DNA of 64,000 nucleotides from NCBI GenBank assembly GCA_002839765.1, contig PGYR01000010.1:1-64000 (forward strand), read 5' to 3'. The position numbers were made by a program, and so were the translations under genes. This DNA comes from Ignavibacteriae bacterium HGW-Ignavibacteriae-4. Lineage in GTDB: Bacteria; Bacteroidota; Ignavibacteria; Kapaibacteriales; UBA2268. Positions 1-64,000 of this stretch are shown here, piece by piece. How positions within the stretch are numbered: the first letter of the stretch is position 1; the number at the start of each line of letters is the position of its first letter. Below the pieces are notes generated by a model. It was not told the origin of the DNA. It made no database searches and saw nothing but the letters and a program-made list of their open reading frames with translations.

Positions 1-1
1 T

Positions 2-325
2 CATTTATTTGGAGATAATAAGTTTATAGGACCTGCCGTTAATCTCAAACCAGTTGGATTAGGTGGAGACAATACAACTTTATTCAATACAGAATCAAGA
101 CATACCAACCCTAATAAAGTCATTGTTTCTGCCTCGATGAGATTCATAACAGATATGAGTGATAGTTTGGTGTATATGATATTACCAGGTGGTACATCTG
201 GAGACCCCATGAGTTCTAATTATGGTGATCAAGTACAGCTTTGGCTCAATGGTGGATATTTAAAATTGAATATGAATAAAATACCCACTAATGATTTCGA
301 ACTTAGAACTAAGTTTATTCCATAA
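2..325 (+). CDS. Penicillin acylase (penicillin amidase) family protein, C-terminal fragment
   Basis: An open frame runs in from the left edge and ends at TAA 323-325, giving 107 visible residues. The segment reads VGLGGDNTT, then SMRFITDMSD, then LPGGTSGDP...YGDQVQLWLNGGY. This is the typical end of the beta-chain of the penicillin acylase/N-terminal nucleophile hydrolase family: a Gly-Gly-Asp strand, a final R-F-I-x-D strand, and a G-x-S-G-x-P...D-Q...W motif. Such enzymes are exported and self-cleaved to cut amide bonds of acylated substrates. The catalytic Ser and signal peptide lie outside the window, so the substrate cannot be inferred. The stop codon directly abuts the stop codon of the convergent elbB. 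Confidence 0.85.
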   Translation, partial: HLFGDNKFIGPAVNLKPVGLGGDNTTLFNTESRHTNPNKVIVSASMRFITDMSDSLVYMILPGGTSGDPMSSNYGDQVQLWLNGGYLKLNMNKIPTNDFELRTKFIP

Positions 326-1015
326 TTACTTTTTAATTATAGAAATCAACTTATCAATTGCTTGTTTTGTATTAATTCTGACTTGACTAATAGAGGCTTG
401 CATCATATAGCAAGGAGCAGTAACAATTTTATTTTCTTCATCATAGCATATTTCATCAATTGTTTTCATAACTGACATAACACCTAGACTTTCCATGCCA
501 TCACTAATCTCTTTTATGTCATAAGGAGATTTTTCTTTATTCGTACCTACAGTTAGTTTAGTACCAATTCCTGAACCTTGTAGTGCTTTTGCTATTACTG
601 TTGGCCCCATGCATAATGCGGCTATTGGCTTTTTTGCACTTATCATATCAATAATCAAATGTTTCACAGCTGGGTCTATATCGCCATCTGGACCTTCGAA
701 TGCCCATCTATTCAAATTCTTAGCTGCGCCAAATCCACCAGGGATAACTAATGCATCGAAATCATCGATAGATGTTTTGTTGATTGACTTTATATTTCCT
801 CGGGCTATACGTGCAGATTCTTTAAGGACGTTACGTTTCTCACCTTGCTCTACGCTTCCATCAATATGATTAATTACATGTGCTTGGTCTTTGTCAGGTG
901 CAAAACATATTGCCTCTGCCCCATTTTCTTCAATAGCTAAAAGCGTAAATACTGATTCGTGAATTTCTGAGCCGTCATATACTCCACAACCTGATAGTAG
1001 TACTCCAATTTTCAT
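326..1015 (-). CDS. elbB: ElbB, DJ-1/PfpI-like glyoxalase
   Basis: A 229-residue protein of the ElbB (SCRP-27A) branch of the DJ-1/PfpI superfamily, formerly tied to isoprenoid biosynthesis; members have glyoxalase activity. The N-terminus MKIGVLLSGCGVYDGSEIHE and the GGFGAAKNL motif near residue 93 are characteristic. The nucleophile-elbow cysteine is Cys135 in AALCMGP. Length is close to the family norm of about 217. It starts at ATG 1015 and lies downstream of the pnp terminator, so it is probably transcribed on its own. No Bacteroidota-type promoter was found in the 191-bp gap. It is convergent with the acylase gene with no intergenic base. Confidence 0.93.
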   Translation of the reverse strand: MKIGVLLSGCGVYDGSEIHESVFTLLAIEENGAEAICFAPDKDQAHVINHIDGSVEQGEKRNVLKESARIARGNIKSINKTSIDDFDALVIPGGFGAAKNLNRWAFEGPDGDIDPAVKHLIIDMISAKKPIAALCMGPTVIAKALQGSGIGTKLTVGTNKEKSPYDIKEISDGMESLGVMSVMKTIDEICYDEENKIVTAPCYMMQASISQVRINTKQAIDKLISIIKK

Positions 1016-1143
1016 GTCAACCCCTTTTTGTTATTTTCTAGTATTGTTTTTTCAATTACCACATACATTACGTAAAATCAATCAAATAGTTTTGCTAACA
1101 GATTTCAGTTTTTAGTTAAATTACAAATATTTCAATATTAGAA

Positions 1144-1176
1144 TAAAAAAAGGGCTGCTAAATAAATAGCAACCCT
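1144..1176 (-). terminator. Intrinsic terminator after pnp
   Basis: The arms at 1151-1159 and 1168-1176 form a 9-bp stem with one G-U pair and an 8-nt loop. Read on the minus strand, the stem is followed by a run of seven T (complement of A at 1144-1150). It lies 30 bp beyond the pnp stop. Confidence 0.85.
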
Positions 1177-1206
1177 AGTTTAATCTAACTTAAGATAGTG
1201 ATTTAA

Positions 1207-3441
1207 TTATCTTCTATCTCTTCCGCCACCGCCACGTCTGTCGCCGCCTCTATCACCACCACGTCTATCTCCACCTCTATCATCTCTATCTCTAGGAGGT
1301 CTAGGTGGTCTTTCTACGTAGCCTTCTGGCTTTTCAAGTAAAGCACGGATACTTAATCTATACTTACCGTCACGAGTAGCTTCTAGAAGCATTACGTCTA
1401 TTTCTTGACCTTCTTTCAAATAATCAGCTACATTTTCTGTTCTTTCCCATTGGATTTCAGAAATGTGTACTAGACCTTTTTTCTTAGGTAAGAATTCTAC
1501 AATAGCACCCAAACCTTCACGAACACTATCTACTTTACCTTTATAGACTTTACCTTCTTCAGGTTTTTCTAATAGTTTTTTGATTATGTCAAGTGCGATT
1601 TGTGCATCTTCATCGTTATTAGTAGCAATAGTTACTATACCATCGTCATTAATGTTGATAACAGCATTACTACGCTTAGTGATGTCTCTGATAGTATCTC
1701 CACCAGAACCAATCACAGTTCCAATTTCATCTTTTTCAACTTGTAATGTAGTGAAACGTGGAGCAAATTTAGATAGCTCTTCATTCTTATGTTGAATTGT
1801 TTCGCTCATTTTGTCAAGTATGTGAAGTCTTCCTTCTTTAGCTTGATTTAGAGCTTTTTTCATAATCTCTACAGATAAACCATCAATTTTGATGTCCATT
1901 TGACAAGCTGTGATACCATCTACAGTACCAGCAACTTTGAAATCCATATCACCTAAGAAATCTTCATCACCCAAAATATCAGTCAATACAGCGACGTCAT
2001 CGCCTTCTTTGATTAAACCCATAGCAATACCAGCTACTGGTTTTTTAAGTGGAACACCGGCGTGCATTAGTGCCATAGAACCAGCACATACTGTAGCCAT
2101 AGAAGATGAACCATTAGATTCTAAAATATCAGAGATAATTCTTACTGTGTAAGGGAAATCTTCTTTAGCTGGCATTAATTTTTTCAATGCTCTTTCTGCC
2201 AATGCACCATGACCGATTTCTCTACGACCTGCACCAATATATCTACCTGTCTCACCTACACTGAATGGAGGGAAGTTATAGTGTAAATAGAAATTAGTAT
2301 AATAAGTAGGAAGTAAACCATCTATCATTTGCTCGTCTCTTTCAGTACCTAAAGTAACTGAAGTCAAACTCTGAGTTTCTCCACGAGTAAATAATGATGA
2401 GCCATGGACTCTAGGTAAAACACCAACTTCTGTTTCGATAGGTCTAACATCCGTCAGCCCACGACCATCAAGTCTTTTACCGTCTTTAAGTATCATTTCG
2501 CGCATTAACTGCTTTTCTAACTTAGAGAAAGAACTATTAGCATAATCACCAAGTTTACCCGTGTATTCTTCGTTATCTGCAAATTTCTCTTCGACAATAG
2601 CTACTGCTTCATCTCTAAGTGAGTTTCTTGTTTCTTGTCTTTCTGATTTAGTAGTTACTGTATTTACATATACTTTAGTTTTATCAGTAATAGCCGAAAC
2701 TACAGTATCATAAATTTCAGAAGGTATTTCTTTTACAGTACTTTCTCTTTTCTCTTTATTTACAAGTTTTAATAATTCTTTTTGAAGATTATTAAATTCT
2801 TTGATTTTTTCGTGAGCAAAGTCTAGAACTTCTAAGAATTCTTCTTCATTAATTTCGTTACATTCACCTTCTACCATCATGATAGATTCATCAGTACCAG
2901 CTACACTAAAATCAATATGTGCTGTTTCTAACTCTTCAGGAGTTGGGTTAACTTTGAATTTACCATCTATTTTAGCAACTCTTACTTCTGACATTGGTCC
3001 AGCAAATGGAATATCAGATATAAGTAATGCAGCAGAAGCTCCTGTCGCAGCTATGTTCTCTGGATCGATTTCTGGTTGTGCAGACATAACCCAAGCTATA
3101 AGCTGAGTATCAAAGTGCCAGCTTTTTGGGAATAACGGACGCAAAGGTCTATCAATAAGACGTGCAACTAAAATTTCTTTAGTTGATGGACGACTTTCTC
3201 TTTTCAAGAAGCCACCCGGAATTTTACCAGAAGCAGACATTCTCTCACGATAATCAACCATCAAAGGTAGAAAATCAACGTCCATTTCTTTGTTTGATGC
3301 AATGGCATTAATAAGAATCATTGTGTCACCACAACTCATCATCACGTTACCATTAGCAAATTTGGCAAATCTGCCTGTTTCTAGTGTGTATGTTTGCCCA
3401 TCTATTTCGGCAGATACACTTATAGGATTGTTTAAAGACAT
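1207..3441 (-). CDS. pnp: Polyribonucleotide nucleotidyltransferase (PNPase)
   Basis: PNPase degrades RNA 3'-to-5' by phosphorolysis and is a core degradosome enzyme in the cytoplasm. The 744-residue protein has two RNase PH domains (about 15-230 and 315-555), a KH domain (IGTVIGSGGDTIRDIT, about 568-620) and an S1 domain (GKVYKGKVDSVREGLGAIVEF, about 625-700). About 35 residues follow that are almost only R, G, D and P, ending in repeated RGGDRR/GGDRGG units. The tail resembles an RGG RNA-binding box and is not part of the core enzyme. It starts at ATG 3441, as the last gene of the nusA-infB-rpsO block. It is preceded by a long leader hairpin and followed by an intrinsic terminator. Confidence 0.98.
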   Translation of the reverse strand: MSLNNPISVSAEIDGQTYTLETGRFAKFANGNVMMSCGDTMILINAIASNKEMDVDFLPLMVDYRERMSASGKIPGGFLKRESRPSTKEILVARLIDRPLRPLFPKSWHFDTQLIAWVMSAQPEIDPENIAATGASAALLISDIPFAGPMSEVRVAKIDGKFKVNPTPEELETAHIDFSVAGTDESIMMVEGECNEINEEEFLEVLDFAHEKIKEFNNLQKELLKLVNKEKRESTVKEIPSEIYDTVVSAITDKTKVYVNTVTTKSERQETRNSLRDEAVAIVEEKFADNEEYTGKLGDYANSSFSKLEKQLMREMILKDGKRLDGRGLTDVRPIETEVGVLPRVHGSSLFTRGETQSLTSVTLGTERDEQMIDGLLPTYYTNFYLHYNFPPFSVGETGRYIGAGRREIGHGALAERALKKLMPAKEDFPYTVRIISDILESNGSSSMATVCAGSMALMHAGVPLKKPVAGIAMGLIKEGDDVAVLTDILGDEDFLGDMDFKVAGTVDGITACQMDIKIDGLSVEIMKKALNQAKEGRLHILDKMSETIQHKNEELSKFAPRFTTLQVEKDEIGTVIGSGGDTIRDITKRSNAVININDDGIVTIATNNDEDAQIALDIIKKLLEKPEEGKVYKGKVDSVREGLGAIVEFLPKKKGLVHISEIQWERTENVADYLKEGQEIDVMLLEATRDGKYRLSIRALLEKPEGYVERPPRPPRDRDDRGGDRRGGDRGGDRRGGGGRDRR

Positions 3442-3474
3442 TTAAACACCTCTAATTTAATTAATAATAAAAAA

Positions 3475-3563
3475 GCAGGCGAAATATGTCAATCTGAACT
3501 TAATTAAAAATTTCAAAATGAAATACTTAACTAAATTCAGAGAGTGGCATATTTACTACCTGC
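3475..3563 (-). promoter_or_regulatory. Long imperfect hairpin in the pnp leader
   Basis: Between rpsO and pnp, GCAGG (3475-3479) can pair with CCTGC (3559-3563), AAATATG (3482-3488) with CATATTT (3548-3554), TCTGAA (3493-3498) with TTCAGA (3536-3541), and TTAA (3500-3503) with TTAA (3527-3530). Together they form one nested long stem with small internal loops, ending 33 bp before the pnp start. In Escherichia coli a leader hairpin at the same place is cut by RNase III and used by PNPase to repress itself. The analogous role here is inferred from position and shape only. Confidence 0.6.
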
Positions 3564-3576
3564 AATAACATAAAAC

Positions 3577-3603
3577 AAAAAACGGCTTTTGATAGCCGTT
3601 TTT
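3577..3603 (-). terminator. Intrinsic terminator after rpsO
   Basis: The arms at 3578-3587 and 3594-3603 pair over 10 bp (core ACGGCT/AGCCGT flanked by A/T) with a 6-nt loop. On the minus strand the stem ends in a T run. It starts just 8 bp past the rpsO stop and separates rpsO from pnp. It may be partial, because no clear promoter was seen for pnp. Confidence 0.8.
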
Positions 3604-3611
3604 ATAAATTC

Positions 3612-3878
3612 TTACTTTCTTAAATTCAATTCGCCAATGATAGTACGATAACGAGTAATATCATTATTAGCTAAATAATTCAATAGCGTTCTTCTTTTGT
3701 TTACTAAACTAATTAGACCTCTTCTAGAGTGAACGTCTTTTTTATTAGCAGTAACATGACCAGTTAGATCAATGATACGCGCAGTTAGTAAAGCTACTTG
3801 TACTTCTGGTTTTCCAGAGTCTTTAGGTGAATCACCATACTTCTTTACTATCATTGCTTTTGTTTCTTGAGTAATCAT
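3612..3878 (-). CDS. rpsO: 30S ribosomal protein S15
   Basis: S15 is a primary binder of 16S rRNA helices in the central domain and takes part in the B4 inter-subunit bridge. The 88-residue protein is full length (family norm 88-89). It carries the [20 protein letters not shown] segment (DVHSRRGL...RRxLLxYL) of the conserved helices. It starts at ATG 3878. It sits between ribF and pnp as in many bacteria, but has its own upstream promoter-like element and its own terminator, so it can be made independently of the nusA operon. Confidence 0.98.
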
Positions 3879-3915
3879 ACTCCAAACTCTCCGATTTCCG
3901 ATTTTACAATAAACA

Positions 3916-3946
3916 CAAAATTAAGAATATAAATTGATTATATAAA
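3916..3946 (-). promoter_or_regulatory. Predicted Bacteroidota-type promoter of rpsO
   Basis: On the minus strand TTTA (3943-3946) is followed by exactly 19 nt and then TAATTTTG (3916-3923). This matches the Bacteroidota consensus TTTG-N19-TAnnTTTG apart from one base in the -33 box. The 11-mer TAATTTTGTGT is identical to the one before rpsA. Transcription would start about 30 bp upstream of the S15 ATG. Confidence 0.6.
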
Positions 3947-3948
3947 AT

Positions 3949-4890
3949 TTATTTTAAGTTAGCTATATAATTTATAGCAAATTCTTTATCAATATTGATT
4001 TGTTTGACTAATTCTGATGGCCCATTGAACTTCTTTTCACTTCTTATGAACTTGTGAAAATTAATGTAAAGCTCTGTTCCATATAGATCCATATCTAAAT
4101 CTAGGAAATGTACCTCAATTGTACTTGCATCTTGATTATGGAATGTTGGACGTGTCCCAATATTAACAAGTCCATAATATAATTTATCTTCTATTATAGA
4201 AGATACAATGTAAACTCCATTAGCAGGTACTAGTTTATACAAATTTGGTGGAATAAGATTAGCTGTTGGGAAGCCTAGTTGTTTGCCTCTGCCATCTCCC
4301 TTGACTACTATACCTTGTATCATATAATCGTAGCCGAGCATCTCATTCGCTTTTTCAATTTCATTTTCTTTTAGGGCATTACGTATCTTTGTACTAGAGA
4401 TTATCACTTCGTGATCCTCCATTGCCTCAATTCTTTCTACTTCAAAGTCTAATTCTTTCCCTAATCTCTCTAATAACTTCTCATCACCATCTCTATTCTT
4501 ACCAAACATGTGGTCATAGCCAACTAGTATTTTGCTCATACCTACTTTTTTGGATAAATACTCTCTGATAAATTCTTCTGCAGGAATCTGTGAGAACTCA
4601 TAAGAAAAAGTCATAACAACACAGTTCTCTATTCCTTGCCTTCTGAACTCTGTTATTCTTTCGTTAATATTAGTAAGTAATGAAATGGGTGGTTTATCAC
4701 CTTTTTGAAGTACGATTCTGGGATGTGGTTCCATAGTTAGAACTACTGTTCTAAGTGAATCTTTTTTTGATATTTCTTTTAATCGATTTAGTATAGTTTT
4801 ATGACCACGGTGTACACCATCAAATGTACCAACAGTCAAGACAGTTTTTTTATCGAATTCAATTTCGTCAAAATCTCTATATACTTTCAT
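3949..4890 (-). CDS. ribF: Bifunctional riboflavin kinase/FAD synthetase
   Basis: RibF phosphorylates riboflavin to FMN and adenylates FMN to FAD. The N-terminal nucleotidyltransferase domain shows TVGTFDGVHRGH (HxGH-like signature) near residue 20 and ISSTKIRNAL near 166. The C-terminal flavokinase domain shows GDGRGKQLGFPTANL near residue 200. The open frame reaches a TTG at 4899, but I prefer ATG 4890, giving MKVYRDFDEI and 313 residues, the usual length. This start overlaps the truB stop by 14 bp, which suggests translational coupling. Location after truB is canonical. Confidence 0.95.
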   Translation of the reverse strand: MKVYRDFDEIEFDKKTVLTVGTFDGVHRGHKTILNRLKEISKKDSLRTVVLTMEPHPRIVLQKGDKPPISLLTNINERITEFRRQGIENCVVMTFSYEFSQIPAEEFIREYLSKKVGMSKILVGYDHMFGKNRDGDEKLLERLGKELDFEVERIEAMEDHEVIISSTKIRNALKENEIEKANEMLGYDYMIQGIVVKGDGRGKQLGFPTANLIPPNLYKLVPANGVYIVSSIIEDKLYYGLVNIGTRPTFHNQDASTIEVHFLDLDMDLYGTELYINFHKFIRSEKKFNGPSELVKQINIDKEFAINYIANLK

Positions 4891-5605
4891 TGTCATCAAT
4901 CATTTTTTGTAGTTCGGTTAGAGTTACTGCATTTTCTACACTATGCTCCTCAATATAAGTCCTTCTAAGCCCTGTTAGGTAGCCACCAACGCCTAGTTCT
5001 CTTCCAATATCACGTGCAATTGCTCGGATATATGTACCTTTGGAGCAATGTACTTCGAAATGAATATAAGGTAATTCTATACTAGTAATCGAGTTTTTAT
5101 ATAACGTAACGTAAGACGGCTCAAGTTCAATTTCAATGTCCTTTCTTGCCAAATGATATAATTTTTGTCCATTAACTTTCTTAGCAGAAAACATAGGAGG
5201 TATTTGAGCTATTTCACCTTGCATTTTTGAAAAAGCAGATTCAATATTCTCTTTTGTTATGTGTGTTATATCGCAAATATTCTCTTCTTCACCTTCTGCA
5301 TCATCAGTTTTAGTAGTAGCACCTATTTTCATAGTTCCAATATAGACTTTTGATTTTGCTTGAAGATCAGATATTTGCTTAGTTGCTCCTCTACCAACAG
5401 CAACTATAAGTAAACCAGTAGCAAGTGGATCCAAAGTACCAGAATGCCCAATCTTCTTGATTTTTAGCATAGGCCGTAGCTTTGCCACTACATCGTGTGA
5501 GGTCCAATCTTGTTGCTTGTCTATATACAAGAAAAGCCCATTTTCTTGGGCTTCTTGTTGAATTTCTGTTTTAGAAATTTTAGTATTTTTATCTATAAAT
5601 AGCAC
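4877..5605 (-). CDS. truB: tRNA pseudouridine(55) synthase TruB
   Basis: TruB makes pseudouridine 55 in the T-loop of tRNAs. The catalytic motif HSGTLDPLATGLL puts the nucleophile at Asp59. Further family blocks are LYIDKQQDWTSHDVVAKLR near residue 27 and GTYIRAIARDIG near 190. At 242 residues it is a short form without a C-terminal PUA domain, common in this phylum. The start is GTG 5605, one base after the rbfA stop; the ATG three bases upstream is out of frame and stops at once. Confidence 0.96.
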   Translation of the reverse strand: MLFIDKNTKISKTEIQQEAQENGLFLYIDKQQDWTSHDVVAKLRPMLKIKKIGHSGTLDPLATGLLIVAVGRGATKQISDLQAKSKVYIGTMKIGATTKTDDAEGEEENICDITHITKENIESAFSKMQGEIAQIPPMFSAKKVNGQKLYHLARKDIEIELEPSYVTLYKNSITSIELPYIHFEVHCSKGTYIRAIARDIGRELGVGGYLTGLRRTYIEEHSVENAVTLTELQKMIDDNESI

Positions 5606-5606
5606 A

Positions 5607-5948
5607 TTATTTGCTTTTATTTTTGTCTAATATATCTTGGATTTTGTCCATTTGGTCTAGAGTATCATCTAAATAGAATTTAATTTCAGGGATAAATCTC
5701 AACCTAGCTTCTTTGGCAATTACATCTTTAATAATAAATTTGTTAGAATCTAGAAATTTAATAAAATCCTCTGGTTTAGTTCTACCAGCAAAGCAACTTA
5801 CATTAACTTTAGCGAGTTGCAAATCAGGGGCGATAACTACAGATGTCACTGTTGCCATACCCGCTTTAGCTTGTATAGCTAAATCTGAAATAGGTTTCGC
5901 AATTATTTCCTTTATCAGGCTTCCGACTTTCTCAGTTCTTAATGACAT
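5607..5948 (-). CDS. rbfA: Ribosome-binding factor A
   Basis: RbfA is a KH-fold cold-shock factor that helps mature the 30S subunit and the 16S rRNA 5' end. The 113-residue protein begins RTEKVGSLIKEIIAKPISDL and has the characteristic LRFIPEIKFYLDDTLDQMDKI block near the end (R-x-x-P-x-L/I-x-F-x-x-D). It starts at ATG 5948, one base after the infB stop, in the conserved infB-rbfA-truB order. Confidence 0.96.
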   Translation of the reverse strand: MSLRTEKVGSLIKEIIAKPISDLAIQAKAGMATVTSVVIAPDLQLAKVNVSCFAGRTKPEDFIKFLDSNKFIIKDVIAKEARLRFIPEIKFYLDDTLDQMDKIQDILDKNKSK

Positions 5949-5949
5949 A

Positions 5950-8634
5950 TTAGCTCTTGAATTTACGTTTAACTTCTACTTCTTTGTAAGTTTCAAGAAT
6001 ATCACCAACATTAATTTCGTTGAATCCTTCTAACATAATACCACATTCAAACTTAGATTTAACTTCTCTAACATCATCTTTTTCTCTTTTCAATGAAGCC
6101 ATTTTACCATCAAAAACAGGTAATCCGTTTCTAAGTAATCGAATACTGTCAGATTTAGATACCTTTCCTTCTAATACATAACAACCGGCAATAGTACCTG
6201 TTCTACTGATTTTGAAAGTCTGTCTAACTTCGATAGTTGAAGTTATTTCTTCTTTGAATTCAGGTTTTAACATACCTTCTAAGGCATGAGTAATGTCATT
6301 TATACAATCATAGATAATGTCATAGTTTCTTATTTCTACTTCTTCATCTTTAGCTAGTATCTCAATAGCAGGTGGTACATTTACTTGGAAACCAAGAATG
6401 ATAGCACCCGAAGCTATTGCTAAATTAACATCGTTCTCTGTTACTGCACCAACACCTTTGTGTAATAGGTTTATTTTAACTTCAGAACGTGATAATTTTA
6501 ATAAAGAATCAGAAAGAGCTTCTAATGAACCTGACACGTCAGCTTTTAGAATTATATTTAGTATTTCAACTCCACCAATCTTGATTTGGTTAGAAATATC
6601 ATCTAAAGTAGTATGTCTTACTTGACGCATTTCTTGCTCGCGTTTTAATGCTCTTCTTTCAGCAGCAATATTACGAGCTTCAGTATCTGAGCCTACAATC
6701 ATAAATATATCACCAGCTGAAGGTAATTTATCAAATCCTATAAGTTTAACTGGCTGTGATGGTCCTATATTGTTTACGACGTGATTTCTTTCGTCGAACA
6801 TGGTCCTTACTCTACCCCATACTGTACCTGCTATGAAAGAGTCACCTTGCTTAAGAGTACCTTTCTGAACAACAACTGTAGCCACAGGGCCTAAACCTTT
6901 GTCTAAGTGAGCCTCTACTACTGTCCCACGTGCAACTCTATTAGGATTTGCTTTTAGTTCAAGTAAATCAGCTTCCAATAGTATTTTTTCTAATAATACA
7001 TCAATTCCTAAACCAGTTTTCGCAGAGATTTGAGCCGTTTGGAATTTACCACCCCAATCCTCTACTAGCACACCTTCATCAGAAAGTTGTTGCATTATCC
7101 TATCTGGATTTGCATCAGGTTTATCAATCTTATTAATTGCCACTACTATCGGAACTTCAGCTGCTCTTGCATGTGAGATTGCTTCCTTAGTTTGAGGCAT
7201 CACACTATCATCTGCAGCAACAACTAATACAACTATATCCGTAATCTGAGCACCACGTGCACGCATAGCAGTAAATGCTTCGTGACCAGGTGTATCTAAG
7301 AATGTGATACGTCTTCCATCGTCGTTTTGAACCATATAAGCACCAATGTGCTGAGTAATACCACCAGACTCACCAGCTACTACGTTCGCATTACGAACAT
7401 AATCAAGAAGTGATGTCTTACCATGATCTACGTGACCCATTATAGTTACAATAGGTGGTCTTGGTTCTAAATTTTCTTCTTCATCTTCTATATCTTTTAC
7501 AGCTTCCAATGTTTGTTCATCAACGAACTCAACTTCGAAACCATAATCATCAGCTATTAGAGTAATTGTATCTTTATCTAATCTCTGATTGATAGTTACC
7601 ATCAGACCTAACTGCATACATTTTAGTATGATTTCGTTAATATCTATGCCCATCTGCTCACTCATGTCAGCAGTAGTAACGTATTCAGTTAGCTTTAATA
7701 CTTGCTCTTCTATTACTCTTTTTTCTTCTGCAATCTGCTCTTTCTCTTGTCTTTCAGCCTTTCTTTTCATTCTAGCTTTAGTACGTGAGCTAGCTCCAGA
7801 ATCTTCCATTCCAGCTAGAGTTTTCTTGATTGCTTTTTGAACATCTTCTTCACTTATTTGCTCACGAATAGATTTTCTTCTTCTCTTAGTCAAAGGCTTT
7901 TTAGCATCTTTTGCTTTGTTTGCTTCTTCTTTTATATCTATTTCGCGAGGTTTTCTTTTCTTACGAGCTGCAGCTGCATCATCGTCAGCTTTTGCATCTT
8001 TAGTGATTGGTTTTTCTGGTTTTCTATTCTTCTTCTTTCTTCTTTCAGAAACTATTTCAATTTTACCAACAACTTTAAGACCTTTTATGTCATCTGCTTG
8101 ATGCTCTTTTACAGGTTTACCAACATGTATATCTCTTTTCTTCTTAACAGGAAACTCTTGTTCTGGTTCCTTTTTAGCTTCTACTTTCTCTGGTACTTCC
8201 TCTATTGCTGGTACTTCCTCACTAGCTATCTCAGGTTCAGATACCGTTTCTTCTATTACTTCAGGTGATTCTTCTATAATAGGTTCAACGACAGGTGTTT
8301 CTTCAACTTGCGGAGTAGGTTCTTCTTCAACAGCAACTTTAGGAGTTGGAACTGGTTCTACTTTTTCAACCTGTTCCTTGTTTCTTTCTTCGATTAGATG
8401 CTTAGTCTCTTCTCTTATATCTTTGTGTATTTGGATTTTCTTTCTTTGACTTTCGGCTGCTTGCATTTCTTTTTTGAATTTTTCAAAAACAGCTTCCATC
8501 ATCGGTTCTGTTAGAATTGATGTTGGTTTGTTTTGGATATCGAATCCTTTTGATTGCAGGTATTCTACAATGGTTTCTTTACCAATGTTGATTTCCGATG
8601 CAATCTTAAATAATCTTATTTTTTTAACAGCCAT
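5950..8634 (-). CDS. infB: Translation initiation factor IF-2
   Basis: IF-2 is the GTPase that brings fMet-tRNA to the 30S subunit and promotes 70S joining. The 894-residue protein has an N-terminal IF2_N domain (about 1-55), then a long low-complexity Glu/Pro/Val and Lys/Arg-rich linker (about 60-300). A second IF2_N-like segment, the G domain (G1 GHVDHGKTS near 400, DTPGHE, NKID) and domains II-IV follow. The linker is typical in kind for Bacteroidota IF-2. It starts at ATG 8634, 49 bp after nusA. Opposite-strand open frames over the linker are compositional shadows. Confidence 0.98.
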   Translation of the reverse strand: MAVKKIRLFKIASEINIGKETIVEYLQSKGFDIQNKPTSILTEPMMEAVFEKFKKEMQAAESQRKKIQIHKDIREETKHLIEERNKEQVEKVEPVPTPKVAVEEEPTPQVEETPVVEPIIEESPEVIEETVSEPEIASEEVPAIEEVPEKVEAKKEPEQEFPVKKKRDIHVGKPVKEHQADDIKGLKVVGKIEIVSERRKKKNRKPEKPITKDAKADDDAAAARKKRKPREIDIKEEANKAKDAKKPLTKRRRKSIREQISEEDVQKAIKKTLAGMEDSGASSRTKARMKRKAERQEKEQIAEEKRVIEEQVLKLTEYVTTADMSEQMGIDINEIILKCMQLGLMVTINQRLDKDTITLIADDYGFEVEFVDEQTLEAVKDIEDEEENLEPRPPIVTIMGHVDHGKTSLLDYVRNANVVAGESGGITQHIGAYMVQNDDGRRITFLDTPGHEAFTAMRARGAQITDIVVLVVAADDSVMPQTKEAISHARAAEVPIVVAINKIDKPDANPDRIMQQLSDEGVLVEDWGGKFQTAQISAKTGLGIDVLLEKILLEADLLELKANPNRVARGTVVEAHLDKGLGPVATVVVQKGTLKQGDSFIAGTVWGRVRTMFDERNHVVNNIGPSQPVKLIGFDKLPSAGDIFMIVGSDTEARNIAAERRALKREQEMRQVRHTTLDDISNQIKIGGVEILNIILKADVSGSLEALSDSLLKLSRSEVKINLLHKGVGAVTENDVNLAIASGAIILGFQVNVPPAIEILAKDEEVEIRNYDIIYDCINDITHALEGMLKPEFKEEITSTIEVRQTFKISRTGTIAGCYVLEGKVSKSDSIRLLRNGLPVFDGKMASLKREKDDVREVKSKFECGIMLEGFNEINVGDILETYKEVEVKRKFKS

Positions 8635-8683
8635 AAACTTGTATATTTAATTAAATTTTACCCTTTTGAGGCATTCTACTGAT

Positions 8684-10210
8684 TTATTTTTCAGTACTTT
8701 CGTCTTCATTTTCTTCTGTTTCAACTGCGACTTCTTTAGTAGCTTCTTTTGTTATTGCTTCAGTCTCAACTGCAACTTCTCTAGTAACTTCTTTTATCTT
8801 TTCTTCAGTCTCAACAGGAGCTGCTTCAGAAGAATCTTCTTTTTTGTTATCAGTAGTAGCAACACTTTCAGCAGAATCTATATAACCGATTTCTGCATTA
8901 TTAATTCTATCTTTCATTGCTTGAGATTCTCTTTCATCAAACTCAATTAATATAATAGAACGTAGTTCTAATAATAACTGTTTTGACATTCCTTCTATCT
9001 CTAATAACTCCTCTGGAGCTGTTTCAAGGAATTCTCTCGCAGTTTCTATTCTCATAGAAACTAATTCATCGTATAAATCATCGCCAAATTCTACTTTAAA
9101 TTCATCTAAGTCTATATCTTCCCCACCCTCTTTGATTAGAGTTAGGTTATATCCAGTAAGTTTAGATGCCAAACGAACGTTTTGACCGCTTTTACCAATT
9201 GCAAAACTCACCTGATCATCAGGTACTACTACATTAGCAGATCTTGTTTCTTTATCTATTTGAACTTCTTTTATTTTAGCTGGAGATAAAGCTCTTTTGA
9301 TAAATTCAGCATCATCTTCTGACCATTCTACTAAATCTATGTTTTCATTATTTAGTTCACGTACTATGGAATGAATACGAATACCCTTCATACCAACGCA
9401 AGCACCAACTGGGTCTACTCTATCGTCAAATGACATAACAGCCACTTTAGATCTTTCACCAGCTTCTCTTTCTATTGCTTTGATTTGAATTATTCCGTCA
9501 TAAATCTCAGGAATCTCAACTTCAAATAATCTAGATAGATATTCTTTAGAAGCTCTAGATATAATTATATCTGGATGACCACCTTGACTAGAACGTCTAA
9601 CTTCTTTAACTACTGCTTTGATTGTTTGATTCTTTTTATAACGATAAGTTTCACCATGTATTTGCTCTTCACGTGGTAAACGAACTTCAACTTTATCATG
9701 TAAAACTAAAATATCATTACGACGAACTTGGTAAATTTCACCGATAATAATATCGCCTACTTTATTTACATAGTCGTTATAAATTTGATCTTTCTCAATG
9801 TCACGTATTTTTTGATTCAAGTTCTGCGAAGCAAGAGCAATTAATCTTCTTCCGAAATTATCAGCAAGATTATCTAATGTAATCTCTTCTATGAACTCTT
9901 CGCCTGCTTCAAACTCTTCACCTTCTGGTGCATGCAAGTTAGCTTGTTCTACACTTATCTGTAATTCAGGATCTTCTACTTCATCTACTATATCTCTCAT
10001 CATATAGATTTCTATATCACCTTGCTGCATATTCACGATGATATCGAAGTTCGACTCCATACCGTATTTTTTTCTTACTATCATAGATAGTGTTTCTTCT
10101 AAAACACCTTGAAGTAAATCTCTGTCAATATTCTTAGATTTTGCCATATCAGCAAATGCTTCTATGATCATTTTTTTGTCAATTGTATGTTTGGCTTTTT
10201 TTCGTGCCAT
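8684..10210 (-). CDS. nusA: Transcription termination/antitermination protein NusA
   Basis: NusA binds RNA polymerase and RNA and affects pausing, termination and antitermination. The 508-residue protein shows the N-terminal polymerase-binding domain (about 1-135), an S1 domain (GEIYQVRRNDILVL near 157), KH1/KH2 (DPVGACVGMKGIRIHSIV near 268; AIGKSGQNVRLASKLTGY near 337) and a helix-hairpin-helix-like region near 395-425. A roughly 60-residue acidic tail follows, with repeats of the EVAVETE type. The tail is unrelated to the E. coli acidic repeats by eye. It starts at ATG 10210 and is the first gene of its operon; rimP, which usually precedes it, is absent here. Confidence 0.97.
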   Translation of the reverse strand: MARKKAKHTIDKKMIIEAFADMAKSKNIDRDLLQGVLEETLSMIVRKKYGMESNFDIIVNMQQGDIEIYMMRDIVDEVEDPELQISVEQANLHAPEGEEFEAGEEFIEEITLDNLADNFGRRLIALASQNLNQKIRDIEKDQIYNDYVNKVGDIIIGEIYQVRRNDILVLHDKVEVRLPREEQIHGETYRYKKNQTIKAVVKEVRRSSQGGHPDIIISRASKEYLSRLFEVEIPEIYDGIIQIKAIEREAGERSKVAVMSFDDRVDPVGACVGMKGIRIHSIVRELNNENIDLVEWSEDDAEFIKRALSPAKIKEVQIDKETRSANVVVPDDQVSFAIGKSGQNVRLASKLTGYNLTLIKEGGEDIDLDEFKVEFGDDLYDELVSMRIETAREFLETAPEELLEIEGMSKQLLLELRSIILIEFDERESQAMKDRINNAEIGYIDSAESVATTDNKKEDSSEAAPVETEEKIKEVTREVAVETEAITKEATKEVAVETEENEDESTEK

Positions 10211-10232
10211 TTTTCAATAACCATTAATAAAT

Positions 10233-10254
10233 AAAAAATGGGCTCTTTGGCCCA
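10233..10254 (-). promoter_or_regulatory. Terminator-like hairpin in the nusA leader
   Basis: TGGGC (10239-10243) pairs with GCCCA (10250-10254), plus a possible T-G pair, with a short loop. On the minus strand the stem is followed by six T (10233-10238). No gene on that strand lies upstream, and the predicted transcription start is about 5 nt before the stem. It would therefore sit at the very 5' end of the nusA mRNA and could act as an attenuator or a 5' stability hairpin. Confidence 0.5.
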
Positions 10255-10265
10255 ACGATGTCATA

Positions 10266-10296
10266 CAAAAATAAGAAAAATTATATAATCGGCAAT
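10266..10296 (-). promoter_or_regulatory. Predicted promoter of the nusA operon
   Basis: On the minus strand ATTG (10293-10296), 19 nt, then TATTTTTG (10266-10273) fits TTTG-N19-TAnnTTTG with one mismatch in the -33 box. It would drive nusA-infB-rbfA-truB-ribF. Confidence 0.55.
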
Positions 10297-10312
10297 GTTA
10301 TTGACTGATTAT

Positions 10313-10347
10313 ATTGAATTTCGTTTAATCATTTATTATTAAGTTTG
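10313..10347 (+). promoter_or_regulatory. Possible promoter of the glutaryl-CoA dehydrogenase gene
   Basis: TAAGTTTG (10340-10347) matches the -7 consensus TAnnTTTG on the plus strand, 29 bp before the ATG. The nearest -33-like element, ATTG at 10313-10316, is 23 nt away, so spacing is suboptimal and the call is weak. Confidence 0.35.
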
Positions 10348-10375
10348 TATAAATTTAAAATTGAGGAATCAAAAA

Positions 10376-11539
10376 ATGGCATTTCAAGGTACAGATTTTT
10401 TCAGAATAGATGAACTATATACTGAAGAAGAATTGATGGTTAGAGACTCTGTAAGAGAATTCGTGGATGAACAAATTGTTCCAATTATTGAGGAACATTA
10501 TATGCAAGGTACATTCCCTATGGAGTTAACGGAAAAGTTAGGCAATATGGGAATGTTCGGTATAAAAACTTCTGAGAAATATGGTGGAGCCGGTGCTAAT
10601 TACACGACTTACGGTTTGGCTATGCAAGAGTTAGAGAGAGGTGATTCGGGTGTGCGTTCATTCGCATCAGTCCAAAATTCACTTGTAATGTATCCGATAG
10701 AAGCTTATGCAAATGAAGAGAAAAAACAAGAATGGCTTCCTAAATTAGCAACAGGAAAAGCTATAGGTTGTTTCGGATTAACGGAACCAGATCATGGATC
10801 TAATCCGAGTGGTATGCTCACTAATGCAAAAAAAATAGATGGTGGATATCTACTCAATGGTGCAAAAATGTGGATAACTAATGGTTCTTTAGCAGATGTC
10901 GCTGTAGTTTGGGCAAAATTAGATGGTAGAATAACTGGATTTCTTGTTGAGAAAGGAATGAAAGGCTTCTCTGCTCCAGAAATGAAGAATAAGCATTCAC
11001 TCAGAGCCTCTGTAACTTCTGAGCTTATATTCCAAGATGTAGAAGTACCGGAAATAAACAGATTAAACGTAGATGGGCTTAAAGGGCCTCTTAGTTGCCT
11101 TACTCAGGCTAGATACGGCATAGCTTACGGTGCTATAGGTGCTGCAATGCAAGTATATGAGTCATCTATTAATTACTCTAAATCTAGAATACAATTTGAG
11201 AAACCTATAGCTGGTTTCCAAATGGTTCAAGAAAAATTAGTATATATGTTTAGTGAGATTTCAAAAGCACAATTAGTTGCTTACAGAGTAGGTAGATTAA
11301 TGGAATCAGGGAATTTCTTACCAGAGCATATATCTTTCGCTAAAAGAAATAATGTAAAGATTGCTTTAGAATCTAGTAGAATGGCAAGAGAAATACATGG
11401 TGCAAATGGTATTTTGAGTGAATATCCAATAATGCGTCATGCAAATAATTTAGAGTCAGTATATACGTATGAAGGAACTCATGATATACATACTTTAATT
11501 TTAGGTCAACATATAACTGGAATACCAGCATTCAAATGA
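10376..11539 (+). CDS. gcdH: Glutaryl-CoA dehydrogenase (acyl-CoA dehydrogenase family)
   Basis: This FAD enzyme oxidises and decarboxylates glutaryl-CoA to crotonyl-CoA in lysine/tryptophan/aromatic degradation. The 387-residue protein follows the glutaryl-CoA subfamily closely: GCFGLTEPDHGSNPSGM near 147, KMWITNGSLADVAVVWAK near 170, and QARYGIAYGAIGAAM near 250. The active-site base is Glu366 in YEGTHDIHTLILG. The Y-E-G-T-H-D-I-H signature separates it from short-chain acyl-CoA dehydrogenases. The frame is open to TTG 10361, but ATG 10376 has a GAGGA ribosome-binding site 8-12 nt upstream. Its stop overlaps the hslO start as ATGA. Confidence 0.9.
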   Translation: MAFQGTDFFRIDELYTEEELMVRDSVREFVDEQIVPIIEEHYMQGTFPMELTEKLGNMGMFGIKTSEKYGGAGANYTTYGLAMQELERGDSGVRSFASVQNSLVMYPIEAYANEEKKQEWLPKLATGKAIGCFGLTEPDHGSNPSGMLTNAKKIDGGYLLNGAKMWITNGSLADVAVVWAKLDGRITGFLVEKGMKGFSAPEMKNKHSLRASVTSELIFQDVEVPEINRLNVDGLKGPLSCLTQARYGIAYGAIGAAMQVYESSINYSKSRIQFEKPIAGFQMVQEKLVYMFSEISKAQLVAYRVGRLMESGNFLPEHISFAKRNNVKIALESSRMAREIHGANGILSEYPIMRHANNLESVYTYEGTHDIHTLILGQHITGIPAFK

Positions 11540-12444
11540 AATCAAATGAAGAAATAAAAAGAGAAATCCGTCTTAGAGACAGAGTAATCAGAGTGCTTGC
11601 TAAAGATAAGCAAATACGTGCAATTGCAATTAAAAATACTGTTGCTGTAAAAACAGCTCAGAATAACCATCAACTTGGTTTTGTACCTGCTACCCTACTA
11701 GCAAAACTATTGTCGGCTGCTTCTATGATTGCATCTACACTTAAAGGTGAAGAACGAGTTGTTTTAGAAATGAATAGTAATGGTTTCGTACCTAAATTAT
11801 TTGCCGAAGCACTTAGAGTTGGTGAAGTACGTGGCTATGCAGTCCAATCAAAAGACATAAATATAGAAGAAGTAAAGAACAGTGATTTTATAGGACTTGG
11901 GTTGCTTACTGTAAGTAAAGTTTTATATAACAAAGCTGAACCTACTAATGGAATTATTGAAATAGTGAAGGGAGACATTGCCACGGATATAGCTTATTAT
12001 TTCACCCAATCCGAACAGATTCCAACCTCTCTAATACTCGATGTTGCATTAGATGAGAATGGTCTTATAAGTCATTCTGGTGGTATTATGATACAAGCAT
12101 TACCAGGAGCTACTGAGGAAGATTTGGCGATGGTAGTGGATAATCTACAGAACCTGGATAGACTTTCAGAGCTTTTGAAACAAGGTAAAACTCCTGAAGA
12201 AATAATTGCTGAAGTACTTCCATTTGAATATACTTTATTAGACTCCACTCAAGTTGATTTCTTCTGTAGATGCTCAAAAGATAAGTATATGAATAGTTTA
12301 GTTACTTTCCCGCACAAGATGATTGTGGAAATGGAAGAAAACAATGAAAATGAGCTAGTTTGTCAGTATTGCAATGCTCACTATAACTTAGAGAAAGAAG
12401 ACTTTGAAAAGCTGAAAGAGATAACTCTAGCGAAGAGTAATTGA
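11536..12444 (+). CDS. hslO: Redox-regulated chaperone Hsp33
   Basis: Hsp33 is a cytosolic holdase that becomes active when oxidised. The 302-residue protein has the N-terminal chaperone domain and the C-terminal zinc switch with all four ligands: Cys244 and Cys246 (C-R-C) and Cys276 and Cys279 (C-Q-Y-C). SGGIMIQALPGA near 181 is another family block. The ATG overlaps the gcdH stop by four bases, so the two genes form a coupled pair. A strong bidirectional terminator follows within 30 bp. Confidence 0.95.
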   Translation: MKSNEEIKREIRLRDRVIRVLAKDKQIRAIAIKNTVAVKTAQNNHQLGFVPATLLAKLLSAASMIASTLKGEERVVLEMNSNGFVPKLFAEALRVGEVRGYAVQSKDINIEEVKNSDFIGLGLLTVSKVLYNKAEPTNGIIEIVKGDIATDIAYYFTQSEQIPTSLILDVALDENGLISHSGGIMIQALPGATEEDLAMVVDNLQNLDRLSELLKQGKTPEEIIAEVLPFEYTLLDSTQVDFFCRCSKDKYMNSLVTFPHKMIVEMEENNENELVCQYCNAHYNLEKEDFEKLKEITLAKSN

Positions 12445-12470
12445 GTTTTTAGTTATTATATTATTAAAAT

Positions 12471-12508
12471 AAAAAAGGGGCAGTTCGAAAATGATCTGCC
12501 CCTTTTTT
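12471..12508. terminator. Bidirectional intrinsic terminator between hslO and the OmpA gene
   Basis: A/T-flanked arms with GGGGCAG (12477-12483) and CTGCCCC (12496-12502) form a 13-bp stem, 12471-12483 with 12496-12508. Poly-A on the left and poly-T on the right let it serve both convergent genes. The right end touches the stop codon of the OmpA-like gene. Confidence 0.9.
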
Positions 12509-14103
12509 TATAATATCTTAAATTCTATTCTTCTATTCTTAGCCAAAGCTTTCTTAGTACCGCTCGTATCTAACGGTTTTGACTCACCGAACCCCTTAGC
12601 CTTTAACCGTGTGGGAGATATACCTTTCTTAATCAAATAGAACATCACTGCCTCTGCCCTATCCAAAGACAAGCGTTGATTGACATCATCGTTTCCTTCT
12701 TCGTCTGTGTGACCTTGGATTTCTATTCTAATGTCTTTTTCTTTTTCTAACCAGTTATATATATCATCGAGAATAAGTTCTGATTCCAATCTAATCTCTG
12801 CACTACCAGTCATGAAGTTAATGCCTTTTGGTTTGTAAGTCTCACCTTTCTTTATTTTCTCTATCTCTTGAACAATAATTACTGTATCAGGAATCGATTT
12901 AATATAGACTGTATCTCGCAACTTAATTTCTTTTACGAATGCTTCTGTTTGTGGGCATCCTTGTAGAATTTTTATTCCGAATACCGAAGGACATTTATCA
13001 TCTTTATCAGGAATCCCATCACCATCAGTGTCCCCTTTCATCGGGTCACTACCTGCTTTAATTTCATCCATATCCGACATGCCATCTCTATCGGAATCGG
13101 CAATATTTGGGTTGGAGTTATGAAGCATTACTTCTTCATAATCGGTCAATCCGTCACCATCAGTGTCTATTTTATTAAGGTTAGTATTGTTTGCCACTTC
13201 TTGAGCATCTGTAAGTCCATCACCATCTGTATCAATTGACAAAGGGTTTGACTTATAAAGATGTATCTCATCATAATCATTTATTCCATCATCATCTGTA
13301 TCTGCTTTGTAAGGATAAGTTCCATATTCTTTTTCTTCATCGTTTGTCAGACCATCATTATCTGGGTCATTATCACTGAAAAGATAATATGATAATTTCA
13401 TACCAACTTCGCCTATTCCATCGGTGTTTGCAACAGAACCTTCTGGAGGTATTTGAGCATAGCCATCTAACCAATCGGTTGTTAGTAAATGATAAGAGGC
13501 GTGTACACCTAGGGATAAATCTCTATAAAGAAAAACATCAATCCCCATACCACCAACTGGATGAAAATCAATTTCATTTTGAACTTTAAATTCGGGGTAA
13601 TGAATTCTGTCTCCACCAGGGTCAAGTGGACTCTCCTGTATATCTTGATTTTGGAAGGAAAGGACTGAAAAACCACCAAAAACATAGTAATTAACTTGTG
13701 AGCGAGGAAGTAAATTCACAAAAAGAAGAAAATCAACTGTAGTTATTTTTGTAGTTCGCTCATAAGCTCTCTTATCAGCATCAAGAAAGTACTCACGTGG
13801 GAATTGTCGGTAGAAATCTTCGCCCAATCTATTGATATAACGGCGTTCGTATTTTAAATATCCAGTACCTGCTCTAGCACCAATAGCAAACTCGGGTACA
13901 TAAGGAATGAAATAGCGAGTAAAAAAGCCACCCGCATAACCAACATTGTTATCAGTAAACTCACCAAAATACTTAGTCAAATATCCAGTAGCGCCAACTT
14001 CTAATCTGCCATCAGCGTATATACCTTCTTTGACGAAGGATTGCGACTGAACAGACATTATAAATGTCATAAAAATTAGAGTAATTGTGTTTATCAACTT
14101 CAT
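12508..14103 (-). CDS. OmpA-family outer membrane protein with thrombospondin type 3 repeats
   Basis: Probable outer-membrane barrel that binds peptidoglycan through its C-terminus. From ATG 14103 it has 531 residues: signal peptide MKLINTITLIFMTFIMSVQSQ, a beta-rich domain to about 240, then a calcium-binding run of Asp-rich repeats (DTDGDGLTD, DTDDDGIND and similar, about 245-375). The OmpA domain (about 425-531) contains EIQGHTDEEG, the NQRLSLDRAEAV block and a final GFGESKPL...NRRIEFKI. An upstream ATG at 14121 would add six residues before the signal peptide and is less likely. It sits 35 bp after purA. Specific ligand unknown. Confidence 0.9.
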   Translation of the reverse strand: MKLINTITLIFMTFIMSVQSQSFVKEGIYADGRLEVGATGYLTKYFGEFTDNNVGYAGGFFTRYFIPYVPEFAIGARAGTGYLKYERRYINRLGEDFYRQFPREYFLDADKRAYERTTKITTVDFLLFVNLLPRSQVNYYVFGGFSVLSFQNQDIQESPLDPGGDRIHYPEFKVQNEIDFHPVGGMGIDVFLYRDLSLGVHASYHLLTTDWLDGYAQIPPEGSVANTDGIGEVGMKLSYYLFSDNDPDNDGLTNDEEKEYGTYPYKADTDDDGINDYDEIHLYKSNPLSIDTDGDGLTDAQEVANNTNLNKIDTDGDGLTDYEEVMLHNSNPNIADSDRDGMSDMDEIKAGSDPMKGDTDGDGIPDKDDKCPSVFGIKILQGCPQTEAFVKEIKLRDTVYIKSIPDTVIIVQEIEKIKKGETYKPKGINFMTGSAEIRLESELILDDIYNWLEKEKDIRIEIQGHTDEEGNDDVNQRLSLDRAEAVMFYLIKKGISPTRLKAKGFGESKPLDTSGTKKALAKNRRIEFKIL

Positions 14104-14138
14104 ATTATATAAACACTTCATTTATTATTTGGTTACTT

Positions 14139-15823
<1,685 letters not shown>

Positions 15824-15825
15824 AA

Positions 15826-16761
15826 TTACGCCGTAATTGATTTGACATCATTTTCACCAACGTCAAGCTTTTTAACTCTTGCAAAATACCAAAGTGCAAA
15901 TGGAGTTGCAATGAAAATAGATGAATAAGTACCAACAATAAATCCAACAAACATAGTAAATGCAAAACCTTCTAGAGTAGGTCCACCAAAGAACAACAGA
16001 ACTAATAGTACTAGTTCAGTAGTCAAAGTAGTATTTACTGATCTTGAAAGTGTTTCGTTTATACTTCTATTGAAAATACTAACTAAAGATTTACCTTTCA
16101 TCAGATCTCTATTCTCTCTTACCCTATCGAAGATAATCACGGTATCATTTATAGAGTAACCAACAACTGTTAACATTGCAGCAAGTATAGTTTGATCTAT
16201 TTCTAGACTAAATATGCCTGTTTTCTGAAATATAATAACAATCAAAAAGGTGACCATAATATCATGTACTAAGGCAACTAAAGCAGCAAAACCAAAACTA
16301 AATTCGAATCGGAATGCCAAATAAAGTAGTATTACCATAGCCGAGAAAAGAATAGCAAGAAATGCTTGAGTTCGCATCTCATTTCCTATCTTTGGACCTA
16401 TTTTATCTACTTTTAATACTTCGTGAGGATTATCTGAGAACTTGTTGTTAAGTCCATTTTTCAAAATTTCAGGAGCATTATCAGAATCTTGAATTCTAAT
16501 AAGGAAAGATCCTTCAGAACCGAAAGTCTTAATTTCACTTGACCCGAATCCAATTTCACTTACAGCAGTTCTCAATTCCGATGTAGGCATTGTTTTAGCA
16601 AATTTAACACCAACTTCAGTACCACCTGTAAAGTCAATACCAAATTTAGGAGGAAATATGAAAGCTATAATCAATCCAAATACTATTGTGCTAAGCGATA
16701 CTGTTATAAGTATCTTTCTTTTAGCTACGAAATCTATGTTTGTTTTATCAAAAAATTGCAT
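15826..16761 (-). CDS. secF: Protein translocase subunit SecF
   Basis: SecF works with SecD to pull exported proteins across the inner membrane using the proton gradient. The 311-residue protein has six membrane segments, GIDFTGGTEVGVKF after the first one, and VVGYSINDTVIIFDRVRENR, the family's conserved Asp/Arg motif, near residue 205. It starts at ATG 16761 after an AAGGAAG ribosome-binding site, 20 bp behind secD. SecD and SecF are separate here, unlike the fused form of many Bacteroidia. Confidence 0.96.
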   Translation of the reverse strand: MQFFDKTNIDFVAKRKILITVSLSTIVFGLIIAFIFPPKFGIDFTGGTEVGVKFAKTMPTSELRTAVSEIGFGSSEIKTFGSEGSFLIRIQDSDNAPEILKNGLNNKFSDNPHEVLKVDKIGPKIGNEMRTQAFLAILFSAMVILLYLAFRFEFSFGFAALVALVHDIMVTFLIVIIFQKTGIFSLEIDQTILAAMLTVVGYSINDTVIIFDRVRENRDLMKGKSLVSIFNRSINETLSRSVNTTLTTELVLLVLLFFGGPTLEGFAFTMFVGFIVGTYSSIFIATPFALWYFARVKKLDVGENDVKSITA

Positions 16762-16781
16762 TTTTTTTCTTCCTTTTCAGA

Positions 16782-18917
16782 TTAAGAATTTTTAGATTGA
16801 CCAAAACTAAATGATGAATTTTTTCCATCAGAAAGTTGTAGTTCAATAAGTGAACGAGAAACCATAATGGCAGTAAATAATGTACTAAGAATACCAATCA
16901 TCAACGTTAGAGCAAATCCTCTAATCAAACCAGTACCTACATAATAAAGAATTAGACCTGTCATAAATGTCGTAATATTAGAGTCAAAGATAGCAGACAT
17001 CGCTTTACTAAATCCTTCATCGATCGCTGATCTCAATGAACGTCCTTTATTAAGTTCTTCTCTTACTCTCTCAAAAATAAGGATATTTGCATCTACAGCC
17101 ATACCTAGTGTCAGTACGATACCAGCAATACCTGGTAAAGACAATGTACCTCCAAGAGAAGCAAGTATAGTGAAAATAACCATTATATTAATAAGTAGTG
17201 AAATATCCGCTACAAGACCTGCTCTAGAATAGTAAAATATCATAAATAAGATAACTAAACCAAATGCAAATAATGTAGAATTAATACCACTAGATATAGA
17301 GTCATCACCAAGTGATGCACCTACAACTTTTTCTTCAATAATTTTAACAGGTGCTTTCAGTGCACCAGCTTTTAGAACAATTTCAAGTAAGCTAGCTTCT
17401 TTTGCATTAGCCATACCTGAGATTTGAGAACTTCCACCTGATATTTTCGCATTAACATTAGGTGCAGAATAAACATTACCATCTAATACGATAGCTATTC
17501 TCTTACCAACATTAGCACCAGTAATTGAAGCCCATTTGTCTGAACCATCTGAGTTCATAGACATATTCACAACCCAAGAGTTTGAAGTTGGATCTACGTT
17601 TTTACCAGCATCTACAATCACGTCACCAGTTAATTCTGGTTCAGATTTCAAACCATAGAAATCAAGGAATTGACCTGTGATTTTTTCAGCATCCGAAGCT
17701 TCTGATTTTGCTTGGAATGCAAGTTCAGTATCGAATGGTAATAATGATTTAACCTTAGAGTCTTTTAGCATGATTTTCAATTTAGCTAATGAATCTTCGT
17801 GAATTCTGAAGTAATAATTTCCTTGTTGTGGGAAGCTATTGATATCATAACTTACAGGTTGCATTTGCCCATCTTTAGTATCTCCTACCCAAAATGTAGC
17901 AAACATTCTAGTGAAAGGGTGCTTTGAAGAATATAAGTTTTGTGCTGCTTTTTCAGATAATCCTTCATAAGGATTAGAAGTGTCAGCTTTTGTAACTTCT
18001 TCTTTCTTATTAGTATCTGTAGTACTAGCTACATCGTTATTTTTTGCAGTAGTATCAGTAGATTTCAACTCAGCAGTTGCTTCTGGTGCAGGAACTACTT
18101 GTTCAGTAACATTAGCTGTATCTGTTATTGTTGTTGCAGCAGCAGCAGGAGATTTACTAGATTTAGAAGCTAACATAGCATCTATTTTTTGGAATGACTG
18201 AACTAATTCAGCGTTACTTCTTACTAATTTGAATTCTAGTCGTGCAGTAGTTTCTAATAAACTTCTGATTTGAGATTCATCAGTAACACCTGGCAATTCA
18301 AGTAGAATTCTTCTACTACCTTGCTTTTGAATATTTGGCTCAGAAACACCGTATTTATCAATACGTTGTCTGATAACTTCTTGTGCTTGATTTATCGCGC
18401 CATCTGCATTCTTAGTTAATTCATCTAAGATTGCTTCTTCTGATGCATTACTTATATCGCCTAAATCGAAGTATGAGATTAAACTTTTACCTTCTGGTTT
18501 TGCAATCTCATTGAATTTTCTTGAGAAAATATCAACGACTGACTCATCAGAAGTTTGTGACTCTTTTTCAGTTGCTTCTAAAACTCTATCAAAAGTATCG
18601 TCAATAGCTTCTTTTTGGGCAGTTTCTCTAAGGAGTTTGACTACGTCAACTTCCATAGTTACATACATACCCCCCTTCAAATCAAGTCCTAGTTGCAAAG
18701 AATTCTCTTTTGCACTTTGGTATTCTTGACCATAGTTTTTTTTGAATTCATTCATTATAGCTAATGAATCTGCTGAATTACCTGCTTGGTTTGCCCTATG
18801 CAAATAATCAGCTCTTTTAGATTCCAATTGGGAATAGTTATACGTAGGATAAAGTGCGAATATCGCAGCTATTATAGGAATAACTATTAACGCTATTTTA
18901 CCAATTTTCGATTTCAA
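16782..18917 (-). CDS. secD: Protein translocase subunit SecD
   Basis: Partner of SecF in late steps of protein export. The 711-residue protein has an N-terminal membrane segment, the GLDLKGGMYVTMEV motif near 77, a long periplasmic P1 region and a C-terminal five-helix block with GMAVDANILIFERVREEL near 605. It carries an Ala/Thr/Lys-rich low-complexity insert (about 250-315) that core SecD lacks. The start is TTG 18917, supported by GGAGG six bases upstream; no ATG is nearby. Confidence 0.96.
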   Translation of the reverse strand: MKSKIGKIALIVIPIIAAIFALYPTYNYSQLESKRADYLHRANQAGNSADSLAIMNEFKKNYGQEYQSAKENSLQLGLDLKGGMYVTMEVDVVKLLRETAQKEAIDDTFDRVLEATEKESQTSDESVVDIFSRKFNEIAKPEGKSLISYFDLGDISNASEEAILDELTKNADGAINQAQEVIRQRIDKYGVSEPNIQKQGSRRILLELPGVTDESQIRSLLETTARLEFKLVRSNAELVQSFQKIDAMLASKSSKSPAAAATTITDTANVTEQVVPAPEATAELKSTDTTAKNNDVASTTDTNKKEEVTKADTSNPYEGLSEKAAQNLYSSKHPFTRMFATFWVGDTKDGQMQPVSYDINSFPQQGNYYFRIHEDSLAKLKIMLKDSKVKSLLPFDTELAFQAKSEASDAEKITGQFLDFYGLKSEPELTGDVIVDAGKNVDPTSNSWVVNMSMNSDGSDKWASITGANVGKRIAIVLDGNVYSAPNVNAKISGGSSQISGMANAKEASLLEIVLKAGALKAPVKIIEEKVVGASLGDDSISSGINSTLFAFGLVILFMIFYYSRAGLVADISLLINIMVIFTILASLGGTLSLPGIAGIVLTLGMAVDANILIFERVREELNKGRSLRSAIDEGFSKAMSAIFDSNITTFMTGLILYYVGTGLIRGFALTLMIGILSTLFTAIMVSRSLIELQLSDGKNSSFSFGQSKNS

Positions 18918-18994
18918 TTAATGCCTCCGAGTATTTATCTCGATAATCTCTTATTATGAAAAATTGTGAAAAGTACAAGCACGAATATAACTGA

Positions 18995-19011
18995 TTGAAT
19001 TTAAAATTCAA
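18995..19011. repeat. Perfect palindrome in the abgT-secD spacer
   Basis: TTGAATTT and AAATTCAA form 8-bp arms around one central base. The spacer 18918-19060 shows no recognised promoter. It could be an operator or a weak end-of-transcript hairpin for abgT, but being AT-only in its core it may be chance. Confidence 0.3.
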
Positions 19012-19060
19012 ATGAATTAAAATCATTTTTTTTCAACGATGACTAATTTAGAGCTATTTC

Positions 19061-20572
19061 TTATTTCAAAAAGAACGAAACATTAGGCCCTATTTGAAAA
19101 TTGAATATGTACCAAACCCCTAATAATAGTGACCAAGCTAAGAAAAGAGCAATTGAGAATGGGAGTAGTGAAGAGATTAATTCTCCCATACTAACATCTT
19201 TCTTAAATTTTTGTGCAAATACTATTAACAAGGGAAAATATGGTAATAATGGTGTAATCATATTAGTTGTACTATCACCTATTCTATATATTAACTGCGT
19301 TGCTTCGGGTGTAATTCCTAAAATCATGAACATCGGTACGAAAACCGGAGCTAATATTGCCCATTTCGCAGAAGCGCTTGATATAGATAGATTAAGCAAC
19401 ATACTGAACACTAGAAATGTTAGGAATAATGGCAAGCCAGATAAACCAATGTTTGAAATAAACCCTGCACCCTTTACCGCTATTACCATATCTAGTTCTG
19501 ACCAGTTGAAATAATGAAGAAACTGTCCCGCCGCAAAGGCTATTACTATATACGATGCCATAGTCCCCATCCCAGAATTCAACATATCTACAATATCACT
19601 TGAAGATTTTATTGTGCCCGATATTCTCCCATATACTAAACCTGGGAAAAAGAAGATTAAAATAATTATGGGTATTATGCTTTTGAATAAATAAGTTAGT
19701 TCCCCATTTTCATCTCGAAAGAACGCATTTTCAGGTATTGATAGAGCTGCTATCACAATAAGTATTGCGAAGAATAATAAATAGGAATAGAAAAGTGCTT
19801 TTTTATGAATTATAAAGCTACTTTCTTTATTTACATCATTAGTTATATCAGGTTTATACTTACCTAACCTTGGTTCTACAATTTTATTATTCACAACTGT
19901 ACAAACAATTGCGACAAGAAATGTAGAGACAAACATGAAATAGTAATTAGCAGTTGGATACACATTATAACTACTATCTATAGTTTGAGCTGCTTGATGA
20001 GTTAATCCAGATAGTAATGGATCTAGTGCAGTAATAAGTAGATTTGCTGAGAAACCACCATTAATAGCCGCGAATGATGTGATAACACCGGCCAATGGGT
20101 TTTTTCCTATTGCTCTATAAGTCAAACCTGCTAAAGGCGGTAAAACTATTAGACCTGCATCAGCTATTAAACTACTATTGACCGATACAAAAACAATAGT
20201 AAAAACAACGAAGCTATCTGGAACTTTAGATATAGTATATTTAAGTGTTGCCTCAAATAATCCCGACTTTTCTGCAACTATAATTCCGAACATAGTCGCT
20301 AACACCACACCTAGAGGTGGAAAATTGATGAAATTCTTAACTGCAGAGGTTAGTACTTCTCTAAGTCCATCAACCGATAAAATACTTTTCACAACAATCG
20401 TTTCATTTGTTACTGGATGGACTACCGAGGTACCGAGTAAGTTGAATAATACAGAAAGTAATATAGTGAATAAAGCAAGTATTATGAAAAGAAAGAAAGG
20501 ATTTGGTAATTTGTCCGATACTTTCTCTACTCTTTTGAGAAAACTAAATATTAAATTTTTGTTATTTTTCAT
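19061..20572 (-). CDS. AbgT-family transporter
   Basis: A 503-residue inner-membrane protein with about 12 helices, of the AbgT (p-aminobenzoyl-glutamate transport/antimetabolite efflux) family. The N-terminal VEKVSDKLPNPFFLF block, SLIADAGLIVLPPLAG near 135 and the discontinuous-helix region GDSTTNMITPLLPYFPL near 440 are typical. Members import p-aminobenzoyl-glutamate or export sulfonamide-like compounds; substrate cannot be read from sequence. ATG 20572 lies only 29 bp from the divergent glycosyltransferase ATG. Confidence 0.9.
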   Translation of the reverse strand: MKNNKNLIFSFLKRVEKVSDKLPNPFFLFIILALFTILLSVLFNLLGTSVVHPVTNETIVVKSILSVDGLREVLTSAVKNFINFPPLGVVLATMFGIIVAEKSGLFEATLKYTISKVPDSFVVFTIVFVSVNSSLIADAGLIVLPPLAGLTYRAIGKNPLAGVITSFAAINGGFSANLLITALDPLLSGLTHQAAQTIDSSYNVYPTANYYFMFVSTFLVAIVCTVVNNKIVEPRLGKYKPDITNDVNKESSFIIHKKALFYSYLLFFAILIVIAALSIPENAFFRDENGELTYLFKSIIPIIILIFFFPGLVYGRISGTIKSSSDIVDMLNSGMGTMASYIVIAFAAGQFLHYFNWSELDMVIAVKGAGFISNIGLSGLPLFLTFLVFSMLLNLSISSASAKWAILAPVFVPMFMILGITPEATQLIYRIGDSTTNMITPLLPYFPLLIVFAQKFKKDVSMGELISSLLPFSIALFLAWSLLLGVWYIFNFQIGPNVSFFLK

Positions 20573-20601
20573 TTCGTCAATATATCAAATTTTGGAATTA
20601 A

Positions 20602-21513
20602 ATGAACGAGAGAATCTCAGTTATTATTATATCATATAATTGTAAGCAATATGTAGAGGATTGTATAAAATCTATCATACTTACATGCTACGAAGCAATT
20701 CCTGAGATTATAATAGTTGATAATAATTCGAGTGATGATACAGTTAAGTATATTTCTAATCTGTATCCAGAAGTGAAGATAATAGAAAATAAGGAGAATA
20801 AAGGATACGCAGCGGCTATTAATATAGGCGTGAAAGCATCATCTGGATATTATCTAATACTTTCTAATGCGGATATAATATATAAGAAGAACACTGTCTA
20901 TGGATTAATAGAGAAGCTCATTTATTATAATAATAATGCAATAGTAGGGCCACAACAATTATATAATGATGGTACTTATCAGCGTTCTTATGGTTATTTA
21001 CCAAATATCAAACGTGGGATATTTGACTTACTTAGTATTATTAAATTTAAACTTAAATTAAGAAAAAAATCATTTGAGAATGGAAAACGAAAAGATATAA
21101 AAGTTGAATATTTGGATGGTGCTGTACTATCTACTACAAGACTAATTTTTAATAAGTTAAATGGTTTTGATGAGAGATTTTTCTTTTATTCAGAAGAAGC
21201 TGATTTCTGCTATCGAGCAAAGAAAGAAGGCATTAATTCAATACTAGCAACCGAATATCAAGTGATACATCATCGTGGCGGTTCTCAACAAAACAATGGG
21301 ATGAATGAAAAAAGTATAAATATGATAATAGAATCAGAAGCCAAATTCATAGATATACATCATAACTCATTTAATAAGAAGATATACTTCATATTACAAC
21401 TATTTTTCTTTAGACTACTTCTCATATTGAGTAGAACAACAAAAGATACTGCTCGTACTGAAAATAATAAAAAATATATAAAAGCAATAAAATCGGTTTT
21501 AAATGGAAACTAA
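20602..21513 (+). CDS. Glycosyltransferase family 2, rhamnosyltransferase-like
   Basis: A 303-residue GT-A fold inverting glycosyltransferase. It shows ISVIIISYNCKQYVEDCI at the start, IIIVDNNSSDDT near 40, NKGYAAAINIGVKAS near 66 and the metal-binding SNADI (DxD-like) near 94, then DERFFFYSEEADFCYRAKK (ED base region) near 193. A hydrophobic segment (FILQLFFFRLLLI) near the C-terminus suggests membrane association. The architecture matches WbbL-type enzymes of O-antigen or glycolipid assembly. It heads a three-gene plus-strand operon. Confidence 0.85.
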   Translation: MNERISVIIISYNCKQYVEDCIKSIILTCYEAIPEIIIVDNNSSDDTVKYISNLYPEVKIIENKENKGYAAAINIGVKASSGYYLILSNADIIYKKNTVYGLIEKLIYYNNNAIVGPQQLYNDGTYQRSYGYLPNIKRGIFDLLSIIKFKLKLRKKSFENGKRKDIKVEYLDGAVLSTTRLIFNKLNGFDERFFFYSEEADFCYRAKKEGINSILATEYQVIHHRGGSQQNNGMNEKSINMIIESEAKFIDIHHNSFNKKIYFILQLFFFRLLLILSRTTKDTARTENNKKYIKAIKSVLNGN

Positions 21514-22336
21514 ATATGATTTAGCGATAGCTTACAGGATATATCCAAAAGTGTCAAAAGTACCTGCTGTACACGCTGACAATAAGTATGAACTTTCTAG
21601 AGTTTGCCTTGAGTCTTTCTACAATGCCGTGAAGAATGTAAAAGCTTTTGTTTATATAATACTTGATGGATGTCCACCAAAATACAAAGAGCTTTTTGAG
21701 AAGACATTGATTGGAATAGATTATGAATTCATTGATAAAGACGGTGTAGGTAATGCACAAACATTTAGCTTACAGATGGATTTACTACTTAATCAAGACA
21801 AAAGCGAAGTTATTTATTTCGCTGAAGATGATTATTACTACCTTGAAAGTGCATTTACTGAACTAGTTAAAGCTGTTAAAGACACTAGAGTTGATTTTCT
21901 TACTCCTTATGATCATCCTGATACTTACAACACTGATTTTCATAATTATAAAAAAGAGTACTTAGAAATAGCTGGTCGTAAATGGGGAATTATGTCAAGT
22001 ACTACTATGACATTTATGACTACAAAAAAGATTCTCCGAGAAACTAAGCATATATTTGATACATATACAATTAGAAATTATGATGCTTCTCTTTGGTTAT
22101 CGTTAACTAAACTGAATGCCTTTAACATTGCTTTGATAATAAAATTTATGTTTACTAATAAACCTTTCTTTAAAATATACTTAAAACTTGTCTATTTTAC
22201 ACTTTCACAAGTACTTTTTGGCAAGAAAAGGGTGTTAGTTCAAGCTGTTCCAGCACTCGCTACTCACATGGAAGATGCTTTTCTATCACATAATATTGAT
22301 TGGTATAAAGAGTTTGAAAAACATGAAACCAAGTAA
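21503..22336 (+). CDS. Putative glycosyltransferase of unrecognised family
   Basis: A 277-residue protein that I cannot place in a named family. It resembles GT-A enzymes: an N-terminal beta/alpha part with VYIILDGCPP near 50, a FAEDDYYY segment near 107 that could be the metal-binding acidic motif, and HMEDAFLSHNIDW near the C-terminus. No signal peptide is seen; one hydrophobic stretch lies near 210-235. It overlaps the preceding glycosyltransferase by 11 bp and the following amidohydrolase by 14 bp, so all three are coupled. Function in surface glycan synthesis is inferred from context. Confidence 0.6.
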   Translation: METKYDLAIAYRIYPKVSKVPAVHADNKYELSRVCLESFYNAVKNVKAFVYIILDGCPPKYKELFEKTLIGIDYEFIDKDGVGNAQTFSLQMDLLLNQDKSEVIYFAEDDYYYLESAFTELVKAVKDTRVDFLTPYDHPDTYNTDFHNYKKEYLEIAGRKWGIMSSTTMTFMTTKKILRETKHIFDTYTIRNYDASLWLSLTKLNAFNIALIIKFMFTNKPFFKIYLKLVYFTLSQVLFGKKRVLVQAVPALATHMEDAFLSHNIDWYKEFEKHETK

Positions 22337-23813
22337 GTTAACTATTAGTATTAAGAACGGATTAATTGATTCTATTAATCAATCGGAAGTTACTGAAATA
22401 ATAATTGATGGAGCTTCTAATAGATTTGTGAGTGCTTATGCAATTCCCGGAATAGTAGATGCTCATGCACATATAATTGGATTAGGTGAAAATCTCAATA
22501 CGATAAGACTTGAAAAAGCAAAATCTAAGGATGAGTTGATACAACTAGTGAAAGAGATTGATGTAAAAGATGGTTGGATTACTGGAAGAGGCTGGAATGA
22601 AGAGAGCTGGGGTAATAAAGACTTGCATAGATTAGACTTAGATGCAATTAGTTCAGAAAGACCTATATTCCTAGTACGCGTGGATGGGCACGCAGCATGG
22701 GTTAATTCTAAAGCATTAGAATTATCAGAAATTAATAAATATACAGCTAATCCAAATGGTGGTACTATTCAAATAGATGCTGAAGGTAATCCAACAGGGC
22801 TGCTCATAGACAATGCAATTGAACTTGTTCGAGATAATATACCTAAGGCAAGTAATGAATTAATAAAAAAGTACGTTCTTGACGCCTGCTATGAATGCTT
22901 AAGAAATGGAATTACTGAAGTTCATGATATGGATGTCCACCTAGATCACCTGAAAGTATACAAAGAGCTAGACAATGATAACCTATTACCTATTAGACTT
23001 GTGCAATATATCAGAGGATTTGATGGTGAATATAAGAGATTACAATCACATCCATACTCAGGAAATAACCTTCAGATAATAGGGCTAAAGTTCTATGCAG
23101 ATGGAGCACTAGGTAGCCGAGGTGCATTGATGATAGATAAGTATAATGATGCTGATACTTATGGATTAGAGTTAATAAGTACAGATGAATTATATGAACA
23201 AGCATCCGAGGGTTGTGATAATGGTTGGGATATAGCTGTTCATGCTATTGGAGATAAAGCTAATAGAAATGTACTTGATGTATATCAGAGGCTTAGAAGT
23301 GATGGCTACGAAAATATACTTAGAATTGAACACTCACAATTAGTTAATCCAGATGATATCAAGAGATTCTCAGACCTAAATGTATTTGCTTCAGTGCAGC
23401 CAATACATTGTACTTCAGATAAGAACATGGCAATCAAAAGATTAGGTGAAAACTATAATTTTGCATATCCCTGGAAAACATTACATAAAACTGGAGCTAA
23501 ATTAATAGCAGGTTCGGACTTCCCTATCGAATCTCACAATCCTTTCTTCGGAATAGATGCTTTTGTTAATCGTAGAGCAATTAATGAAGAAATAACTTGG
23601 CAAAAAGAAGAAACATTATCACTCGAAGATGCTTTAAATTCATATTGTTACACACCACACTTGGCAACTGGAAATTCTAATTCTGGTTCATTAGAACTCG
23701 GCAAAAGAGCTGATATAACTATCATTGACAACGAGTTAAGGCAATCAAACACCATCAGAAATACTAAAGTAATAGCTACTATTACCAACGGAAAATTAAC
23801 TAAACACTTATAA
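22323..23813 (+). CDS. Amidohydrolase family 3 protein (YtcJ-like metal-dependent hydrolase)
   Basis: A TIM-barrel metal hydrolase of the Amidohydro_3/YtcJ type. It has the metal motif VDAHAHI near residue 47, KFYADGALGSRGA near 250, HAIGDKANR near 300, IEHSQLV near 328 and AGSDFPIES near 396. Relatives hydrolyse amides or similar bonds; the substrate is unknown. The frame is open to 22275, but ATG 22323 gives a normal N-terminus (MKPSKLTISIKNGLID) and 496 residues. It overlaps the upstream gene by 14 bp. No signal peptide, so cytoplasmic. The rpsA promoter begins two bases after its stop. Confidence 0.85.
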   Translation: MKPSKLTISIKNGLIDSINQSEVTEIIIDGASNRFVSAYAIPGIVDAHAHIIGLGENLNTIRLEKAKSKDELIQLVKEIDVKDGWITGRGWNEESWGNKDLHRLDLDAISSERPIFLVRVDGHAAWVNSKALELSEINKYTANPNGGTIQIDAEGNPTGLLIDNAIELVRDNIPKASNELIKKYVLDACYECLRNGITEVHDMDVHLDHLKVYKELDNDNLLPIRLVQYIRGFDGEYKRLQSHPYSGNNLQIIGLKFYADGALGSRGALMIDKYNDADTYGLELISTDELYEQASEGCDNGWDIAVHAIGDKANRNVLDVYQRLRSDGYENILRIEHSQLVNPDDIKRFSDLNVFASVQPIHCTSDKNMAIKRLGENYNFAYPWKTLHKTGAKLIAGSDFPIESHNPFFGIDAFVNRRAINEEITWQKEETLSLEDALNSYCYTPHLATGNSNSGSLELGKRADITIIDNELRQSNTIRNTKVIATITNGKLTKHL

Positions 23814-23815
23814 TA

Positions 23816-23846
23816 TTTGTAATTATATAATTTTTTCGTAATTTTG
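23816..23846 (+). promoter_or_regulatory. Predicted Bacteroidota-type promoter of rpsA
   Basis: TTTG (23816-23819), exactly 19 nt, then TAATTTTG (23839-23846) is a full match to the Bacteroidota consensus TTTG-N19-TAnnTTTG. It lies 97 bp upstream of the S1 start codon. Confidence 0.75.
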
Positions 23847-23850
23847 TGTC

Positions 23851-23866
23851 CTTTGCTAAAGCAAAG
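23851..23866 (+). promoter_or_regulatory. 5' hairpin in the rpsA leader
   Basis: CTTTGC (23851-23856) and GCAAAG (23861-23866) pair perfectly over 6 bp with a TAAA loop, starting at about the predicted transcription start. It has no T run, so it is not a terminator. A role in mRNA stability or S1 autoregulation is speculative. Confidence 0.4.
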
Positions 23867-23942
23867 ATTTAAAGGATGCAATTATGATTAAACTATTGAC
23901 ATCCATATTGTTAAACTAAATTAATTTTTTTTGGAGAGCTAA

Positions 23943-26141
23943 ATGGCAGATAATGCTGTGAACGAATCACAAAAAAACGAAGAAGAAGTAAACGCTGTAA
24001 AAGTTACAGTTGCTTCTGCACCAAAGCAAAGTAGCAAACCTACTGTTACTGAACTTATGGAAAAAGGATTTGATAGTTTCTTGAACTTAGATGATGACGC
24101 TTATGCCCAAATGGCTATCGGCTCAGTTATCGAAATCAAAGAAGATGAACTTGTTGAAGGTAAAATTGTAAATATTACCAAAGACGAAGTTCATGTTGAT
24201 ATTGGGTTCAAGTCTATTGGTATTATACCAAGAGCAGAACTAATCGGTTCTGAAAACTACGAAGTTGGTCAAAAACTTGATGTATTTATCGAGAATATCG
24301 AAGATTCAAGCGGACACATGATATTGTCTAGAAGACGTGCAGATTTCATGAAAATCTGGGATGATATTATGGATATGTTCGAGAATAGTAAAGTTACTAC
24401 AGTTAACATACTACGTAGAATCAAAGGTGGTATGGTAGTAGATTTGATGGGTATCGAAGCATTCTTGCCTGGCTCACAAATAGACGTTAGACCAGTAAGA
24501 GATTTTGATGCATGGGTTGGAAATGATATCGAAGTAAAAGTAGTAAAAGTTAATCATCCAAACGAAAACGTAGTTGTATCTCACAAAGTATTGCTAGAAG
24601 AGCAATTAGCTGAGCAACGTGACGAAATCATGTCTAATCTCGAGAAAGGATTAGTATTAGAAGGTACTGTAAAAGCTATCTCTGATTTCGGTGTATTCGT
24701 TGATTTGGGTGGTGTAGATGGTCTAGTTCACATAACTGATCTATCTTGGGGACGTGTTTCACATCCTTCAGAAGTAGTTGATTTGGACGAAACTGTTAAA
24801 GTTGTAATCTTAGATTATGATCAAGAAAGAAAGAGAATTTCATTAGGGATGAAACAGCTTACCGAGCATCCTTGGGAAAGTATCGGCGCTAAATACGAAG
24901 AAGGTACTAAAGTAACTGGTAAAGTAGTTAGCTTGACAGATTACGGAGCTTTCATCGAAATAGAAAAAGGTATCGAAGGTTTGATTCACATTAGTGAAAT
25001 GAGCTGGACTCAGCACATCAAACATCCTTCACAAATGGTATCTATGGGTCAAGACGTGGAAGCTGTAGTTCTAAACATAGACAAAGATGATAAGAAATTA
25101 GCTTTGGGTATGAAACAATTAGAGCCAGATCCATGGGAAGATCTGATGAAGAAATATCCTGTAGATTCTAAGCATGAAGGTATTGTTAGAAATCTAACTA
25201 ACTTTGGTGTATTCGTAGAATTGGAACCAGGTGTAGATGGGTTAGTTCACATAAGTGATTTATCATGGACTAAGAAAATCCGCCACCCTGGTGAATTTGT
25301 TAAGAAAAACGACAGATTAGACGTTGTAGTTCTTAGCATAGATTCAGATCAAAGAAGAATAGCATTAGGACACAAACAAGTATTAGACAACCCTTGGGAT
25401 ACTTTCGAGAATTCTTATGGTGTTGATTCTGAAACAGAAGCTAAAATCGAAAGAATCATTGAGAAAGGTGTTATCGTTGAATTGCCTGATGGCGTTGACG
25501 GTTTCGTACCAGTATCTCAACTTTCATTTGCACCTGTTAAGAATATCAGCGATTACTTCAAACCGGGTGATACATTACCTCTAAGAGTAGTTGAATTTGA
25601 TAAAGAATCTAAGAAAATTGTATTGTCTGTAGTAGAAGCTCTAAGACATAGATCAGCTGAAGATATTGAAACTTATAACAAGAAGCATCAAGTACCTAAC
25701 GCTGAGAAATATACTTTAGAGTCAGTACAACAAGCAACTCCTGAAGAAATCGAAGATTTCTTAAGAGAAACTAGTGTACTAAACAGTAATACTGTTGCTC
25801 CTAAGAAAGATAAGGCCGTTGCTCCGAAGGAAGAAGCTACTGAAGAACCTAAGGCAGAAGCTACTACTGAAGAAGTAGTAGAAGTTGCTGAGGAAACTAC
25901 AGAAGAAAAACCTAAGAAAGCAAAAGCTACTAAAAAGAAAGAAGAGGCTCCGAAGGAAGAAGCTGCTGAGGAAACTAAAACAGAAGAAACTACTGAAGAA
26001 GTAGCTGATGCTGTTGAAGTTGCTAAAGAAGAGAAACCTAAGAAAGCTAAAGCTACTAAAAAGAAAGATACAGAAGAAACTACTGAAGAAGTAGCTGATG
26101 CTGTTGAAGAAACTAAAGAAGATAGTTCTGAAGAAGAATAA
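23943..26141 (+). CDS. rpsA: 30S ribosomal protein S1
   Basis: S1 binds mRNA leaders and helps load them on the 30S subunit. The 732-residue protein has six S1 OB-fold domains between about 60 and 575 (repeated GFGVFVDLGGVDGLVH/GLIHISEMSW-like blocks). A roughly 140-residue tail follows, made almost only of E, K, A, T, V and P with internal repeats. E. coli S1 has 557 residues, so the tail accounts for the excess. ATG 23943 is preceded by TTGGAGAG. Monocistronic: own promoter and own strong terminator. Confidence 0.97.
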   Translation: MADNAVNESQKNEEEVNAVKVTVASAPKQSSKPTVTELMEKGFDSFLNLDDDAYAQMAIGSVIEIKEDELVEGKIVNITKDEVHVDIGFKSIGIIPRAELIGSENYEVGQKLDVFIENIEDSSGHMILSRRRADFMKIWDDIMDMFENSKVTTVNILRRIKGGMVVDLMGIEAFLPGSQIDVRPVRDFDAWVGNDIEVKVVKVNHPNENVVVSHKVLLEEQLAEQRDEIMSNLEKGLVLEGTVKAISDFGVFVDLGGVDGLVHITDLSWGRVSHPSEVVDLDETVKVVILDYDQERKRISLGMKQLTEHPWESIGAKYEEGTKVTGKVVSLTDYGAFIEIEKGIEGLIHISEMSWTQHIKHPSQMVSMGQDVEAVVLNIDKDDKKLALGMKQLEPDPWEDLMKKYPVDSKHEGIVRNLTNFGVFVELEPGVDGLVHISDLSWTKKIRHPGEFVKKNDRLDVVVLSIDSDQRRIALGHKQVLDNPWDTFENSYGVDSETEAKIERIIEKGVIVELPDGVDGFVPVSQLSFAPVKNISDYFKPGDTLPLRVVEFDKESKKIVLSVVEALRHRSAEDIETYNKKHQVPNAEKYTLESVQQATPEEIEDFLRETSVLNSNTVAPKKDKAVAPKEEATEEPKAEATTEEVVEVAEETTEEKPKKAKATKKKEEAPKEEAAEETKTEETTEEVADAVEVAKEEKPKKAKATKKKDTEETTEEVADAVEETKEDSSEEE
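25980..26109 (+). repeat. 40-bp perfect direct repeats in the rpsA tail
   Basis: Positions 25980-26019 and 26070-26109 are identical over 40 bp, 90 bp apart and in frame, coding for TEETTEEVADAVE twice. A second pair, 25904-25940 and 26031-26066, encodes EKPKKAKATKKK with a few silent differences. This suggests recent slippage or duplication. Confidence 0.9.
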
Positions 26142-26169
26142 TCTATTAGTATTTTTAGTATAGAATTGA

Positions 26170-26203
26170 AAAGCTGTCTTTTAATTAAGACAGCTTTTTT
26201 TTT
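26170..26203 (+). terminator. Intrinsic terminator after rpsA
   Basis: AAGCTGTCTT (26171-26180) pairs with AAGACAGCTT (26187-26196) over 10 bp with a TTAATT loop, followed by a continuous T run to 26203. Confidence 0.92.
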
Positions 26204-26555
26204 GTTTATTATTCTAACTTAGATGCTGAACTTTGCTAAAAGTTGAGTACTACTGTAAATGGAGTTTGAGACGTATGCGATACGTCTCTACAATTCTTGT
26301 AAAATCAAATCATCTTACCATTGTGTTCTGAATAAAGCATTTAGAACTATTAAACCTGGACTCTTCGTACACAACGTGTCCTCTGAGTGACGTGGACTTT
26401 GTATTGAAAAACAAAATAATTTGTGAATTCGTTACTTAGACTTTTTGAGATAGCCATTTCCTTCTAGTCCTTGCTATGAAAACGATATTTATGTTCTTAA
26501 ATAACTATATAGAAAATTACCATGCACATATATTTCAGTAGCTACTAGAAAATAC
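26204..26555. other. Gene-free spacer between rpsA and truA
   Basis: No coding frame, tRNA or recognised RNA gene is visible in about 350 bp between two convergent genes, in a window where most spacers are under 100 bp. It holds one perfect interrupted palindrome (26268-26288) and, at about 26358-26398, a GC-richer patch with GGAC/GTCC blocks and ACAC-AAC-GTGT, which may fold. It looks like a decayed repeat or palindromic element; I cannot name it. Confidence 0.5.
26268..26288. repeat. GAGACGTAT inverted repeat
   Basis: GAGACGTAT (26268-26276), centre GCG, then ATACGTCTC (26280-26288): 9-bp perfect arms. It resembles the short GAGACG...CGTCTC palindromes that I recall scattered between genes in many Bacteroidota genomes. 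Only one copy was noticed in this window. Confidence 0.5.
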
Positions 26556-27314
26556 TTACTTCAAGATTCTATATTCTGAATTGAAGTATGCTTTTTCGAA
26601 AAAGAGACCATTAGCAGGGGCAATTGTCGAACATAAACTCCTGTCTTTCTTTAATAGTGAGTTCTTTAGATAATCAATTTCTAGTTTCCCCGATCCAATA
26701 TCAACCATTGTCCCTACTAAACTCCTAACCATTGAATATACGAATCTATTAGACTTAATGTGTAGTTTTATATCAGTTTCATTGATTTGTAACCATTGGC
26801 ATATTTCTAATTTGCACCCATAATGATTCAAATCATTATTTACTTTGGAGTAAGTAGTAAAGTCATGATTTCCAATAATAGATAAGGCAGCTTCATTCAT
26901 TAAATTGATATCTAACTTTTCTTTATAATGTGCGAAGTACCTTCTCTTGAAAACAGAGTAATCACTAGTAATATAATAGTTATACTCCCTTGATATAGCG
27001 TCGAAGCGAGCATTATAGTCTTCGTCTATAATCTGAGCATCTAATAGTTGTATGTCATTCGGTAGGACAGTATTAATTGCCGGAACTATTTTCTCCTCTG
27101 GAATTCGGAAATCATCTATTTTGATAGTTGCTATCTGACTAATACCATGAACACCAGTGTCGGTTCTACCCGCCGCTATTATTTTGTATTCAATACCAGT
27201 TTTTAGTTCGAATGCTTTTGTTAATTCACCTTGTAGTGAACGTTGACCCGGTTGCATCTGCCACCCTACGAAATCTGTTCCATCAAATTGGAATTTAATT
27301 ATAAGTGTTTTCAC
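26556..27314 (-). CDS. truA: tRNA pseudouridine(38-40) synthase TruA
   Basis: TruA modifies the anticodon arm of tRNAs. Family blocks are KFQFDGTDFVGWQ near 7, AAGRTDTGVHG with catalytic Asp52, and the RFVYSMVRSLVGTMVDIGSG region near 190. The frame is open to TTG 27344, but GTG 27314 is the better start. It has a perfect AGGGGAG ribosome-binding site 8 nt upstream, it overlaps the upstream stop as GTGA, and it gives the usual N-terminus and 252 residues. Translation is thus coupled to the DNA glycosylase gene. Confidence 0.95.
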   Translation of the reverse strand: MKTLIIKFQFDGTDFVGWQMQPGQRSLQGELTKAFELKTGIEYKIIAAGRTDTGVHGISQIATIKIDDFRIPEEKIVPAINTVLPNDIQLLDAQIIDEDYNARFDAISREYNYYITSDYSVFKRRYFAHYKEKLDINLMNEAALSIIGNHDFTTYSKVNNDLNHYGCKLEICQWLQINETDIKLHIKSNRFVYSMVRSLVGTMVDIGSGKLEIDYLKNSLLKKDRSLCSTIAPANGLFFEKAYFNSEYRILK

Positions 27315-27940
27315 TTTAGTATCTCCCCTGCTTCTTCTGCCCAAAAAAGTAAATCTAATTCATCCATTGGAATACGCACTTCATTTGAGAATTCCATAAA
27401 TTTTGCTGAAACATCATCATATCTTGACTTAGTTGATATATTAGGTACTTCTTTAAAAACACCAGACGTTACCAAATGCTTAAGGATGTGTCTATCTAAA
27501 ATGGCTAGGTTAGTGTACCCTATATTCCTTAGATAATGAGCAGACTCTTTCCTCCCAATGCCATTTACATTATCGTTAATCCACTCTCTCTTCTCTTCTC
27601 CAGTCATTTCTGAATCAAGAATAGCTTTTATCTCAACCCATTGTTTTTTTATCAATATTAATCTTTTTGATTTTTGATTATGGAATCGGATATAATTATT
27701 CTTATTTCTAAGAATAGGTGTTGGATCGAATTCTTTATTAAGAAATTCAAGTTTTTCCAATTCTAATTGTACAGCCATTGCCGAGCTAGCTCTACTTTGT
27801 GGAGTACAAATACAAAAACAAAGTTCATAAAAGTATTTGGACTCTTGTACGTTTTTGAAATCATCTAACCTTTGCCTAATAAAAGGTTTTAGTTTTTCAT
27901 ATTTATTTTGGAAAATTATAGGCAATTGTATGGAAATCAT
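27311..27940 (-). CDS. N-glycosylase/DNA lyase, Ogg2-type 8-oxoguanine glycosylase
   Basis: A 209-residue helix-hairpin-helix glycosylase that removes 8-oxoguanine from DNA. The HhH-GPD segment NDNVNGIGRKESAHYLRNIG contains the Schiff-base lysine Lys131, and LAILDRHILKHL has the catalytic Asp149. These positions and the short length match the Ogg2 group known mainly from archaea and some bacteria. Ogg1 and MutM look quite different. A terminal KFMEFSNEVRIPMDELDLLFWAEEAG also fits Ogg2. ATG 27940. It shares a transcript with truA through a GTGA overlap. Confidence 0.88.
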   Translation of the reverse strand: MISIQLPIIFQNKYEKLKPFIRQRLDDFKNVQESKYFYELCFCICTPQSRASSAMAVQLELEKLEFLNKEFDPTPILRNKNNYIRFHNQKSKRLILIKKQWVEIKAILDSEMTGEEKREWINDNVNGIGRKESAHYLRNIGYTNLAILDRHILKHLVTSGVFKEVPNISTKSRYDDVSAKFMEFSNEVRIPMDELDLLFWAEEAGEILK

Positions 27941-27996
27941 AATAATAAATTTTATATTTAATTTTTACTAATTTAAAAATTTAAGCTGGATAAATA

Positions 27997-29175
27997 ATGC
28001 AAATTGAAAAGATACAAGAAGAGTTAAGAAAAATGGGAGTCGATGGATGGTTATTCTATGATTTTCATGGAAGAGATCACATAGCTGCAAGGATTTTGGA
28101 ATTACCGTCTGGTCACATGGCAACAAGAAGATGGTTTTACTATATCCCAGCAAATGGGACACCTGTAAAACTCAATCACAAAATAGAACCAAACTATTTA
28201 AAACACCTACCAGGAGATAAAGAGCTATATCTTCCTTGGCAAGAGCTTTCCTCAAAGTTAAAAGACATACTGAAAGGTGCTAAGAGCGTTGCTATGCAGT
28301 ATTCGCCTAATAATGACATACCTTATGTTTCAATAGTCGATGCGGGTACTATAGAACTAATAAGAGGGTTTGGAGTAGATGTAGTTAGCAGTGGCAACTT
28401 AGTAAGTTTATTCGAATCCCACTTAACCAATGAAGAAATTGAAGACCACAGAAAGTGTGGCGAAGTAATGCTTGAAATAAAAGATAATGCTTTTAAATAC
28501 ATAAGAAAAAGGATTGACAAAGACAATCCAGCTACCGAGTATGAAGTACAACAGTATATGCACCAGCAATTCATAGATAAAGGTATATTCTGGGATCATG
28601 GACCTATTGTTGGAATAAATGAACATGCTGGAGACCCTCACTTCGAACCTACACCTGAGAATAGTTATAAAATTCAAGAAGGGGATTTGGTATTAATTGA
28701 CTTATTCGCACGATTTGAAAAAGAAGGAAGCATCTATTATGATGTTACATGGATGGGATTTGTAGGGACTGAAGTTCCGGAAAAAATAAAAAAGATATTC
28801 AGAATTGTAGCTGATGCTAGAGATGCAGGATACCAATTAGTAAAGGAAAGATATTCTACAAATAAGGATATATCAGGTGCTGAAGTAGATGATGCAGTTC
28901 GTAACGTAATTATAAATGCTGGATACGGAGAATACTTTTGGCATCGCACTGGTCACAATATAGCAACTGATTGCCATGGTAATGGTGCTCATATAGACAA
29001 TTTGGAGACTAAGGACGATAGATTACTGATTAAAGGAACTATATTCTCATTAGAGCCAGGTATATATATACCTGAAGAAAAACTAGGCTTTAGAACAGAA
29101 ATTGATGTCATTATTGACAATGACGGCAACCTAGATGTAGCTGGTGATATACAACAAGAGTTAATTGTTATTTAA
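27997..29175 (+). CDS. M24-family metallopeptidase (Xaa-Pro aminopeptidase-like)
   Basis: A 392-residue cytoplasmic pita-bread-fold peptidase. An N-terminal creatinase-like domain (about 1-150) is followed by the M24 domain with its metal ligands in order: LIDLFARF (Asp), YDVTWMGF (Asp), HRTGHNIATDCHG (His), FSLEPGIYIPE (Glu) and FRTEIDVII (Glu). It should remove N-terminal residues before proline or cleave short peptides. ATG 27997 gives MQIEKIQEELRKMGVDGWLF, a typical start. It stands alone between divergent ogg2 and a convergent terminator. Confidence 0.88.
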   Translation: MQIEKIQEELRKMGVDGWLFYDFHGRDHIAARILELPSGHMATRRWFYYIPANGTPVKLNHKIEPNYLKHLPGDKELYLPWQELSSKLKDILKGAKSVAMQYSPNNDIPYVSIVDAGTIELIRGFGVDVVSSGNLVSLFESHLTNEEIEDHRKCGEVMLEIKDNAFKYIRKRIDKDNPATEYEVQQYMHQQFIDKGIFWDHGPIVGINEHAGDPHFEPTPENSYKIQEGDLVLIDLFARFEKEGSIYYDVTWMGFVGTEVPEKIKKIFRIVADARDAGYQLVKERYSTNKDISGAEVDDAVRNVIINAGYGEYFWHRTGHNIATDCHGNGAHIDNLETKDDRLLIKGTIFSLEPGIYIPEEKLGFRTEIDVIIDNDGNLDVAGDIQQELIVI

Positions 29176-29201
29176 ATATTTAATCATTATTAGGTTAAAC
29201 T

Positions 29202-29233
29202 AAAATGCCACTCAATTGAGTGGCATTTTTTTT
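29202..29233. terminator. Intrinsic terminator between the M24 peptidase gene and the respiratory cluster
   Basis: AAAATGCCACTC (29202-29213) pairs with GAGTGGCATTTT (29218-29229) over 12 bp with an AATT loop. On the plus strand eight T follow. On the minus strand four T follow, so it can also end the ACIII-oxidase transcript. Confidence 0.9.
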
Positions 29234-29255
29234 ATATTCTTTCAATTTTAAAATT

Positions 29256-30677
29256 CTAGTGTTTAGCAGCAGTAGCTTCTTCAGTAGGTTTTTCTGCAAC
29301 TGGTTCAGCTTTCTCTTCACCACCACCTAATACTTTACCCATCAACCATTTTGCCATAGCTTTACCTTCAGCAGGAGTTAAACCTTGTGCAGGCATACCT
29401 GCCGGAAACTCTGCTGGATTTTGAGGTGAAGGATTTAAAATAAATTTAACAAGATCTCCTTCTTTACCTTCATACTTAGGTACTACATTGTTATATGCAG
29501 GTCCAACCAATTTAACATCGAATTTATGGCAAGCAATACAACGCGTATCGTAAATTGCTTGTGCATCAACTACTGGTTCAACTTCAGATTTAGCATAAGA
29601 TGCATGTCTTGCTTCATCTGCCTTTTCGTGAATTTCTGAAATACTATTAAGGTTCTCAGCTACACTAATATGAAATGCTTGCTGGTCTTGAGCAGCAAAC
29701 ATTGCGAAAGAAATCATAATAAACATAAATCCGTATTTCACACCTGAAGTATGATCTTCTGATTTTGACAGATATATAGATTGTGCAAAGAATACTACGA
29801 ATAATAGTGAAATCAACCCAAATACAAACATCAATCCAGATAGTGCATTATTAGGAATAGTTACTATTTGGAAAGCATAAATTAATGGGATTAATAATGC
29901 TGAGTATAGACCCATTTTTCTAACAAAATTCTTTGATAATTCTCTTTCTTCATCATTTACGAATTCATAACCACCTTGCCATGAGAATGCATTGAACATA
30001 TATACAGCAGATGCAAACGCAGTACCCATTGTTAAGATAAGTAACATTTTGAATATTGTATTAAGACCAAATAACATATTGAATATTGATTGTCCCCAAA
30101 GAGAATGATCATAAGCATAAGTAGTAGCACCAGCTAAAAACCAAGTAGCTACTATTAAGAGAATAATACCCCAAATACCAGTGAAAGCACCTGTGTTTTC
30201 TACATCTTCATCCAAAGGAGTATATTCACCAACTATAGACTCACTTTTAGAGCGTACATTAGTCTTAAATGAATAAAATAAAGATTTAAAATTTAACGAA
30301 TTTTTATATATATAGATGGAAGCTACAGCCATTGAAAAGACTAGAAGCCCTACTATCAAAAATCCTAATATATCTCCCTCAGTACCTGAAAGTAATTGTG
30401 GATAACCTAATATAAAACTCAGGAAAGGTACAATACCAAGACCAAACCACATACCAGTAATTCCAGTACCTACTTTGATTAAGCTTTGAGCCAATTTTTG
30501 ATATCTGAAATCATTATCCTTCTTAGCTTTACTAGCAGCTTTTGAAGATAGTAATACAGATCCAAACAACAAACCTGTATAGGCGAAAAGGAAAGATGCT
30601 GAGATATAAAGCATCAATCTGATTAACGTCAAATGACTAGAACCAACAGGAATAACCAAGTCATTAAATAAGTCCAT
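29256..30677 (-). CDS. Polytopic membrane protein with C-terminal cytochrome c domain
   Basis: A 473-residue inner-membrane protein at the end of the oxidase cluster. Residues 1 to about 340 hold roughly eight hydrophobic segments without a signature I recognise. Residues about 365-450 form a class I cytochrome c with CIACH at 380-384 and a likely axial Met428 in PAGMPAQG. A Glu/Ala/Pro tail ends the protein. It probably delivers electrons from ACIII to the oxidase, which lacks a fused cytochrome c on subunit II. That role is inferred from position. ATG 30677, 14 bp after ctaB. Confidence 0.75.
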   Translation of the reverse strand: MDLFNDLVIPVGSSHLTLIRLMLYISASFLFAYTGLLFGSVLLSSKAASKAKKDNDFRYQKLAQSLIKVGTGITGMWFGLGIVPFLSFILGYPQLLSGTEGDILGFLIVGLLVFSMAVASIYIYKNSLNFKSLFYSFKTNVRSKSESIVGEYTPLDEDVENTGAFTGIWGIILLIVATWFLAGATTYAYDHSLWGQSIFNMLFGLNTIFKMLLILTMGTAFASAVYMFNAFSWQGGYEFVNDEERELSKNFVRKMGLYSALLIPLIYAFQIVTIPNNALSGLMFVFGLISLLFVVFFAQSIYLSKSEDHTSGVKYGFMFIMISFAMFAAQDQQAFHISVAENLNSISEIHEKADEARHASYAKSEVEPVVDAQAIYDTRCIACHKFDVKLVGPAYNNVVPKYEGKEGDLVKFILNPSPQNPAEFPAGMPAQGLTPAEGKAMAKWLMGKVLGGGEEKAEPVAEKPTEEATAAKH

Positions 30678-30691
30678 TACTTTGCCTTTTT

Positions 30692-31576
30692 CTAAATTAT
30701 TTTATCAATTATTATTAAAATTAGAATCAATAATACATATATGTTGATAAACATAAAAGTTTTTCTGATTCGTTTTCTATCCAATTCTCTTTCAAGAAGA
30801 TACCTAGCATTATAAACTAACATCAATTCTGCTATAAAAAAAAGTATTTGAGTAAAAATATTATCTATTACACCATAAAAGGGTATAATAAGAGCAATTG
30901 ATGCTAATGAAACTATCCAAACAAAAGTAATTCTACCAATTTGTGCTTTGTTTAATAACTTATTAAGCATCACAAATCCAGCTTTCTCGTACTGTTCATC
31001 AAACAGTAATAACAAAAGCCAGAAATGTGGCATTTGCCATAAGAAAAGAAAGAATGCTAAAGCCCAAATTGCAGGAGCTTCAAAACCACCTCCTGCTGCT
31101 ATCCAACCTATTAGTGGAGGTAATCCACCTACAATAGCTCCAGGTATTACGGCTAAGTTTGATACTCTTTTCATTGGTGTATATACTAAGTTGTAAATTA
31201 GTAATGTAACTAATCCTACTAACATAGCACCAATTTCACTAGTACCTAATAGTAATAACATACCAACTAAGGATAATATACTAGATATTGCAAATCCTTT
31301 ACCAGAATCCATTCTACCAGAAGCTATTGGTCTTCCTTTAGTTCTTTCCATCATTGGGTCTATTTTTCTTTCTTGCCAATGATTATATGAGGCAGAGCCC
31401 ATAGACATTAACATAGTCCCAAAGAAAGTCAGAATCAAATCTAGATCAAATTTAACTTCATACAGTAGAAAACCAACTAATGCTGTAATTGCAACAGAAA
31501 TTGAGATTCTATATTTACCTAAATCAAATAAATCTTTAATTATACTTGTATCTTCTATTTTCACAGAACTATTCAT
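30692..31576 (-). CDS. ctaB: Protohaem IX farnesyltransferase (haem O synthase)
   Basis: CtaB attaches a farnesyl group to haem B to make haem O, the precursor of haem A for the adjacent oxidase. The 294-residue UbiA-fold protein has about nine helices and the prenyl-diphosphate motif YNHWQERKIDPMMERTKGRP near 64-83 (N-x-x-x-D...D...R-T-x-x-R-P), with a second loop FFLFLWQMPHFWLL near 175. ATG 31576. Confidence 0.95.
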   Translation of the reverse strand: MNSSVKIEDTSIIKDLFDLGKYRISISVAITALVGFLLYEVKFDLDLILTFFGTMLMSMGSASYNHWQERKIDPMMERTKGRPIASGRMDSGKGFAISSILSLVGMLLLLGTSEIGAMLVGLVTLLIYNLVYTPMKRVSNLAVIPGAIVGGLPPLIGWIAAGGGFEAPAIWALAFFLFLWQMPHFWLLLLLFDEQYEKAGFVMLNKLLNKAQIGRITFVWIVSLASIALIIPFYGVIDNIFTQILFFIAELMLVYNARYLLERELDRKRIRKTFMFINIYVLLILILIIIDKII

Positions 31577-31608
31577 TCTAATCCCTATCTTATTCGGATG
31601 GAATTAAT

Positions 31609-32298
31609 TTATTTTTTACCGTTTTCTGACATCTCATTAGATTCAGATTCAGTAGGTTTTTCTTCAGTAGTGTTTACTTCATCTTTTTTGTTACTAGCCT
31701 GAGATTCAATCCAAGCATAGTACTCGTCTTGTTCCATGACTATAAATTTCTTGTACATATTCCAGTGATTGACACCACAATATTCAGCACAAGCTATGTC
31801 ATAAACACCTGTTTTTTCTGGAGTAATTACTACAAACTCTTGTCTTCCTGGGACAGCATCTTGCTTTATTCTGAATGCTGGGATATAGAAGCTATGTAAT
31901 ACATCTAACGAAGAAATATTAAACTTAAGGGTCTTACCGACAGGTACATAAAGTGTATCGGTAACTGTACCATTCTCGTATTTAAAATCCCAATCCCACA
32001 TTTTTGCAGTTACTGAGTATTCTTCATCAAACTCTTTTGTATTTCTCAAATCTGCAAAGTCTTTATATCCATAATAGAACATAGACATTACTAAAATAGT
32101 AGGTATCACAATCCAAGTAACTTCTATGGCCGTATTACCATGATATGGAGTAGGTATAGGGTTTTTACTTGCCCGATATTTAATTACGAAATAAATCATA
32201 GCTACTGTAATAAGTAGTAGCATAAGTACTGATATAACAGTTATATAGAGCATTGCGCTATCAACTGTACCTGAGTATCTAGAAGTTTGTTCAAACAT
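31609..32298 (-). CDS. coxB: Cytochrome c oxidase subunit II
   Basis: Subunit II carries the CuA site that receives electrons from cytochrome c. The 229-residue protein has two N-terminal helices and a periplasmic cupredoxin domain. All ligands are present: the His in DVLHSFYIPAF, and Cys, Glu, Cys, His and Met in CAEYCGVNHWNMYKKF near residue 170. There is no fused cytochrome c domain, so a separate donor is needed. The last 30 residues are a polar Ser/Glu/Lys tail. No signal peptide is evident before helix 1. ATG 32298, three bases after the subunit IV stop. Confidence 0.95.
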   Translation of the reverse strand: MFEQTSRYSGTVDSAMLYITVISVLMLLLITVAMIYFVIKYRASKNPIPTPYHGNTAIEVTWIVIPTILVMSMFYYGYKDFADLRNTKEFDEEYSVTAKMWDWDFKYENGTVTDTLYVPVGKTLKFNISSLDVLHSFYIPAFRIKQDAVPGRQEFVVITPEKTGVYDIACAEYCGVNHWNMYKKFIVMEQDEYYAWIESQASNKKDEVNTTEEKPTESESNEMSENGKK

Positions 32299-32301
32299 TT
32301 T

Positions 32302-32619
32302 CTATCCAGTATATGTATTGAATAAATCAAATGAATACATTATAATTATGACTGTAAAAACTAACCCGCAGGCTATTAATATACTTTTCATAAGTATATC
32401 GTCATATTTTATATGCATAAATATATTAATTACAAGCATCGCCTTAATTGATGCTATAAGCATTGCAACAAAAAACGTATAATTCCCTAAATTAACACTT
32501 GCTACAGTGACTGTCAAAGCAGTAAGTGCTACTAGAGCAAGCCATATCATTACGTTTTTCCCGTAACTTGGAACGTGTTCATGTTTATCAACGCTTGTAT
32601 TTTCGTTATGTCCGCTCAT
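32302..32619 (-). CDS. Cytochrome c oxidase subunit IV-type protein
   Basis: A 105-residue protein with three helices (VMIWLALVALTALTVTVA, FVAMLIASIKAMLVINIFMH, SILIACGLVFTVIIIMYSF). This is the pattern of prokaryotic cytochrome oxidase subunit IV (CtaF/COX4_pro). The KAMLVINIFMHIKYD segment is the family hallmark. The first 25 residues are His/Glu-rich and polar. It lies between subunits III and II. Its precise role in the enzyme is structural. Confidence 0.9.
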   Translation of the reverse strand: MSGHNENTSVDKHEHVPSYGKNVMIWLALVALTALTVTVASVNLGNYTFFVAMLIASIKAMLVINIFMHIKYDDILMKSILIACGLVFTVIIIMYSFDLFNTYTG

Positions 32620-32630
32620 TTTTTAACCTT

Positions 32631-33311
32631 TTAATGTAATAGATAGAACAATGGAAATAAGAAAATCCAAATCAAATCGACTAAATGCCAATATAAACCA
32701 GCATTTTCTAATACGATATATTTATCTGAATTAATTGTCCCTGTTCTAATAAATATAAAACAAAACACCATAATTACCATACCAACTATAACGTGGAATG
32801 TATGTAGTCCTGTCATTAAATAATATAAACCAAAAAATACAACTTCACCTGCAGGTCTAGTTTCTCTTAGTTCCATAGAACCAGGGAAAATCCCATGATG
32901 TATTTTTGCAGACCACTCAAAGTATTTATTTACACAAAAAGTAGCACCAAAACCAAACGTAACTATTAGGTAAAAGAGTGAAGTTTTAATGCTTTTCCTA
33001 CGAAGAGCAACAATAGAAAGCACCATAGTTAATGAACTTGTCAATAACACAAGTGTATTAACAGCTCCCATAACAATATTAAGCTCCATTGCCGCATTAT
33101 GATAGTCATGAGGATAAGCAATTCTATATCCATAATACAAGATAAATAACCCACCAAATAGTAACACTTCTGTAAAGAGGAATAACCACATTCCAAATTT
33201 GGAACCGTAATCATCTCTATGGAAATGAACGTATAATTGATTGTTGTCACCATAACCGTGTCCGGCATGATTATTTGAATGCTCGTGAGCATCAACAGAT
33301 GTAGTACTCAA
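32631..33311 (-). CDS. coxC: Cytochrome c oxidase subunit III
   Basis: A 226-residue protein with seven helices, of the CtaE family. It shows FGMWLFLFTEVLLFGGLF near 39, GLHTFHVIVGMVIM near 168 and a C-terminal YWHLVDLIWIFLFPLFYL, the universal signature. The first 30 residues are His/Asn-rich (ear of polar residues before helix 1). The start is TTG 33311, with AGGAG 10 nt upstream inside the end of coxA; no ATG is available before the first helix. Confidence 0.95.
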   Translation of the reverse strand: MSTTSVDAHEHSNNHAGHGYGDNNQLYVHFHRDDYGSKFGMWLFLFTEVLLFGGLFILYYGYRIAYPHDYHNAAMELNIVMGAVNTLVLLTSSLTMVLSIVALRRKSIKTSLFYLIVTFGFGATFCVNKYFEWSAKIHHGIFPGSMELRETRPAGEVVFFGLYYLMTGLHTFHVIVGMVIMVFCFIFIRTGTINSDKYIVLENAGLYWHLVDLIWIFLFPLFYLLH

Positions 33312-33312
33312 T

Positions 33313-34989
33313 TTAGCTATTCTCCTGATTAATAATGTTTTCTTTATTCTTTAAGTCTCTGAATATTCTTTCATCATGATCACTGTAATCATACGGATCT
33401 TTACTTGGTACAGGTGTATCTATAAAGTTCAATAGTGGTGGTGGTGATGGCATAGTCCATTCTAATGTCTTAGCACCCCACGGATTTGAACCAGCAGGTT
33501 TACCTTTAAATATTGCAATTAATAAATTAGTAAACATAAGTAAGATAGCAGTTATCAATATCCACGAACCAACTGTTGACACTACATGATAAATTTGAAA
33601 TTCAGGTAAATAATCAAAATATCTTCTAGGCATTCCCATATATCCCATAATAAACATAGGGAAATACAGTACATTAGCTCCTATGAAATACATAACTACA
33701 CCTACTTTAGCAACTTTTTCATTGTGCATTTTTCCAAACATTTTAGGAAACCAAAAATGCATAGCAGCGATAAACATTGAGAGAATACCACCAATGATCA
33801 CATAGTGAAAGTGAGCTATAACAAAGTAAGTATCGTGTAAGTGAACATCAGTTGAAATTGAACCTAAATGTAATCCAGTTAAACCACCTATTGAGAATAA
33901 GAAGATTGCACTTAGTGCCATTAACATTGGTGAAGACATTACGATAGTTCCTCTCCATAATGTTGCAACCCAGTTAAATACTTTTACTCCGGTAGGAATA
34001 GCAACAAAGAATGTTAAAAATGAGAATACAGTTCTGGCAGTATCACTCATACCACTTGTAAACATGTGGTGAGCCCAAACTAAATATCCTATAAAAGCAA
34101 TTGACATAGTCGAGTATGCCATAACTTTGTAACCAAAGATTGACTTTCTTGAGAAAGTAGCTACAACATCAGAGATTACTCCAAAAGCAGGAATAGCCAT
34201 AATATAAACAGCAGGGTGAGAATAAATCCAGAATAAATGTTGATACAATACTGGATCACCACCTAAAGTAGGATCAAAAATACCAAATCCAAATGATCTT
34301 TCTAATAATACTAATACTATTGTAATACCAATAATAGGTGTTGCTAATACTTGTATCCAAGCAGTAGAATAAAGTGACCATGAAAACAATGGCATTTGGA
34401 ACATTGTCATTCCTTTTATTCTCATTCTATGCATTGTTGTTATGAAATTTAATCCAGTTACGATCGATGAAAATCCAAGTATAAAAGCAGCTATTAAAGG
34501 TAAAGTAACATCGGTACCGGTTCTCAAACTATAAGGGACATAAAATGTCCATCCAGTGTCAATATGTGTTTGAAATATTAATGAATAAAGTGCTAAGAAA
34601 GCGCCCGCTAAGTATAAATAATATGACAAGAGATTAATTCTTGGAAATGCAACATCATCTGCACCAATTTGAAGAGGTAAAAAGAAATTACCAAATACAG
34701 CTGGAATACCTGGAATGATAAATAGGAAAACCATTATCATACCATGAAGAGTAAAGAAAGAGTTGTAAGTCTGAGCATCAACAATTGTTGGCCCAGGAGT
34801 TAACATCTCTAATCTCATCATAAAGGCAAAAGTCAATCCTACCAAGAAAAATGATAGTATCGAAACCAAATACATAATACCGATTCGCTTATGGTCTGTT
34901 GTCAATAACCATGCTAGCAAACCTTTATGTTTAGTCTTTACTTGAAAGAAATTTGTATAATTTTTATTAGTTGTAGTATTCATGCTCAT
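33313..34989 (-). CDS. coxA: Cytochrome c oxidase subunit I, A2 type
   Basis: The catalytic subunit holding haem a and the haem a3-CuB centre. Of its 558 residues I see His82 in FTLHGMIMV, WIYSHPAVYIMAIPAFG at 254-270 with CuB ligand His258 and the cross-linking Tyr262, His307-His308 in VWAHHMFTSGM, and DTYFVIAHFHYVIIGG near 385. The Tyr-Ser pair just before HPAVY replaces the Glu of A1 oxidases, which marks an A2 (YSHPxVY) proton-pumping oxidase. ATG 34989 overlaps the SCO stop as ATGA. Confidence 0.97.
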   Translation of the reverse strand: MSMNTTTNKNYTNFFQVKTKHKGLLAWLLTTDHKRIGIMYLVSILSFFLVGLTFAFMMRLEMLTPGPTIVDAQTYNSFFTLHGMIMVFLFIIPGIPAVFGNFFLPLQIGADDVAFPRINLLSYYLYLAGAFLALYSLIFQTHIDTGWTFYVPYSLRTGTDVTLPLIAAFILGFSSIVTGLNFITTMHRMRIKGMTMFQMPLFSWSLYSTAWIQVLATPIIGITIVLVLLERSFGFGIFDPTLGGDPVLYQHLFWIYSHPAVYIMAIPAFGVISDVVATFSRKSIFGYKVMAYSTMSIAFIGYLVWAHHMFTSGMSDTARTVFSFLTFFVAIPTGVKVFNWVATLWRGTIVMSSPMLMALSAIFLFSIGGLTGLHLGSISTDVHLHDTYFVIAHFHYVIIGGILSMFIAAMHFWFPKMFGKMHNEKVAKVGVVMYFIGANVLYFPMFIMGYMGMPRRYFDYLPEFQIYHVVSTVGSWILITAILLMFTNLLIAIFKGKPAGSNPWGAKTLEWTMPSPPPLLNFIDTPVPSKDPYDYSDHDERIFRDLKNKENIINQENS

Positions 34990-35774
34990 TTTACAACTGT
35001 CTCCAATTTATTTTTTGCTTTTTTGGAAGAAATCATTAGATACCCAATAAATATAAGTAACGTTAAAGTTACGGTTCCTCCCACTATAGGGAGTAAATTA
35101 AGAACATAAGATTTTCCTTTCGGATCATATTTAAAGCACAGTTCTAAAAAATTATTTATTGTTGGCTGTGCTAACCCTTTACTTGCTTCTATAATTGACA
35201 TTTTAAAATTGAAAGGTAAAAATTCTGTTCCATTGTGATATCTAGTTATCTTACCATCTGGTGATAATACTACTAATATTGCACTATGAAGATAATCTTT
35301 TTCACCTTCTTTTGAAAAATTAAAGCCTATAGCTTTTGTCAATTTTCTAATTTGAACACTATCTCCTGTCATGAACTTCCAGCCATCTGGATTAATCTTT
35401 CTTTGTAATCCTGCTAGATAATTCTTTTTCCATTTTGAAGATATTTTAGAATCTTCATTATGGTCAAAACTAATAGAGAAAGCGTTATAATCTTGACCTG
35501 GTATCAAATCCGTAGATTCAATTACTTCTGCAAACCCTTCTAATAAGGGGCTACATATTCCGGGACAATTAAAATAAACCATAGATATAACTGCTGGTTT
35601 ACCATCTAATTGATCGAATAGATTTACCTCTACCCCATCCGAATTTGTGAATATAGCATCCTTAGGAATGTATTCACCAAGCTTCTCTTCGACACCTACT
35701 TTTTCGTTTGCTTCTTTCTGCGCAAACATTAGTGTAGGTACTAATAAACAAAGAACTAATCTTTTAATAAACAT
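34986..35774 (-). CDS. SCO1/SenC-family copper chaperone
   Basis: A thioredoxin-fold protein that loads copper into the CuA site of subunit II. The 262-residue protein has a signal peptide (MFIKRLVLCLLVPTLMFAQ), the CuI/II motif YFNCPGICSPLLEGF (CxxxC), a later His in KDYLHSAILVV, and a C-terminal membrane anchor (ILPIVGGTVTLTLLIFIGYLMI-like stretch near 230-250). A C-terminal helix after an N-terminal signal peptide is less common in the family. ATG 35774; overlaps coxA by four bases. Confidence 0.93.
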   Translation of the reverse strand: MFIKRLVLCLLVPTLMFAQKEANEKVGVEEKLGEYIPKDAIFTNSDGVEVNLFDQLDGKPAVISMVYFNCPGICSPLLEGFAEVIESTDLIPGQDYNAFSISFDHNEDSKISSKWKKNYLAGLQRKINPDGWKFMTGDSVQIRKLTKAIGFNFSKEGEKDYLHSAILVVLSPDGKITRYHNGTEFLPFNFKMSIIEASKGLAQPTINNFLELCFKYDPKGKSYVLNLLPIVGGTVTLTLLIFIGYLMISSKKAKNKLETVVK

Positions 35775-35783
35775 TTCAATACG

Positions 35784-36707
35784 TTAGTTAACTGAGTATA
35801 AACCAACCAATTTTGAGTGTAATTGTATCCACTCTTCGTCTGTTAAGTTTACCACTTTAGTATTAAAACCATTTTGTGGTAAATCACTTAATATTAACTT
35901 TTTAAATTTGCTCATATCAGATTTCCAATCCGTTGTTCCGTTAAGAGAGTATAATGCTCTGTCAACATCTAAAGTGTTATTAGTTACTATTGCAACATCA
36001 CTTGATTGATTGAAATTAGTTTTTACAATTTTAAAGTTTGTTGTCTTATCTTTAGCAACCAATTTTGTTGCTTTTTCTAAAGAAATTTGATTTTTAGTCG
36101 TTCTACCGTCTGCTAAAGAGTAAGTTAAATCTAAATTTGATAATTCATCTTCGCTTACATCTGGGAAACTTGCAAAAGTTCTTATGTAATGTATAATGCC
36201 GAATCTTTCCTTTACTGATAATTGATTGAAAGAGTTCATCCCATTAACAATTATACCTTCTTCTAATGTCTTGTACATATCAGCAAAATTACGTCCGTTA
36301 GTCCATCCTTCTTCCGCATGAAAATTTCTTGGAGGTGGATTTAGACCTCCACCAGCTGGACCATCACCTTTACCATTTTCTCCATGGCAAGATACGCAGT
36401 TGGCTTGGAATAATTCTTTACCATTTGCAATCAATTCTGGAGTAGGATTATTACCTAATTCCGCTACATCTATTCCTTCTTGTAATTGACCTTTTTGATC
36501 AACTACATTATCGTGTCTTTCAACATCTATAGAGTTGATAAACTTTGTATCATTATCAGAGATATTATCTTGATGCTGAACATAATACTTACCTGCAACT
36601 ATTATAGAAACTAGGACTACTAAATATACTAATCCCATCCATCTAGAAGGTGTAGAGAATATTTGTTTGAAGTCAACTTCTGTTTGATATTTTTTATTAT
36701 CTGACAT
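35784..36707 (-). CDS. Membrane-anchored monohaem cytochrome c with extra C-terminal domain
   Basis: A 307-residue protein with one N-terminal helix (about 23-42), a class I cytochrome c domain with CVSCH at 104-108, GKGDGPAGGGLNPPPRNF, and a likely axial Met157. About 130 further residues (175-307) have no motif I recognise. It lies between actF and sco. Since ActE already exists as part of the ActD fusion, this is an additional cytochrome, plausibly the carrier between ACIII and the oxidase. ATG 36707 with a GAGAAAG ribosome-binding site. Confidence 0.8.
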   Translation of the reverse strand: MSDNKKYQTEVDFKQIFSTPSRWMGLVYLVVLVSIIVAGKYYVQHQDNISDNDTKFINSIDVERHDNVVDQKGQLQEGIDVAELGNNPTPELIANGKELFQANCVSCHGENGKGDGPAGGGLNPPPRNFHAEEGWTNGRNFADMYKTLEEGIIVNGMNSFNQLSVKERFGIIHYIRTFASFPDVSEDELSNLDLTYSLADGRTTKNQISLEKATKLVAKDKTTNFKIVKTNFNQSSDVAIVTNNTLDVDRALYSLNGTTDWKSDMSKFKKLILSDLPQNGFNTKVVNLTDEEWIQLHSKLVGLYSVN

Positions 36708-36727
36708 TTCTTTCTCTATAAATTTAA

Positions 36728-37930
36728 TTATATTCTAAAATCTAAAGCTCTATTCAACTTAGGATCACCAATAGGAATATGATTTTTCTTATTCGCAGCT
36801 AAATAGTAGAATACTAATATTATGCCTGCTGAAAGAGAAATAAAACCTAATTCTATCCAACCAAATACAGGACCTTCTGTTCCACTCATTCTATTATAAG
36901 TAGGCATTACCAACCAATACATATCATATATATGTGCACCAATTATCCAAAATGAAGCAAGTTTCAATCTACTCGGTTTCATCTTTGAATTTCTATTTAA
37001 TAACAAACCAAAAGGAATTATAAATTTAATAAAAATTAGTGCAATAGATAAATATTCCCATCCATCTTTCATTCTTGGTAAAAACCAAAATGTTTCTTCA
37101 GGAACGTTAGCATACCAAATAAGCATATATTGCGAGAAAGCCATATACATCCAGAATGCAGTGAAAGCAAACATCAAACCACCCATACTGTAGTAATGGT
37201 TACCATTTATTTCTTTTAATAGGTTACCATTGCTTTTTAAACTAAGTGTAAGCAATGTAAGTACAGCCATAGCAGTAGCAAAAGTACCGGCAAAATAGTA
37301 AACACCAAATATTGTAGAGAACCAATGTGGTTCTAAACTCATAGCATAATCAATTGCAACCATTGTAATACTGATAGCAAATATTGGCATAAATGCCGCA
37401 GAAATCAATGCATTAATCTTCGTAGTCTTATTACTTTTAGTAGTATCTTGTTTTGTTGAGTTTCTTAAATAAGTGAATAGAAAGAAAGTCATTACTAAAA
37501 ATATACCTATAGAACGTGCATAAAAGAATTCTGTATTCAAATATGGTGATTTCTGATATAGAATAGGGTCATTCATTACTACATGAGTATGAGTCCACTC
37601 GAAAATATCATGCATATTTAATAATATTGGTAAAGCAAGTAAAGGAGTAGCTAAAAATATAAAACCTTGATGCTCAGCAATTCTTCTGAATGGAACACTC
37701 CATACAGCTCCGGCAATATGTTCTAGAGCAACTAAAAATATTGCCCCCATACCAACACTTACTATAAGTAGCAATGATATTATATTATTAAATGAAGCTC
37801 TAATTGGATCTAATTCGTATGCAAAAAAGGCTGCAACAATACCAATTACTAGTAACGGTAATCCAAATGTAAGGATACTTTTAGGTAAATCTTTTCTAGT
37901 ATAATTTATTTGAGTTTCGTGGTTGCTCAT
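36728..37930 (-). CDS. actF: Alternative complex III subunit ActF
   Basis: A 400-residue quinol:cytochrome c oxidoreductase membrane subunit with about ten helices. It is related to ActC/NrfD but of the ActF type: EHIAGAVWSVPFRRIAE near 70, SLEPHWFSTIFGVYYFAG near 195 and AFSQYMLIWYANVPEE near 262. ACIII oxidises menaquinol and reduces cytochrome c. ATG 37930 overlaps the actDE stop as ATGA, with a GAGGAGG ribosome-binding site seven bases upstream, so the two are strongly coupled. Confidence 0.93.
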   Translation of the reverse strand: MSNHETQINYTRKDLPKSILTFGLPLLVIGIVAAFFAYELDPIRASFNNIISLLLIVSVGMGAIFLVALEHIAGAVWSVPFRRIAEHQGFIFLATPLLALPILLNMHDIFEWTHTHVVMNDPILYQKSPYLNTEFFYARSIGIFLVMTFFLFTYLRNSTKQDTTKSNKTTKINALISAAFMPIFAISITMVAIDYAMSLEPHWFSTIFGVYYFAGTFATAMAVLTLLTLSLKSNGNLLKEINGNHYYSMGGLMFAFTAFWMYMAFSQYMLIWYANVPEETFWFLPRMKDGWEYLSIALIFIKFIIPFGLLLNRNSKMKPSRLKLASFWIIGAHIYDMYWLVMPTYNRMSGTEGPVFGWIELGFISLSAGIILVFYYLAANKKNHIPIGDPKLNRALDFRI

Positions 37931-39060
37931 TGCATATCCTCCTCTTTTGCGTCTAAAGCTCTTTGCAATGTTCTAACATAATTTACTATTGCCCATCTTT
38001 CTTTTCTTGTAACTGTTTTCTTGTAACCAGGCATTACGTTTTGTCCTTCAGTGATAACGTGATAAATTCTTCCATCAGTCCAAGATAATAATTTGTCTGA
38101 ATGTAATGTTGGACCATTAGGGAACTGACCTCGAAGTCTAGAATCACCCATAGCTAAATCACCATGACAAGGACTACAAAATGTAAGAAACTTTCTTTTT
38201 CCAAGTGCAATATTTTCTTCATCAGCAACAAAAGGGTTAACTAGATTATCTGAAGCACCGTCTGGATCACCAACATAAAGGTATGGCATAAAGCCTCTTG
38301 CTACGGTACCTTCTACTGGAACTCTCGAACTAATTCCATTTTTGAAAAAATCAGAATGATCCTGAGCCGTAACTTTATGTTGCAATAACATCCAATCAAA
38401 TGGTGGAAGATATAATGCTTTATTCATGTGTAAGTAAACACTTATTGACGTGAACCCAGCGATTAAAAACATTCCAATCACAAATTTTGAGTCTAAAATT
38501 CTATGTTTAGTATTAACTTCCTCTTCATCAAAATATATTTCATCAATTTGATAAGCTCCAATTGAAGAAAGAAATGCTTTCACTCCTTCTATATCAAACT
38601 TTGGATCGATAGCTTCTATATTAACACCGAATCTATCAGAAGAAACCGCTTTCATATATCCACTGTCATGAATAGGATGAGCATTATTTGGAAATTTGAA
38701 ATAGAAAATTAACATTACAGCTACTGTTAATACAGCACCCGTTAAAACTGTAATCTCAAACATAATAGGTACAAAAGCTGGTAATGGAAATAATGGCTTA
38801 CCTCCAATTACTTGAGGATAATCAATATTATATACCCAGTACATAAAGAATAACATTAGTGACATACAAGTCAAACCAATAGCTATTGTATAGTAACCCA
38901 TTTTTGATGGTTTCAATCTCATCGCACCATCAAGTCCGTGGACTGGATAAGGTGTATTTACATCATATTTTTCGTACCCAGCATCAGCTACTTTAGCTGC
39001 TGCATGCATAATTTCGTCTGGCGTTTTAAATAGCGCAGCTACTGAATATAATTTATTCAT
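37927..39060 (-). CDS. ActD-ActE fusion of alternative complex III
   Basis: A 377-residue protein joining two ACIII subunits. Residues 1 to about 185 are ActD (DUF3341: [32 protein letters not shown], helices near 55-77 and 98-121). After a third helix (about 193-212), residues 235-365 are ActE-like: [20 protein letters not shown], then CSPCH at 295-299 and likely axial Met343 in NVMPGY, and [12 protein letters not shown]. ActE is normally a separate lipoprotein cytochrome; here the helix replaces its lipid anchor. ATG 39075 is possible, but ATG 39060 has a perfect GGAGGTGA site. Confidence 0.88.
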
Positions 39061-40435
39061 GGTCTTCACCTCCATGATGAGATGGTTGTGCTCCTTCTGA
39101 AACTGCTTTTATTTCGGCAATTGCTATAGAAGGTAAGAATCTTGTGAATAGTAATGTCAAAGTAAAGAACAATCCAAAACTTCCTATTAATATTGCAAAG
39201 TCAGTAATTGTAGGTCTATAATATGCCCAACTTGAAGGTAAGAAGTCTCTAGATAGTGATGTAACAACAATCACAAATCTTTCAAACCACATACCCACGT
39301 TTACGAATATTGCTATTATAAACATTGGTACTATACTAGTTCTAATTTTCCTAATCCAGAATAACTGTGGAATGAATACGTTACAACTAAACATAGTCCA
39401 ATAAGCCCAAGAATAAGGACCAAATGCTCTATTGACAAATGTAAAGTATTCTGGTTGACTTCCTGAGTACCATGCTATGAAGAATTCCATAGAATAAGCG
39501 TAACCAACCATAGTTCCAGTTAACAATATAATCTTGTTCATCGTCTCTAGTGTTTTAATCGGAATCAAATCATCCATATCAAACACTTTTCTAATTACAA
39601 TCAATGAGTTCTGAACCATCGCAAATCCTGAGAAAATCGCACCTGCAACAAAGTAAGGTGGGAAGATTGTTGTATGCCACCCAGGAAGGATAGATACAGC
39701 AAAGTCAAAAGATACAATAGTGTGAACAGATAGTACAAGTGGAGTTGCAAGACCAGCAAGTATCAAATAAGTCATTTCATAATGTTGCCAATGTCTATTT
39801 GAAAATCTCCAACCTAAACTAAATATAGAATAAATTACTTTTTTTATTCTTCCAGTTGCTCTGTCTCTAAGTACCGCGAAATCAGGTATTAGACCTACAT
39901 ACCAAAAGACTAATGATACTGTAAAGTATGTAGAGACAGCAAACACGTCCCAAAGTAATGGCGAATTAAAATTCACCCACAAACCGTGCTGATTAGGATA
40001 AGGAAGCAAATAAACGGCTGCTACCCATGGACGACCTGTATGTATAATTGGAAATATTAATGCGGTAATTACGGCAAAAATGGTCATTGCTTCCGCAAAA
40101 CGAGCAATTCCGTTTCTCCATCTTTGTCTCAAAAGGAATAAGATTGCAGAAATCAATGTTCCAGCATGTCCAATACCTACCCAAAATACGAAGTTTACAA
40201 TAGGCATTGCCCAACCTACAGGATTATTATTACCCCATAGACCAGTACCATAATAAAATGATAATGCAATCCCAATTGCTCCTATCAATAGCATAGTGGA
40301 TGTGATTCCAATTGCTATGAAAAATTTCATATTTGGTATTCTATCTAAAGGGGCGATGATTAAATCATCTATCTCTTTGAGAGACCTATTCCCTTTGACA
40401 TTTACTTCATTTTTTGTATAATCAATGGTGCTCAC
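39053..40435 (-). CDS. actC: Alternative complex III subunit ActC (NrfD-like)
   Basis: A 460-residue NrfD/PsrC-like membrane protein with about ten helices, thought to form the quinol-binding module with ActB. Typical blocks are [17 protein letters not shown] near 40, [20 protein letters not shown] near 82, and [23 protein letters not shown] near 340. The last residues are His/Glu-rich. The start is GTG 40435, with GGGAG six bases upstream; it overlaps actB by 14 bp and actDE by 8 bp. Confidence 0.94.
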
Positions 40436-43400
40436 TCTTCACTCCCAATGAATCTGAATTCCGTAATTTTGCTAAATATGTTACATTCGGTTTAACATTT
40501 AAGTAATCTAATACATGGTAACCAAGATTGTGTTCTCTCATCATAGCTACTCTTGAATCTTTGTCATTTGCATTTCCAAATTCAATAGCATTAGCTGGAC
40601 AAGCATCTTGACACGCTGTTGTTACATCAGATCCTTTTAATGTTCTTCCATCTTCTTTTGCATTTTGTCTTGCTTGTGATATTCTTTGTACACAGAAAGT
40701 ACATTTTTCCATAACCCCTCTTGCACGTATAGTAACTTCTGGGTTCATCATTATCTTAGTTGATTCTGTTTTGTAATGACCGTTTGCAAGATTATCCCTA
40801 AAGTCAAAGAAATTAAATCTTCTTACTTTGTAAGGACAGTTGTTACCACAATAACGAGTACCAACACAACGGTTGTAAACCATTTGGTTAAGTCCGTCTT
40901 TACTGTGAGTAGTTGCAACTACTGGACAAACGTTCTCACAAGGAGCATTATCACAATGTTGGCAAAGCATAGGTTGATTACTCATGATAGGGTCTTCAGG
41001 TGAACCCTCAAAGTATCTATCAATTCTAATCCAACCCATTTCACGACCAACGCCAACTTCTTCTTTACCTACAACAGGTATATTATTTTCTACGTAACAA
41101 GCAATACTACAAGCGTTACAACCGATACATTTATTCATATCGATTGACATAGCCCATTTCATATTGTTGTATTCAAAATCTTTAGTTATACTAAATACAT
41201 CGTGTTCATGTTCTTTTAATATTTTCGGATTTTTAATATAATTAGCAACTGTTGTCTCTTGGATGATGCTTCTAGCACGAGCGAATGTCTCGCCACCACC
41301 AGTAACTTCACCTTCAGCATTCTTTCTGACTTCAGTTATTAAGAACTCGTCATCTAAAGCATGGTGCTCTTGAGTTGCAACTAATTCATATTTATTACCA
41401 GTTGGTTTTACAGTAGCTCCAGTATAAATCCATTTTGATAAGCCTTTGCTTGTCATAAATGGAGTTACATCGAATCCAACTCCGTTTCCAATTGCTCCAC
41501 TATTTGTTCTGCCATAACCCAAATCAACAGCAATAACTTTCTCAGCCATACCTGGTTGGATTAATACAGGCAAATCAATTGCTTTACCATTAAGTGCAAC
41601 TTCAATCATATCACCAATTTCTACATTCAATTCTTTTGCTGTAGCTGGTGATATCATAGCACAATTATCCCAAGTGATTTTAGTTATTGGGTGAGCAGAT
41701 TCTTGTAAGAATCCATTACCCGCATATCTACCATCTCTGATAAAATAATTTTCTTGTAGGATTACGCTATAATTAGATTTGTTAGTTGGTTTGATTCCAG
41801 ATACTGAACTTGAGTTTACTTCTGTTGAAACAATAGATGTTTCGTTGAAAGTAGTAACTCCGTCATGTAAAGTAGCAAACCAAAATTCTTTGAAAGGAAC
41901 AGATCTATTTAATGATGGGTAAATATTTGTTTCCCAATTACTTTGTAGATATTTGTGATAAATATCCTCAGAATAATTCTCTCCACCATTCATCCAATTA
42001 AGTAATATTGCTTCTCTTTGTCTAGTATCGTATAGAGGTGCTATAACCGGTTGTTGAGTTGAGATAACACCAGTTCTTATTTTAGCATCTCCCCATGATT
42101 CTATATCATGATTGATACCAAGAACATAATTACTATTATTTGAAGTTTCATTTTCAAATTCAGATAATGAAACAACTGTTTTTACTTTCTTTAAATTATC
42201 AGCTGTAAAATGGTATGGTAGATGATAAGTTGGGTTAATATCAATATTAATCAATACACCTACATTACCAGATTTTACATTATTAGCTAATGTAGCTATT
42301 TCGTCATCAGACGATAAACTTACAGCATTAAAGTTAGACTCGCTTTTTCTGTAAAGCTCACTTGCACCAATCAAATCGTTTAAGTAATTGATTGCAACAT
42401 GTAAATCTACAGGTAATTGTTTACCACCAATTACGATTGCTTTACCTCGATTGCTTTCCAAATCACTAAGTAATTTAGATGCAGCTTCGTGTTTCCATTT
42501 ATTTTCTTTTGCTAATGACTCTAGTGATTTGAAACCAGACATAGTTGGTTTACCTTGCTTAGATGCAAAGTGATTAACTAATGATGCAACAACATCTAAG
42601 TAGTTTTCTGGAGTTAGTCGAAGTCTATAATCAGAATTAGAGCCAGTTAAAGTATAAGATCCTTCAACTTGGTAGAACCTGCTATAACTAGTAGGATTTT
42701 CAAAATCTCTGTTTGTAGTAAATTGTCTTATGTTTTCATTAACATTGCCATCAGTACCTAAGAAGTCTGAATCGATTGACAAAATAACAGCGGCTTTATC
42801 CAAATCTATTAGAGGGTAATTATTTCCACCAGTTGATTTCTTCCATGCTATTTGCTTATTATTATCGTTGAATAATTCGTAACTATATACCTTAGTCGTT
42901 GGGTATTTTACTTTAAAATCTTCAATCAATTTAGCATAAGTTGGAGAAACAATTTTCCCAGTAAAAATTGCAATTTCTTTTCCAGAGCTAGAAGCAGAGT
43001 TAAGAGATTGAATAATCTCTTTATCGATAACTTTCCAATCCGAATCAACAAGCTTTGAACCTTGAATTTTTCTAGGTCTTTGTAATCGTCCAGGGTCATA
43101 CATATCTAATATTCTGGCAATACCATTAGCATCTAATTTACCTTTTGAAATCGGATGTTGAGGATTACCTTCTATTAGTATAGGTCTGCCTTCTCTTGCC
43201 TTTACTAAAATCCCTTGTCCAGAACCATCGCTAGTAAGTGTAGAAGCATAGAAATTAGCTATACCTGGTATTACTTCTTCTGGTTTAACTGCGTAGGGTA
43301 CTATCTCACCTTTATCTCGGTAATCGGTACAAGCAGCCATAACCATAGCTGATGAAGCAGACATAAGAGCCATGAACTTTCTTCTAGATACTTTTGATTT

Positions 43401-43577
43401 CGACCCAATGTCGAAATTCTCAGCACCTTCAGCAAATTCATTTGCTTTTACTTTTAATTGATTATCAGTGCTAGTATTGTTATACTCATCTAAGCTTCTC
43501 CAGTGTGAGGGCTTCGATTCGGACTTAACAACTGGTAAATCAATTTGATTTTTATTTTTATCCACTGAGTTATTCAT
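40422..43577 (-). CDS. actB: Alternative complex III subunit ActB (fused molybdopterin-like and Fe-S protein)
   Basis: A 1051-residue periplasmic subunit. An internal twin-arginine signal [21 protein letters not shown] (Arg65-Arg66, possible lipid-anchored Cys83) follows about 60 cytosolic residues, the Tat-variant arrangement of this family. Residues about 90-790 are a molybdopterin-oxidoreductase-like domain; the ferredoxin domain (about 800-1040) has four cysteine clusters starting [35 protein letters not shown] and CTFCVQR...CQDAC. B1 and B2 are fused, as in most ACIII. ATG 43577. Confidence 0.95.
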
Positions 43578-43582
43578 TTAGC

Positions 43583-43768
43583 TTAACCCTTTTTTGTTCT
43601 TTTAACAGATTGTGGGTGAATTTTTACTTCTAATTTAGAGTTATCTTTGTATGTATTATCAGCGATAACATTGGCAATCATATTCTTAGGCGATGCCAAT
43701 GAAGTAAGAGTGACGCCAACGGCACCAGCACCAAACAACTTAAAGAATTTTCTTTTATTTGTATTCAT
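43583..43768 (-). CDS. Small protein with Tat-signal-like N-terminus between actA and actB
   Basis: A 61-residue protein, positively charged overall. MNTNKRKFFKLFGAGAVGVTLTSLASP resembles a twin-arginine signal with a Lys-Arg pair (K-R-K-F-F-K) in place of Arg-Arg. A short polar tail of about 30 residues ends in HPQSVKRTKKG. The frame is open to TTG 43780, but ATG 43768 has a TTTGGA site about 10 nt upstream. It fits between actA (14 bp gap) and actB (5 bp gap). It recalls the small Tat-target proteins encoded beside formate dehydrogenase genes. Function unknown; an assembly role is a guess. Confidence 0.65.
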   Translation of the reverse strand: MNTNKRKFFKLFGAGAVGVTLTSLASPKNMIANVIADNTYKDNSKLEVKIHPQSVKRTKKG

Positions 43769-43782
43769 GATTTTTTCCAAAA

Positions 43783-44355
43783 TTATCTATGACAAGAACT
43801 ACAATCTTCAGGACCTTTTTTCACTTTATCAGCCAAGTAAGGCATTTTCTCATGTGGAGCTCTATGGCAACTCAAACAATTTGCCATATTGAAAGCATGA
43901 ACTTGCTCTATTTTATCCATAGATGCAACATCACCATGGCAAGAAGCACATTCAATATCAGCATTTATATGAGCACTATGATTGAAATAAGCATATTCCG
44001 GCACTTGGTGAACCCTCTTCCAAGGAATAGCTTCACCAGATTCGTAGTATTTTGTTAATTTCTTGATTTCAGGCTTGTCAGTTCTCGCCATAGTATGACA
44101 GTTCATACAAGTACTGGCTTGAGGAACAACCGCGTGACGCGATTTTTCTACACCAACGTGGCAATATTGACAATCAATCGCCATTTCCCCTGCATGTAGT
44201 TTATGCGAGAAGTTAATTGGCTGATCAGGTTTGTACCCAACACCATCTCGTTCAGAACGAGATACGTAGAATGTGATTGCGTACGAGATAAGAATTACCA
44301 TTATAGTTATTGGTAATCTGACTCTTAGTCCGTAGTCCAGAACTGATTTTTTCAC
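43783..44355 (-). CDS. actA: Alternative complex III subunit ActA, pentahaem cytochrome c
   Basis: A 190-residue periplasmic cytochrome with one N-terminal helix (about 13-30) and five haem-binding motifs: CQYCH (62-66), CMNCH (83-87), CASCH (136-140), CLSCH (160-164) and CSSCH (185-189). The five-haem count and first position in the cluster define ActA. GTG 44355 has AGGA five bases upstream. The 237-bp AT-rich gap behind it probably holds the operon promoter. TAGATTTG on the minus strand at 44588-44595 fits the -7 box but lacks a -33 partner. Confidence 0.95.
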   Translation of the reverse strand: MKKSVLDYGLRVRLPITIMVILISYAITFYVSRSERDGVGYKPDQPINFSHKLHAGEMAIDCQYCHVGVEKSRHAVVPQASTCMNCHTMARTDKPEIKKLTKYYESGEAIPWKRVHQVPEYAYFNHSAHINADIECASCHGDVASMDKIEQVHAFNMANCLSCHRAPHEKMPYLADKVKKGPEDCSSCHR

Positions 44356-44592
44356 GTTATTCCTAATGACTATTAAAAATAATTCTGCGCTGTAGCGTCT
44401 ATTATCTAATAAACTTTTTCTGACAGCGTTTTTATAACAACTGTAAAATTAAAATAATATATTTGAATATAAAATCTTTTATCTAAAATTATTCATTTTA
44501 CTAAATAAGACACAAGCTAACCTATTTACGGACATAATTGTATTATATAAAGATAAGCCGTATTCATAGTAATTAAATAATTTTCAACAAAT

Positions 44593-45975
44593 CTATAAAT
44601 ATTCTTGTAAAATAGTTTCAAACTCATCAAATAACTCTCTTGTTCGTAATTCAGTGTTACTTTCAGCTATTATTCTGACTATTGGCTCTGTATTGGAACC
44701 TCTGATATGAACCCAATCATCATTGTTGAGTACTATACGAATTCCGTCTTCAGTATTTATATTCATACCCCTATACTTTTCTATTAACTTATCTATTACT
44801 AATTTAGGGTTTCTACTTACTTCTACCTTACCTTTTATAATAAAAACGATTGGTAGAGAGTTCGATAATTCACTAATACTATTTTTTGTTTTTGAAACTA
44901 AATCTAACAAAAGTACAATACCAACTAAAGAATCTCTTCCATAGTGTATATGAGGAAGTATCACTCCCCCACTTCCTTCGCCACCAATTATTGACTTATT
45001 AACTTTCATTTTGTCAACTACATTTATCTCACCAACTGCTGATCTTTCAACTGTTGCATTATATTGTAAAGCTATTTTCTCAATCATACCACTTGTACTA
45101 AGATTTACAGATATGACTTTCTCATAATTATCAGATTTAAAATTTTGATTTTCTAAAACAGATTTCACTGCAATTGCAATTGTCTTCTCTTCACCTATTG
45201 GAAGACCGTTTTCATCTATTATGACAAGTCGATCAGCATCTGGATCAACAGCTATTCCTAGATTTGCATTATTGTCTATAACAGACTGGGATAATATAAC
45301 TAAGTTCTCTGTGATTGGCTCCGGAGTATGAGGAAACACTCCACTATTGTCAGTAAATAACTCGACTACATCGCATCCCAGCTCTCTTAGCAATCTTGGA
45401 ACAAAGATTGAACCTGAGGCATTTACAGCATCTACAACAACTTTGTATTTTTTTGATAGAAAATATTCTTTTATTGCTGAAATATCAAAATAACCAGAGT
45501 TCACAATGGAATCTATGTGCAATTGTACAGAATCTATTTTATCTATTTTAGATTTGTTATTTGGATTTTCAGAATAATCTATATCATCTACATCAAAAAG
45601 TATCCAAAATTTTTCATTTTCTTCTTTGTCTAGAAAAACTCCTTCCCGATTTAAGAATTTTAAGCCATTCCACATTTCTGGGTTATGGGATGCTGTAATT
45701 GATATTCCACCCACAGCATCAGTTTTTTCAGTTAATAACTGTACGGTTGGTGTAGGACAGATATCTAAGTATTTGACATTTCGACCGCAAGCAATAATTG
45801 TAGAACAAACCAAATCAGCTATCCATCTACCCGAAGGTCTGCCGTCTCTACCTACTACAATATTACCTTCAGGAAGTGTATTGCAATAAGCTGCAACGTA
45901 TTTAGTCAGTATATCGGGTCTTAGTCCATCATTCAATGTTGCTCTGATTCCAGAAATCGATCTTATAATTGGCAT
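44593..45975 (-). CDS. glmM: Phosphoglucosamine mutase (alpha-D-phosphohexomutase family)
   Basis: GlmM turns glucosamine-6-phosphate into glucosamine-1-phosphate for UDP-GlcNAc, feeding peptidoglycan and LPS. The 460-residue protein has the phosphoserine loop ISITASHNPEMWNG (Ser96), the metal loop DPDADRLVIID near 235, the sugar loop GGEGSGGVILPHIHYGRDS near 333 and RGSNTEPIVRII near 430. The N-terminus MPIIRSISGIRATL is of the Bacteroidota GlmM type; phosphomannomutase activity cannot be excluded. ATG 45975, divergent from the next gene by 68 bp. Confidence 0.88.
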   Translation of the reverse strand: MPIIRSISGIRATLNDGLRPDILTKYVAAYCNTLPEGNIVVGRDGRPSGRWIADLVCSTIIACGRNVKYLDICPTPTVQLLTEKTDAVGGISITASHNPEMWNGLKFLNREGVFLDKEENEKFWILFDVDDIDYSENPNNKSKIDKIDSVQLHIDSIVNSGYFDISAIKEYFLSKKYKVVVDAVNASGSIFVPRLLRELGCDVVELFTDNSGVFPHTPEPITENLVILSQSVIDNNANLGIAVDPDADRLVIIDENGLPIGEEKTIAIAVKSVLENQNFKSDNYEKVISVNLSTSGMIEKIALQYNATVERSAVGEINVVDKMKVNKSIIGGEGSGGVILPHIHYGRDSLVGIVLLLDLVSKTKNSISELSNSLPIVFIIKGKVEVSRNPKLVIDKLIEKYRGMNINTEDGIRIVLNNDDWVHIRGSNTEPIVRIIAESNTELRTRELFDEFETILQEYL

Positions 45976-46007
45976 TTGATTATTTCAATTATTATTTATA
46001 AATTACT

Positions 46008-46038
46008 CAAAGTTAACACTTACAAATCAAAGTAAAAA
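46008..46038 (-). promoter_or_regulatory. Possible promoter of glmM
   Basis: On the minus strand TTTT (46035-46038), 19 nt, then TAACTTTG (46008-46015) fits the -7 consensus fully and the -33 box in three of four bases, about 32 bp upstream of the start codon. Confidence 0.45.
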
Positions 46039-46043
46039 AAGAT

Positions 46044-46481
46044 ATGAGAAAATTAATAGACAACCCTATTTTAATATTAGTAATTAGAACTTTCATAGGA
46101 ATTTTATTTATATTCTTTGGAGTTGCAAAAATAGCTGATCCATCACAATTCGCTAATGAAATCGGTAATTATACGATGACTCCAGACTTAATTACTCATC
46201 TAATGGCTTTGATTTTACCTTGGGCTGAGATGATAGTCGGTGTTCTATTATTATTCGGTATCTACCAGAATGAAAATGGACTATTAGCTACACTGATGCT
46301 CATTATGTTTACTTTTGGAGTGATCTACGCTTTTGCAAGTGGATTAGATATCAATTGTGGTTGCTCTGGTGGGAATGCTCAACAAAAAGTTGGTTGGTTG
46401 AAAATAGCAGAGAATGTGGGATTAATAATTCTTACATCCTTAATAACTATAACTAATTCTAAGAAATTCATACTAAAGTAA
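46044..46481 (+). CDS. MauE/DoxX-family membrane protein
   Basis: A 145-residue inner-membrane protein with four helices, of the DoxX/MauE superfamily. IRTFIGILFIFFGVAKIADPSQFANEIGNY near 12-42 is the family's first-helix signature. INCGCSGG near 107 gives paired cysteines, as in MauE-type redox-linked members. Members are linked to quinone or disulfide redox chemistry, but the role here is unknown. ATG 46044; nine bases before the comF-like gene, so probably co-transcribed. Confidence 0.75.
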   Translation: MRKLIDNPILILVIRTFIGILFIFFGVAKIADPSQFANEIGNYTMTPDLITHLMALILPWAEMIVGVLLLFGIYQNENGLLATLMLIMFTFGVIYAFASGLDINCGCSGGNAQQKVGWLKIAENVGLIILTSLITITNSKKFILK

Positions 46482-46490
46482 AGGGCTTCA

Positions 46491-47177
46491 ATGTCAAGTA
46501 TATTGGATAATTTTCTGAATATGATTAATCCTGATGAATGCTTGATATCAGGAGAGATACTGCCTGAAGTAAGAGAGTACAGATATATTAGCTCCGATAG
46601 ACTATTAGAACTATCTCCTCCCCCACATCCACTGACCATCAGAGATAGATTACTTTCAGAATATAATGCTGACGAGTTGGCTATTAGTAAAATAATTTCA
46701 TTATTTAAGATTAATGAAAATGATAATGTTTTAAATCCTATCCACAAATTTAAATATATGGGTATAACTCAGATTGGAATCGAATTTGGTACTATCCTTT
46801 CTAAATTGATTGATCCGAATGAGTATGATTTGATAATCCCTATACCTATACACCATGCTAGGAAGAGAGAAAGGGGGTTCAATCAATCAGAGATAATGGG
46901 ACAAAGTATTAGTGATAAAACATCCATTCCTTTATGTTTAAGTTCACTTATAAGATCAAAATACACTTATTCGCAAGCTAAACTTAATAGAGAAGAACGT
47001 AAGTTTAATCTATCAGAAAAGTTCAAAGTTTTAGACAAGGATATTATTTTTAACAAACGGTTATTACTTATAGATGATGTCTTAACTACTGGCACAACAG
47101 CAAACCATTGTGCCGAGATATTATTAAAAGCAGGAGCTAGAAGAGTAGATCTAGCCGTTATAGCTGTCTCTTATTGA
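46491..47177 (+). CDS. ComF-family phosphoribosyltransferase-like protein
   Basis: A 228-residue protein of the ComF/GntX family, linked to DNA uptake or amidophosphoribosyl transfer. The PRPP loop LLLIDDVLTTGTTANHCAEIL near 188 and RKRERGFNQSEIMGQ near 123 are diagnostic. The N-terminal zinc-ribbon cysteines of many ComF proteins are mostly missing: only one Cys is seen in the first 100 residues. ATG 46491. Its stop overlaps the convergent lipoprotein gene by seven bases. Confidence 0.88.
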   Translation: MSSILDNFLNMINPDECLISGEILPEVREYRYISSDRLLELSPPPHPLTIRDRLLSEYNADELAISKIISLFKINENDNVLNPIHKFKYMGITQIGIEFGTILSKLIDPNEYDLIIPIPIHHARKRERGFNQSEIMGQSISDKTSIPLCLSSLIRSKYTYSQAKLNREERKFNLSEKFKVLDKDIIFNKRLLLIDDVLTTGTTANHCAEILLKAGARRVDLAVIAVSY

Positions 47178-48250
47178 ATTTTAACACCTCTAGCAGAGTC
47201 AGGGACACAAAGTGTAGTTATGTCACCTATTGACTTCAAGAATGTAGCATCTTTCAAATCTGAATCACAAAATGAAGTACCAGTAATATCTGAGTAATCG
47301 AATTTGCAATATTCAAAATTTGAATTAGTGAAATTATTATTAATTAGAATTGAATTAGATAGATTACAAGAGAACATGTCACCCTCGTTATATTGACAAT
47401 CCTCAATTATACTATTAGACATATCACAATCAAAAAAGTTTGTAAAATTCAAATTCGCTTTGGTTATTCTTATACCGACAGCCTTAGTAAAAATAAAACT
47501 TGCATGCCTTAAATCTCTAGGTGAATCAAATAATGTATAAGACATATCAGCAGTATCTACTTTTGTAGAAAGGAAGCTAACATAGTTTAAAACACTATAC
47601 TTTAGATTAGCACCTTGCAAATTTGCATTCTGAAAATCGGCACTTGTGAAATCAATACTATCCAATTGGAAATTATTAAAATCACCATCAGTCATTTTAC
47701 AACCTCTACACTCATCTTCAGTGATTATTGAGAATATAACATCATTATTCGCATTAAAAATTGCTAAAGTTCTAATTGTATCATAATCTGGCTTATAGAA
47801 TATCTTTCTTACTCCTTTTTCGATTTTCAGGTTCTTTACACTTAGAGTATATGTTCCCGGTTCACCTACAAATGTCGTTGATTCATAAGGTCGCGTCAAA
47901 CTAAATATCTCATTGTTAGTCGGGCTGAATAGCTTCACTTCTATAGAATCAACATTACCCAATCTATAAGTATAAGTGTATTTCTCTAAAAATTCAATTT
48001 TAGTTTTATCTGTTCCTTTAATATCAGAATCATATATTGACACAGAATCATCATTTATAGATTCTAATTGGAACAAGTAAACAGCATTCTTCTCTATATT
48101 TCTATCAATATTTCTCTCTCGATTATTATAATCCATTAACTCATTACCTGCTCTTTCGTTGTAATTGATTTTACCAATTCCTGCGACTTCACATGAATTA
48201 ACTAAAACAACTAGAATAAAAGCGGTCAATATTTTTAATAACGTTTCCAA
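47171..48250 (-). CDS. Pentapeptide-repeat lipoprotein
   Basis: A 359-residue predicted lipoprotein (lipobox LVNSC, Cys20). A middle region (about 60-170) looks beta-rich with no known motif. From about 195 to 345 there are degenerate pentapeptide repeats such as DFTSADFQNANLQGANL and CNLSNSILINNNFTNSNFEYCKFDYSDI, which fold into a right-handed square helix. A CRGC pair lies near 183-186. The TTG start at 48250 lies inside the end of surA (16-bp overlap). Function unknown; context suggests envelope biogenesis. Confidence 0.75.
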   Translation of the reverse strand: METLLKILTAFILVVLVNSCEVAGIGKINYNERAGNELMDYNNRERNIDRNIEKNAVYLFQLESINDDSVSIYDSDIKGTDKTKIEFLEKYTYTYRLGNVDSIEVKLFSPTNNEIFSLTRPYESTTFVGEPGTYTLSVKNLKIEKGVRKIFYKPDYDTIRTLAIFNANNDVIFSIITEDECRGCKMTDGDFNNFQLDSIDFTSADFQNANLQGANLKYSVLNYVSFLSTKVDTADMSYTLFDSPRDLRHASFIFTKAVGIRITKANLNFTNFFDCDMSNSIIEDCQYNEGDMFSCNLSNSILINNNFTNSNFEYCKFDYSDITGTSFCDSDLKDATFLKSIGDITTLCVPDSARGVKIQ

Positions 48251-49536
48251 TATATTTCGTCCCTTAATTTTAAGAAATAATCTTTCATCGAGTCTTGTCT
48301 TTTCTTGTTTGAAGCATAGTTTTGTAATAACTCATAATCTTCTTCTAAAGAAGGTTTATGAGGAGCGATAATTCTTTTCTTAAAGATAATATGGAATGCT
48401 GTTTTTGTAGGGTCAGCATTATATACCATAGGTTCACTCACTTCACCTTCTTTCATATTCTCTATATTAGTACGAATATTTGCAGGAATATTATCGATAG
48501 TAAGTTTACCAATCAGACCACCAAATCCTTTAGTCTCTTTATCATCAGAGTATGTTCTTGCTAATTTCTCAAATGATTCACCATCTTCTACTTTCTTTTT
48601 TATATCTAATAATAATTCTTTGACTTTAGTATTGTCTTCTTCTGTTGTTTTAACAGAGAAGACTATATGTCTTGTATTAATAGAGTTTTCCTTTTTTTCT
48701 AATGTTTGTATTATATGAAATCCAAATGGTGTCTCTACCGGTAATGAAAGCTCATCTTCTTGTAGTTGGAAAGCAGCATTTTCAAATTCAGGAACTAACT
48801 TACCTTTATTAAACCAGCCCAACTTACCTCCATCATTCTTAGTAGCTACATCGGCACTGTATCTTTTTGCGGCCTCTGCAAAGTCAAGTTCATTTTTCAG
48901 AATAGAGTCACGTACTTGTCTCGCTAACTGTAATGTTTGTTCCTTCTTACCTTCGTTTGAAGATACATTTTTCACAATATGATAAATTTCAATTCTTTGC
49001 GGGATTGTCTCTATTGAATCTTTATACTCAGTATAGAACTTTTCAACTTCCGATGGACCAGCTTTAACATCCATAAATTCTTGTTGTTGAAGTTTTTGGA
49101 TCAATAGGTTCTTTCTAATTTGATCGGAGTATTCGAACTTCAATCTACTAATTGACTTACCATAAACATCTTCTATTCTTTTCTCAGAGCCATATCTTCT
49201 AACTAGATTAGTTAGAGCCGTTTCCCAAGCATTATTCAAATCTTCATCTGAAATAGATATAGAATCTTCCAATGCTTTAGTAACCATTAGATTCTGATTT
49301 ATTAGATTTTCGAGTACTTTATTATATAGTTCTTCGTCACTGAAAGAATTACTCGGTTCCATTTGCTTGAAAGTCATCACTTCTGCTCTGACTTCAGCAT
49401 CTGTTATTAGTTGCTTACCAACAACAGCTGCGATGCCATTTAGCTTCTCACCTTCTTTTATTTGCGCATTACCTACGTAACTTAGAACAAATATTAAAAA
49501 TAGTATTTTACTTAGATTTGCTTGCATAAATCTCAT
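48235..49536 (-). CDS. SurA-like periplasmic peptidyl-prolyl isomerase
   Basis: A 433-residue secreted chaperone for outer-membrane proteins. It has a signal peptide (ILFLIFVLSYVGNAQ), a SurA N-terminal domain (LNGIAAVVGKQLITDAEV and the NQNLMV block) and two parvulin domains (about 175-275, EIYHIV...GFHIIQTLE; and about 280-385, NTRHIVF...AFHIIFKK). Starts at ATG 49536 or 49527; the second has GAG closer and gives a normal signal peptide. It overlaps the upstream parvulin gene by 29 bp. Confidence 0.9.
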   Translation of the reverse strand: MRFMQANLSKILFLIFVLSYVGNAQIKEGEKLNGIAAVVGKQLITDAEVRAEVMTFKQMEPSNSFSDEELYNKVLENLINQNLMVTKALEDSISISDEDLNNAWETALTNLVRRYGSEKRIEDVYGKSISRLKFEYSDQIRKNLLIQKLQQQEFMDVKAGPSEVEKFYTEYKDSIETIPQRIEIYHIVKNVSSNEGKKEQTLQLARQVRDSILKNELDFAEAAKRYSADVATKNDGGKLGWFNKGKLVPEFENAAFQLQEDELSLPVETPFGFHIIQTLEKKENSINTRHIVFSVKTTEEDNTKVKELLLDIKKKVEDGESFEKLARTYSDDKETKGFGGLIGKLTIDNIPANIRTNIENMKEGEVSEPMVYNADPTKTAFHIIFKKRIIAPHKPSLEEDYELLQNYASNKKRQDSMKDYFLKLRDEIYWKRY

Positions 49537-51538
49537 TTATTGTTTTTTCGAATATTTCTACTTTATGTTTTACTTTTACATCTTTCAACCAGTTATTCAC
49601 TAATTTTCTTTGTTTTAATTGCTGTACAGCTGGTGCTAAATCAGGTATAGCTTCTTCAAAATTCTTTTCTCTAGGTTTGATTATTTTATTTATTTTTAAA
49701 ATAGTATAACCGCTTTGATAAACTTTAGGAGCAATAATTGTTCCCTCTTTTATCTCTTCACCTTTTAGTTGACGAGAGAATTTATTGTCAAATGCATCTA
49801 GCTCACCTTGATATCCAGATAATTCTCTATATCCTTGTCTAACTGTAAACTTAGCTGCTAATTCTGAGAAATCCTCACCTGCTTTAGCTCGTTTATAAAG
49901 ACTTTGTGCCAGTGAATCTTGAATTACAAAAATCTCGCTAATATCATATTTCTCATTTGTTAAGAATTTTTTACCTGACGTTTTGAAATAATCCAAAGCC
50001 ATAGCAGTATCTAATTGCAACTTATCCCAAACTTCAATAGCTTCAACTTTGAAAAGTAATATTCCATCATGAAATTCATTTAATAAATTTCTAAATTCTG
50101 GATCTTCTTTTTCTAATTCTGCTTGCCACATATTTATAACTTGTGGTTTTACTATTTTATAAAAAGCACCTTGTATTCCTTCTCGGTTTAATGCAGTTGC
50201 TCTATATTCAGTTTTTGATTTATCACTTAATAAATTTACGAAATCTCCTATTGTCCATGTTTTCATTTGAAATGAAAATAATTTATCATTTAACTTATCA
50301 TTTGGAATCTCTGCTGCCCAATTACTATCTAGATTTGTTTTTGTATAGTTTACATTTGACAATATTGAATTCATGGATTCTTTCTCAATATTAAGTCCAT
50401 TTGTTCTAACGAAATTCTCGTAATATTCTTTTTTATCATCATCATAACCACTTTTCTTATAGTATTCTTTGATATCTTTTTCATCAATTTCTCTATCTGG
50501 ATTTTTTGAATCTAATCTTTTTATGATATGGATTCCATAAGAAGTATGTATAGTATCTGAGATTTCTCCATCTTTTAACTTCATAAAGGCTTCTATAAAA
50601 TTCATATCCAAGAATGAATGAGTTTTGACAAACCCAGTAGCCAAATCATAATAGTCACCAAGAGAACCACCATTTATTGCACTAGCATGATCTTCAGAGT
50701 TAAGTTCTGCAAGTTTCTCAAAGCTAGCCCCTTTACGTAGTAATTTTAATAGAGAGTCGGCTTTTTTATGCTCTACGTCTGATAATTGTTCTTGCTTATT
50801 ACTTATTAGTATATGACTAACTAATACTTGTTTACGAGGTTGTTTCTCAACTAATTTCAGTAGGAAGTAACCATAAGAAGTTTCAAGTAATGTAGGGTAG
50901 ATTTGGTTAACACTAATAGTAAACAATGCTTCTTCAATAGGTTTTTGGATAGTTCCAGAAATCAAATATCTTTCTACTACCCCACCATTATCAGCTAAAG
51001 TCTTTTCTTTAGCGTGGTTTTTTGCGGCCTCAGCGAATGTTATTTTTTTACTCATAATGCTATCTAATACACTTTGAGCTAAATCCCTAGGATCCGATTG
51101 TGTTTGCCCCTCAGCTTCTTGTGTATAAGGAAAAAGAACATAAGCGAACTTTATGTAATATTGTCTTCTATCCATCAGTTTGTCAATTACGGGTTTGAAC
51201 ACTTTCTTATCATAATAAAAAGATTCAGTTAATAATTGATTATTCTGTTGTATTTCTTTGGCAACTTCTGGTTCTTTATCATAACCCCTATCGATTGCGT
51301 CTTTTACTTTTAACCTGTAGTCAATAAATAGATTAAGGAATTGATGTAAGGAATCTTTATCCAGTTCGTATAGTTTTTTCTTTTCCCCAGACATATTCTT
51401 TTGGAATGCAGCTTCTAGTCTGCCATAGGTTACATTTTCAGTTCCTACTTTAGCCAAGACTTTGTTTTCAAATGACTGAGCATTAGTAATGGAAAATGTT
51501 AAAATAGAGAAAGCGATTATTAAAATTATATTTTTCAT
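49508..51538 (-). CDS. Multi-domain parvulin-type peptidyl-prolyl isomerase
   Basis: A 676-residue exported protein with a signal peptide (IILIIAFSILTFSITNAQ). Two parvulin domains are clear: about 125-230 (KFAYVLFPY...SYGYFLLKLVE) and about 235-350 (VSHILISNK...SYGIHIIKRL). A likely third lies at about 545-650 (YDISEIFVIQDS...GYTILKINKI). Related to SurA/PpiD-type foldases, but it has no N-terminal membrane anchor beyond the signal. Paired with surA, it probably shares in outer-membrane protein folding. ATG 51538, 20 bp after murC. Confidence 0.88.
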   Translation of the reverse strand: MKNIILIIAFSILTFSITNAQSFENKVLAKVGTENVTYGRLEAAFQKNMSGEKKKLYELDKDSLHQFLNLFIDYRLKVKDAIDRGYDKEPEVAKEIQQNNQLLTESFYYDKKVFKPVIDKLMDRRQYYIKFAYVLFPYTQEAEGQTQSDPRDLAQSVLDSIMSKKITFAEAAKNHAKEKTLADNGGVVERYLISGTIQKPIEEALFTISVNQIYPTLLETSYGYFLLKLVEKQPRKQVLVSHILISNKQEQLSDVEHKKADSLLKLLRKGASFEKLAELNSEDHASAINGGSLGDYYDLATGFVKTHSFLDMNFIEAFMKLKDGEISDTIHTSYGIHIIKRLDSKNPDREIDEKDIKEYYKKSGYDDDKKEYYENFVRTNGLNIEKESMNSILSNVNYTKTNLDSNWAAEIPNDKLNDKLFSFQMKTWTIGDFVNLLSDKSKTEYRATALNREGIQGAFYKIVKPQVINMWQAELEKEDPEFRNLLNEFHDGILLFKVEAIEVWDKLQLDTAMALDYFKTSGKKFLTNEKYDISEIFVIQDSLAQSLYKRAKAGEDFSELAAKFTVRQGYRELSGYQGELDAFDNKFSRQLKGEEIKEGTIIAPKVYQSGYTILKINKIIKPREKNFEEAIPDLAPAVQQLKQRKLVNNWLKDVKVKHKVEIFEKTINEIYASKSK

Positions 51539-51558
51539 ATTATATCTAATTTATTGTT

Positions 51559-52929
51559 TTACTTACTATTAACTAATAATTCGGCAAATTTGAATATATT
51601 GCCAGCTCCGACGGTTAGAATTACGTATTCATCGTCAATAAGTTTATCTAAAACTGATTTTAAGTTATCTTTATCCGGTACGTATTCAACGTTTCTATGT
51701 CCATAATTTTTTGCAGCATTGGCAATTAGTTCACCAGTTACACCTTCTATAGGCAATTCACGAGCTGGATAAACATCTGTAACTATTAGTTTGTCAGCAT
51801 TATCAAATGACATACCAAACTCTTCTGCCATATCCTGTGTACGAGTGTAAGTATGAGGCTGGAATATACATATTACCTTTTTGCCCCAACCCTTATGAGC
51901 TGCTTCTAGTGTAGCTTTTACTTCAGATGGATGATGTCCATAATCGTCAACGACTAGGCAATTACGGTAAGTACCTTTGCTTTCAAATCTTCTAAATACG
52001 CCATTGAACTGCTTCAATGCTTTTTGGATAACAGTAAACTCTACATCCATTTGCAAGGCTACTGTTACTGCCGCCAAAGCATTAGTTAGGTTGTGTAAAC
52101 CAGGCATTCCAATTTCGATTGTTCCTAATAAGATATCTCCTTGGTAAACTTTACACGAGCTTTGTCTTTCATTGAATTCAGGGTCTTCACCCCTAATCAT
52201 TGAATGACGAGAGAAACCATAAGTAGCAATCTTCTTATTTATTGAAGAATAAATTTCCTTGCATCCGTAATCATCTAAACAAAGTGCTACTAATCCATAA
52301 AACGGAACTTTATTAGCAAAGTCCTTGAAAGTATCATATATATCGTTTATATCTGAGTATATGTCTAGATGGTCAGATTCTATATTATTAATAACTGCAA
52401 TTGTCGGAGTTAGTTGTAAGAAAGATCTATCATATTCATCCGCCTCTACAACTATCCATTGTCCTTTACCCAACCTAGCATTCGTACCACCAAAATCTTG
52501 TAGTCTACCCCCAACTAATACAGTAGGGTCAATTCCTGCTTCTATAAGAATCAAACTAATCATTGATGTAGTTGTCGTCTTACCGTGAGTTCCAGCTATT
52601 CCAATGCAATAGTTAAGTCTCGATAATTCAGCAAGCATTTCGGCTCTTCGTATTACAGGAATGTTATTATCTAGTGCTAGTTTAGTCTCCGGATTCTCTA
52701 GTGGCTTGACAGCACTAGAGTAAACGACTACTTCAGCTCCTTCAATATTTGATTCTGCGTGCCCAATATGTACTTCGGCACCTATATTAACTAAGTAATC
52801 TGTATTCTCAGATTGATTCATATCTGAACCACTTACGTTAAACCCTTGTGATATTAGGATTTCGGCTATGCCGCTCATACCAATACCACCTATACCAACG
52901 AAATGAATTTTTTTAACAGTTGAAAACAT
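51559..52929 (-). CDS. murC: UDP-N-acetylmuramate--L-alanine ligase
   Basis: MurC adds L-alanine to UDP-MurNAc, the first peptide step of peptidoglycan synthesis. The 456-residue protein has the Rossmann start VKKIHFVGIGGIGMSGIAEIL, the ATP loop GIAGTHGKTTTTSM near 109, EADEYDRSFL near 161 and DDYGHHPSEVKATLEA near 325. ATG 52929. No other mur/fts genes are adjacent, so it is separated from the usual division cluster. Confidence 0.97.
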   Translation of the reverse strand: MFSTVKKIHFVGIGGIGMSGIAEILISQGFNVSGSDMNQSENTDYLVNIGAEVHIGHAESNIEGAEVVVYSSAVKPLENPETKLALDNNIPVIRRAEMLAELSRLNYCIGIAGTHGKTTTTSMISLILIEAGIDPTVLVGGRLQDFGGTNARLGKGQWIVVEADEYDRSFLQLTPTIAVINNIESDHLDIYSDINDIYDTFKDFANKVPFYGLVALCLDDYGCKEIYSSINKKIATYGFSRHSMIRGEDPEFNERQSSCKVYQGDILLGTIEIGMPGLHNLTNALAAVTVALQMDVEFTVIQKALKQFNGVFRRFESKGTYRNCLVVDDYGHHPSEVKATLEAAHKGWGKKVICIFQPHTYTRTQDMAEEFGMSFDNADKLIVTDVYPARELPIEGVTGELIANAAKNYGHRNVEYVPDKDNLKSVLDKLIDDEYVILTVGAGNIFKFAELLVNSK

Positions 52930-53013
52930 AAATTATAATATTTGTATTTGCAATAATCCGAAACTTAATAATTTTAAAACTTTATATTTAATAATCTTTA
53001 GAAAGCCGTACAA

Positions 53014-53799
53014 TTACTTATAAAATTCAGGTCTTCTATCATTGAAAATATCGTTTATTTCGTTGAATGATTTGTCCCTTGTTTCTGCTGGATATATCTC
53101 TGCAGTTATTACTTCTTCTTTGTCCTTACTCGCTTTTGCTAAATATGACCCATCATAAGAATATATAGCAGATTCACCATTGAAAGTCAACATATCATTT
53201 TCACCCGATTCTATACCAATTTTATTAGATACAGCGATGTAAACTTTATTTTCTAATGCTCTTGAACTCATAACATTCTGCCATACACCAGTAACTAAAT
53301 TTGAAGGACATACTATTAAATCGGCCCCTTTTAGAGCTAAAGTCCTCGCTGCCTCTGGGAAACGCCAATCATAACAAATCATCGTCCCTAATTTCAAACC
53401 ATTGTATTCAATAACTGGGAAACCAGTATTACCCTCCTCGAATACGAAGCGTTCTTTATAAAATAAATGGGTTTTTCTATATACAGAACTCAAATTTTGA
53501 TTTGGGAAAATAATAGCTGCTGAATTGTAAATTTTATCTTTAAAAAGCTCAGGAAATCCAAAAATTATAATTTTGTCTAAATCTGTGGATAACTTTTGAG
53601 CTTTTTTTATCGTATTTCCATCAAATTCTTCAGCTATTTTTGATAACATATTTTTATCAGTAAAATAATAACCTGAAGTTGCAAGTTCAGGAAATACCAA
53701 TATATCTGAGTCTATATCGTTAACGAAGCTTAATATTTTTGTAGTATTATCTACTTTATTATTGAAAAGAGTCTCAAATTGAATGACTGATAAGTTCAT
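53014..53799 (-). CDS. Carbon-nitrogen hydrolase (nitrilase superfamily)
   Basis: A 261-residue cytoplasmic amidase with the full triad: Glu38 in VFPELATSGY, Lys109 in YRKTHLF and Cys142 in MICYDWRFPEAAR. Length and motifs are close to omega-amidase/NitFhit-branch enzymes such as YafV and ring-cleaved amine hydrolases; the exact amide is unknown. ATG 53799. It is divergent from the NlpC/P60 gene by 85 bp. Confidence 0.88.
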   Translation of the reverse strand: MNLSVIQFETLFNNKVDNTTKILSFVNDIDSDILVFPELATSGYYFTDKNMLSKIAEEFDGNTIKKAQKLSTDLDKIIIFGFPELFKDKIYNSAAIIFPNQNLSSVYRKTHLFYKERFVFEEGNTGFPVIEYNGLKLGTMICYDWRFPEAARTLALKGADLIVCPSNLVTGVWQNVMSSRALENKVYIAVSNKIGIESGENDMLTFNGESAIYSYDGSYLAKASKDKEEVITAEIYPAETRDKSFNEINDIFNDRRPEFYK

Positions 53800-53884
53800 A
53801 TTAATTCTTGTATTAAGTAAATTAAATAATTAAGTTGCCAGATATTATTTTCAATATATCAAAAAACTAAATCAAAGCGAAAAA

Positions 53885-54724
53885 ATGAAAATAACCCAAA
53901 ACATGAATTTTACATCTAAGTTAATAATTATACTAGCTATTACTGTCTTCTCTACTTCACAACTTTCCGCTAGAAGACACTACAATCCCGAACAAACAAA
54001 AAAGAAAGCAATAGAAATGATCAGAGCAAATTCAGAAGAAGTTTCTGAAATTGCTGGTTTTGAGCCGTTGGTAGCTGATTCTAACTTTCTAAAAGAAATG
54101 CATGAAGAATCTGAACTTCTAAGCGATGCGGACTTGGATGAAGAAGAGTCTAAAGAACTTGATGCTATGGAAGCAGAAGATGAGAACTATGAAGACGTAG
54201 ATGTAAATATAAATAATTTCGAAAAGCAATGGTTATCATTCGTTTCAGAAGGAGAATCAAGTACGTTCACTGAGAATGGTATTAGAAAAGATCAAATTAT
54301 GGAGTCAATACTTGGTTGGTTGGGTACACCATATAGATTTGGTGGGACTTCGAGAAAATCAATTGACTGTTCAGCATTTACTCAAAGTATTTTTCAAGAA
54401 GCCGCTGAGGTTAAATTACCTAGAACTGCTAGATGGCAATATACATTAGGCGAGAAAATTGATAACCTAGAGGAATTGCAATTTGGTGATTTGATATTCT
54501 TCCACACTCGTTCTTATGCTCGTGCTTCGCACTGTGGAATTTACCTAGGTGATAATCTATTTGCACATGCTAGCTCTAGATATGGTGTTACAGTTTCTTC
54601 GTTACAAAGTGGATATTACAACAAACGTTTCATTGGTGGTCGTAGATTAACTGATGAAGAGATTTTGCAGATGAGTACTAACAAGGAAAAAGACGAGCAG
54701 CCAGAAACTAAGTTTGGTGGATAG
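53885..54724 (+). CDS. NlpC/P60-family cell wall hydrolase
   Basis: A 279-residue exported peptidase. Signal peptide (KLIIILAITVFSTSQLSA), then an acidic linker (about 75-105) and an NlpC/P60 domain (about 135-260) with catalytic Cys162 in SIDCSAFTQSIF, His216 in ASHCGIYLG and His228 in FAHAS. It would cut D-Glu-mDAP type bonds in peptidoglycan stems. ATG 53885. The 3' end overlaps the convergent ABC-F gene by 17 bp. Confidence 0.93.
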   Translation: MKITQNMNFTSKLIIILAITVFSTSQLSARRHYNPEQTKKKAIEMIRANSEEVSEIAGFEPLVADSNFLKEMHEESELLSDADLDEEESKELDAMEAEDENYEDVDVNINNFEKQWLSFVSEGESSTFTENGIRKDQIMESILGWLGTPYRFGGTSRKSIDCSAFTQSIFQEAAEVKLPRTARWQYTLGEKIDNLEELQFGDLIFFHTRSYARASHCGIYLGDNLFAHASSRYGVTVSSLQSGYYNKRFIGGRRLTDEEILQMSTNKEKDEQPETKFGG

Positions 54725-56678
54725 AAATCTCTTCTATCGTTTCTTCAAGTTCTATACTCAGATCAGTCCATTTATCCATAGATAACTGCAGATTGTTTTC
54801 TAATTCTTTGTACTCTACTTTCAATTGAGCTATTTTTTCAGAATCATTATAGATATCTGGGTCTGAGAAACTCTCATCTAACTCAATCATTTTAGACTCA
54901 TAGTCACTAATATTCTGTTCAGTTTCAACTATCTCTCTTTCTATCCTTCGCTTATCTTTTTCTAATTCTTTTAGTCTAATTCGTCTTTGTTGTGAATCAC
55001 TTTTATCTTTAGTTCCATCGTTAGCATTACCCTTAGGTACTTTCTCAAGATCAATTTCTGAAATATCAACGATATTTCTCTTGTCTAGATAATAATCAAT
55101 ATCACCAAGATACTCCTTAGTACCCTCATCTGTGAACTCAATTGTCTTGTCAGTAATACCTTGTAGGAAATCTCTATCATGAGATACTAGTATAAGCGCT
55201 CCGCTGAAGCTAGTAAGTGCATCTTTCAAAATCTCCTTCGATGAAATATCTAAGTGGTTAGTTGGCTCATCCATAACAAGGAAATTTGTTGGCTCTAATA
55301 GCAAACGAGCAATAGATAATCTAGCTCTTTCGCCACCTGAAAGCACTTTTACTTTCTTTTGGACATCATCACCTGAGAATAGAAAGGCCCCTAGTAAATC
55401 ACGTACATAAGGTCTCATATCCTCATTGGCAACGTTTGCAATAGTATCCAATACAGTTAGTTCTTCATTAAGTAATTGTGATTGATCTTGGCGGAAGTAT
55501 CCTAGTTTGACATTACTACCGTATTTTAATTCACCCAAATCACTACTTATATGCTCTGTTATAATCTTAGTAAATGTTGATTTACCAGTACCATTTTTAC
55601 CGATAAAAGATACTTTTTCACCTCTTTCTAACGCGAAGTCTATACCTTTTAATACATGTTTATGACCAAAACTTTTATGAATACCTTTCGTTTCAACAAC
55701 TAATTTTGCGGATCGAGGAGGCTCTGGAAATTTAAACCTTATTCTTTTATCTTCAAAATCATCAATTTCAATTTTATCTAGCTTATCTAATTGTTTTAGC
55801 TTAGATTGTGCTCTAGAAGCATGACGAGCTTTTGCTCTGTATTTTTCTACGTATTGCTCAACACTTTTTATATGACGTTCTTGATTTATCTGAGCTTTTT
55901 TCTGAAGCTCTATATCACCTTTACGTTCTTCTACGAATCGGCTATATGAGAATTTCTTATCAAATATTTTCCCATTGAACACTTCGATAGTTCTATTAGT
56001 TACATTGTTCAAAAAGCGTTTATCATGGGAAACAATAATTACTGAACCGTAATAATCTTTTAGAAAAGATTCTAACCACATTATTGATTCTATATCCAAA
56101 TGGTTAGTTGGCTCATCTAGAAGTATCAAGTCTGGTTTACTAAGCAATATTTTGGCAAGTTCTATACGCATCTGCCAACCACCCGAGAACTGATTGCAAA
56201 ATTTCTCGAACTCATCTCTTTTGAACCCTAGTCCAAGTAACACTCTCTCTATTTTTGCTTCTATTGAGCCAGAATCTAGAATGTTAAGATGATCATTTAA
56301 TTCTGATAGTTTTTGAATTAGATTATGATAATCTTGAGAATGATAATCCTCTCTTTCACTGATTTCACTTGTAACTTGTTCAATTTTTTCAACTAACTCA
56401 TTTTGAGCTGAAAATGCTTTCTTAACTTCATCGAATAAAGTCAAATCAGATTTTGCCCCCCCTTCTTGAGGTAGATAACCCATCTCATATTCTTTCGGAT
56501 GAGAAATACTTCCTTCATTTGGTTTAGTCAATCCAAATAGTATTTTCAGCAAAGTTGATTTCCCTTGACCGTTACGACCAATTAGTCCTACTCTTTCTTT
56601 AGGATTAACAACAAAAGTGATTTCATCTAATAGTGTACGACCACCAAAAGATAGTGTGAGATTTGAAACATTAATCAT
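54708..56678 (-). CDS. ABC-F family ATPase
   Basis: A 656-residue soluble protein with two ABC domains and no membrane helices. It has Walker [10 protein letters not shown] and GKNGTGKST, signature [12 protein letters not shown] and [10 protein letters not shown], and DEPTNHLD in both halves. A linker near 240-300 is Lys/Arg-rich and a C-terminal coiled coil (about 555-640) resembles Uup. ABC-F proteins act on ribosomes, either as translation factors or antibiotic protection; which applies cannot be told. It overlaps the upstream ABC ATPase gene by eight bases. Confidence 0.92.
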
Positions 56679-57693
56679 TTATCAACTGGCCTATTTCATC
56701 ATATTGTAACATATTTTCTGCAATAATTCCGATCCCAACTTCCTGCCCTAAAGTTAGATCAAGTCTATTTCTTGATCGTGATATGAACCTTGATGATTTT
56801 ATATCTAAATGATATAGATATTCATGACCTAGATTTTCAATGTTTGCTATTATTGCACCTGTACCACTTCTTTCTATAACCAAATCATCTGGTCTTACAG
56901 CTAAAGTTGTAATTTTGCTATTCATTTGAGGCAGATTCCTTATAAAAGAGAATTCTGATTTACTAAAAAAATTAATCTTTGGACTACCAATGAACTCAGC
57001 CGTGAATAGATTTTGTGGTCTATTGTATATTTCGTCTGGAGTACCAATCTGCATTATTTCACCAAAATTCATCAGTACTATTCTATCCCCCATTGTCATT
57101 GCTTCTGTTTGGTCGTGTGTTACGTAAACAGCAGTAACTTTTAATTTTCTTTGAAGTGATATAATCTCATTTCTCATTTGAGTTCTTAACTTAGCATCTA
57201 GATTAGATAGAGGTTCATCAAATAGAAATACTTTTGGTTTGCGAATTATAGCTCTTCCCAAAGCAACTCTTTGTCTTTGGCCACCTGATAATTGCTTCGG
57301 ATATCGCTTTAATAAATTGCCTAATTCTACTAATTCTGAGATTTCATTTACTCTTTCAGATATAGTCCTTTTATCAATTTTCTTAACTTTTAGTGGAAAA
57401 GCTAAGTTTTCTTCAACCGTCATGTGAGGATATAGAGCATAGTTTTGGAATACCATCCCTATATCTCTTTTGCCAGGGGGCAATTCATTTACTATGATAT
57501 CATCTATTAGTATGTTTCCAGAAGTAACATCTTCTAAACCTGCAATCATTCGCAATGTAGTTGATTTACCACATCCAGACGGACCGACGAGTACTAAAAA
57601 CTCTCCATCATTTACGGTTAGTGATAGATCTTTAATTGCAAATTCATCACCATCATAACTTTTTGAGATATTCTTTAAATTAATAATTGACAT
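56671..57693 (-). CDS. MalK/UgpC-type ABC transporter ATP-binding protein
   Basis: A 340-residue ATPase for a carbohydrate-type importer. It has Walker [11 protein letters not shown]-loop [15 protein letters not shown], signature [15 protein letters not shown] and [12 protein letters not shown], followed by the TOBE-like C-terminal domain of the MalK/UgpC group (about 240-340). No permease or binding-protein gene is in the window, so it may serve transporters encoded elsewhere. ATG 57693. It is translationally coupled to the ABC-F gene. Confidence 0.88.
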
Positions 57694-57709
57694 ATTGTTT
57701 AGAATTCAT

Positions 57710-58984
57710 TTAGTCTTTTTTGAAAATGCTTATACCTGTTGAAACTTTCCTATTGTAGTTTGGACTATAAGGAAAAGCAAGATTCTGTTTATTTATAACA
57801 AAGCTGGTTGAGCCACCACCGTCTAAATTGATTGCATCAGTAGCACCGATAGTATTCATTATCCAAGCTAACTCTAGTAGAGTTGCTCCCTTTACACTTC
57901 TACCTTGGTTAGGTTCTATAGCCACTATATAATAGTAATCTTTGTTATAACCGAATGCTGATCTCGAAAGATGATGTGAGTTAAATCGACGGGAAGTAGC
58001 ACCTTCATATTTAGAATTAACAAAGACCTTTCCATCTTTCATTATTATTGGGGTAGTCGATATAATATGTCTTATCGAGTCTTCACCTATATTCATTTTA
58101 GTATCTATACTAATAGTGTCATTCTCGAAAAGTGGAAATTTGATTTTTGTTTCAAATAAAATTTCACCTTTAGCAATGTCCACTGGCAATTTTTCAATGG
58201 ATTGTACTCTATATTTCTTCTTTTCTCCTAAGCCAATCCCATCAAGAGGAATAGCCTTGAAATAGTTATAATCGTGCGTAGAATCAAAATCAACTGTGTG
58301 CATATACACATCTTTGAAATCAGTAAACGACATTAGCTCTTCGGTTTCATCACCTGCTATCGTATTATAGCTGTTGTCTATTAAAAAGTTAATGTACAAG
58401 CTATCTACTTCACTATCATTCACTTTGGGAAATTGGGAGTTATAGAAACTATTATAAGCTACGATTTGAGTAGTATCAGTTCGGTAATTAAACCTGTCAA
58501 TTTCAACAGATGAATTCCCGAAATCAATTGAAGCAGATGCTTCTAACTCTGTTAATGAGACTCCATTATCTGTAAAGACAATAGAACTCCATTTCTTATA
58601 TTTTTTTATTTGCAATATTTCTTTATCAATTACAGTTATACCAACAGGTAAATGAGTACCACCTTGAAAAAATGATGCATTCAAAGACACCAACGAATTA
58701 ATATGAGTACTGTCATAATCTATAAGAGAGCCTAGCTGTCTCCCAGTTTCACCTACTAGATGCGGTTCTAAAACTAAGTTTTTTGCTTTTCTTGACATTT
58801 TTGCAACGTGCACTTTTAATTTCTTAGAACGGCTACCCATCTCATAATATTGATATACAAGTCCTTCTTGAATAGTATCAGAAGTAATGAGTTTATGTTC
58901 AATTTGCTTAGAAAAAGCAGTTGAAATGATAAAAAATGATAATATGTAGATATAAATTCTAATAATAATCTTTGTTTTTGGTAT
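57710..58984 (-). CDS. Phosphodiester glycosidase (NAGPA-domain) exoprotein with non-standard start
   Basis: A secreted NAGPA/DUF2233-type protein. INLDGGGSTSFVINKQN near the C-terminus is the family's hallmark, with GATLLELAWIMNTIGATDA before it. The first ATG (58840) falls inside the domain. The frame stays open upstream to 59009 and encodes PKTKIIIRIYIYILSFFI, a convincing signal peptide, then QEGLVYQYYE, the normal domain start. No ATG, GTG, TTG or CTG occurs there. An ATA (58984) or ATT (58969) start is the best guess, giving about 424 residues. A sequencing error or a lost start codon is possible. Confidence 0.75.
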   Translation of the reverse strand: MPKTKIIIRIYIYILSFFIISTAFSKQIEHKLITSDTIQEGLVYQYYEMGSRSKKLKVHVAKMSRKAKNLVLEPHLVGETGRQLGSLIDYDSTHINSLVSLNASFFQGGTHLPVGITVIDKEILQIKKYKKWSSIVFTDNGVSLTELEASASIDFGNSSVEIDRFNYRTDTTQIVAYNSFYNSQFPKVNDSEVDSLYINFLIDNSYNTIAGDETEELMSFTDFKDVYMHTVDFDSTHDYNYFKAIPLDGIGLGEKKKYRVQSIEKLPVDIAKGEILFETKIKFPLFENDTISIDTKMNIGEDSIRHIISTTPIIMKDGKVFVNSKYEGATSRRFNSHHLSRSAFGYNKDYYYIVAIEPNQGRSVKGATLLELAWIMNTIGATDAINLDGGGSTSFVINKQNLAFPYSPNYNRKVSTGISIFKKD

Positions 58985-59023
58985 ATTAGGTAATAATATG
59001 TTGCATTTTTAAATGGAAATAAG

Positions 59024-59803
59024 TTGGAATTTACAACAATAAAGTTTGAGAAAAAAGCTGGATATGCTATTATAACACTTAATAGGCCAGACAAGTTGAA
59101 TGCGTTGAACAATCAGTTATTCACAGATCTTGATAACGCAATAAAAGTAATCGAATTGGATACAGATATCCGTGCATTATTACTAACCGGTGAAGGTAAA
59201 GCATTCGCTGCAGGTGCTGATATAAAAGAGCTTAATGCCTGCGATGGAACTACTGGGAAAGATTTCTCAGCATTTGGCAGTAAAGTAATGGCTAGATTGG
59301 AAGCGTTGAGGATACCTGTACTAGCAGCTGTAAATGGTTTTGCTCTAGGTGGAGGTTGTGAATTAGCTATGGCATGTCATATTAGATATGCCAGTACAAA
59401 TGCTAAAATGGGACAACCAGAGGTAAACTTAGGTATATTGCCTGGTTATGGCGGTACTCAGCGTCTTACTAGACTAGTAGGTGTTGCCAAATCAATGGAG
59501 CTAAATATAACTGGTGATATGGTAGGTGCCGAAGAAGCGAAAAGAATCGGACTCGTAAATGAAGTTTACGATGAATCTGAACTCATCGAAAAATCTATAG
59601 CATTTATAGAAAAAGTAATAACTAAAAGTCCAATAGCAATTGCGGCTATAATAGATTCAGTTAGATCATCTACTAAACTTTTATTGGAAGATGGATTAGA
59701 ATATGAATCTCAGAAATTTGGTGAAGTTTGTGGTTCACAGGATTTCAAAGAAGGAACTTTGGCATTTTTAGAGAAAAGAAAAGCAAATTTCATTGGTAAA
59801 TAA
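59024..59803 (+). CDS. Enoyl-CoA hydratase/isomerase family protein
   Basis: A 259-residue crotonase-fold enzyme, most like 3-hydroxybutyryl-CoA dehydratase/short-chain enoyl-CoA hydratase. Both catalytic glutamates are in place (MGQPEVNLGILPGYGGTQRLTR near 128 and VAKSMELNITG near 153). Oxyanion-hole segments are AFAAGADIKEL near 65 and ALGGGCELAM near 106. The start is TTG 59024; the ATG at 59013 is out of frame. GGA sits five bases upstream. It may act after glutaryl-CoA dehydrogenase in crotonyl-CoA breakdown, though the genes are far apart. Confidence 0.9.
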   Translation: MEFTTIKFEKKAGYAIITLNRPDKLNALNNQLFTDLDNAIKVIELDTDIRALLLTGEGKAFAAGADIKELNACDGTTGKDFSAFGSKVMARLEALRIPVLAAVNGFALGGGCELAMACHIRYASTNAKMGQPEVNLGILPGYGGTQRLTRLVGVAKSMELNITGDMVGAEEAKRIGLVNEVYDESELIEKSIAFIEKVITKSPIAIAAIIDSVRSSTKLLLEDGLEYESQKFGEVCGSQDFKEGTLAFLEKRKANFIGK

Positions 59804-61050
59804 TGCAAGTATTTCTAAAACTAGTTTATAATTTATTGGCACTTCCTCTCTTGTTTATTTATTCGAAGCTTATGTCTTTGATGAATGATAAAATAAAACA
59901 GAGAGAGGAGTTAGCTGATAGTTACCTAGATATACCACCTAAAAAAAATAAGCGGATAATGATTCACGCTTCTTCCATGGGTGAGTATGAGCAAGTAAAA
60001 TACTTAGTTGAATTAGTTAGGAAATCAGAACCAAATACAGAGGTAATAGCATCTTTCTTCTCCCCTTCTGGTTACAATAATCTTAGTGACAAGCTATATT
60101 ATGATTATAAAGTGTATATACCTTTAGATTTCAAAACTAGAATAAAGAAATTCGTTGATCACATACAGCCGGATGTAGTAATCGTTGTACGTTATGATTT
60201 GTGGTACAATTTTGTTCGCTATCTACATAAAAATAATATACCTGTCCATCTGATAAATGCAACTTACACTATTAGCAAATCGTTAGGGAAAAAATTCTTA
60301 GGGATTAAGTTTTACAAGATGCTTTTAAAGAGACTAACAAGTATATATTGCGTAAATGAATATCATAAAGGAAAGTTCGATTCTATTAAAATTGACGTTC
60401 CTATTGAATTAGTACAAGAAACAAGATATGATAGAATAATTTCAAGGGTAGAACAAGCTAGCAAAAATCAATTACTTAATATAGCGGAAGGGCACAAAGT
60501 ATTAGTAGTTGGCAGTAGTTGGAAAATGGATATTAGACTATTATCTGATGTAATCAAGAAAATAAAAAAGAAACATCAGCTATTAGTTATTTACGTCCCA
60601 CACGAGATAGATGAAAAGACCATAGAGCATCTGAAAAATCGAATAGGAGAACATTATCTTTATTCCGAAATATCTAAGAATCAATTAATCGATAATGATT
60701 TGATTGTTAATGAGATAGGACTCTTATTAGATCTATATAAATATGCAGATATAGCTTATGTTGGTGGAGCATTCGGGTCAGGTGTTCATTCAGTTACAGA
60801 GCCCGCTGGCTATGGAGTACCTATATTTTGTGGTAATCAGCATTACAAAAACTCAGAAGATGCAAGGAAACTAGTTGAGATTGGTGGATTAATACCTCTG
60901 GGTAATACAAATCCATTCTATGACAAACTAAAGGAATTCATTGAAGATGAAAATGAAAGAATTAAGATTGGTCAAATGAATAAGGAATTTGTCTATTCTC
61001 ATGCTGGTTCATCTCAGATAGTCTATGACAACCTAATAAAGCCACTCTAA
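59803..61050 (+). CDS. waaA: 3-deoxy-D-manno-octulosonic acid transferase (Kdo transferase)
   Basis: WaaA adds Kdo sugars to lipid A, so the cell makes LPS. The 415-residue GT-B protein has an N-terminal membrane anchor (LVYNLLALPLLFIYSKLM), the acceptor-side motif IHASSMGEYEQ with the base Glu near 60, and the CMP-Kdo site VGGAFGSGVHSVTEPAGYGVP near 325. ATG 59803 overlaps the enoyl-CoA hydratase stop by one base (TAATG). It overlaps the convergent DUF2141 gene by four bases. Confidence 0.95.
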   Translation: MQVFLKLVYNLLALPLLFIYSKLMSLMNDKIKQREELADSYLDIPPKKNKRIMIHASSMGEYEQVKYLVELVRKSEPNTEVIASFFSPSGYNNLSDKLYYDYKVYIPLDFKTRIKKFVDHIQPDVVIVVRYDLWYNFVRYLHKNNIPVHLINATYTISKSLGKKFLGIKFYKMLLKRLTSIYCVNEYHKGKFDSIKIDVPIELVQETRYDRIISRVEQASKNQLLNIAEGHKVLVVGSSWKMDIRLLSDVIKKIKKKHQLLVIYVPHEIDEKTIEHLKNRIGEHYLYSEISKNQLIDNDLIVNEIGLLLDLYKYADIAYVGGAFGSGVHSVTEPAGYGVPIFCGNQHYKNSEDARKLVEIGGLIPLGNTNPFYDKLKEFIEDENERIKIGQMNKEFVYSHAGSSQIVYDNLIKPL

Positions 61051-61499
61051 TCCATATTAATCGTAATAGTTGTAGACTTTCCTTCAACTTTGAAAGAGGC
61101 ATCTTCGAAGCTAGGTGGCCCCATAAATCCTTTTGCATCATTCGAAACTCCAAAATCCTCATTCGGAATACCTACGAAATTCTTATCGACTTTATTATTT
61201 CCATTTTCATCATGATGAACTGCTATTGCGTAAACACCGCTTGGAATATCAGTAAAGCTAATTTCAGCTTTATTATTCTTTATTTTAGTCTTTATCATTT
61301 TGAAAGATTTATCTCTTTCTTTGGGGAAGTGCTCAGGATTGTTGTGTAAGTATATTACCAACTGTCCATCATTACTTTCAGTATTTATAATTTTAACAAT
61401 TAGTTTAGTGTTTTCTGCTGCAACTAGATTGAATGATTGCAATATGAATAATAGAATAATTGCCCCTATTAGTAGGGGCTTTGAATAAAATTTTGACAT
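61047..61499 (-). CDS. DUF2141-family secreted protein
   Basis: A 150-residue exported protein with a signal peptide (ending FNLVAAE) and one DUF2141 domain. Hallmarks are LIVKIINTESNDGQLVIYL, IPSGVYAIAVHHDENGNNKVDKN near 85 and GIPNEDFGVSNDAKGFMGPPSFEDASF near 110. The family is small, beta-rich, periplasmic or surface and of unknown function. A 7-bp GC-rich stem (61462-61468 with 61473-61479) lies within its signal-peptide codons. It follows the hypothetical gene by three bases. Confidence 0.88.
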   Translation of the reverse strand: MSKFYSKPLLIGAIILLFILQSFNLVAAENTKLIVKIINTESNDGQLVIYLHNNPEHFPKERDKSFKMIKTKIKNNKAEISFTDIPSGVYAIAVHHDENGNNKVDKNFVGIPNEDFGVSNDAKGFMGPPSFEDASFKVEGKSTTITINMD

Positions 61500-61502
61500 C
61501 TT

Positions 61503-62138
61503 CTATCTGCCTACTTTCTTTTTAACTCTATAGAGTAAATCAGTTTCAAACCAACCATTAGAAGCCCAGAAGTGCACTTCATTTGTTACATTTTCTTCTG
61601 AACCACTAAGCTCACCAGAAATAGTAATTGCTGTACCTTCACCTTCGTTTATCTCTTCAAGAATTATCTTATATTGGATACGACCATTCATCCAAATACC
61701 GCCACGAATTACAGGCATTTTCACGCTATATAATTTTAGTGCATCGAATGTAGTATTATCATTCACGAAAACACAAAATTCAGATTTCATTACACCTTTT
61801 AAGAAACCTTCTTCATTAGTTTTCTGAACTTTAGTCATTAGTTCACAACCTTGTTCAGATAATGATGTAACTACAGCATTCCATAAATCTTCAAAATAAA
61901 CACCTTCTAATTCAGCTTTATACTCTTCTTTGAAGTATTTCATTGCTGCGTCATGGTCTTTTGGTCTTTCTAATGAACCATCAGCTTTTTGAATAATTTC
62001 TAATTTTTTTTCTGGTTCAGCTAAATCCTGTAATCCAGATCCACTTCCCTCTTCCTGACCACCTAAGTCTTGCATCTGAGAAAATGTGTAGCTATATGAC
62101 AATAGCAAAAACAATATTAAGTACTTTACTTGCTTCAT
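61503..62138 (-). CDS. Hypothetical secreted protein
   Basis: A 211-residue protein that I do not recognise. Signal peptide (YLILFLLLSYSYTFS), a Gly/Glu/Ser-rich stretch (about 25-45), then a globular region with two cysteines (Cys98 and Cys122) and alternating hydrophobic strands (YSVKMPVIRGGIWMNGRIQYKIILEE near 140-165). It looks like a periplasmic or lipid-free envelope protein. ATG 62138. It lies between smc and a DUF2141 gene on the same strand, perhaps one transcript. Confidence 0.7.
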   Translation of the reverse strand: MKQVKYLILFLLLSYSYTFSQMQDLGGQEEGSGSGLQDLAEPEKKLEIIQKADGSLERPKDHDAAMKYFKEEYKAELEGVYFEDLWNAVVTSLSEQGCELMTKVQKTNEEGFLKGVMKSEFCVFVNDNTTFDALKLYSVKMPVIRGGIWMNGRIQYKIILEEINEGEGTAITISGELSGSEENVTNEVHFWASNGWFETDLLYRVKKKVGR

Positions 62139-62155
62139 AATTATCTCTGTTTTAA

Positions 62156-64000
62156 TTATAGAATTTCGTCCTTTTTCAAGTTTACGGAAACTATTTTAGA
62201 AATCCCAACTTCTTGTTGAGTTATCCCATATAAAGTATCGGCAGCTTCCATAGTTATCTTCATGTGTGTTACAATTAAGAACTGAGTTTTCAAGCTAAAT
62301 TCTTTTATAAGGCTATTAAATCTTCTTAAGTTTGCATCATCTAGTGGTGCATCTACCTCATCTAGAATACAGAAAGGAGATGGCTTAACTAGATAGATTG
62401 CAAATAACAATGCAATAGCTGTTAAAGTCTTTTCTCCACCTGAAAGCATATCTATACTACGTGGTTTCTTCCCTGGAGGTTTCGCTGTTATTTCTATGTT
62501 AGATTCTAGTATATTATCGCCTGACAACGAAATATCAGCAAATGCTTCATCACTGAATAATTTTTTGAATAGATTAGAGAAATTCTCTTTTATCTGTTTG
62601 AAAGTAGTCTCGAATCTTTCTTCGGCAGTTATATTAATTTCTTTGATAGTCTCTTTTAGAGTTTTCTCGGACTCTGTTAAATCTTTAATTTGCTTTGTCA
62701 AGAAAACTAATCTTTCGTTTTGCTCATCATATTCCTGTACAGCTTCGAAGTTAATACTCCCAAGATTAACAAGTCCATTCTTTAATTCAGAAACCTGATG
62801 TTTGCTTTCTGTAATTGGGAAATTCTCATCATACTCTAAATCTAATTGGGCAAGCTGCAAATCATAAGCCTCAAAAGCTCTATTCTCAAGCGATTCCATC
62901 TTAGTTTCGTATTCACTTCTCGAAATATCTTCTTTATGAAATGAATCCTTAAGCTTATTATATTCATTTCGCTTAGTGTGTAACTCATTTGTTAAACTGA
63001 TTTGCTTTTCTTCTATTGATTTACGCTTTTCATCAGACTGATCTTTCTGATTTGAAACTTCAATCAGCTTTCTATTATCTAATTCTAATTTAGATTCTAA
63101 TTCCTTATTAGTGGAATCTATTTCTATATTAGATTTTTCGTTTTGAACAATTTGATCCTTTCTACTTTGTACTCTATTCTTTTCCGCTCTTAACTGACCA
63201 TTTGATCTTTCTATTTCATTTTTAATATTGTTAAAATCTGATTTAAGTTGAATCATAAGTATTTCGGCAGCTTGAAGTTCTTCATTAGCTTTACTATATC
63301 TTATTTCAGCATTATTGAGTCCCTTTAACTTATCCTCTTTGTTCAGCTCAGCACTTTTTAGTTTTTCTTTCCTCTCTTCAATTGATGATTGAAGCTCTTT
63401 TATCTCATTTTGTAAATCTTCGAATTCTTTATTGGAAGACTCTATGCTCTTCTCGTACATCTCTATATTATTTTTGAGCGAATCTATCTTCATCGTTGAT
63501 TGAAGCTTTGTATTCTCTATTTGTTTTATCTCATTCTCTAGCTTCTTAACTTCTTGAAGTAATCTTTCCGGATTCAACTCATTTTTCTTATTCGTTAATT
63601 CCTCTTTCTTACTCATCATACTATCAAGCGATGTTTGCAATTCAGTAAGTTGCTTAGTAATATCCTTGATTCGCTTTTGTTTACCTAGATTAGCAGTCTC
63701 ATTTTTAGTAGAGCCACCACCTCTTAATATACCATTCTTATTTATCAAAAACCCATCGAGAGTAACGGCAGCATTTACTTTACTTTTCGTCAGTGCATAA
63801 GCATTATCTTTACTTTCAGTTATTGCCACTTGACCAAACAGAGCTACTAATAATGATTTGATATCATCATCTGTATCTATAATATCGGTTAGAAGCTCTA
63901 CACCAGCTATGCTTTGTTGATTAGTGTTGGTTGGTATTAATTCACGACAAATTATTGCTCTTTTAGATAGGTTCTTTTTCTTAAGTAATTCGAAAGCTGA
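62156..64000 (-). CDS. smc: Chromosome segregation protein SMC, C-terminal part
   Basis: The frame is open to the right edge, so the true start lies outside the window; 614 codons are visible. It begins in the hinge (KKKNLSKRAIICRELIPTN, then VNAAVTLDGFLINKNGILRGGG), runs through about 320 residues of antiparallel coiled coil rich in Glu, Lys and Ser, and ends in the C-terminal ATPase head with LSGGEKTLTAIALLFAIYL and CILDEVDAPLDDANLRRF (Walker B and D-loop). SMC compacts and segregates chromosomes with ScpA/ScpB. The GTG at 63829 is internal and not a start. Confidence 0.95.
   Translation of the reverse strand, partial: SAFELLKKKNLSKRAIICRELIPTNTNQQSIAGVELLTDIIDTDDDIKSLLVALFGQVAITESKDNAYALTKSKVNAAVTLDGFLINKNGILRGGGSTKNETANLGKQKRIKDITKQLTELQTSLDSMMSKKEELTNKKNELNPERLLQEVKKLENEIKQIENTKLQSTMKIDSLKNNIEMYEKSIESSNKEFEDLQNEIKELQSSIEERKEKLKSAELNKEDKLKGLNNAEIRYSKANEELQAAEILMIQLKSDFNNIKNEIERSNGQLRAEKNRVQSRKDQIVQNEKSNIEIDSTNKELESKLELDNRKLIEVSNQKDQSDEKRKSIEEKQISLTNELHTKRNEYNKLKDSFHKEDISRSEYETKMESLENRAFEAYDLQLAQLDLEYDENFPITESKHQVSELKNGLVNLGSINFEAVQEYDEQNERLVFLTKQIKDLTESEKTLKETIKEINITAEERFETTFKQIKENFSNLFKKLFSDEAFADISLSGDNILESNIEITAKPPGKKPRSIDMLSGGEKTLTAIALLFAIYLVKPSPFCILDEVDAPLDDANLRRFNSLIKEFSLKTQFLIVTHMKITMEAADTLYGITQQEVGISKIVSVNLKKDEIL

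Follow-up and report, generated by a model that had tools for sequence, protein, structure and literature searches.

In many bacteria, the cytochrome bc1 complex is replaced by alternative complex III (ACIII), the subunit list of which derives from a few structures. The structure paper on Rhodothermus marinus ACIII reports that density and mass spectrometry revealed an additional periplasmic component, ActH (Rmar_1979), and describes a further periplasmic density that it leaves unassigned, so that ACIII components peculiar to certain lineages have a precedent (PMC5928083). The same source describes ActG, another ACIII protein, small and with a single predicted transmembrane helix, which some act clusters lack (PMC5928083). 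As to Tat export, redox enzyme maturation proteins of the TorD and NapD types are small partners of Tat-exported redox enzymes, and their genes are adjacent. According to the available excerpt of the relevant literature, known Tat chaperones are cytoplasmic and bind the signal of another protein (PMC4148689). Finally, the family TIGR02811 (formate_TAT) groups proteins of about 60-70 amino acids made of a Tat signal and a short tail, named for their place beside a molybdopterin-type enzyme.

The locus considered here lies in a window of 64,000 nucleotides, that is, the whole stretch of DNA analysed, from Ignavibacteriae bacterium HGW-Ignavibacteriae-4. On the minus strand, the frame at 43583-43768 encodes a small Tat-signal-like protein of 61 amino acids plus a stop, kept in relatives, the full translation of which is MNTNKRKFFKLFGAGAVGVTLTSLASPKNMIANVIADNTYKDNSKLEVKIHPQSVKRTKKG. 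This product is the subject of the study and is given the working name X; the window's own genome carries one copy. Its neighbours are genuine ACIII genes (ActA, ActB, ActC), all on the minus strand. Upstream, actA (43783-44355) encodes a pentahaem cytochrome c with a short haem4-haem5 linker. Downstream, actB (40422-43577) encodes the Tat-exported iron-sulfur subunit with the Tat lipobox SRRKF...C. In the PDB, the ActA and ActB sequences have matches to the A and B chains of known ACIII structures (6f0k, 6lod, 6btm, 8k9e). ActB was regarded as a Tat substrate in a preliminary description of this DNA; indeed, the window protein reaches 30.1 bits with the Tat domain TIGR04519 (cut-off 20.6), and ActB retains its own Tat signal in 139 of 140 relatives. 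Then come actC (39053-40435), of the NrfD family (PF03916), and a probable fused actDE (37927-39075, minus strand; 382 amino acids), named by analogy with Mros0042 in the accessible part of the Melioribacter roseus report (PMC3534657). In the product, ActD seems joined to a monohaem ActE-like domain with a single CXXCH motif (CSPCH) at residue 300, and the ActDE described in M. roseus has the same fused arrangement (PMC3534657). The name of the probable actF (36728-37930, minus strand), a membrane protein, is inferred from position and length only. Apparent oxidase genes, so named from a reading of the sequence, also lie downstream. A TatC gene is present in the window's genome.

The X frame is closely packed between its neighbours, as the preliminary description had it: 14 nt separate the actA stop from the X start and 5 nt the X end from the actB ATG. 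Across relatives, the median distance from the X stop to the first actB ATG is 1 nt. A ribosome-binding site of its own had also been attributed to X, which holds in a weaker form than claimed: the window shows just GGA ahead of AAAAATCATG, and a recognisable Shine-Dalgarno sequence precedes X in 52 of 140 relatives, versus 8.7% at random positions. At the other end, the last 3-4 codons of X overlap the ribosome-binding region of actB (window letters AAAAAAGGG) and hold its Shine-Dalgarno-like GGG. The conservation of residues 58-61 may thus act partly at the DNA level, by way of this overlap.

The X protein is under purifying selection. Using Nei-Gojobori counts with the Jukes-Cantor correction, a pooled dN/dS of 0.23 was obtained over 25 non-overlapping independent pairs, away from near-neutral evolution, one of the two outcomes that would have spoken against the preliminary description; the other, the lack of a conserved frame in close relatives, did not arise either. 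On the same pairs, the start together with the juxtamembrane part gave 0.15, the linker 0.36 and the tail 0.21. Inside the window's genus, values ranged from 0.18 to 0.45 over six pairs with few changes, which taken alone is weak evidence; the wider set of 25 pairs is not weak. Conservation at the same site in 159 genomes, together with the pooled dN/dS, rules out a chance frame, and X is confirmed as a real, conserved protein-coding sequence, far beyond chance. The antisense frame at 43647-43892 (plus strand) was rejected as a candidate, because each of the three named relatives carries stops in it.

The preliminary description had proposed to look for conserved short frames between actA and actB in related genomes. 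Such frames were found in 159 genomes of the class, 131 selected by their match to the X query and 28 by ActB. A single X sequence retrieves relatives in the window's family, and a 22-sequence profile (A2) retrieves full-length matches class-wide. In a retained set with one locus per genome, X lies between same-strand ActA and ActB homologues in 140 of 140 cases; 131 of these had been picked by X-query match and nine by ActB (seven of f1, plus G400 and G314). Eight weak loci with no ActA or ActB homologue had been dropped before this count (L017, L019, L020, L026, L027, L029, L030 and L059). Second copies (L034-L058, L100-L104 and L107) were left uncounted; the one exception was L052, taken to represent G025. 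To reduce the bias of this selection, 20 more genomes were opened, drawn chiefly from the list of high-scoring ActB, and X was present in 19 of the 19 that could be evaluated; G253 and G387, and also G148, were already X matches in an earlier profile search. Two loci at contig edges, L065 (G027) and L217 (G374), were not evaluable. The class and phylum genome sets are samples and all these searches were made within the phylum.

In the window's family, where every ActB locus was opened, ActB occurs in 38 of 54 genomes, and X accompanies it in 31 of the 37 that are evaluable, in degenerate form in G036. The six remaining loci (G003, G004, G005, G018, G038 and G040) have ACIII without X. These absences and the degenerate copy indicate that X is dispensable in some lineages. 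Genus g23 (L066-L069) looks like a case of X decay in progress: G036 (L066) has a damaged start with the tail kept, G037 (L067) a drifted tail, and G038 (L068) and G040 (L069) a gap of about 165 nt devoid of an X frame. In the 16 genomes of the family without ActB, no X match below E 1e-3 was among the matches listed in one search; a second search gave a match at E 6.1e-4 in one of them, G012, its place lying beyond the rows listed. In the nine other families of the order, where ActB occurs in 67 genomes, X was found in none of 26 opened loci, and no full-length small-frame match to the X profile was among the matches listed. Among 395 genomes sampled across the phylum, the matches listed outside the class were Tat-like starts, mostly in larger frames. 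Frame listing, as distinct from profile search, showed no X-like frame of at least 35 codons in 20 more actA-actB gaps belonging to other ACIII types (15 outside the class, five inside). A search for X in a plasmid collection gave one partial match at E 0.9. Genome G195 has two ACIII loci of differing type, L209 with X and L282 without.

Every X observed accompanies a single ActB clade, in which the haem4-haem5 linker of ActA is short. Among the loci listed, members of this clade, including its few losses, score at least 724 bits against the window ActB, and all others at most 673. At X-bearing loci, the linker between the fourth and fifth CXXCH motifs of ActA measures 19-30 residues in each of the 157 rows that contain five motifs or more (two rows had fewer); at the six loci of the window's family without X it measures 19-20 residues. 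The type found in the order's other families (f2-f10) has 70-114 residues (26 of 26), and the 20 other ACIII loci have 34-45 residues in 16 cases and 18 in four. Thus, X goes only with short haem4-haem5 linkers, and short linkers need no X, as shown by ten equally short-linkered ActA without it (six from the window's family, four others). In an ActA tree built from 191 rows (159 from X-bearing loci, 32 from loci lacking it), the loci lacking X cluster: its presence requires six changes versus 30.1 in label shuffles, none of 500 shuffles being as low; this tree comes from a quick search and contains long branches. The window's order houses two very different ACIII types, with a linker of 19-25 residues in the window's family and of 70-114 residues in the others. 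The ActB of the long-linker type is about 36-41% identical to the window ActB over full-length matches.

The anatomy of X was derived from a 140-row alignment. Residues 4-18 (43715-43759, minus strand) comprise the basic pair K5-R6, then K7-F8-F9 and the start of a Gly/Ala-rich hydrophobic stretch. The preliminary description saw in X little more than a Lys-Arg variant of the Tat signal and a basic tail. Both are present in the window; KR is just a local variant, found in eight of 140 sequences (RR in 76, RK in 50, others in six), and the tail is more than basic, as it holds the most conserved residues. A phenylalanine follows two residues after the pair (F8) in 129 of 140 sequences. The hydrophobic stretch has a median of 15 residues and is Gly-rich and weakly hydrophobic (mean Kyte-Doolittle 1.36). 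Just past it, residues 26-31 (SPKNMI; 43676-43693, minus strand) occupy the site of a conserved LPfKlF block, with proline in 111 of 139 sequences at residue 26 and lysine or arginine in 100 of 137 at residue 28. The window proline aligns one residue later than that of the family, and P.[KR] is found in 83 of 140 sequences. Beyond the putative anchor, X extends over a median of 29 residues with a net charge of +6, the linker ahead of the tail being variable. The most invariant part of X is this C-terminal tail, not the Tat-like start. In the window it covers residues 46-61 (LEVKIHPQSVKRTKKG; 43586-43633, minus strand), and its consensus is KVxI[HN]PxAVxR. Conservation reaches 126 of 140 for V/I48, 134 for H/N51, 116 for P52, 139 for A/S54, 140 for V/I55 and 139 for R57; the complete motif [HN]P.[AS][VI].R occurs in 109 sequences and [AS][VI].R in 138. 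Intact rows are 51-82 residues long. Cysteine occurs in one of 140 sequences and histidine exchanges with asparagine at residue 51; a role as a haem or metal ligand was rejected on these grounds.

AxA-like cleavage sites are found in just 20 of 140 sequences. This rarity, together with the LPfKlF block after the hydrophobic stretch, is best fitted by an uncleaved Tat signal-anchor bearing a short putative periplasmic tail. The lysine replacing the second arginine in 50 of 140 sequences weakens the Tat assignment. Matches to the Tat signal models TIGR01409 and PF10518 are weak, the best score with TIGR01409 among ten relatives being 16.5, against a cut-off of 16.7. An AlphaFold model built from four close sequences has low confidence (mean pLDDT 58, pTM 0.14).

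Considering these properties, we favour, with moderate confidence, the idea that X belongs to the Ignavibacteria-type ACIII as a small accessory component, whether as a subunit in stoichiometric amounts or as a peptide that would accompany the complex while it is assembled. In either role, part or assembly aid, it would probably be a small membrane-anchored protein that had previously been missed. In such a model, the Tat pathway would insert X next to ActA and ActB as a signal-anchor that escapes cleavage, in an N-in/C-out orientation. Its basic tail of about 29 residues, with a strand-like KVxI segment and the [HN]PxAVxR core, would dock on the periplasmic surface of ActA/ActB and either stabilise their junction or guide assembly. 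The docking site might lie in the region occupied, in other ACIII, by a longer loop between haems 4 and 5 of ActA. In a bolder and rather doubtful version, X would be an unnamed subunit of a distinct ACIII of the class, a single Tat-inserted helix whose AVxR tail replaces this loop in trans. If so, two ACIII lineages would have solved the same ActA/ActB junction, one by a loop and the other by a separate mini-protein. The existence of short-linker ActA without X makes the loop idea an association only.

Instead of remaining with the complex, X might act transiently, as an assembly or quality-control partner of ActB that would attach to ActB or ActA ahead of Tat export or in the course of it, travel along and then be released or degraded; we hold this to be unlikely. 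The X gene directly precedes actB, with a median of 1 nt from stop to ATG. In addition, RK occurs in X in 50 of 140 genomes and in ActB in 20 of 139, and never in both in the same genome, as if each pair required one good signal. However, the tree shows just some two changes involving the RK of ActB, which leaves this exclusivity with no statistical weight, and the absence of joint cases may be due to chance. Its use as evidence of joint export was rejected, with zero joint cases and too few independent changes. Moreover, the conserved juxtamembrane block is not obviously needed by a transient factor, and the known Tat chaperones, in the excerpt available, are cytoplasmic (PMC4148689). The preliminary description had also suggested that X might protect the ActB signal. 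Nothing specific points to this, ActB keeping a Tat signal of its own; the assembly role that it also proposed is possible.

Cleavage of the X signal, leaving a tail of some 30 residues as a free or ACIII-bound periplasmic peptide, would account for the tail alone being the most conserved part of X, and the window sequence has alanines past the hydrophobic region that could serve a peptidase. Yet the rarity of AxA-like sites (20 of 140) and the conservation of an LPfKlF block that cleavage would remove or reduce to a stub make this quite improbable. It may also be imagined that the Tat motif is not used and that X is an anchored peptide facing the cytoplasm, with its tail bound to the cytoplasmic side of ActC/ActF or to another partner. 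The strong basic character of this tail and the RK pair of 50 sequences would be in keeping with such a topology, against which stand the phenylalanine two residues past the pair in 129 of 140 sequences, the Gly-rich, weakly hydrophobic stretch and the weak matches to TIGR01409 and PF10518; we consider it very improbable. That X is a mere leader frame coupling the translation of actA and actB, its peptide having no job, is hardly credible in spite of the tight spacing on both sides and of the actB Shine-Dalgarno-like GGG within its last codons in the window, as selection at the amino-acid level peaks at residues 51-57, whose codons are too distant, on the 5′ side, to form part of the actB site, and as six loci of the window's family manage without X.

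No family of Pfam or NCBIfam takes X, and no match of the TorD or NapD type was found there. Unlike those proteins, which are cytoplasmic (PMC4148689, available excerpt), X has a signal-like start of its own. When the X profile was compared with the PDB, the best match was weak (E 0.017), several weak matches aligned Tat-like starts, and no ACIII entry was among the matches. Comparison of the X profile with ActA aligned nothing. A duplication of the ActB N-terminus was rejected as an origin of X, since profile comparison aligned just 24 columns of the Tat region (75.6% probability) and left the tail unaligned.

The preliminary description had likened X to the small Tat-target protein of formate dehydrogenase loci. 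This likeness turned out to be confined to the signal and the linker. The best score with TIGR02811 was 22 bits, against a cut-off of 48.45, the C-terminal part being unmatched and the best aligned stretch ending at position 50 of the 66 of the profile; membership was thus rejected. Weak matches were obtained for seven of 22 X members at E ≤ 1 (best E 0.01) and in a separate set of ten (best E 1.5e-4), and the window X was not listed at E ≤ 10. The neighbouring enzyme is also different, and the available portions of the literature on the small Tat protein of formate dehydrogenase yielded no functional precedent for X. As an extra, lineage-restricted ACIII component, X would resemble ActH; however, ActH is a larger, helical protein that includes a three-helix bundle and occurs in R. 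marinus and its close relatives (PMC5928083), whereas X is a peptide of 51-82 residues, putatively anchored and encoded in the actA-actB gap. X likewise recalls ActG in its size, and differs from it, as far as the available description goes, by its Tat-like start, its conserved tail and its actA-actB position.

If ACIII has a conserved additional part, which annotation readily overlooks when it is this small, the inventory of the complex in a whole class of environmental bacteria would have to be revised. X would also offer a tiny point of entry into the question of what holds the periplasmic ActA/ActB module together or how it is put together. The lineages of the structures behind the ACIII subunit list gave no X; the three published ACIII structures, in the texts as available, and the opened loci outside the class belong to lineages without X and therefore cannot show it. 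A prior description of X was sought in the accessible portions of PMC10100899, PMC5928083, PMC8552683, PMC5492636, PMC3534657, PMC5317091, PMC8076601, PMC11448878 and PMC13059093, and none was found there.

In the available part of the Melioribacter roseus genome report, actA and actB are Mros0045 and Mros0044, two consecutive numbers (PMC3534657). Genome G253, which we infer to be that of M. roseus, encodes an X of 53 residues between actA and actB, so that this organism would have an X without a gene number. A proteome study lists ActB, ActC and ActDE in its accessible section (PMC5492636), and a frame without a gene number was probably absent from the sequences searched. In the same genome (L214, G253:C1:47800-50200), the reading frame of actA is lost at a run of eight A, on the reverse strand near position 1160 and just ahead of the fifth haem motif; this motif is found in another frame. 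Whether a sequencing error or real slippage, this break would explain the 'four haem' ActA (Mros0045) given in the available text (PMC3534657), if G253 is M. roseus.
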